Virus record (IMG/VR): IMGVR_UViG_3300030044_000065
Coordinates: 1 to 27,482 of that record
DNA from: a virus
DNA: 27,482 bases
Reading direction: 5' to 3' (one strand)
This document shows positions 1-27,482 of this stretch, piece by piece. The first letter of the stretch is position 1. Each line of letters begins with the position of its first letter. The notes below the pieces were generated by a model. That model was not told the DNA's origin. It did no database searches and saw only the letters and a program-made list of their open reading frames with translations. The translations under genes and the position numbers were made by a program.

Positions 1-428
1 TTACTGTTTGCTGTTCCTGATCCCGCTGTCGTAAGTGCTGCTCCAATTCTCATTTGCTGACTGCCGTTTTCGGTAATTGAAAACTTGGAAGTATTGCTAA
101 TTATAGTAAAACTTTGTCCTAAGGTAGGTGCAAGGGGAAGTATGAATGTAACTAAACTGACTCCATCGCAGATATATCCATTATTTGCCACTATCTGAAT
201 TGGATTTGTTGGGCTTACACTCGTGACAGTTTGCCACACAAAACCACCACCAGACTCGCTGATAGTGATTGTATTTCCTGTGGTATCGACTGAGATGCTT
301 CCTATGCCAACTATATTCATTAGATGGTCTACCGCTGAAGCACCAGTTCCAGTATTACCTTGAAAATTTATTGGCACATCCGGAGGAAGAATAGACTCTT
401 CTACTGTGAGTATTCCAGCTTGACTCAT
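1..428 (-). CDS. Tail fibre/appendage-like protein, 3' end outside window
   Basis: The open frame starts at an ATG that overlaps the stop of the preceding gene as ATGA and stays open for 142 codons to the window edge, so the C-terminus is missing. The N-terminal part contains a segment around residues 24-50 (GNTGTGASAVDHLMNIVG followed by ISVDTTGNTITIS) of a kind I know from many phage tail fibre and appendage proteins, where a short Gly/Asn-rich strand-turn motif precedes a beta-rich shaft or knob. The rest is Ser/Thr/Asn-rich with alternating hydrophobics, as expected for beta structure. Position at the distal end of the structural operon, after another fibre gene, fits a host-recognition role. 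No receptor-binding domain can be named. A TAA at positions 3-1 is out of frame and does not end the gene. Confidence 0.6.
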   Translation of the reverse strand, partial: MSQAGILTVEESILPPDVPINFQGNTGTGASAVDHLMNIVGIGSISVDTTGNTITISESGGGFVWQTVTSVSPTNPIQIVANNGYICDGVSLVTFILPLAPTLGQSFTIISNTSKFSITENGSQQMRIGAALTTAGSGTANS

Positions 429-1312
429 TTATCTAATTCATGCCTGTGTAAAAGTAGTTTAATATTCTCAATTTTTTTATCCATCAGAAGCATCTTGGTT
501 TCTGTGTTTGCAGATCTTAAGCATGCGTTCTTTGCATCCATGCATACCGGATCAAACAAAGAAACTACTTTATTCATAATCTCGCGCTCATCAGGAATTG
601 ATATGTTTCGTAATTCCTCAAGTTTCTTTGAAGCTTTAGACTGAAATTGGTTTAGTTTTTCATCAAAATCTTTCGATAGGTCTGAAATTTGATTCTGAAA
701 TTTGGTCGCTATATTATGAACAATCAGATCTATGTCTCTCACTTCTTTTGACAAGACCGTCATTCGTGTTTCATTGTTCTGAATGTATTTGAAATTTGAG
801 GTAACCTGTACGCCTTGTGCAAAAACATCCGAACGAAGACTTTTTATTTCATTAGACAATGAATCAATGGCTTTTTTTAATAATTCGATCGACTTCATAA
901 ATCCAATACAATTGTCCGTGAGTACTTTAATCTTCTCTTCAGCATGATCGTTGATATCTTCAATCGCCGATAGATCTTTATGAAACTGTTTCAGAACCTC
1001 TTGGAGATGTAAAATATCCCTGTGACAAACTTCAATGCCTTGATATTGATTAGCATTAATAGCTTCACAATCATTTACATGTTTTAGAAAAACTTCTGAA
1101 AGTTTAACAATAGCTTCTTTTACCTTTTCAGCCTTTTCATTCACGCTCTCTAAGTTTCCTTTAGTATGCGCATGATCTATAGCTACATGATTAGCTGTCG
1201 CACAAACTTGTTCATGCTCGATTCTTCTAACCATCAAAGGCAATAGAGATTCTAATGCAATTAATCTTTGCTCTATTGATCCAGCTTGTTCTTTTTTTTG
1301 TCCAAAATGCAT
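425..1312 (-). CDS. Long coiled-coil protein of the tail-fibre region, unknown function
   Basis: The protein has 295 residues and is almost entirely alpha-helical by composition, with heptad-like spacing of Leu/Ile from about residue 15 to the end and no Gly/Pro-rich breaks. There is no signal peptide or membrane segment and I recognise no family. It is preceded by a GGGAAA-type ribosome site, begins two bases after the stop of the upstream small structural gene, and its stop overlaps the next start (ATGA). A rod-like fibre, a fibre chaperone or an adaptor are possible. Its place between two fibre-type genes suggests a virion or assembly role, but nothing in the sequence proves this. Confidence 0.75.
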   Translation of the reverse strand: MHFGQKKEQAGSIEQRLIALESLLPLMVRRIEHEQVCATANHVAIDHAHTKGNLESVNEKAEKVKEAIVKLSEVFLKHVNDCEAINANQYQGIEVCHRDILHLQEVLKQFHKDLSAIEDINDHAEEKIKVLTDNCIGFMKSIELLKKAIDSLSNEIKSLRSDVFAQGVQVTSNFKYIQNNETRMTVLSKEVRDIDLIVHNIATKFQNQISDLSKDFDEKLNQFQSKASKKLEELRNISIPDEREIMNKVVSLFDPVCMDAKNACLRSANTETKMLLMDKKIENIKLLLHRHELDK

Positions 1313-1314
1313 AA

Positions 1315-1653
1315 TTATTTCCCATAAATTGTTTCGATATAGACAGCGTTTTTAGATGCAGCAGTAGACTGTTTTACATAAAATTGTGTTTGAGCACTTA
1401 TGTAAAATGATGCTCCGAAATCATGATTAGCGCTAATATCGTAGAGCACGAAAGATGAAGCGGGTACAAACAAATGATTATCAACTCCATCTAATGAGAA
1501 AAACATATCTCCATCAGTGTTATTGATAATCCGGAACGCGTGAGCAGGAAATGCAAGGGGTGTTCCCACTGCTGCATACGTACCGGATATTCCACCAAAG
1601 GCCACGCTTCTTATAGGCTCGAATAAAGCTCTTATCGATTGAAGATTAGGCAT
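1315..1653 (-). CDS. Small beta-rich virion protein
   Basis: I place the start at the ATG at 1653 (protein begins MPNLQSIRAL, 112 residues) because GGTGGA lies seven bases upstream; a longer frame opening at 1686 lacks a good ribosome site. The start overlaps the end of the upstream fibre gene by eight bases. The sequence has the look of a small phage tail or head accessory protein: a Phe-rich N-terminus, a segment FRIINNTDGDMFFSLDG (about residues 40-56), and a C-terminus ending in strand-forming sequence (FYVKQSTAASKNAVYIETIYGK region). I know similar short proteins from phage structural operons, but without an assigned function. Confidence 0.7.
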   Translation of the reverse strand: MPNLQSIRALFEPIRSVAFGGISGTYAAVGTPLAFPAHAFRIINNTDGDMFFSLDGVDNHLFVPASSFVLYDISANHDFGASFYISAQTQFYVKQSTAASKNAVYIETIYGK

Positions 1654-2566
1654 TGATAATCCACCAGTTAAATGTTGATGTTTCATTGCCGGTGGAAGTT
1701 AAAGTAAATCCAGTCCCATCCTGTGCAGTAATGCTGACATTACCGGGAGTGCCGCCTGTTGTTGCTCGACAATAGAATACTTTAGCTGTAATGCTGCACG
1801 CCGTTGTGGCTACAGTGACTACGCCGGGTGTTCCGGCCATTACTCCTGAAGTTCCTACTGAAGCGTTAGAGCCTGTAGCAATTACAATTTTATTCCCCGC
1901 AGTCGCCAGTGATAAATTGCCGTTTGTCGCAGTGATATTCCCAAGCGTTGCCGTTAAAGTAGTTGTGGCTGTAAGCGATCCGGTGACAGCAGTGTTTCCT
2001 GTGGCATTACCAATTCTAGTTGCCCCTGTACCACCTGTACCGATTGTAGTGATTGCAGCGCCGGAGATATTGATGTTGGTAGTTCCAACGATGTTAGTCG
2101 CAGCAAGCGTGCTTAAAGCTGTAACGCCTAGAGTAGTACTTACAGTAACAGGGCCAGTGATCGCAGTTCCGCCTGTTGCATTCCCAATGTTCGTTGCTCC
2201 AGTTCCACCAGTGCCTATAGTAGTTATACCGGATCCGGAGTTGTTGATGTTCACTGCACCTAGAAGAGTAGTACCTACAAATGTAGCTGTACCTGTGACT
2301 GTTAGATTAGTGAATGCGCCGGTATTTGGTGTGACTGAACCAATTGGAGGAGGTGTAGTAAGGTTCGTTTTCAATGTCAACGGCGTGACGATCTTGTTGT
2401 TTACTGTACCTGTGTTGACTTCTGCTTGTGTGGCAAGGGCTGCTTTACCAGCTACTGAAGTCGTTGCAGCCGGAACGTTTCCACCGACTTCTGAGAGTTT
2501 GACTATCCCGGCGACCGTCGCTGTTGCGCTTCGTCCTTCATAGCCTGCTTGATTAATTTTAGGCAT
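1646..2566 (-). CDS. Tail fibre protein with duplicated Gly/Thr-rich shaft repeat
   Basis: The 306-residue protein has an N-terminal segment (ATATVAGIVKLSEVG then ATQAEVNTGTVNNKIVTP, residues 15-63) of the type common at the start of phage tail fibre modules. The middle is a low-complexity Gly/Thr/Ala/Asn beta shaft in which a unit of about 40 residues occurs twice: both copies contain ITTIGTGGTGAT followed by IGNATG and a TTL ending, near residues 113-155 and 170-205. The C-terminal part (VFYCRATTGGTPGNVSI to FNWWIINA) resembles the globular ends seen in phage fibre and appendage proteins. A CAGGAGA site precedes the ATG. A host-contacting role is likely; the receptor is unknown. Confidence 0.8.
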   Translation of the reverse strand: MPKINQAGYEGRSATATVAGIVKLSEVGGNVPAATTSVAGKAALATQAEVNTGTVNNKIVTPLTLKTNLTTPPPIGSVTPNTGAFTNLTVTGTATFVGTTLLGAVNINNSGSGITTIGTGGTGATNIGNATGGTAITGPVTVSTTLGVTALSTLAATNIVGTTNINISGAAITTIGTGGTGATRIGNATGNTAVTGSLTATTTLTATLGNITATNGNLSLATAGNKIVIATGSNASVGTSGVMAGTPGVVTVATTACSITAKVFYCRATTGGTPGNVSITAQDGTGFTLTSTGNETSTFNWWIINA

Positions 2567-2583
2567 ACATATGTCTCCTGTTA

Positions 2584-2607
2584 TAAAATTATAATTATAT
2601 AATTTTA
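2584..2607 (-). promoter_or_regulatory. AT-only inverted repeat between ejection-protein and fibre genes
   Basis: Two perfect 10-base arms (TAAAATTATA and TATAATTTTA) flank a four-base centre. It lies three bases beyond the stop of the large ejection-type protein and ahead of the ribosome site of the tail fibre gene. On the minus strand it contains TATAAT, so it could be the -10 of a fibre-gene promoter, or a weak hairpin that stabilises or ends mRNA. No T-run follows it, so a classical terminator is unlikely. Confidence 0.45.
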
Positions 2608-2609
2608 GC

Positions 2610-5429
2610 TTAAAAATCCATGATCTTGTTGGCTTGTTCAGCTACCTGAATAAGCTGTAGCATTGTCTGATAGATCAGTTCTTTTTTTCGTGCGGAGTCC
2701 ATATCTAACGCTTTGACTTCCTTCATGAAGTGCATCATGCGCGTCACAGCTTTGTAGGTAGGAGTTTGTCGGACTTTATTGTATTTCTGATTTAACTTTA
2801 CGGCTTCATCTTGACGGCCTTCCTTCACAAGTTTCTGTATAGTCTTATGCACTTGCTCAGTAGACTTGTAGTTGTCGAAGAACTCCCGGATGGGTTTAGC
2901 GCTCATAGTGGGATAGTCTGTGTAAAACGACTTGAGGAAGTAGTTAAGGTCTTCTGCTTTAAACTCGTCAGTGCCACCGATGATCTTATAGGCTTTGTCA
3001 ATGCCATCTATCAACGAAGTGCCCAGAGCTCCCGACCATCTATTCACGTAGTTCTCTACGACAGCCGGACGGAATGTGTTCTCGTCGCCGAATATCTTAG
3101 CCAGGCCACGCGATAAATCTACGAACACTTGAGTGCCTCTCTCGTTGAATTGCTCGGCAGGCAGTAATCCTTCGCGTCCATATGGCACAACTGGTGTGTT
3201 AAAAAAGAACATCTTGTTAGCCCAAGCTTCCAATGCGGGCGCGACGGCTGTAGGGATGAAGAGCCTAGAGGTTGTGTAGCCGGCTAGTGTTTCCTCGGCG
3301 AATGTCTTGAATCCTTTCGGGTCTTTATCATGTATAGCATAAACGGCTGCCTCTATAGCATTTCCAAGGAAAACACCAAACTCTTGAGTCTTAGGTATCT
3401 TAATGATAGGAGCATTCTTCTTATCATCGTAGAAGGGAGCCATATCGACGTTGTAGAAGCTATCCTGCTCCCACTGAGCCTGATTGCGCACGCGCTCGTT
3501 GTCGGCATTGAGCATTGAGTTTATCAGTGCCGGAACGCCGAAGTAGCCTATAGCGCGTAAGTAAGGAACGGCTGTATCTTTAAAGGTGTAGTTGCCATTC
3601 GCATCTGTTTTAGGCTTCATGTACTTAACGAACTGAGCATTACCTTGAATGAAAGCATTCGAGAAGGGGACGATTGAGTTGACGACTTCCGCGATAGCAC
3701 CTTTCTTTTGAAAGTCCAGGGTGATGTTCCTCGCAGCATGTGCAGCTTCTTGACGTGTAGCGCCTTTCTCTATCCCTTTGCGAAATTCTGCAACGCGGGG
3801 AGCATTCTCAAAGGCGTGGTTCCATTCCTGTATCTTCTTTAAGCCTAACCAGTTATCTTTAACAGCGCGCTTGAAGAACCCACGGTCTTTCGCCTTTCGC
3901 ATTTGATCAATGTTCTTTGACCAAGCATCTCTAGTCAGCGAGCTTGCCGATGAATAAGCACCACCACTCCGAACAAACTCTTCATACCAAGCATCTTTCT
4001 TGAAAGCACTGAAAGTTCCGCGCACGATGTCCGGAAGAGTGAGTCCATACTGTGATGTAGTAAGAGCATGCGGGATATCCCTAATGAATGCTTTTGCCAT
4101 ATAAGCAGGTGTTATAGTAGCCCCAAAGCGAAGCCCTTGCGCTGGATAGCTCATAAGTTTCATGAGTATTCCACCCTCGCGCGCTGTGCCCAAACCCTTG
4201 ATAGCCTCATAGATAGCTGGGTCTACAGCATAGGATTTCTTCACTCCATCCTCGAATACATTGACGGTGTTCTCACCTTTTACAATTGGATTCTCTGTGA
4301 GAACCTCGATGACTTCAGCCGGAAGATCTTTGAAGTATTCGACAGGAAGACCCTTATCTTTAATAGATTTAAGCAGCTCTTCCTTGGACTTCTTAGGTGT
4401 AGTGACTTCTTCAAACAAGCCCTGTGCCGCAGTTCCTTTCGCATCTTTTGCAAGCTTGCGCATCACACCATTTCGCTCGCTCATCGCAACTATCAAGGCT
4501 GAGTTATTGTAAGCTGTTTGAATAGGATCGAGTATGTCATAGCCAGACTCCACATTTGTACGCGCTTTCACTGCATCTTTGGGTTCCATTCCACCTGTAG
4601 TTCCAAGTCCAGCTCTATTCGAACCTTCTACTACTCTATAAAGCGGAGCGTACATCTCGTGAGAGTTAACCATCTGATCATATGACTTTTGAGAGATCAA
4701 TTGTGCATCGCGGGCGAAGGCTAGATTATCCTTCATGTACTCAGTAAATTCATTCCCAAACTCTTTGAACTGCGGGAATTGTCTCTCCGCCTGTCTCATT
4801 GCTGCGACATCCTGAATATACTTTGCTGAATCAGTCTTTCCTTGCTTACGAAGATCTTCTGACCGCGTACGCGCTGCTAAGTAAGCGGACGCGTCTTCGT
4901 AGTTATCGATCACAGGTTCAACTATTTCAGACAAGCTCTTCCCTGTCTTCTCGTTACGCCTTCCATCTTCAGAGTATTTAAACCTTCCTTCAGTTGTATA
5001 TGTAACAGCCGCTTCCGCAGCGCCGGCATATACTTCCGCATACTGTTCAGCTTGAGGGGAAATCTTCCGGATAGGAGCGAGTTTGCTTAAGAAGTTTCTC
5101 TCAAGAGATTCCTTGTTGAAGATCTCGCCAATTTTCTTCTTAAACCATTGAAGCGGGGAATCTGGCCTATCAAACTTAATCTGCGATTTAACGAGGTCTA
5201 GTGGCGTCGCGTTCTTCTGCCAATCAGCATATTCAGTGCTTGCCTTCTGTAATTCTTTAGCGCTCTGGGGGAACGCCTTACTCCACACATTCTCCATGTA
5301 CTGCGCAACTTGTGGAAAAAGCTCACGTGCCTTGTTAGGATTCTTAACATATAGCTCTGTAAAATCCTTGAAAGCATTCTCTACAGTCGCCGTATTCCTT
5401 ACGCGATCTCTTGTAGTACACGACGTCAT
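2610..5429 (-). CDS. Large internal virion/ejection-type protein with LPD38-like domain
   Basis: The start chosen is the ATG at 5429, which overlaps the upstream stop as ATGA and has GAGG five bases upstream; a GTG two codons earlier is less well placed. The protein has 939 residues and is largely helical. Its central-to-C-terminal half has the pattern I associate with large polyvalent protein-associated domain 38 (LPD38): FIRDIPHALTTSQYG, then an Arg/Glu-rich helical stretch with NAPRVAEFRKGIEKG, AAHAARNITLDFQKKG, and the IVPFSNAFIQGNAQF turn near residues 590-605. Such domains occur in large virion proteins delivered with phage DNA, next to head and tail-hub genes as here. No peptidoglycan-cleaving or protease motif was seen. 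A DNA-ejection role is inference from family and position. Confidence 0.7.
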   Translation of the reverse strand: MTSCTTRDRVRNTATVENAFKDFTELYVKNPNKARELFPQVAQYMENVWSKAFPQSAKELQKASTEYADWQKNATPLDLVKSQIKFDRPDSPLQWFKKKIGEIFNKESLERNFLSKLAPIRKISPQAEQYAEVYAGAAEAAVTYTTEGRFKYSEDGRRNEKTGKSLSEIVEPVIDNYEDASAYLAARTRSEDLRKQGKTDSAKYIQDVAAMRQAERQFPQFKEFGNEFTEYMKDNLAFARDAQLISQKSYDQMVNSHEMYAPLYRVVEGSNRAGLGTTGGMEPKDAVKARTNVESGYDILDPIQTAYNNSALIVAMSERNGVMRKLAKDAKGTAAQGLFEEVTTPKKSKEELLKSIKDKGLPVEYFKDLPAEVIEVLTENPIVKGENTVNVFEDGVKKSYAVDPAIYEAIKGLGTAREGGILMKLMSYPAQGLRFGATITPAYMAKAFIRDIPHALTTSQYGLTLPDIVRGTFSAFKKDAWYEEFVRSGGAYSSASSLTRDAWSKNIDQMRKAKDRGFFKRAVKDNWLGLKKIQEWNHAFENAPRVAEFRKGIEKGATRQEAAHAARNITLDFQKKGAIAEVVNSIVPFSNAFIQGNAQFVKYMKPKTDANGNYTFKDTAVPYLRAIGYFGVPALINSMLNADNERVRNQAQWEQDSFYNVDMAPFYDDKKNAPIIKIPKTQEFGVFLGNAIEAAVYAIHDKDPKGFKTFAEETLAGYTTSRLFIPTAVAPALEAWANKMFFFNTPVVPYGREGLLPAEQFNERGTQVFVDLSRGLAKIFGDENTFRPAVVENYVNRWSGALGTSLIDGIDKAYKIIGGTDEFKAEDLNYFLKSFYTDYPTMSAKPIREFFDNYKSTEQVHKTIQKLVKEGRQDEAVKLNQKYNKVRQTPTYKAVTRMMHFMKEVKALDMDSARKKELIYQTMLQLIQVAEQANKIMDF

Positions 5430-7489
5430 ACGCACCTCAAATCTATGCCCATTTCTTTTAGATCCGCAGTCATCGCTTCGACAAACTTACGGCGTCCGGA
5501 ACTCTTCTCAATTTTATCCAACACATTCTCGGCGATGGAATCCGCGCTCTTCTGCACGCGCTCTACGTAGTCCGCGTTCCCCTTAGTCTTCGCAATCTCA
5601 TCGGTAGATTCTTTGATGGTCTTCTTGGATCGTTTCTTCTGCGCAGACTTTAGCTCTTTAACATCTTGCTCCGCGCGCGCGATGTCACGCCTGATAAGAT
5701 CCTTTACGGCGCGTGGTTCTTTGGCTTGGAGGGATTCATTCAGTCTTTTGTAAAGCTGCTTTACATTGGACTCTTTCTCTTGAATCGCGGAAGTTAGACG
5801 CTGTTCTAATGGCTGACGCATTTGTTTTTCAGTCTCATAAAACTTGTTAGCCTTCTCCTGGACTTTCTCTTGCTTGCGCTTTAAGCCCTCGATGCGACCG
5901 CGGATTTTCCCTGCGAGTTCGGCTTGTTTTTGAAGAGCTTTTTCTTTTTCTTTTATTTCTTGAAGGTGGGCTTTGTTAGCTACTTTTTTTAATGGTTCAA
6001 TTCTCTCTCGAAGTTTGTCCTTGAATAGATCTAATTTAGCTCTTCCTTTTTTAATAGAATCTGTACGAGTTTTTAGATCTTGTCTTAGTTCTTCGATGAA
6101 TTTTTGATCCTCGGCATTCTTTTTTTCTTCACGAGAAATCCTTTCTTTTTTAGCTTTTTCACTTAATTCCCTAATCTTCTTTTCGCGAATCCCTTGTTCG
6201 GTATACCTCTTTTCCTTTTCTCGCAATTCTCGCTCATGAGCAGCTTTAGCTTCTTTTGTCTGGAGGATTTTATTTTTAGCTTGTTCTTCTTGAACTCTCT
6301 TTAATTCCTTGAGATCCTTTTCCGCGCGACTCTTTAATTCTTTATGCTCTGCGGCAGTTAAAGCTTCTTGTTTAACTTTTAACTCTTTGATCCTTTGCTC
6401 TAGATCTTTGCGTAATTCCTCAGCAAATTTAGTGTCTTTTTCCGTCCTCTCCTGTAACTCTTTAGCCTCTATCTCTTTAATACCTTTCTCTATGCGCGCG
6501 AGCTCTTTGCGTTCCGGCTCAGCTTCCGCAATACGGCGCAGTCCACGCTCGAATTTCTGTGATAGGTTTAATTTTTCCGGCTGTTCGGGAGTTTCAGAAG
6601 GAGTTTTTTTTGGTTTAACCTCGAATAATTCCTCTTCCGTAGCCTCAGATAATTTCTTCGGGCGTTCTTTTCCAATCCTTTCAGCTTCAGCCTTCTGCTC
6701 AGGAGTAATAGGTGTTTCCAAGTGCTTAGGGTTGTATTCCAAAAGTAATTGTTCTGGTGGTTTGCCAGTTTCTTGGTGTTTCTTGAACATCCCCCGGATA
6801 GCTTTATCACCGAGTTTGAATCCACCGAGTGTAATCAGGTTATCCCGGAAGTCCTCAAAGGAAAGCTCTCCATGCCCAATCGCTGCACCGCCAACAGTGA
6901 AAGCTCCGGCTTCCAAGATCTGTTCGGCTGCTTGCTTTGAAAGTGGAGTGCGCAGTAGCTTGTTGACAGCCGAGTTGTTAAGCGCAGCGCCGAATAGAGG
7001 TTCGGCCATCTTAAGGGCTGACCCAAGCACAGCGGATTTACCGGACTGTACAGCGACATCCTTCCAGTCATCGAAGCTGAGAGTCGTGTCACCGCGTTTG
7101 ATAGCCTGAAGGTAGTTGTTGTATATAGTCTTGACGGCGGTATCATAAGCGAATCCCGCGCCCGCGCCAACTACCGGCCCACCAATTGCAGTTCCAGTAA
7201 CCAATCCTGTACCGAAAACTGGAAAGCTGGCAGCCATGTTAACGAGAGTTTCTACCCCATCACGCAGCCAGTTAGGGTTCTCTTCTTTGTATTCTTCGGC
7301 AGCTTGTTGCTCTTCAAGAGACAACCCTTGGCCGAGCAAGATTCCGGATGACGAACCGCGAAGACCGCGCTCTATGAGATTGGGTGTTTCGGGCCCCTCA
7401 TAGCGTGAGATGTCCTCTAATACCGGCTGATTCTCAGAACGTTGCGTGGGAAGATCTACGTGTTGCCTCGGTTTAGGCCGTTTGATCAT
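5426..7489 (-). CDS. Internal virion/ejection protein: hydrophobic Gly-rich N-terminal region plus long coiled coil
   Basis: The protein has 687 residues. Residues about 80-125 form a Gly/Ala/Val-rich hydrophobic stretch (FPVFGTGLVTGTAIGGPVVG onward) followed by helices. Such segments in phage ejection and tape-like proteins can insert in or line the passage across the host envelope. From about residue 235 to 670 the sequence is an extreme Lys/Glu/Arg-rich continuous coiled coil. The start overlaps the upstream stop as ATGA with AGAGG upstream, and its own stop overlaps the next gene the same way, so three ejection-type genes are coupled. It is the nearest thing in the window to a tape measure, but the podovirus gene set argues for an internal core or ejection protein. 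No enzymatic motif was found. Confidence 0.65.
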   Translation of the reverse strand: MIKRPKPRQHVDLPTQRSENQPVLEDISRYEGPETPNLIERGLRGSSSGILLGQGLSLEEQQAAEEYKEENPNWLRDGVETLVNMAASFPVFGTGLVTGTAIGGPVVGAGAGFAYDTAVKTIYNNYLQAIKRGDTTLSFDDWKDVAVQSGKSAVLGSALKMAEPLFGAALNNSAVNKLLRTPLSKQAAEQILEAGAFTVGGAAIGHGELSFEDFRDNLITLGGFKLGDKAIRGMFKKHQETGKPPEQLLLEYNPKHLETPITPEQKAEAERIGKERPKKLSEATEEELFEVKPKKTPSETPEQPEKLNLSQKFERGLRRIAEAEPERKELARIEKGIKEIEAKELQERTEKDTKFAEELRKDLEQRIKELKVKQEALTAAEHKELKSRAEKDLKELKRVQEEQAKNKILQTKEAKAAHERELREKEKRYTEQGIREKKIRELSEKAKKERISREEKKNAEDQKFIEELRQDLKTRTDSIKKGRAKLDLFKDKLRERIEPLKKVANKAHLQEIKEKEKALQKQAELAGKIRGRIEGLKRKQEKVQEKANKFYETEKQMRQPLEQRLTSAIQEKESNVKQLYKRLNESLQAKEPRAVKDLIRRDIARAEQDVKELKSAQKKRSKKTIKESTDEIAKTKGNADYVERVQKSADSIAENVLDKIEKSSGRRKFVEAMTADLKEMGIDLRCV

Positions 7490-8568
7490 TTCTTACCTCT
7501 GTATTCTCTATTTCTGCGGGCAAGTTCTTTTACTAAGGAACCCACAATTTCAGCCGGATCGTCAGTATAAGTTTGAAAGAAATCTAATACCTCTAACTGC
7601 TCTTCATCGGGGACGTTATCGAATTCAATGGTGTCTAATACGTATTCCATTGCCTTCTCTTCATCCACACCAAGCTTTTCTTGCACCACCCCTAACAGTC
7701 GGTTGTATCCAAAGGCATAATCTCCGTATTCCATTAACTTAATAAAGTCATCGACTTCTTTCTGATTTCTCTTTTGAAGGTAATCTTTAATCTCCAGTTC
7801 CTTAATCTCTTCTTTGGACGGCTTAATCGTTCTCCCGGTGATCTCTTCCTCGGCTCTTCTTTTGGCTTTTAGAGATGCTTCCCCAGAATCTACATACATT
7901 CTAGTAAGAGCTTTCTTCTTTTTAGGCTTAGGTTCATCACGATGAGTATCAAGATATTGACGCGCCTTAGCATCTACATCTTCGGCAGTAGCCTTTGGGC
8001 GACCGCCAGTTTGCTGTTGAGGAGCTTGAGGAGCTTCCATAGGTGCAGCTTCGGCTACCTGTTCCTCTTCTTTATCGAAAAATCCTGGAGGAGCATGTTT
8101 TTTCAACTCACCACTTAAATTTGCATATGCGTCATCCTTTTGCTGTTGAAGTCTTTCGATAACTTTAGGATCGCCGAGTCCTTGGCTTTTTGATAGGTAA
8201 GTATTCAACGCCTTGGATGCTTCGCGGTACTTTTCTCCATGATACTTATCGATGAATCCTAGCTTCTGCTCGTAGTCGGCTTTCGTCACATTCCTCTCGT
8301 ATTGATCGAGCTTCATCTTAATGTCGGCATTCTCAATAGCTTGATCTCTTTCGCGCTTACGGCGTTCCGGGCTTAGTCCTTCCGCTTGCTCAATGAGTTT
8401 AAGCTTCTTAAGAGGATCTTCTTCATCGCGATAGCCGCTCTTCTTAATAATATCTTCTTCCCTTCGGCTAGTATCGTTGCGTTCGAGAGTTTCGGTAAAC
8501 GATTTGCCAAAATTACTCCACGTCTCGTTTGGTGTTGGAGATAGATCTAAAACTCTTGGGCTTGGCAT
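7486..8568 (-). CDS. Hydrophilic helical virion-associated protein, unknown
   Basis: The start is taken as the ATG at 8568 (MPSPRVLDL, 360 residues), one base after the upstream stop and with GGGAG six bases upstream; the longer open frame reads through the upstream gene. The protein is highly charged and helical. A Pro/Ala/Gln-rich linker (about residues 175-195, containing APMEAPQAPQQQ) separates an N-terminal helical half from a Lys-rich middle (KPKKKKALTR) and an acidic C-terminal helical domain. It has no membrane segment. Its place between a small injection-type protein and two large ejection-type proteins suggests a third internal virion protein. I do not recognise a named family. Confidence 0.65.
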   Translation of the reverse strand: MPSPRVLDLSPTPNETWSNFGKSFTETLERNDTSRREEDIIKKSGYRDEEDPLKKLKLIEQAEGLSPERRKRERDQAIENADIKMKLDQYERNVTKADYEQKLGFIDKYHGEKYREASKALNTYLSKSQGLGDPKVIERLQQQKDDAYANLSGELKKHAPPGFFDKEEEQVAEAAPMEAPQAPQQQTGGRPKATAEDVDAKARQYLDTHRDEPKPKKKKALTRMYVDSGEASLKAKRRAEEEITGRTIKPSKEEIKELEIKDYLQKRNQKEVDDFIKLMEYGDYAFGYNRLLGVVQEKLGVDEEKAMEYVLDTIEFDNVPDEEQLEVLDFFQTYTDDPAEIVGSLVKELARRNREYRGKK

Positions 8569-8569
8569 G

Positions 8570-9115
8570 TTATGCTCCCGGAAATAATTGGTTAGCTGTG
8601 TACTTACCGGCAGCGCCACTCGCTCCTCGCAAGAATCCACTGAATGGATCTTCATTTGGCTTTTGATAGTCAAATGTTGTCATACCAAGAGCATTGTTAA
8701 CCGCATTAGATCTTCGGTCGTTAACACTGTTTTCTTGATTGAATAGGTAGTCTGTCATCTTCGCATTGAGATCATTCTGCGTCATCCTGCCACCGCGCTC
8801 AAGAGCTTGAGCTGCATATGAACTATTACCAAGACCTTTGCTCCGGAACGCGCCTGTGATCGATGGAACGACGTTCTCCTGATAATTCTCGTAAGCCGGA
8901 CGCGCGACGTTCTGCTGGAAGTTCTGCGTAGCCTTCTGAGGATCAAACTTATAGAGATCCGCTAAGGGGCCTTCGCCGTTAATTCCGGCGTTGTAGTCCT
9001 TCCATAGCTTTTTCTGATTCTTATCCATAGTGGAGCGTTTCTTAGCTTTCTTGTTGCCAAAGATAGAACTCCCGATAGTTGCTGCCCCTAAGACAAGTGG
9101 CGCCCATGCTACCAT
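8570..9115 (-). CDS. Small internal virion/DNA-injection-type protein
   Basis: The protein has 181 residues. It starts with a short hydrophobic segment (WAPLVLGAATIGSSIFG, residues 4-20) followed by a Lys-rich patch, then a helical body with FDPQKATQNFQQNVARPAY, VVPSITGAFRSKGLGNSS and an Asn/Gln/Arg-rich helix. This layout (hydrophobic Gly-rich start, then ARPAYENYQENVVP and a GNSSYAAQAL turn) matches a family of small phage virion proteins I know from podoviral operons beside ejection proteins, often called injection or internal proteins. AGGAG lies six bases upstream of the ATG and includes part of the upstream TAG stop. The function assignment is by resemblance only. Confidence 0.6.
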   Translation of the reverse strand: MVAWAPLVLGAATIGSSIFGNKKAKKRSTMDKNQKKLWKDYNAGINGEGPLADLYKFDPQKATQNFQQNVARPAYENYQENVVPSITGAFRSKGLGNSSYAAQALERGGRMTQNDLNAKMTDYLFNQENSVNDRRSNAVNNALGMTTFDYQKPNEDPFSGFLRGASGAAGKYTANQLFPGA

Positions 9116-9124
9116 AATTAACTC

Positions 9125-9400
9125 CTAAGTAATTTGCTTCCACGTGACGGAATTTGTTGTAGAGCGCGATGTCATGATCCACGCTGTATTACTCTTTTGA
9201 TTTACCCATAAATCTCCGATGTCCAGGCCTGCATTTATAGGATCGCTTGCAGGAGGATCGAAGTCGGAAACCATCCGGGTGGACTTCGTATTAACCGCGA
9301 CGCTTATGGAAAAGTAAGAGTCATTAAGTTGATTGTATAAAGTCTGATTGATGTTTTTAAGCTCGCTTCCCCAGTTGAATCGCCTTGATAATCTAGACAT
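9125..9400 (-). CDS. Small virion-operon protein with C-terminal tail-protein-like motif
   Basis: The protein has 91 residues. Its start overlaps the upstream tail-hub stop as TAATG. The C-terminal 35 residues (LDIGDLWVNQKSNTAWIMTS, then VTWKQIT) look like the short beta motif seen repeatedly in phage fibre and baseplate-region proteins, where GDLWVNT..G..Y.CT is a common theme. The N-terminal 45 residues are helical and polar. It ends in TAG, and that stop is in frame with the next gene's ATG four codons on: TAG, three sense codons, then ATG. Role unknown; a minor tail or hub component is plausible. Confidence 0.65.
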   Translation of the reverse strand: MSRLSRRFNWGSELKNINQTLYNQLNDSYFSISVAVNTKSTRMVSDFDPPASDPINAGLDIGDLWVNQKSNTAWIMTSRSTTNSVTWKQIT

Positions 9401-11961
9401 TACACAAGTCTCCCGGTTGGAAGGAATCCTGGCATGATCGCGTGAATCTGCACTTTCGCACCTGCTTGGTTATTGTAGGCTAAAAACTGAACGAAGCGCG
9501 CTGTCTGATTGATCCACACCTTGCACCACTTCTTAACACCGTTTTCCTGATCGTGGCTCGTAAGGTTAATTGTGAAAAAGTTCTCGTTGATCGATTCGAT
9601 AGAGATGGGATACTGAATGTCATTCGTGAAAACACCCACGCGCATGATCGCATCAGTCGGTGTTCCATCTACATTCGTGAGCGCACATCCGGATGTCGTT
9701 ACATAGAAATAGCACCATCCGCAGCGGACTTTTCTGTCAGAATTAACAAATGGATTAAGCTTCTTAGTAGAGGAAATGAACTCTATGACTTTCGACGCTT
9801 CGCCAGAATTCGCTGTGTAAGCTGAGAATGTGAACGTATTCGGGGTGTCGATATTCATTTGGAAGCTATAAGAGCTAATCACCTGAGTAATCTGTCCTTG
9901 CTTACCATTGAGCTCTACTGCGCCTTGAATGCCAGTAAGATAGATTATATCACCAACCTGAAAGTCTTGGAAGTCTGTCACCAATGTAACCACATCGCTC
10001 AGCGTTCCGGAAAGGCTCCATATGCGCACCGGATAGTCTTCGCTCTGCGCTTCATTAAGGGAAACAATCTCACCATGATGTCCACCACCGATTCCAATAG
10101 GTGTTGCCTTCTGGAATATGAAGCTATCCCATGTGCTGTAACGCACAGCCATCTCTTCCCATGAGTCAAAGATGATCAAGTCATCCCATGTAACGCTACT
10201 GGTTAAGAAGAAGTTCCCCATGCAGCTAAGCGGAATGCGGTAGATTGAATAATTATCCTCTTCATAGTTTGTGATTAGAATTCGATCACTTTGATTAACA
10301 TCTTCAGCTTGAGGACTTGTAGCTGTGACGCTTGGGTAGATCAGATAATGATCACGATCTTCATCTACTTTTCCGGCATTACAAAGATTAAAGAAATTAA
10401 GATCTATGTCTTCAAAAGTAAATCTAGGTATCTTATTATCAGTCCTATCCACGCTATACCCATCACACCCGATGTAACCCCTAGCAGAAAGACCTACAGT
10501 ATCGTTGAGGTAAGAAATCGTACCATATTGAGCACCTGTTCCACGTGATCCATCCAACTTTTTGAGTTCGAAAGGAACTGCATCGTTGCCGGTATACTTC
10601 ATCACCCAAGTGGAATTCTCTGTGAAGATTATTAAGTCATCACGGTTAAAATCCGCGCTATTAATGAAACTATCATCGCTAATATCAATAAGACCTGCCC
10701 CGGAGATAAACACTTCGTCTCCTCCAGGATTTTGGGCTTGAATAGCGAAGGTGTCTCCAAACTCTCCGGTTCCGGAGATGAGAATTCTTTTCCCATAAGT
10801 TTTACCTCCGATGCGAGGAGCTAATATAATCAAACGATCTTGCATTTGAAATATATGCAGCGCTGTTTCAATTGGATCAGTTAATGGAGTGTAGTCGATT
10901 GTGATTGTTTGACCAGCAGTAAGTGCGCTGTCAAAGGTGACTGTGATTGCACCTGTAAGATAATCAATTGTCCCTGAACCATTACTAGTGGCATCAAATG
11001 CTCCAAACCCATTGTCAGTAAGTGTCTTACCATCAGTGGTTTCTTTTATAATAACGGAGCCGGGAAGCACAGGAACAGGAGTCGCCCACGAATAAGGGCC
11101 AGCACTTATGGTAGTTGGAGTAAAAAATGTGGCTGCAAGTATTGGTGTTCCGGCAACTGTAAAAACTGGATAAGATGTTACAACATTACCATCGTATTGC
11201 TGAATCGCGTCAGAATTGTTAACAAATAATAATCGTTGTTGGCTACTAGGGGAATCGTAGTTTGTCCATGTAAAGAAGTTGGCGTTCGTTCCAGTAAATA
11301 AATATCCAGGGCTTATGTCGTCTAATCTATTAGTGATTATGTTGTATCTATTAACATATTTAGTGTCGGCGACGATTAACTCTTTTATATCTAGAGAAGT
11401 GTAGTAAGTCATCACGCCCATTACCGGAAGCCCTTGATGAACGTCTATCTGTAGAGTGACAAGATTCCCGGTAGCAGGAGCGACTGTGAATGTGACAGAC
11501 TGTGGAGTGGCAAGGTAGGTATTGTAGTTTATAACACTATTTATTGTGCCGTCCGATCCAGATAGAGTTCCACCAAGTCCATTATCTTGAATGATTTGCA
11601 CTTGAACAGGAGGATCTGCTGTTGTGTTCTCTTCAGCTCGGAATCCACCTCGGCGAAGCGCTTGTATGGGATTTGGAGAAAGTAAGATAGAGGGAATATC
11701 AAAAGTAAATTCGGTAATTATATCATCCGGCGTTTCATTGGAGTCAATACTCACCGTATGAACCATCCGGGATTCAGTGTATGGCGACCCACCGCGTTCC
11801 CCATCAGCAAATTGATCAAAGCCATCGCGCTTTTGCCATACACCTCTGTAGACGTAGCCATCCAGCAAGACATCCTGCGCGTCTGTTGGCAGTAGCCAGG
11901 GCTGACGTTCTCTGTCATAGCCGGTCGCGAAGTTGCTAATCAGAAACGGCTGATAACTCAT
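9400..11961 (-). CDS. Tail hub / DNA-stabilisation-type beta-propeller-like structural protein
   Basis: The protein has 853 residues and is beta-rich throughout. The N-terminus (QPFLISNFATGYDRERQPWL, then PTDAQDVLLDGYVYRGVWQKRDGF) is a recognisable opening of large podovirus tail proteins that sit at the neck or tail hub, comparable in place to P22 gp10. Repeated blocks such as FTWTNYDSPSSQQRLLFVNN, DRLIILAPRIGGKTYGKRIL, DDLIIFTENSTWVM and DDLIIFDSWEEMAV look like propeller blades. The gene overlaps the upstream start region as ATGA, follows the gp4-like adaptor by one gene, and precedes the ejection proteins, as in short-tailed phages. The exact equivalence to gp10 is inference. Confidence 0.7.
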   Translation of the reverse strand: MSYQPFLISNFATGYDRERQPWLLPTDAQDVLLDGYVYRGVWQKRDGFDQFADGERGGSPYTESRMVHTVSIDSNETPDDIITEFTFDIPSILLSPNPIQALRRGGFRAEENTTADPPVQVQIIQDNGLGGTLSGSDGTINSVINYNTYLATPQSVTFTVAPATGNLVTLQIDVHQGLPVMGVMTYYTSLDIKELIVADTKYVNRYNIITNRLDDISPGYLFTGTNANFFTWTNYDSPSSQQRLLFVNNSDAIQQYDGNVVTSYPVFTVAGTPILAATFFTPTTISAGPYSWATPVPVLPGSVIIKETTDGKTLTDNGFGAFDATSNGSGTIDYLTGAITVTFDSALTAGQTITIDYTPLTDPIETALHIFQMQDRLIILAPRIGGKTYGKRILISGTGEFGDTFAIQAQNPGGDEVFISGAGLIDISDDSFINSADFNRDDLIIFTENSTWVMKYTGNDAVPFELKKLDGSRGTGAQYGTISYLNDTVGLSARGYIGCDGYSVDRTDNKIPRFTFEDIDLNFFNLCNAGKVDEDRDHYLIYPSVTATSPQAEDVNQSDRILITNYEEDNYSIYRIPLSCMGNFFLTSSVTWDDLIIFDSWEEMAVRYSTWDSFIFQKATPIGIGGGHHGEIVSLNEAQSEDYPVRIWSLSGTLSDVVTLVTDFQDFQVGDIIYLTGIQGAVELNGKQGQITQVISSYSFQMNIDTPNTFTFSAYTANSGEASKVIEFISSTKKLNPFVNSDRKVRCGWCYFYVTTSGCALTNVDGTPTDAIMRVGVFTNDIQYPISIESINENFFTINLTSHDQENGVKKWCKVWINQTARFVQFLAYNNQAGAKVQIHAIMPGFLPTGRLV

Positions 11962-12623
11962 AAGTACCTATAGAGAATGCGGAAGGTCACTAATCTTGTA
12001 GGGCCAACTGGAAATGAAGCATAAAGACTTGCAGGATCAAGAGTTCCATTGGAATAAACTGCTAATCCGGTGTTTGGGGCGACAAATAAAGCTAATGCAG
12101 GATTCGGACTTTCAGCTGAAGCCCCACACACGCCTGCGGATTTCACATAAAAAGCCTTCCCTGAAATTAACCCTGTAATATTTGTGCCAGTAGCCGGAAC
12201 GTACCACCAGATTTCCCCATAAGTATTGTCGGGAGGTGTTACAAAGATTGTAGCTCCGTTACCTACAGATACTGCGTCTCTGTGAATCTCATTAAATCCT
12301 AACATAGATGTCATTACTCCATCCGACGGCTGCCTAAACCAAGGAATGCTATCTCCATAGACATCTTGCTGTTCCCATGTAATAGGATTAGTTCCGGACG
12401 TCGGAGCATTGATTGTCGGATCAGTAGCAGCCGGATCTATTGCACCGGAGCCTTGATCTATCCAGTGGACTGTCTTGTGGAAACCATCATTGGCAGCCGG
12501 AGAAAGATTAAATTGATGGTCAGCACCGATCATTGTCTGAAGACGCGCCATGTTATCCCTGTTCTCTTGAGGGAATAAAGCCGGCGACTCGGCGTTGGCA
12601 GGTTTTGCTGGATTAAAGCTCAT
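11958..12623 (-). CDS. Probable tail needle/fibre-type structural protein
   Basis: The protein has 221 residues. The N-terminus, with SPALFPQENRDNMARLQTMI, ADHQFN and GFHKTVHW (residues 13-53), follows a pattern I know from phage receptor-binding and tail-appendage proteins (Pro-rich start, N...RL...I..DH, then G.HK.V). The remainder is beta-rich with Gly/Pro/Asn turns and ends in TRLVTFRILYRYL. It lies between the gp4-like adaptor and the tail hub, starts three bases beyond the upstream stop, and overlaps the next start as ATGA. A needle, plug or small fibre is likely; no enzymatic motif is present. Confidence 0.55.
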   Translation of the reverse strand: MSFNPAKPANAESPALFPQENRDNMARLQTMIGADHQFNLSPAANDGFHKTVHWIDQGSGAIDPAATDPTINAPTSGTNPITWEQQDVYGDSIPWFRQPSDGVMTSMLGFNEIHRDAVSVGNGATIFVTPPDNTYGEIWWYVPATGTNITGLISGKAFYVKSAGVCGASAESPNPALALFVAPNTGLAVYSNGTLDPASLYASFPVGPTRLVTFRILYRYL

Positions 12624-12626
12624 GTA

Positions 12627-13295
12627 TCACCATTGTGGGGCTGTGCGACAGGTTATAAATTGTTGCCATGTAACGGCTTGAACAAGTCCTCGGTACTTCT
12701 TAAACACCGGCATTACTTCGTTGTAGCGATCCATCTCGCCATAGTCGGAGAAGATATCAAGTGAGGTTCCGTAGGCGAGGTAACGATAGAGGTAGTCAAA
12801 GGGAATATTCCCATTCTCAGGCAGCGTCAACTCGTACTTATATGCCTGAATCTTAATGTAATATAGCTGGTCTGGGGGACCACGAAATGTGAGCTCGTTA
12901 TTAAAATAGAGCACATCGGTTGGCCGTTGAGGAGTAAACTGCTCATAATTTGGCCACTTGTAGTAGAATTGCGCAGGATCTTGATACCAGAATAGTGACC
13001 AGCTATTAGGGTAAATAGGATCGGGTTGTGTGGGCCCGGAGCAGTAAGCTGGATCGGAAATAGTTGTATATCCAAGCGCTTGTAAATCAACCGGAAGAGG
13101 GTTTAGTGTGGTGGTGTCAATCGAGAACTCCCACCACGTATAATTCTTAAACAGCCGGACATCGATGCTCGATTGATTTACAATGAACTCATTGAGATAC
13201 TCAAGCATGCGCGTGTCAGTAAAGAGTGGATCGCTAGCGTCCACTCTCCCTGTCGTATTGCGCAGAATTTCTATAACTCTTGCGGTCGTAACCAT
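12627..13295 (-). CDS. Head-to-tail adaptor (P22 gp4-like tail accessory factor)
   Basis: The protein has 222 residues. The N-terminal helical segment (VIEILRNTTGR, then MLEYLNEFIVNQSSIDVRLF, residues 7-50), followed by aromatic strand-rich sequence (TWWEFSIDTTTLNPLPVDLQ) and a C-terminal helical region (LYRYLAYGTSLDIFSDYGEM), is the arrangement expected of short adaptor proteins that ring the portal in podoviruses. The start overlaps the upstream stop as TAATG. Location between the capsid genes and the hub protein supports the call. P22 gp4 is of similar size; whether the long C-terminal extension that contacts the portal is conserved cannot be judged by eye. Confidence 0.65.
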   Translation of the reverse strand: MVTTARVIEILRNTTGRVDASDPLFTDTRMLEYLNEFIVNQSSIDVRLFKNYTWWEFSIDTTTLNPLPVDLQALGYTTISDPAYCSGPTQPDPIYPNSWSLFWYQDPAQFYYKWPNYEQFTPQRPTDVLYFNNELTFRGPPDQLYYIKIQAYKYELTLPENGNIPFDYLYRYLAYGTSLDIFSDYGEMDRYNEVMPVFKKYRGLVQAVTWQQFITCRTAPQW

Positions 13296-13765
13296 TAGTA
13301 ATCCTCTACTCTCTGTAATGAGAATCGCGCGCGCTCGCCAACTTGTTTGGTTTCAGTGATGTTCTCTCCACCATTTTCGACTTTCACTTCTCCAAAGATG
13401 GGAACAGCAAGCTTGTTAAGAAACTTAACAACTGGTTTGGGTAAGTCGTATGTTTGTCCAGGTTTCAACTGCCCACGCCAATCAATATCTTTATTTCTTA
13501 TCCATGTCTTGAGCACGTTCTCTGGTTGATCAAAACGCTGAAATTTGACCTTTACCTTCTCGTGGTACGATTCATCGGGAACCTTGATAGGATACACAGG
13601 TTGTGCGTGTTTATCGAACTGGCGGGCCTTTCTAAGCGCAATGCGCGCATGTCTATTCCATGTATCAAAATCCTCTAAGGTTTTGATCTCAAAACTATCA
13701 AAATCGAAAGCGTTTTCAGTCGGGACAGACTGATCAGTAGAAATATTTTTAATTTGTGGCTTCAT
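13295..13765 (-). CDS. Head/neck-region protein, unknown
   Basis: The protein has 156 residues, with AAGGAG six to seven bases before the ATG. It is polar and contains a helical Arg-rich middle (WNRHARIALRKARQFDKHA, about residues 36-54) and a C-terminal beta part (LKPGQTYDLPKPVVKFLNKL, then VPIFGEVKVENGG). Many phages carry a small protein of this sort with a PG..Y.LP..VV..L... pattern directly after the capsid genes, and I believe this is one of that group, without known function. It is separated from the preceding head protein by a 44-base gap holding a strong hairpin, so its expression may be set apart from the capsid genes. Confidence 0.6.
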   Translation of the reverse strand: MKPQIKNISTDQSVPTENAFDFDSFEIKTLEDFDTWNRHARIALRKARQFDKHAQPVYPIKVPDESYHEKVKVKFQRFDQPENVLKTWIRNKDIDWRGQLKPGQTYDLPKPVVKFLNKLAVPIFGEVKVENGGENITETKQVGERARFSLQRVEDY

Positions 13766-13782
13766 AATCTCCTTGAGTTAAT

Positions 13783-13802
13783 CCCCTGCTCGAAAGCAGG
13801 GG
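13783..13802 (-). terminator. Strong UUCG-loop hairpin after the capsid genes
   Basis: A perfect 8-base stem (CCCCTGCT with AGCAGGGG) encloses a tetraloop that reads UUCG on the minus-strand RNA, the coding direction here. It lies just past the stop of the beta-rich head protein and before the ribosome site of the next gene. The bases after it (ATTAACTC) contain no T-run, so it is probably not an efficient intrinsic terminator. It could act as a partial terminator or as a 3' block that protects abundant capsid mRNA. Confidence 0.7.
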
Positions 13803-13809
13803 TGATTGT

Positions 13810-14526
13810 TTAAGCGACGCCGATGTTGAAATAGGAGTTGAACTTCGATGCTACGAAGTAGATGATGTCGTTATTGTTACCCATGACGGCAGTGCCAAGG
13901 GTTAATGCGTACACTGGTTGTGAATTAACAATGCCTAGGCTTGGACCTTCAAGAGTGGCTTGACCACCTGAAGTGTAAGTACCTAGGTTGTTAACCGGAA
14001 CGCCGTATACATCGTAAAGTGATGCAGTTGTAGAGCTTAGAACATTAACGACGTATTCGTAGTTGTTAAGGATCGAACCTACTGCTCCATTTAATTGAGT
14101 GATGATAATGCGTGTACTTCCGGATACCCAACCAGCAGTTGACGGAACAGTGATAATGCAAGGAATCCCAGCCGCAGTTGTGCTGACGCCAGTAATCGCT
14201 TGCTGTTCAGCAACAAACCCGGAAGGTGTGTTGTTGATAGTTACACCATTAGTTGCCTCAAGAGTAGAGGTTAGAGTAGTAGTCCCGCGGTTGATAATAA
14301 GACCATTACCGGATGGAAAATTTCTAAACCACACACCCTGAAGATTGTTCGTATCTGTGCCGAACTTGGTGTAGTTATACCACTCAAGTTTATCGGCCTG
14401 CCATGGAAGCACTAAGTTGTAAGCCGCTCCAGCAGACTGTAAATAGCCTCCGAAGGTGTTAGTCACCTGTGAAAACTCTCGTGTACCTGCATAAAGCAGG
14501 TTTGAATTATAAACTGTTGCTGTCAT
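13810..14526 (-). CDS. Beta-rich virion protein, possible capsid decoration or head fibre protein
   Basis: The protein has 238 residues and follows the major capsid gene with a nine-base gap and a very strong AAGGAGGTG site, which suggests high expression. It is rich in Thr, Ser, Gly, Val and Asn, has no charged helices, and contains segments such as YNLVLPWQADKLEWYNYTKF (residues 36-55), TAGWVSGSTRIIITQLNG and YEYVVNVLSSTTASLYDVYG. This looks like repeated small beta domains. Placement and likely abundance suggest a cement, decoration or head-fibre protein. A strong hairpin follows the stop. No family name can be given with confidence. Confidence 0.65.
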   Translation of the reverse strand: MTATVYNSNLLYAGTREFSQVTNTFGGYLQSAGAAYNLVLPWQADKLEWYNYTKFGTDTNNLQGVWFRNFPSGNGLIINRGTTTLTSTLEATNGVTINNTPSGFVAEQQAITGVSTTAAGIPCIITVPSTAGWVSGSTRIIITQLNGAVGSILNNYEYVVNVLSSTTASLYDVYGVPVNNLGTYTSGGQATLEGPSLGIVNSQPVYALTLGTAVMGNNNDIIYFVASKFNSYFNIGVA

Positions 14527-14535
14527 AACACCTCC

Positions 14536-15477
14536 TTATCGTGTGCAGCGCATGTTGATGACCCAGCTATCGTCAAGAATGACCGCACCTAGACGGCCTT
14601 TCCAACCCATAGTTTGTCTTTGGTTCAACGGATCCTGTCCAGCACCTAAAGGCTTGATTATCATCTCCATAGACTGATCATCTATGGTAATGCGACCATA
14701 AGCATTAGCTGCGAAAAGGAAGTTAGAGTACACGGCAGGAGACACTGTTGTGTCTTTATACGCTTGAGATGTCTTGACAAGGCGAACCTCATCACATGAT
14801 CCGAACTCGGATTCAAGCACACTCATTTGTCGGGGATAATCGGCTGTAGGGAGAAAATTAGACAGGTTCTTGAAGTCAGTTCTCAGGTCTGTGTGGATGA
14901 TCATCCAATAGGCTGCCCATACTGGCGCTGTACCGAATGCATTGACCCCTTCTATATTCGGGGACATTTTTTTGCCATTGTTACCTTCTAGGTAATCCAC
15001 AGCAAGTTCTAAGTCTGTAGTCGTGGGCTCAGTTATCGCATTTCCATTGACTCCGTTTAGGCAGTCGATTTGCGAACTTGTGGCCTGTAACATATTACGA
15101 ATTATTTTATCGTAGGTAGAATGCATGTTCTGCGCGAGCATGTCTGCGACTTCATTTGCGGTTTGATCCTGGACAGTGACTATAATGTCATCTGACAGTT
15201 CGACTATTTTTCCGTATTGACTTACAACCGCGGTTATGTCAAACTTGGTAACTTGCTCTGCACTTGGGGTTACACCTTCAGTTAACGGAGTCAAACTATC
15301 AGCTAAGTTATCAAAACGACGGAAGATCGCATTCTTTGAGTTCTTCTGCGGTATCCTACGCTCTTGGGCAAAGTACCCGTGGACGTAGTATGGCATGTGT
15401 CTATCCAGAAGGATATTATCGAAAAACAGATTGACCTCTGGGTCAACTGTAGTCGTGGTAGTTGTTCCTGCAACCAT
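14536..15477 (-). CDS. Major capsid protein, N4-gp56 family
   Basis: The protein has 313 residues. Residues 64-98 carry the hallmark of the N4-gp56 capsid family as I know it: PLTEGVTPSAEQVTKFDI followed by QYGKIVELSDDI, the E-loop/P-domain junction. The N-terminus (FFDNILLDRHMPYYVHGYFA) and the C-terminal strand set (ANAYGRITIDDQSMEMIIKP, MGWKGRLGAVILDDSWVINM) also fit. The length is within the family range of roughly 300-400. AGGAG is eight bases upstream of the ATG. It follows a scaffold-like gene directly, the normal order, and builds the icosahedral HK97-fold shell. Confidence 0.88.
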   Translation of the reverse strand: MVAGTTTTTTVDPEVNLFFDNILLDRHMPYYVHGYFAQERRIPQKNSKNAIFRRFDNLADSLTPLTEGVTPSAEQVTKFDITAVVSQYGKIVELSDDIIVTVQDQTANEVADMLAQNMHSTYDKIIRNMLQATSSQIDCLNGVNGNAITEPTTTDLELAVDYLEGNNGKKMSPNIEGVNAFGTAPVWAAYWMIIHTDLRTDFKNLSNFLPTADYPRQMSVLESEFGSCDEVRLVKTSQAYKDTTVSPAVYSNFLFAANAYGRITIDDQSMEMIIKPLGAGQDPLNQRQTMGWKGRLGAVILDDSWVINMRCTR

Positions 15478-15492
15478 ATATGGGCACTCCTA

Positions 15493-16134
15493 TTAGAGTT
15501 CCCCTCGCATAACCTTTTGTCTATATTCTCTAAATGCGGGTGTTCCTTGAATGCTTTTAAGGTAAGCGCTATTGCTTGTAGGCGCAGCCTTTGCCACCGT
15601 GATAGGTGAGCCGGGCTTATTAGCATTAGCGACAATCTTTGCGCCTTCATTTCCTGTTGCATAGTTCTTTTTAGTTTCTACTAGGTGTTGATAGTCTTCT
15701 ACAATCTCAGCCGCGCGTGCATACCGGTTTTCCGAAGATTTAATCGAATCGGCTAGCCAGGGCTTTTTTTCTAAAATTTGATCTAAATACTTTTTTACTT
15801 GAGCCATTGCCTTAGGGTTCATGTCTTTATAAACTTCTTCGCGGATCTCACGTTTAGTAAGTGCTTGCTGTGACTTGAATTCCTTCATGTCCAACAGGCG
15901 TTCCGGATCTTCGTCCTCTTCTAAAACTTGCGCTTCATTCTCAGACTTCATCCTTTCTATGTAATCCGCGTATAGTCTATTCTGTGCTTCAAGATCTTGA
16001 CGCTTACGGCGTTCCGCTTGAAGTGCAGTAAGTGGAACCTGTTTCGGTTCACTTGAGACTTCTTCTTCAGCTACATCGATACTTTCCTCGGAGACAGGCT
16101 GTTCGATGATTTCTGACTCTTCTTGTTCTTCCAT
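15493..16134 (-). CDS. Capsid scaffolding protein
   Basis: The start is the ATG at 16134 (213 residues), six bases after GGGAG; the in-frame TTG two codons earlier lies too close to that site. The protein has an acidic, disordered-looking N-terminus, then VPLTALQAERRKRQDLEAQN (about residues 34-53), which is typical of phage scaffolds. After this come a highly charged coiled coil, a segment KPWLADSIKSSENRYARAAE, and a basic C-terminus (YRQKVMRGEL) that would bind the shell interior. Position immediately before the major capsid gene supports the role. No protease motif was seen, so the scaffold is probably released intact. Confidence 0.82.
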   Translation of the reverse strand: MEEQEESEIIEQPVSEESIDVAEEEVSSEPKQVPLTALQAERRKRQDLEAQNRLYADYIERMKSENEAQVLEEDEDPERLLDMKEFKSQQALTKREIREEVYKDMNPKAMAQVKKYLDQILEKKPWLADSIKSSENRYARAAEIVEDYQHLVETKKNYATGNEGAKIVANANKPGSPITVAKAAPTSNSAYLKSIQGTPAFREYRQKVMRGEL

Positions 16135-16146
16135 TTTCAACTCCCG

Positions 16147-16530
16147 TTAGTGTAAACTGCCGAGCTCCGGCAGAGAGATAAGAGCGCCATTCTTGCTGGC
16201 GACGCAGATAGTTTTTCCCAATGTAGGGAAGTGCAACATGTCCCCCGGGTACATCACCCAGAGCAATGTCTTAACGCCTCGTCTGTTGTCTACCTCATAG
16301 ACGAAGCTTTCTCGCACCAATCCCGGCTTCTCATCGCAAGCCTCAAGGAAAGGTTTGACTATTTGTTTTCTTCCGATTTTTTCTTTACTAGCCTTGCCCA
16401 AAATCCAGTATAGATCTTTTGAAGAGTTTGCATTTAAGATTCTCTCCATAAGTACGTTGAAGTGGTCAGTGACTCCTCCCAGTGCTTCCTTGTGCAAGCG
16501 CTCTTTCTCTTGGGCAGGTAGTATTAGCAT
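16147..16530 (-). CDS. Small protein of the portal-scaffold interval, unknown
   Basis: The protein has 127 residues and begins inside the end of the upstream gene (seven-base overlap), with GAGGA about eight bases upstream. The N-terminal 50 residues are helical; the second half is beta-like, with FVYEVDNRRGVKTLLWVMYP and TICVASKNGALISLPELGSL. I recognise the general type from podoviral operons, but no function. It lies between portal and scaffold genes, so a role in head assembly is possible. Confidence 0.6.
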   Translation of the reverse strand: MLILPAQEKERLHKEALGGVTDHFNVLMERILNANSSKDLYWILGKASKEKIGRKQIVKPFLEACDEKPGLVRESFVYEVDNRRGVKTLLWVMYPGDMLHFPTLGKTICVASKNGALISLPELGSLH

Positions 16531-16778
16531 CCGGACTGTCCTCTTAAGTTTTCTTTCATTGCTTGCTTTCTGATTTCACTTTGCATTTTCTGCATGTCGG
16601 CATTCTGCCCACCGTAACCAGACGCACTAGGAATGCTCGAACCTTTTCGAGGTACTGATAAGGGATTAGACTTATGGCCATACTCGCCATATGCCGCACG
16701 TCCCGCGTTCCCTTTTGGAGGGCTATAGCCTGTTTCATTGCCATACCCTTGCATGTATTCCATGCCTTTACCTTTCAT
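16524..16778 (-). CDS. Gly/Ser-rich small protein after the portal
   Basis: The protein has 84 residues. Gly, Ser, Tyr, Asn and Lys dominate the first 60 (MQGYGNETGYSPPKGNAGRA region), followed by a short helix rich in Gln, Lys and Met (QNADMQKMQSEIRKQAMKEN). It is likely disordered. A near-consensus AGGAGG site lies between the portal stop and this ATG and shares bases with the portal TAG. No homologue or function is recognised; a small assembly or packaging accessory protein is a guess. Confidence 0.6.
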   Translation of the reverse strand: MKGKGMEYMQGYGNETGYSPPKGNAGRAAYGEYGHKSNPLSVPRKGSSIPSASGYGGQNADMQKMQSEIRKQAMKENLRGQSGC

Positions 16779-16786
16779 AAATCCTC

Positions 16787-18826
16787 CTATTCGGATTTAA
16801 GTTGTTTTGCTTTCTGCATGTCTCTGTCGAGCTGCTTTTCTATACGTGCCTCGTGCGCGATCTGTAGTTCTTTAGCTACATTGATCACATCCATAAAGGA
16901 TTTCCTGTCGAGGTCTTGAATCTCCTTGGCCGTCTTCGCGTTATCAAGGAGTGCTTTCGCATAATTCTGTTCGCCTTCTGAAATACGTTCTTTTGCCAAA
17001 CCGATGTCGGCAAGAACGCGGGCACGCCTTTCTTCTGCAAGTGCAAGGTTCTCTTCTGTCTGAGAAATAGCCAGGCGTCGAGAGATTGCTTCGTCTTCCT
17101 GCTCTTGCTCTGCTGCTTGTTCTTGCATCTGTTGTTGTTTCGCCAAGATCTCGCGCAACTTGGTGCTTCCTTGAATCGGAGCTGCTTCTAGCACGGCATC
17201 CCAAGGGATTGGCGCACCAAGTTCGAGAAGTTGGAGGAGTTGGTAGTAGTAAGCTTCGCGCTGTGTAGGCGTCTTAACTGCCTGCTTAATAGCGCAATCG
17301 TATTCTTGAAATTCTCCGGAGAAGAATTGCTCAGTAGGCTCTCTTCCCGTCATCCGGAAAATCTTACCAGGCGTGAAGTTCTTTTGAATTGCTTCAAGGA
17401 CTAAGCGCCCTACTTGCTTTTTGGTATATTCATAATTATCGAAAAGGCCGCGATTGCCTTTAAGGCCGTTTGAAGTGCGAACCTCGGCGAGCTTTCCCGA
17501 TACCTGAGAGTCTCCAACGCTAGATAGACCCAGTAATTCTTCACTGGCTCCGGGGATCTCCATAATGTTTTTGTCCATGATGTCTTGGTATTGCAAGTAT
17601 CCTGGAGGGATTTGGGGAGGGAGGATTTCTCTGAGATCTGAGTTAACATCATAACCTTCATTTACAACTACTTGACGACCTGCACCGGCTTGCATAAGCA
17701 TCTGAGGATCAAGTACAGCACCATTCTTACTAATCCATCCGGTATTAATTACGGATTCCATTAAATCGATTATCTGCGAGTGACGTCTGTTATATTGGCG
17801 TTGTGCATCAACTATACAGCGGACTATGCCCTGTATCTTCAACTCGTACGTGTCGATTAACGGTTCAAAATATCCTAGCATTAAAGCGAAAGGGAACGTC
17901 GATACGTTTGTAGGGTCAGCACCTTCGTAGAGCAATCTACCTCCAACAATAACGCTGTATTGTACTGTCAGCTTATGGGAGTTAATCAACTGTAAGTGTG
18001 GAGTTTCAATAAGAGCTTCTTTAAGGTATTTCTCTTCTTTCCGCGTCCCGTTCCACTCAGTAGTAACACCTGTTTCAGTATCCACTAAGTACTTCTGCTC
18101 CACATTCTTACGAACCCAGTACTCGTCATAGGTGAGAAGATTCTTAGCGATGTACGTGGAATTGTATTGCCTGTAAATACCGAGATATTGATACTTGTTA
18201 TCTCTGATCCCTGTAGGAATGTTATCGATGACTTCCGGATCAATAAAAGGAAGTAAAGCCTTTACCTGTTCTCTCGAAAGCAATTGACGCGTTGATGCTT
18301 GGTCGCAATCTCCGAGATCCCTTCGTGTATAGTAGGGATCAAGCATCAGCGCGTTAAATGGTCGCCAGAAGAATTTGATGTCTCCGCAGACTTTATCCTT
18401 GGAGTAGTCCATGTAGATGCCTATGATGGCCAACCCAGTCTTAAGCATATGCTCGAAAGCTTCCGAACATATGTAATCGAAGTCGCCCTTTTCATAGACT
18501 TGGTACATAACATCGGACAGTAGATCAGCAGTTTCTACATCGGCATCTTCCACCGGCGTGCAAACGGTAGCCATGCGATTCTCGCGCTCATATCCGGAAT
18601 ACAGGTTAACGACACGACGGATCTTATTAAGCTCAAGAACCATCCTGTTTTGTTTAAGGAGTTTCTGCTTTTCAAGGTTAGTCCAGTTATCCCCCGCGTA
18701 CGCGCGAAGATCACGGTATTGAGCAGCATAGAGGACACCCCATGTGCGCCATGCATCATAGTAAAACTGTTGCCACTTGAATAGTGTGCCTCCACCTTGG
18801 TAGGTAGATTGGCCGGTGTATGTCAT
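16787..18826 (-). CDS. Portal protein, P22-type
   Basis: The 679-residue protein is of the long podoviral portal class. The N-terminus contains NLEKQKLLKQNRMVLELNKI and RRVVNLYSGYERENRM (residues 50-85), the usual start of P22-type portals. It continues through a wing region with FFWRPFNALMLDPYYTRRDL and the stem/crown region with EELLGLSSVGDSQVSGKLAE and RTSNGLKGNRGLFDNYEYTK (residues 418-460). From about residue 558 to the end it is a Gln/Glu/Ala/Arg-rich coiled coil, which in P22 forms the long internal barrel. Twelve copies would form the packaging and ejection channel. The gene starts 18 bases after the terminase stop, with no clear Shine-Dalgarno site in the gap. Confidence 0.88.
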   Translation of the reverse strand: MTYTGQSTYQGGGTLFKWQQFYYDAWRTWGVLYAAQYRDLRAYAGDNWTNLEKQKLLKQNRMVLELNKIRRVVNLYSGYERENRMATVCTPVEDADVETADLLSDVMYQVYEKGDFDYICSEAFEHMLKTGLAIIGIYMDYSKDKVCGDIKFFWRPFNALMLDPYYTRRDLGDCDQASTRQLLSREQVKALLPFIDPEVIDNIPTGIRDNKYQYLGIYRQYNSTYIAKNLLTYDEYWVRKNVEQKYLVDTETGVTTEWNGTRKEEKYLKEALIETPHLQLINSHKLTVQYSVIVGGRLLYEGADPTNVSTFPFALMLGYFEPLIDTYELKIQGIVRCIVDAQRQYNRRHSQIIDLMESVINTGWISKNGAVLDPQMLMQAGAGRQVVVNEGYDVNSDLREILPPQIPPGYLQYQDIMDKNIMEIPGASEELLGLSSVGDSQVSGKLAEVRTSNGLKGNRGLFDNYEYTKKQVGRLVLEAIQKNFTPGKIFRMTGREPTEQFFSGEFQEYDCAIKQAVKTPTQREAYYYQLLQLLELGAPIPWDAVLEAAPIQGSTKLREILAKQQQMQEQAAEQEQEDEAISRRLAISQTEENLALAEERRARVLADIGLAKERISEGEQNYAKALLDNAKTAKEIQDLDRKSFMDVINVAKELQIAHEARIEKQLDRDMQKAKQLKSE

Positions 18827-18844
18827 GAGTGAACTTGATAATGG

Positions 18845-20338
18845 TTACAAATATTCCCGGCGAAGTTGCGCCCAAAGCTCTGCACTCATTCCCGCTCCAT
18901 TTGTCAGTTTTGCGATTGATTCAGCCGCGTAAATCAATGCTTTCGTTCCATGTGAAGCCCAGTTGTGAAGGGACTTATCCCTATAGCATCCCATCTTATC
19001 GTTCCATTCCTTCCGGAACGCCTCGACTGCGCGTATGCCTCCTGCGCACCTGTGTTGATCGAAAAACATGCGGTTCAATGTGCTTCTGAGGCACTCAATA
19101 CCGAACTGCTCATTTTGATCACGCGCAAGGACATCGATCTTAAGACCTGCTTCAATGAAGTAGTCCGCGTAGCATTTGCCGGAACCTTTCTCTCTAGCTT
19201 TAGCATCATGAGGCAAGATGTGCCTGTCAATGACGTATGGTCTTGTCTTTAACCACTTTATATAATGCGCAGCACTTTCATCGCAACTTTCGTAGTAATC
19301 GATACAATGTATCTCCTTACCCACGAGTTGATAGATCCAGATTGCGCAATTATCGCCAATACCGATATCGGCAGCGCTGTACGTCTTTGCATGCTCGGAT
19401 GGAGGTAGATGACATATGCGATGCTCTTGACGCGCTAAGGACATGTTCTTTGCAAAATAGAAGCCTTCATGCGCAGACTCGAATGCTTCCTCGGGAGTAC
19501 TTGGGTACTCGCGTTTCATGTACTCGCCTTGCGTGAGCGACTTCTTGTAGTACCATGCCTTTTGACCGTCAGTAAGTTCTATGCCTTTAGATTGAAGATC
19601 TTTGAAGTAAAGCTCCATGTCTTTCGGGATGATAACATCCTTAGGATCTATGGAATATTCCGGATGTTGCCACCAGGAGAAAAACCATAGCTTCCAGTCA
19701 AGATTTCCCAGCGGTGTACCGAGATCTTTAATTTCTTGAGCGCGTTTACATAGTTCAAAAAAGTGTCCCTCTCTTCCGCGAGCTGTCGACTCAATACAGA
19801 TAAACTGTCCTGCTTGAACAGCATTGAGCGCACCGGAAATAATCTCGTTAGCTTTAGAAGGGTTTTCCTGACAAATCTTGGCAAACTCGGTGATATGTAA
19901 GAGTTGGAGAGTTCCACCTCGCAAACTCGTCGCAACCCTAAATACCGAACCGTTCTGGAAACGCATTTCATGTACGTTATCCCGGTGCGCAGGGCAGAGA
20001 TCTCTAACGAACTGAGGCAAGTTGTCATAAGCGAATTTAACCTTATCAATGAATATCTCACGAGCAATAGGCTTGCTATCAGCTACAATAGCGGCATTCA
20101 CGTTATTGTTCCATAAGCATGCATCTAGAAATAAAAGTGCATGGAATGTGCTTACGCCAAGTTGGCGAGCCTTAAGGACAATATTTAAGTAGTGAGGCTT
20201 AAGAAGAGCATCCTGCGCCCAGTTAGGCTGGAAGTTAACTACTTGACCATTCTTATCTTTGATCTTGTAGAGATGAGCTAGGCGCCATCGTTTGTCGCCT
20301 AAGTTAGCAAGTACTTGTTCTTGTGTCAGTTCAGTCAT
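18845..20338 (-). CDS. Terminase large subunit
   Basis: The 497-residue protein has an ATPase half with a Walker A-like KARQLGVST (residues 56-64), a Walker B/catalytic LLHITEFAK (146-154, acidic E151) and a coupling motif IESTARGREGHF (182-193). The nuclease half has the first acidic motif SAADIGIGDN (321-330; D324, D329) and a second acidic residue in ILPHDAK (D378). In the usual third nuclease motif (SH.aDA) this protein reads SHGTKAL (462-468), with Lys in place of the customary Asp. The protein powers DNA translocation through the portal and cuts concatemers. A putative small subunit lies about 6 kb upstream rather than next to it. Confidence 0.88.
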   Translation of the reverse strand: MTELTQEQVLANLGDKRWRLAHLYKIKDKNGQVVNFQPNWAQDALLKPHYLNIVLKARQLGVSTFHALLFLDACLWNNNVNAAIVADSKPIAREIFIDKVKFAYDNLPQFVRDLCPAHRDNVHEMRFQNGSVFRVATSLRGGTLQLLHITEFAKICQENPSKANEIISGALNAVQAGQFICIESTARGREGHFFELCKRAQEIKDLGTPLGNLDWKLWFFSWWQHPEYSIDPKDVIIPKDMELYFKDLQSKGIELTDGQKAWYYKKSLTQGEYMKREYPSTPEEAFESAHEGFYFAKNMSLARQEHRICHLPPSEHAKTYSAADIGIGDNCAIWIYQLVGKEIHCIDYYESCDESAAHYIKWLKTRPYVIDRHILPHDAKAREKGSGKCYADYFIEAGLKIDVLARDQNEQFGIECLRSTLNRMFFDQHRCAGGIRAVEAFRKEWNDKMGCYRDKSLHNWASHGTKALIYAAESIAKLTNGAGMSAELWAQLRREYL

Positions 20339-20377
20339 ATCCTAAGATTAATGACTAAATAAAATACTTTACAAGTT

Positions 20378-20758
20378 TTACGGAGGAGGGGGTGGTGCGG
20401 GATTCTGTATATACAGATTAGGGCCGGTAAGAGTCATCTGCGGATTGCCATCGCCTGTGAATGGTGTATAGTCTCTTCCATCGATGTAGTTGCCGTTTGC
20501 GTCCACTAGAATGAAGGTGTTCGTAGTGGGCAACGCGACGTAGTACAGGTTGTTGTTGAGCTGCTCCATACCTGTAGCATTTGCGAAAGGGAACTCCTGA
20601 AACTGCGTACACCGGAGCGCGTAACCCGGAAGAAAACCGTGATCATCTATCGTGACCACAATAGGTAAAGTGTTAGTGATGCTAGTAGGAGTATGATGCT
20701 CATTAGTAAAATGTGAGGGGCTGCTGTCATATCCATCGCCATCGCGAACTAATGCCAT
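20378..20758 (-). CDS. Small beta protein with FCCH-like fold motif
   Basis: The start is the ATG at 20758 (126 residues), preceded by AAAGG; the longer frame runs back through the upstream gene. Residues about 30-90 follow a pattern known from many phage virion proteins and similar to the E1 FCCH-like domain: LPIVVTIDDHGFLPGYALRC, then ATGMEQLNNNLYYVALPTTN and TFILVDANGNYIDGRDYTPF. The C-terminus is a short Pro run. In other phages this domain occurs in tail or head accessory proteins. Here it stands alone, ahead of the terminase. A structural role is likely but unproven. Confidence 0.65.
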   Translation of the reverse strand: MALVRDGDGYDSSPSHFTNEHHTPTSITNTLPIVVTIDDHGFLPGYALRCTQFQEFPFANATGMEQLNNNLYYVALPTTNTFILVDANGNYIDGRDYTPFTGDGNPQMTLTGPNLYIQNPAPPPPP

Positions 20759-20766
20759 GTTAACCT

Positions 20767-21060
20767 TTATTGTACGCTTTTTTGATCGCTCTCCACAGAT
20801 TCTTCGGCGCGTGCGGATAGTTCTCCACAAAGCTCTTCCTTAACCTTTTCGCTACAGTCTTTCTCATATTCAGCCTTAAGTAAATAGTTGTTTAAAAAGA
20901 ATTCAGATTGACGGATCTGCTTTATCTTCAGGTGTAGAATGGTTGTATTGAGTTCCTGAACACATTTCGATATTTCAATGAAGTGCTTACGTGGCACAAA
21001 CATTTGATTCAACACACACATGAATGCGATCCCGAAGCACAGTCCATAAAAAATAATCAT
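20767..21060 (-). CDS. Small membrane-anchored coiled-coil protein
   Basis: I choose the ATG at 21060 (97 residues, MIIFYGLCFGIAFMC) because GGAG lies six bases upstream; an ATG four codons earlier lacks a ribosome site, and anything longer would read into a tRNA. Residues 2-18 form one transmembrane segment, followed by a basic residue pair (PRKH) and a helical, Lys/Glu-rich body with four Cys in the whole protein. The layout (N-terminal membrane anchor, periplasmic or cytoplasmic coil) is compatible with an i-spanin or another lysis accessory, but there is no endolysin or holin nearby to confirm that. Confidence 0.6.
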   Translation of the reverse strand: MIIFYGLCFGIAFMCVLNQMFVPRKHFIEISKCVQELNTTILHLKIKQIRQSEFFLNNYLLKAEYEKDCSEKVKEELCGELSARAEESVESDQKSVQ

Positions 21061-21078
21061 TCCTATCTCCATTTTAAT

Positions 21079-21146
21079 AGCGGGAGTGGGAGTCGAACCC
21101 ACTGAAATAAGGTTATGAGCCTAGTTAGCCTCCAAGGCTTCCCGCG
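21079..21146 (-). tRNA. Atypical tRNA-Met-like (anticodon CAU)
   Basis: The minus strand carries an acceptor stem with 6 of 7 pairs, a perfect T arm (GTGGG, loop TTCGACT, CCCAC), and a seven-base loop CTCATAA centred on CAT. The D arm is short (AGCC, five-base loop TTGGA, GGCT), with no spacer after the acceptor. The anticodon stem has only three good pairs. Total length is about 68 bases, four short of normal. It is clearly tRNA-derived; whether it is charged and functional is uncertain. Confidence 0.55.
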
Positions 21147-21149
21147 GTA

Positions 21150-21222
21150 TTGTCAGAAAAGGGTTCGAACCTCTAACCGCATGAACCAAAGTCATGTGCT
21201 CTACCAATTGAGCTATCTGACA
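21150..21222 (-). tRNA. tRNA-Gln (anticodon UUG)
   Basis: All arms fold canonically on the minus strand: a seven-pair acceptor stem (TGTCAGA with TCTGACA), D stem GCTC/GAGC with a GG-containing loop, anticodon stem CATGA/TCATG with loop CTTTGGT giving UUG, and T arm AGAGG-TTCGAAC-CCTTT. Length is 72 plus the discriminator A. No CCA is encoded. Position 37 is G rather than the usual A. Confidence 0.88.
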
Positions 21223-21227
21223 AAAAA

Positions 21228-21276
21228 GTCCCCTAACAGTGCGAAAAACTTCGCAATAAAACGCACCATAAGGGAC
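21228..21276 (-). ncRNA. Structured spacer hairpin inside the tRNA array
   Basis: Outer arms GTCCC/GGGAC and middle arms GTGCG/CGCAC pair across a small internal loop, and a further hairpin GCGAA/TTCGC can form inside. It is not a tRNA. It sits between the Gln and Thr tRNAs. It could be a processing signal, a degenerate tRNA, or a separate small RNA; the strand is assumed from the array. Confidence 0.5.
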
Positions 21277-21302
21277 AAATTTCCTGAGCTAGCATGCCAA
21301 GA

Positions 21303-21373
21303 TGCCCTTTGACTGAATCGAACAGCCATCTTCTCTTTACAAGAGAGTTGCTCTACCATTAAACTAAAAGGGC
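21303..21373 (-). tRNA. tRNA-Thr (anticodon UGU)
   Basis: The minus strand shows a seven-pair acceptor (GCCCTTT/AAAGGGC), D stem GTTT/GAGC with an ATGGTA loop, anticodon loop CTTGTAA giving UGU on a stem with four good pairs, and T arm GGCTG-TTCGATT-CAGTC. Length is 70 plus the discriminator. No CCA is encoded. Confidence 0.85.
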
Positions 21374-21377
21374 TAAA

Positions 21378-21415
21378 GATAGTTTTTTCCCGGGCTACGG
21401 CTAGGTAACACTATC
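21378..21415 (-). other. Inverted repeat between Thr and Glu tRNAs
   Basis: Six-base arms GATAGT and ACTATC lie 26 bases apart, in the spacer directly upstream of tRNA-Thr in the direction of transcription. The loop is GC-rich (contains CCCGGG). A processing structure or a tRNA relic are both possible. Confidence 0.35.
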
Positions 21416-21425
21416 AAACTATGTC

Positions 21426-21497
21426 TGACCCTAGCAGGAGTCGAACCTACGTTCTCGGATTGAAAACCCGATGTTCTAACCATTAAACTATAGAGCC
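21426..21497 (-). tRNA. tRNA-Glu (anticodon UUC)
   Basis: The acceptor GGCTCTA/TAGGGTC pairs fully with two G-U pairs. The D loop contains TTTAATGGTTA. The anticodon stem TCGGG/TCCGA holds loop TTTTCAA, giving UUC. The T arm is GTAGG-TTCGACT-CCTGC. Length is 71 plus the discriminator. No CCA is encoded. Confidence 0.87.
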
Positions 21498-21499
21498 AT

Positions 21500-21579
21500 A
21501 ACACCCGACTGGACTCGAACCAGTGCGCTCTTGCATGATTTCGTCGATGCAAGCGATCTACCAACTGAACTACGGATGT
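21500..21579 (-). tRNA. tRNA with enlarged anticodon arm (specificity unclear)
   Basis: The acceptor (ACATCCG/CGGGTGT), the D arm with AGTTGGTA loop and the T arm (ACTGG-TTCGAGT-CCAGT) are normal. The anticodon arm is not: CTTGCAT pairs with ATGCAAG over seven bases and closes a ten-base loop CGACGAAATC, so the RNA is seven bases longer than a standard tRNA and has no normal seven-base anticodon loop. If only the standard five pairs form, the loop has 14 bases and starts AUCGA, which would put CGA (Ser) after U33. A competing fold presents CTTGCAT, an Ala UGC-type loop, on a three-pair stem. Amino acid left unassigned. Confidence 0.65.
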
Positions 21580-21635
21580 AAAGAGTGGCTCTTTTTAACG
21601 TGGTAGCCTCCACGGATGTATATAAGCCGTACATC
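21580..21635 (-). other. Three tandem short hairpins
   Basis: Within 56 bases three perfect stems follow one another: AAAGAG/CTCTTT (loop of 3), CGTGG/CCACG (loop of 6) and GATGTA/TACATC (loop of 9). They lie between two tRNA-like RNAs. On the plus strand the first is followed by TTT, but no plus-strand gene needs a terminator there. Spacer or processing structures, or a tRNA relic lacking an acceptor stem, are possible. Confidence 0.45.
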
Positions 21636-21643
21636 AACGCAAA

Positions 21644-21715
21644 TAAGTGCCTAGGAATTGCACCTAGTACTGCCATCACTAGCGAACAGCCGGCTTTCTG
21701 TCTGCCCCGCACTCA
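21644..21715 (-). tRNA. Degenerate tRNA-like RNA with CUA at the anticodon position
   Basis: The length is exactly 72. The acceptor TGAGTGC/GCACTTA pairs fully, and the T stem CTAGG/CCTAG sits at the standard place with loop TGCAATT (one change from the usual TTCAATT). A three-pair D stem (GGC/GCC) holds a loop lacking GG. The anticodon stem CTGTT/GATGG relies on three G-U pairs; its loop CGCTAGT puts CTA at 34-36 but has G instead of U at 33. It may be a decayed tRNA or a divergent amber-reading one. Confidence 0.35.
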
Positions 21716-21746
21716 AATGTATAATAGTGTAGAGAGATTTTTACTT

Positions 21747-22001
21747 CTACTCTTCTTTTCCTAATTGTTTGAGACGTTGCTCAATATATTCAATTCGATC
21801 TTTTGCGATCTCACGATCGTCATATGATTTAGAAAAGCACTTCATCCACTCTACCAATTTAGACAATCGCCATTCATAATCCTCATCGATATCTTCTAAT
21901 TCTTTAAGATGATATTCTTTCTCTCTTTTCAGATTGCCAACTAGCTCTTCAACACACACATCCAAAACTTCTTTCGTTTCTTTCAATTCTTTTTCGCACA
22001 T
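21747..22001 (-). CDS. Small acidic coiled-coil protein
   Basis: The start is the ATG at 22001 (MCEKELKETK, 84 residues) with GGGAGG five to six bases upstream; a longer frame opens at 22058 without a ribosome site. The protein is a single long helix rich in Glu, Lys and Leu. It is the first gene upstream of the tRNA array on the minus strand and lies divergent from the KH-domain gene, with 123 bases between their start codons. I do not recognise a family. Confidence 0.65.
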   Translation of the reverse strand: MCEKELKETKEVLDVCVEELVGNLKREKEYHLKELEDIDEDYEWRLSKLVEWMKCFSKSYDDREIAKDRIEYIEQRLKQLGKEE

Positions 22002-22030
22002 AAAACCCTCCCTGTTAAGTAAATCCAAGA

Positions 22031-22048
22031 TAATCTCACGAGTGATTA
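22031..22048. promoter_or_regulatory. Inverted repeat in divergent promoter region
   Basis: TAATC-T-CAC and GTGATTA form seven-base arms with one bulged T and a two-base centre. It lies between the divergent starts of the coiled-coil gene (minus) and the KH gene (plus). A minus-strand promoter of the form TTTACG, 16 bases, TTATCT overlaps it, so it could be an operator. The promoter match is modest. Confidence 0.35.
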
Positions 22049-22124
22049 ACGTAAACACTTTTTTAGAATGTTTGCATTGTTTTGAAGATATCCGGATGAT
22101 GGGTGTACATAACTGGAGATAAAC

Positions 22125-22355
22125 ATGAAAGACTTTTTGAGACTAATGATATGCGAACTTGTAAGTGCGCCTGAGAATGTAGTAGTTAATGAAATGGTTG
22201 GTCAAAACACAACCATGTTTGAGGTGTCATGCAATAAAGGTGACGTAGGTAAGATCATCGGTAAAGGTGGCAAGACCATTGAATGCATCCGGCACATCAT
22301 GATAGCCGTCGCATCCAAGTCCGGAACGCGGATTAACATTGAGATCCTTGAATAG
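22125..22355 (+). CDS. KhpA-like KH-domain RNA-binding protein
   Basis: The protein has 76 residues, the length of bacterial KhpA (YlqC), and the same order of elements. An N-terminal helix (DFLRLMICELVSAPENV) and a strand (VNEMVGQNTTMFEVSCN) are followed by the KH signature DVGKIIGKGGKTIECIRHIM (residues 40-59, GKGG loop at 46-49) and a final helix and strand ending INIEILE. In bacteria KhpA, often paired with KhpB, binds RNA and affects translation and cell-wall growth; I see no KhpB here. GGAG sits six bases before the ATG. It is the only complete plus-strand gene in the window, so it has its own promoter. The role in the phage is unknown; it could bind host or phage mRNA or replace a host KhpA. 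Confidence 0.85.
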   Translation: MKDFLRLMICELVSAPENVVVNEMVGQNTTMFEVSCNKGDVGKIIGKGGKTIECIRHIMIAVASKSGTRINIEILE

Positions 22356-22371
22356 CTAATCTTTATATGGG

Positions 22372-22470
22372 TCATATTCTCTTATTACGGCAGTGAGGAT
22401 CAAAATTTCTAGCGTCATTATACGGCTTGCGCTTTTCCTTGCCGGATTTAATCGCTTTTTCGAGACTCAT
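22372..22470 (-). CDS. 32-residue Lys/Arg-rich protein (short form of a CRNxG family)
   Basis: An ATG at 22470 with GGAAG upstream opens a 32-codon frame that overlaps the previous gene by 23 bases. The product starts MSLEKAIKSGKEKRKPYNDA and ends FDPHCRNKRI. Its first 28 residues follow a short phage/mobile-element protein family I know (SLEKAI..GKEKRKPY...K..D..CRNHG), whose members usually continue with a second Cys-containing segment. Here the frame stops right after CRN, so it is a shortened member. Function is unknown for the family. Confidence 0.6.
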   Translation of the reverse strand: MSLEKAIKSGKEKRKPYNDARNFDPHCRNKRI

Positions 22471-22696
22471 CGCGCTTCCATGTACTTTCTAGTCTATAAA
22501 CGTTAATCCACTTAAGCTCTTTATTTGCTTCGTGTGTATCTTTTATTTTCTGTGGAATTCTGGAATCCAAAAAATCTATAAGTTTTTGATTTATTTGATA
22601 CCCAACAGGATAAGATGCAAACATATATGTGCTCCAACCACTTACGCCGTATAAGATAATTACATCTCGCGCTGAATCATCTTGAAGAATTTTCAT
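22448..22696 (-). CDS. Small protein, unknown
   Basis: The protein has 82 residues. The start overlaps the metallophosphoesterase stop as ATGA with AGGA upstream. The sequence is a mixed alpha/beta type with a hydrophobic N-terminal strand region (DVIILYGVSGWSTYMFASYP, about residues 11-30) and a polar helical C-terminus. The hydrophobic stretch is too short and polar to call a membrane helix. I recognise no family. Coupling to the phosphoesterase suggests co-expression. Confidence 0.6.
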   Translation of the reverse strand: MKILQDDSARDVIILYGVSGWSTYMFASYPVGYQINQKLIDFLDSRIPQKIKDTHEANKELKWINVYRLESTWKRDESRKSD

Positions 22697-23325
22697 AATA
22701 CAATCCTAATTGGTTTATTCACAGGTTCATACTCTTCATCCATATGCGCAGCGTTGATGCAGATAGTATCCGGTTTGTCAGAGAAATTATGTTTTAAAGT
22801 CATTTGACCGTAGCCACCATGAATATGCCCAAACACATGCAGCTTGGGCTTCACGCGCTCAACAGCCTTGCGCAGCTCTTCGCACCCGCAGTGTTCACCA
22901 TAACGGTTAGTATCGAGTATTCCCCAAGGAGGACCATGAGTGACAAGGATATCTATGTCATCCGGAATTAAATCCCACTTAGCTTTAATAGCCTCACCAC
23001 GATCGAGCATGAAGTGCCAGTTGTAGAACGTTGGTGTCCACGGTGATCCCCAGATTTTTAAGCCTTCGTATTCTTCCATCGAGTCTTGAAGATAACAGCC
23101 TACAGAAAAGTATCTCCTAGAGACTTTTTCTCTTTGAAGAAATCCATCGTGGTTGCCGGCAATGATAATCTTCTTGGGATAATTCTGTTTCATCAACCAA
23201 TCATTGAAGTTGTGATATTCCTGTAACATATCAGCCCCAGTCAAATCTCCGGCAACGATAAGAAGATCTCCTCCATGTAAAGCGGGTTTACATCCATGAA
23301 GGTCGGATATGCAATCGATTATCAT
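22693..23325 (-). CDS. Calcineurin-like metallophosphoesterase (MPPED-like)
   Basis: The start at 23325 (MIIDCISDLHG, 210 residues) overlaps the upstream stop as ATGA. All metal-binding motifs are in order: DLHG (8-11), GDLTG (26-30), GNHD (57-60), THGPP (129-133) and GHIHG (166-170). The segment IWGSPWTPTF (91-100) places it with MPPED-type phosphodiesterases, which hydrolyse phosphodiesters such as 2',3'-cyclic nucleotides in some members. The true substrate cannot be read from sequence. In this operon, with an RNA ligase two transcription blocks upstream, a role in RNA end processing is conceivable, but DNA or nucleotide substrates are equally possible. Confidence 0.87.
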   Translation of the reverse strand: MIIDCISDLHGCKPALHGGDLLIVAGDLTGADMLQEYHNFNDWLMKQNYPKKIIIAGNHDGFLQREKVSRRYFSVGCYLQDSMEEYEGLKIWGSPWTPTFYNWHFMLDRGEAIKAKWDLIPDDIDILVTHGPPWGILDTNRYGEHCGCEELRKAVERVKPKLHVFGHIHGGYGQMTLKHNFSDKPDTICINAAHMDEEYEPVNKPIRIVL

Positions 23326-23534
23326 TTTTCTCTCCAATAAATCACAAAAGGAATTCTCTTTTTGTGAATGAAGTGCCAAGGCATTAATTCCACATCATTC
23401 ATAATCTCTTTCCTGAATCGACATTTAATCGGGCGAGAGAAACCTTTTGCAAAACATTTGTAAAATCCATTTTTATCAGGGATATGATCATCTACATGAA
23501 TCCACTTAGTAGCTTGAGCTCTAACTTTTCCCAT
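23322..23534 (-). CDS. Small DUF551-like protein
   Basis: The protein has 70 residues. It starts immediately after the upstream TGA (TGAATG junction) with AGGAAG upstream and overlaps the phosphoesterase start. The pattern W(I)HVDDHIPDKNGFYKC near the start and VIYWREK at the end resembles DUF551-type phage proteins (WI.V.D.LP....VL... and a final THW.P). The middle is basic. A second protein at 24963-25229 shows the same W-V-D-IP and WREK landmarks. The function of this family is not known. Confidence 0.5.
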   Translation of the reverse strand: MGKVRAQATKWIHVDDHIPDKNGFYKCFAKGFSRPIKCRFRKEIMNDVELMPWHFIHKKRIPFVIYWREK

Positions 23535-23762
23535 TCAACTTCCTATTCCTTTCTTAGTCCAATTCCAATAACCATAAATGTGGAAGCCTAGACTAACCAG
23601 ACATCCTCCAGTTTGCACGATAAGGCCCATACAAGCGTTCCGCGTAGCCCAATAGCAGATACATATACCCCACAGCACAAAACACGCACGGCGACCCCTT
23701 ACATTGAGCCAGCGTCCGAGTTTGCCTAGAATGGTGAAGGCAAGATCAGTCAGCTCGCCCAT
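23535..23762 (-). CDS. Small membrane protein (two predicted helices)
   Basis: The protein has 75 residues. Two hydrophobic segments at about 26-43 (ACFVLWGICICYWATRNA) and 47-63 (IVQTGGCLVSLGFHIYG) are separated by a short loop, with a basic, Trp-containing end (YGYWNWTKKG). The Gly/Tyr/Trp-rich second helix and NW.KKG end resemble short PnuC-like or small phage membrane proteins, but only part of such a fold could be present. AGGGTG lies upstream of the ATG. No function is assigned. Confidence 0.6.
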   Translation of the reverse strand: MGELTDLAFTILGKLGRWLNVRGRRACFVLWGICICYWATRNACMGLIVQTGGCLVSLGFHIYGYWNWTKKGIGS

Positions 23763-23830
23763 CTAACACCCTTGCGATTACATTCGCAATCTATCGCATG
23801 TTCACCACATCTATCGCATTCACCGCTCAT
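23750..23830 (-). CDS. 26-residue Cys-rich mini-protein
   Basis: The start ATG overlaps the previous stop as TAATG, with GAGG five bases upstream. The product MSGECDRCGEHAIDCECNRK plus six residues has four Cys in the pattern CxxC-x6-CxC, typical of a metal-binding knuckle. It overlaps the start of the next gene by 13 bases. Good start signals and the tight fit between two genes argue that it is translated; the role is unknown. Confidence 0.5.
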   Translation of the reverse strand: MSGECDRCGEHAIDCECNRKGVRWAS

Positions 23831-23991
23831 TATGCCCTCGGAATTATCAAAATGTTATCCTTCACCCAACAGTATTCCCAGAAAGTCATGTCCGGATAGT
23901 GCTGCTTCACGAAGCCGTACTTGGTAGTGAGTACAAGTATGCTAATTATGCACAAAAGTATGATAAAAATTGTATAGAAAATTAGTTTCAA
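23830..23991 (-). CDS. 53-residue membrane protein with TTG start
   Basis: A TTG start seven bases after AAGGAA opens a 53-codon frame. Residues 3-22 (LIFYTIFIILLCIISILVLT) form one transmembrane helix, followed by a polar tail with aromatic residues (KYGFVKQHYPDMTFWEYCWV). There is no in-frame ATG before codon 35, so the gene depends on the TTG. Its stop overlaps the next start. A small phage membrane protein that acts on host envelope or serves lysis is possible. Confidence 0.55.
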   Translation of the reverse strand: MKLIFYTIFIILLCIISILVLTTKYGFVKQHYPDMTFWEYCWVKDNILIIPRA

Positions 23992-24083
23992 TGTTTATTT
24001 CCTTGAGTTATGATTTCTTATGAACCGATTGTTTACATACTATAAACATCGATCTACTCTCTAAAAACAGCCGGTTATCAACT

Positions 24084-24153
24084 TTTCCACACTCTCTGAA
24101 GATGAAGAAGAAGTCTTTATATAATACTCTTCTTAAGTAGAGTGTGTGGGAAA
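24084..24153. other. Long imperfect inverted repeat
   Basis: Outer arms TTTCCACACTCT and AGAGTGTG-TGG-GAAA pair over 12 bases with a three-base bulge. Inside, AAGAAGAAGT and ACTCTTCTT pair with one bulge. The loop contains TATAAT-like sequence. It lies in the 164-base gap between the RNA ligase stop and the small membrane gene, so it would be transcribed in the leader of the lower accessory genes. It could be a terminator without a T-run, a leader RNA or a regulatory site. Confidence 0.45.
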
Positions 24154-24155
24154 GT

Positions 24156-24749
24156 TTATGGCCAGGGAAGGCCAAACTTCTTCTTAGTAATCTTTGCCAT
24201 GCGCCCATCCGGGTGATGCCATACGATGCCTTCATATTCCATACGTGCCAATATGCGTTCAATCTCATCGTATGTACGTGGATTGTGGCAAATGTTGCAG
24301 TAGTTATGAATGTAGTCGAAAATACTATTCGTCGCATGTCGAATGAGTGCATTATGCCCAGTATTGTGAGGATTACCCTGCACTTCAGGGCCTACAAGCT
24401 CATAAGTACCATCGTCAAACCTGCCTTGCCCCCACGCCCATGCCATCTGGTGGTAGTAGTCCTTCATGGTAACAGGAATCCAATAGATATGTTGTCCGCG
24501 ATCAGTCATATCTCCGCAGTGAATCCAGTCATTTTGCGGAGGATGCTTGCGCACGCGCTCAGTTTTACTTACAAGTTTTGAGTTATCATAACGCTTATAG
24601 AGCTTTCCATTGATCACCGCGCACGCAGACCCATCCAATTTCGCAGTAGGAACACCCTCGCCGTCGATAACCCACTGGCATAGAGGATTAACCTCGCGCG
24701 TGAGGATATGGTCGTCTGTAGATAGGAATAAAGAAGGAATCTTTTTCAT
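24156..24749 (-). CDS. RNA ligase, RLIG1/C12orf29-type (DUF5565)
   Basis: The 197-residue protein has the nucleotidyltransferase ligase motifs: motif I TAKLDGSACAV (residues 35-45, with K37 the predicted adenylated lysine), RYD (53-55) as part of motif Ia/III, ELVGPEVQGNP (117-127) as motif IIIa, EGIVWHHPDG (173-182) as motif IV, and AKI (185-187) as motif V. The closing segment EGIVWHHPDGRMAKITKKKF then GLPWP closely parallels the end of human C12orf29/RLIG1 as I remember it (IEGIVWHCSDG...HLGLCWP), and ELVG....GNP also matches. That family joins RNA 5'-phosphate and 3'-OH ends. TAATG coupling to the upstream gene and a GAGGAAA site support the start. Repair of cleaved tRNA is the likely role given the nearby tRNA array. 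Confidence 0.85.
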   Translation of the reverse strand: MKKIPSLFLSTDDHILTREVNPLCQWVIDGEGVPTAKLDGSACAVINGKLYKRYDNSKLVSKTERVRKHPPQNDWIHCGDMTDRGQHIYWIPVTMKDYYHQMAWAWGQGRFDDGTYELVGPEVQGNPHNTGHNALIRHATNSIFDYIHNYCNICHNPRTYDEIERILARMEYEGIVWHHPDGRMAKITKKKFGLPWP

Positions 24750-24955
24750 TAAATTTCCTCATAATAAGCAATGCGTTTGCGTGAGATCATGAAACACGCA
24801 ACGCAGCGGAATTTGATATCTATTATTTGTATATTGGAGTATTCAGCTTCACACGCGAACTTCCGGAGAGTCTGATCTTCAAGAGCATTCTCAAGATTTC
24901 TTACGATTTCCATCATCCACCCATCGCGCAAGTAGAAAAAACACTTCGTCTCCAT
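24749..24955 (-). CDS. Small protein upstream of RNA ligase
   Basis: The start is the ATG at 24955 (METKCFFYLRDG, 68 residues) with AGAGG just upstream; the longer frame overlaps the previous gene. The stop overlaps the ligase start (TAATG), so the two are coupled. It is an alpha/beta-type sequence with four Cys, WMMEIVRNLENALEDQTLRK in the middle and FRCVACFMISRKRIAYYEEI at the end. No family is recognised. A link to the ligase is suggested only by coupling. Confidence 0.6.
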   Translation of the reverse strand: METKCFFYLRDGWMMEIVRNLENALEDQTLRKFACEAEYSNIQIIDIKFRCVACFMISRKRIAYYEEI

Positions 24956-24962
24956 CGTACCT

Positions 24963-25229
24963 CTAGAAGAAAGTTGCTGGATACATTTCGCGAAGCTCTT
25001 GCATGATGTTGCTCTCTCGCTTCTCGCGCCACGCATACACCCATTTCATGCCTTTCCAGCCCTGTGTTGGATCAAAACTAGCGAGCCCTATAAAGATGTC
25101 CTTTGCGCAGTAATTGCGCCCTATGGCCTCTACTTCGATGTTTACAGAGGGGATGGCATCGTGCACTAAAACCCAGCCATCTTCCTTCTTGTTCTTAAAG
25201 TCTTTGTATGAATTTTGCGTGTCGTACAT
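24963..25229 (-). CDS. Small DUF551-like protein
   Basis: The start is the ATG at 25229 (88 residues) with GAGG six bases upstream; a TTG eight codons earlier lacks a site. It contains DGWVLVHDAIPSVNIEVEAI and WKGMKWVYAWREKRE, which share the W-V-D-IP and WREK landmarks with the protein at 23322-23534. It ends with TAG just before the next ribosome site. It is the first gene after the 14-base palindrome at 25256. Function unknown. Confidence 0.55.
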   Translation of the reverse strand: MYDTQNSYKDFKNKKEDGWVLVHDAIPSVNIEVEAIGRNYCAKDIFIGLASFDPTQGWKGMKWVYAWREKRESNIMQELREMYPATFF

Positions 25230-25255
25230 GTATACCTCGTTGTTTTTCGCCAAGG

Positions 25256-25269
25256 TATCTATATAGATA
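25256..25269. promoter_or_regulatory. Perfect 14-base palindrome before the ligase operon
   Basis: TATCTATATAGATA lies 27 bases upstream of the first codon of the 24963-25229 gene, downstream of an AT-rich run (AAAAAAT on the minus strand). It contains TATA-type -10 candidates and is self-complementary, so it may be a promoter with an overlapping operator for the group of three genes ending in the RNA ligase. Confidence 0.4.
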
Positions 25270-25290
25270 TTTTTTGGAAAGAAGAATTTT

Positions 25291-25521
25291 CTATGGAGCC
25301 GGGAGGGTGAAACGCATGAACTTAGTGTTCTTCCATGGGTTGTACGGTATGCTCTTGAGTGAAAACATCCGGACTATAATGTGCTTACGCTGCACGCGGG
25401 GAATGCGCTTGGCTCTCTTGCGCTTAGGAAGAAGATGACGAAAATCAACAACCCATGAGTCTTTGAGCCAAGATGGAATGCGGTCATCGGTGATAAGTTC
25501 TTTATACACAAACTTAAACAT
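25291..25521 (-). CDS. Basic small protein, unknown
   Basis: The start is the ATG at 25521, which overlaps the upstream TGA by one base and follows GAGGTGA (76 residues). The protein is strongly basic, with a Lys/Arg cluster LLPKRKRAKRIPRVQRKHII (about residues 30-49) and no acidic balance in the second half. This is compatible with nucleic-acid binding, but no fold is recognised. It is last in a group of four coupled genes. Confidence 0.6.
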   Translation of the reverse strand: MFKFVYKELITDDRIPSWLKDSWVVDFRHLLPKRKRAKRIPRVQRKHIIVRMFSLKSIPYNPWKNTKFMRFTLPAP

Positions 25522-25721
25522 CACTCACCTCTAAGTTTCGCAAGCGCGATACGATGAGAGTTCACTTCATCACACACATGATTCATCATACGCCTGACTA
25601 TGGAATTGTACTCCATGCGCTCAATGCCAAAGTACGCATTTGCCTTACACAAGTCCTCAAGGTAGCCAAGCACAGCCTTCCCGGCATCTATGCGCTTTAG
25701 ATAGTATTCTTCAGTCGCCAT
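25521..25721 (-). CDS. Small helical protein, unknown
   Basis: Two starts are possible: ATG at 25727 or ATG at 25721. I prefer 25721 (MATEEYYLKR, 66 residues) because GGAAG lies six bases before it; the signals overlap the end of the previous gene. The protein is helical (LGYLEDLCKANAYFGIERME, VNSHRIALAKLRGE) with alternating charges and no membrane segment. It ends in LAKLRGE, similar to the LCILRGE end of the protein at 26068-26268, so the two may be distant copies. Confidence 0.6.
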   Translation of the reverse strand: MATEEYYLKRIDAGKAVLGYLEDLCKANAYFGIERMEYNSIVRRMMNHVCDEVNSHRIALAKLRGE

Positions 25722-26065
25722 TTCCATCTTCCATTCACCCTTTTTTTAGTGCGCACGCGCGGTGCCTTCTTCTTTAGTTGCCTCATAACCCGGTACGCTC
25801 GTCCCCATAGTAGGAACTTGATGCCTAGAGTTTCTATTTGCCTCATAGGATCATATCCACCATCGTATGGACGGTAGATGTACTCCTCGTATCTGCGCTC
25901 GCCATCGAGAGATTCTGCCCAGCAGGTTAGTATAGTCTTAGCATAATTTAATTGCTCTAGAGACTTCATCGTATCAAATAGCGGTGTAAACTCGATCCAC
26001 TTACCTGCCCATACACCGAAGTACGGCTTGCCGTCAATGGTCTTGCGCTCGTGCTTCTGGATCAT
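25697..26065 (-). CDS. Basic protein, unknown
   Basis: The protein has 122 residues and starts two bases beyond the upstream stop, with AGGGG upstream. The N-terminal half has PYFGVWAGKWIEFTPLFDTM and LNYAKTILTCWAESLDGERR; the C-terminus is a Lys/Arg tail (QLKKKAPRVRTKKRVNGRWK) that could bind nucleic acid. The next start lies inside its last codons. I recognise no family. Confidence 0.6.
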   Translation of the reverse strand: MIQKHERKTIDGKPYFGVWAGKWIEFTPLFDTMKSLEQLNYAKTILTCWAESLDGERRYEEYIYRPYDGGYDPMRQIETLGIKFLLWGRAYRVMRQLKKKAPRVRTKKRVNGRWKWRLKNTI

Positions 26066-26067
26066 GG

Positions 26068-26268
26068 TTATTCGCCCCTAAGAATACATAATCTGTTTCT
26101 CAAATCCTTCAACTCAGCTCTTATAGTTTCAATAAATCCATTGTCACTGAGGCTACAACTCCATCCCATAAAATCCCCATATTGCTCCGATGTACTGAGC
26201 ACGTAACCATGCATACTCTTCAGTAACTCTATCGCTCTTATCAACTCATCCTTAGATAATCTATCCAT
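26068..26268 (-). CDS. Small helical protein, first of the accessory operon
   Basis: The start is the ATG at 26268 (MDRLSKDELIRAI, 66 residues) directly after a strong GGAGGT site; a GTG eight codons earlier is in frame but has no site. The protein is helix-turn-helix-like only in size, with helices flanking a central MHGYVLSTSEQYGDFMGWSC segment. It has no known family. It heads the minus-strand accessory genes after the 300-base repeat region and so probably lies next to their promoter. Confidence 0.6.
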   Translation of the reverse strand: MDRLSKDELIRAIELLKSMHGYVLSTSEQYGDFMGWSCSLSDNGFIETIRAELKDLRNRLCILRGE

Positions 26269-26292
26269 GTGCACCTCCGCGTACGCACACAA

Positions 26293-26365
26293 AATATATG
26301 GTAGAAATTTTTTCGCGAAGCACTATCTCGCGGGGCACATAATATTATGGTAAAAGTTTTTTTCG
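26293..26365 (-). repeat. Two promoter-like direct repeats 49 bases apart
   Basis: Copies at 26293-26315 and 26341-26365 share AATA, TATGGTA, two to four A/G bases, a run of six or seven T, and CG. On the minus strand each reads CGAAAAAA, a short spacer, TACCATA, then an AT-rich tail with TATATT or TAATAT. Between them lies an inverted repeat CGCGA/TCGCG. Their place upstream of the first accessory gene suggests tandem promoters or protein-binding sites. Confidence 0.45.
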
Positions 26366-26485
26366 AATTTGCATTTGAATGTGACCGAGGGATTGATATA
26401 TGTATTTCGATGTAACCGGTACCGACTAAGGATCAACTTCAAACTTTAATTTGCTTTCCTTTGGTGGTCGGCCCTAGGGGTGTCA

Positions 26486-26514
26486 AGTGCAACGTTGCAC
26501 TACGAACTCGTAGT
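26486..26514. promoter_or_regulatory. Two overlapping palindromes
   Basis: AGTGCAACGTTGCACT (26486-26501) is a perfect 16-base palindrome. It overlaps by three bases a second one, ACTACGA-AC-TCGTAGT (26499-26514), with seven-base arms. The rest of 26269-26568 holds no gene that I can support. The site lies just beyond the stop of the TerS-like gene. Options are a repressor operator, a bidirectional RNA hairpin or part of a packaging site. Confidence 0.55.
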
Positions 26515-26543
26515 ACAACGTAGGATGTAGGCTTGTGGATGGT

Positions 26544-26569
26544 GTGTGAGTACAGTGGGGTGTGAGTAC
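26544..26569. repeat. Tandem 10-base direct repeat at the end of the TerS-like gene
   Basis: GTGTGAGTAC occurs at 26544-26553 and 26560-26569, a period of 16 bases. The second copy touches the stop codon of the TerS-like gene. Directly repeated short sites next to a terminase gene may be binding sites, but chance cannot be excluded. Confidence 0.35.
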
Positions 26570-26991
26570 TATGACTCTGCGGGGTTGGCTGTCCTGTTGA
26601 GGACGAAGTCGAATGCTGCTTTGGCTATGTCTTGCGTAGCATTAGGGTTCATGTCTTGCTCGTAACCGCGTGCGCGTGCGCGTGTCTTTAATAGAAATAT
26701 TTTCAACGCCGTATCTTTTTCGTGTATTGCTTGATACTCACATGCATTTTCGAGTTGATCGACCCATGCTTCACGGGCCTGATCACGAGCTTCTTTAACC
26801 AATGGATCAGATTCGACGGCTCTATGTATGGTTAATCTAGTACATCCTATAGCCTCTGCAGCGCGCGAGATGTTACCATCATGTTTTTTCAATGCTTTGA
26901 TCATATCTTCGCGGTTGACAGGATGTGCGCCGGGGCTGGGATCACGCGCCTTTTCACCGCGCTTATCTTTACCTTTTGGAAACCCGACCAT
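26569..26991 (-). CDS. Terminase small subunit-like HTH protein
   Basis: The protein has 140 residues. After a basic, disordered N-terminus it has an HTH at about residues 28-60 (MIKALKKHDGNISRAAEAIG then CTRLTIHRAVESDP) followed by a helical part EARDQAREAWVDQLENACEY and TALKIFLLKTRARARGY (95-110). This is the layout of a common phage TerS/Fis-type HTH family: AL...G..S.AA..LG.sR.T.yR.i...P......AR....D.aE, then LKt..R.RGY. TerS binds pac/cos DNA and recruits the large subunit. The gene lies about 6 kb from the large subunit and faces a divergent early-type gene, so a transcription regulator is an alternative. Its ribosome site is weak. Confidence 0.7.
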   Translation of the reverse strand: MVGFPKGKDKRGEKARDPSPGAHPVNREDMIKALKKHDGNISRAAEAIGCTRLTIHRAVESDPLVKEARDQAREAWVDQLENACEYQAIHEKDTALKIFLLKTRARARGYEQDMNPNATQDIAKAAFDFVLNRTANPAES

Positions 26992-27108
26992 AATACTTAC
27001 TTTAAACTTTAATATTTACGTTTATATACACTTGTTAGCAACACCGTCAAACGCCCGGCAGGCTAAAGGCTCCAGTCGTCGCCTATGAGTCAAGCTTGAT
27101 TATACTCG

Positions 27109-27137
27109 ATCGTATTAAATACCCTTATTTTAGTCAA
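27109..27137 (-). promoter_or_regulatory. Candidate sigma70-type promoter for TerS-like gene
   Basis: On the minus strand TTGACT (27137-27132), 17 bases, TACGAT (27114-27109) gives matches of five and four of six to consensus with ideal spacing, 118 bases upstream of the TerS-like ATG. A TATAAT at 27104-27099 lacks a good partner but could act as the -10 instead. Confidence 0.4.
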
Positions 27138-27203
27138 ATATCACAAAACTACTCACTTAAACCCCTGATTATCAACCGCATACAATTAAAATAATCTTTA
27201 GTG

Positions 27204-27233
27204 TTGCACTTAATCTGTTGCGTATGCTATAGT
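27204..27233 (+). promoter_or_regulatory. Candidate extended -10 promoter for the plus-strand gene
   Basis: TGCTATAGT (27225-27233) is a TGn extended -10 with five of six bases matching TATAAT. An imperfect -35, TTGCAC (27204-27209), lies 18 bases upstream. It is about 95 bases before the plus-strand start codon. Confidence 0.45.
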
Positions 27234-27234
27234 A

Positions 27235-27300
27235 TTGGATTAATCAAACAGTCTCGCTTAATCATTAGTGATAAGCTCGTAGCGTTGGATTAACACAAAC
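27235..27300. repeat. Direct repeats of TTGGATTAA exactly 50 bases apart
   Basis: TTGGATTAA occurs at 27235-27243 and 27285-27293, each followed by a CA(C)AAAC-like tail. The first continues into the palindrome GATTAATC, and other TTAATC copies lie nearby (27209-27214, 27258-27263). The spacing is about five helical turns, immediately downstream of the candidate plus-strand promoter, which suits operator sites. Confidence 0.45.
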
Positions 27301-27331
27301 CCTAAACAAACAAACAACAAAGAGAATGAGT

Positions 27332-27482
27332 ATGAAATCACTTGCAGATTTAAAAAGAGCAATGCAACTAGGTACTAAATGGGATTGTTTCCACAACTAT
27401 TATCACAAAAACATGGGTGTTCGCGAAATATCTATTGTGCAAAAGAATGGAGTTGCATTTAAAACAACCCGAGAGGACGGTA
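27332..27482 (+). CDS. Early-type gene, 3' end outside window
   Basis: The frame is open from ATG 27332 to the window edge (50 codons); an ATG two codons earlier (27326) is also in frame. AAAGAG precedes 27332 at suitable distance. The product begins MKSLADLKRAMQLGTKWDCF, then HNYYHKNMGVREISIVQKNG. The start matches a short domain found in phage and plasmid proteins (LadLKr.l..Gt.w...H.......R.v..vqtn...). Its function is unknown. Transcribed away from the TerS-like gene, it marks the start of a plus-strand operon. Confidence 0.6.
   Translation, partial: MKSLADLKRAMQLGTKWDCFHNYYHKNMGVREISIVQKNGVAFKTTREDG

Follow-up and report, generated by a model that had tools for sequence, protein, structure and literature searches.

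A predicted RLIG1-family RNA ligase gene in a tailed phage

Does the small protein encoded at positions 24156-24749 (minus strand) of a virus genome fragment belong to the ligase family of human RLIG1 (C12orf29), and if so, which broken RNAs might it seal? The fragment, referred to here as the window, is a stretch of 27,482 nucleotides from the IMG/VR record IMGVR_UViG_3300030044_000065. The portal, terminase and capsid sequences identify the window phage as a tailed virus of the P22-like type, and a 42-kb contig obtained from another sample is 100% identical to the window over the 13.3 kb compared. Among the other genes of the window, the ORF at 2610-5435 (minus strand) codes for a 941-amino-acid protein that carries the large polyvalent protein domain LPD38 and is probably delivered together with the DNA, and a 75-amino-acid membrane-like ORF at 23535-23762 (minus strand) gave a sub-threshold match to an NMN transporter family. 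In the longer contig of the window phage (L021), serine recombinase-like and ParB-like proteins were recognised by eye at 3505-4919; no Pfam family was found for the latter. These two genes suggest a temperate lifestyle. A DnaB helicase is also encoded in L021.

The ligase gene and its family

The gene codes for a protein of 197 amino acids. Its ATG overlaps the stop codon of the preceding ORF (TAATG), and an AGGA sequence lies 5' of the start. The preceding ORF (24749-25036, minus strand) encodes 95 amino acids of unassigned function and is probably co-translated with the ligase. A sequence-only reading of this locus had listed four ligase motifs, and all were recovered in order in the 197-residue protein: KLDG (containing K37), ELVGPEVQGNP, EGIVWHHPDG and the FGLPWP end. 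A regular expression describing the ordered ligase motifs matched this ORF only, with one match in the six frames of the window and none in 200 shuffles of it. The GLPWP C-terminus is present as described and is shared by the window phage and its closest relative, but it is not a conserved motif of the family.

In Pfam, the protein matched the RLIG1 family (PF17720) with 30.4 bits, against a curated cut-off of 25. This match spans only the C-terminal half of the protein (112-197), and the N-terminal half is tied to RLIG1 by the PDB alignment (VPTAKxDG...KRxD). All 14 diverse homologues searched also match PF17720. No other Pfam family matched the ORF and a search of NCBIfam returned nothing meaningful for it, whereas in PHROGs the full length of the protein was covered by phrog_14301, annotated as 'RNA ligase'. 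The only credible sequence relative in the PDB is the RLIG1 protein of Yasminevirus (9c6l), with E-values of 1.1e-9 for the single sequence, 2.6e-25 for a 14-sequence profile and 2.4e-24 for a profile of 74 sequences.

Predicted fold and active site

An AlphaFold2 model of the ligase was obtained from an alignment of 74 phage-contig sequences (mean pLDDT 90.6), and its fold is that of an RLIG1-like nucleotidyltransferase to which no distinct RNA-binding domain is attached. When the model was compared to the PDB using Foldseek, the best match was 9c6l (TMq 0.73, E 1.1e-11). The twelve top matches were exclusively chains of Yasminevirus RLIG1, with E-values of about 1e-11 to 1e-9, and were followed at a great distance by the Naegleria RNA ligase (E 6.5e-3) and T4 Rnl1 (E 2.3e-2). 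A fold search in BFVD placed a protein of Cellulophaga phage phi10:1 at the top and Yasminevirus after it.

It is thus very improbable that the protein is instead a divergent relative of T4 Rnl1, Rnl2 or the DNA ligases, with which it has covalent nucleotidyltransferase motifs in common, as well as weak PHROG matches (PHROG 968 'RNA ligase', E 0.39; phrog_562 'RNA ligase and tail fiber protein attachment catalyst', matched by three homologues, best E 0.019) and the remote fold similarities given above, but whose PDB sequences remained unmatched even at E 5, while the family profile found no match in the complete genome of T4, a phage with both Rnl1 and a DNA ligase. Neither the sequence nor the fold comparisons yielded evidence against RLIG1 membership. 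Since the profile comparison matched RLIG1/DUF5565 and provided no tie to Rnl1, Rnl2 or DNA ligase, the original proposal that the gene represents the RLIG1 branch and not a T4 Rnl relative is right. We are highly confident that this ORF is best explained as an RLIG1-type RNA ligase of a phage, made up of just the nucleotidyltransferase domain, its membership of the family being read from sequence and modelled fold.

The catalytic residues of Yasminevirus RLIG1 are K73, D75, R89, E174, H195, E240 and K253, and mutation of these seven residues lowers adenylation and ligation (PMC11494293, PNAS 2024). They align to K37 and D39 (motif I), R53 (Ia), E117 (III), H138 (IIIa), E173 (IV) and K186 (V) of the phage protein. 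Six of these positions are invariant across 74 phage-contig homologues; the seventh, D39, is aspartate in 72 of them and asparagine in two. ATP-dependent auto-adenylation and ligation of 5'-phosphate/3'-hydroxyl RNA ends have been demonstrated for RLIG1 homologues (PMC11494293). As all seven catalytic residues are kept, an active enzyme is predicted, and the protein is probably a functional 5'-3' RNA ligase. Its annotation as a predicted RLIG1-family ATP-dependent 5'-3' RNA ligase draws together the Pfam, PHROG and PDB matches, the AlphaFold2 model with Foldseek, and the invariance among homologues.

End-healing enzymes, tRNA genes and neighbouring genes

RNA end-healing enzymes were searched for in RLIG1 phage contigs, many of which are fragments. 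Among 38 contigs, an AAA_33 kinase over the cut-off was found in two, RtcB in one and any Metallophos gene in four; among 44 contigs, HAD_PNKP phosphatase was found in two, HAD_SAK in three, 2H phosphoesterase in two and RlaP in four. T4, used as a positive control, was detected for both kinase and phosphatase. With this control positive, neither the AAA_33 kinase nor HAD_PNKP was present in the 42-kb contig of the window phage, which may be incomplete, and no T4-type healing-and-sealing module, in which kinase and phosphatase are encoded with the ligase, was found in it. Kinase and PNKP phosphatase were likewise absent from the isolates Collard, phi10:1 and NTR1, whose genomes were searched in full. 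As end-healing enzymes are rare in these phages, most phage RLIG1 proteins appear to work alone, sealing breaks with 5'-phosphate and 3'-hydroxyl ends. The contig of the closest RLIG1 relative (L020) encodes a PNKP-type HAD phosphatase (PF25109, 71 bits) at 1044-1682 (plus strand), 2.4 kb upstream of its ligase.

About 0.8 kb downstream of the window ligase and on the same strand lies a gene (22693-23325, minus strand) for an MPPED2-like calcineurin (class III) metallophosphoesterase, identified by Pfam Metallophos and by PDB 3rl4 (MPPED2, E 7.4e-42). Its translation probably starts at Met19 of the listed ORF, because in other viral contigs the homologous proteins start at its residue 17-19. 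Copies that are about 58-61% identical occur in such contigs, and a tRNA-Leu gene is located near several of them. The position and orientation of this gene would fit a healing-and-sealing pair, in which the candidate MPPED2-like enzyme would act on 2',3'-cyclic phosphate ends, by opening or removing them, and RLIG1 would then do the sealing, and the PNKP-type phosphatase of the closest relative would provide a similar step. Such a pair is nevertheless doubtful, as no RLIG1 gene was found beside the MPPED relatives in other viral contigs, Metallophos genes are as infrequent as given above, and no 5'-kinase accompanies the two genes. Both the MPPED2-like and the PNKP-type enzyme are lineage-specific exceptions that could make RNA ends ready for sealing, but their pairing with the ligase is not conserved.

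Three tRNA genes (Gln-TTG, Tyr-GTA and Glu-TTC) were detected by ARAGORN at 21149-21498 (minus strand), 2.7-3 kb from the ligase. In related phages, tRNA genes were found within about 10 kb at 12 of 60 loci, which is a raw count without matched control and not an enrichment figure; an SSB gene tried as control for it was found at a single locus. In bacteria, tRNA genes are over-represented near DUF5565 genes (PMC10364804). Large tRNA arrays were seen in two RLIG1 phage contigs, L024 (18 genes, with RtcB also encoded) and L073 (10 genes). When ORFs lying no more than 10 kb from the ligase were clustered for 67 RLIG1 loci, only general phage genes recurred and no conserved partner emerged; judging by its representative, the second-largest cluster (15 members) seems to consist of antisense shadow ORFs of the ligase itself.

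Proposed role, distribution and comparison with known ligases

According to the mechanism inferred from the solved homologue, ATP would adenylate K37, the AMP would then move onto the RNA's 5'-phosphate at the break, and attack by the 3'-hydroxyl of the other half would seal the nick. The most likely use of this reaction would be the rescue of cleaved tRNA, of the host or of the phage, during infection, as by T4 Rnl1 but via a different ligase family. Repair of tRNA as a counter-defence against host anticodon nucleases is a plausible putative role, and it is also the leading hypothesis for RLIG1 in PMC11494293. The three tRNA genes of the window and the bacterial association with tRNA genes speak for this role; the low share of phage loci with tRNA genes (12 of 60), the lack of a recurrent neighbour that would indicate a pathway and the scarcity of polynucleotide kinases speak against it. 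In that study, bacterial and viral RLIG1 homologues were assayed and several ligated tRNA halves; breaks in the tRNA anticodon loop were sealed in vitro by the Yasminevirus and human enzymes.

It is quite possible, though short of probable, that the phage enzyme is an active RLIG1 working on other breaks, in rRNA, mRNA or nuclease-cut RNA with 5'-phosphate/3'-hydroxyl ends, without healing enzymes. The rarity of end-healing genes in RLIG1 phages and the presence of tRNA genes at just 12 of the 60 loci are consistent with such substrates, as is the described requirement for human Rlig1 in 28S rRNA integrity under oxidative stress (PMC13244148). However, healing enzymes could come from the host, the fragmentary contigs weaken the survey, and the in vitro ligation of anticodon-loop breaks favours tRNA. 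For the RNA ends left by VapC nucleases, no firm statement was found in the literature searched, and one paper allows 5'-OH or 5'-P ends. A broader proposal, that phage RLIG1 is a widespread, mostly stand-alone sealing system reversing host defences that leave directly ligatable 5'-phosphate/3'-hydroxyl ends, in a niche apart from the T4 Pnkp-Rnl1 route, is speculative and on present evidence unlikely.

Relatives of the ligase were matched in at least 327 stretches of IMG/VR and in two bacterial assemblies, and they also occur in annotated isolates (Mycobacterium cluster K phages, Cellulophaga phi10:1, Burkholderia FLC9 and Nocardia NTR1). The family had been introduced in the sequence-only reading as a vertebrate ligase; it is not confined there, since homologues are listed in bacteria, viruses and metazoans (PMC11494293). 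The methods of the same paper describe a 'C. phage' RLIG1 cloned for assays, probably, in our interpretation, from a Cellulophaga phage. Phage RLIG1 was therefore known, and RefSeq and PHROGs already name phage members 'RNA ligase'; the present work is a solid identification of a further phage RLIG1 and not a discovery. It confirms that the ligase family of human RLIG1 is common in tailed phages, including isolates infecting Mycobacterium smegmatis and Cellulophaga, which offer tractable laboratory systems for gene-deletion tests of the still uncertain physiological substrate of RLIG1.

Compared to known systems, the window ligase resembles T4 Rnl1 (gp63), which acts with PseT, in its predicted ATP-dependent 5'-3' RNA sealing and in tRNA repair as the likely use, but it belongs to another family, lacks the RNA-binding domain and has no kinase/phosphatase partner that could be found. 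Human RLIG1 also belongs to PF17720 and has a KxDG motif with K57 as the adenylated lysine; its segment 81-111 is absent from Yasminevirus RLIG1, and a tighter substrate preference has been reported for it (PMC11494293). Yasminevirus RLIG1 (9c6l/9c6m) is the top PDB match by both sequence and fold and has the seven catalytic residues in common with the window ligase, although it is larger (277 versus 197 amino acids) and comes from a giant virus of amoebae instead of a phage. The members of phrog_14301, from Mycobacterium phages Collard, Paola and Gengar, Cellulophaga phage phi10:1 and Nocardia phage NTR1, align along the whole protein, are of similar size and have the same catalytic residues, at about 31-39% local identity. 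In contrast to them, the window phage and its closest relative contain about 8 extra residues near positions 63-71, and in the window ligase about 10 more are inserted at 147-156.
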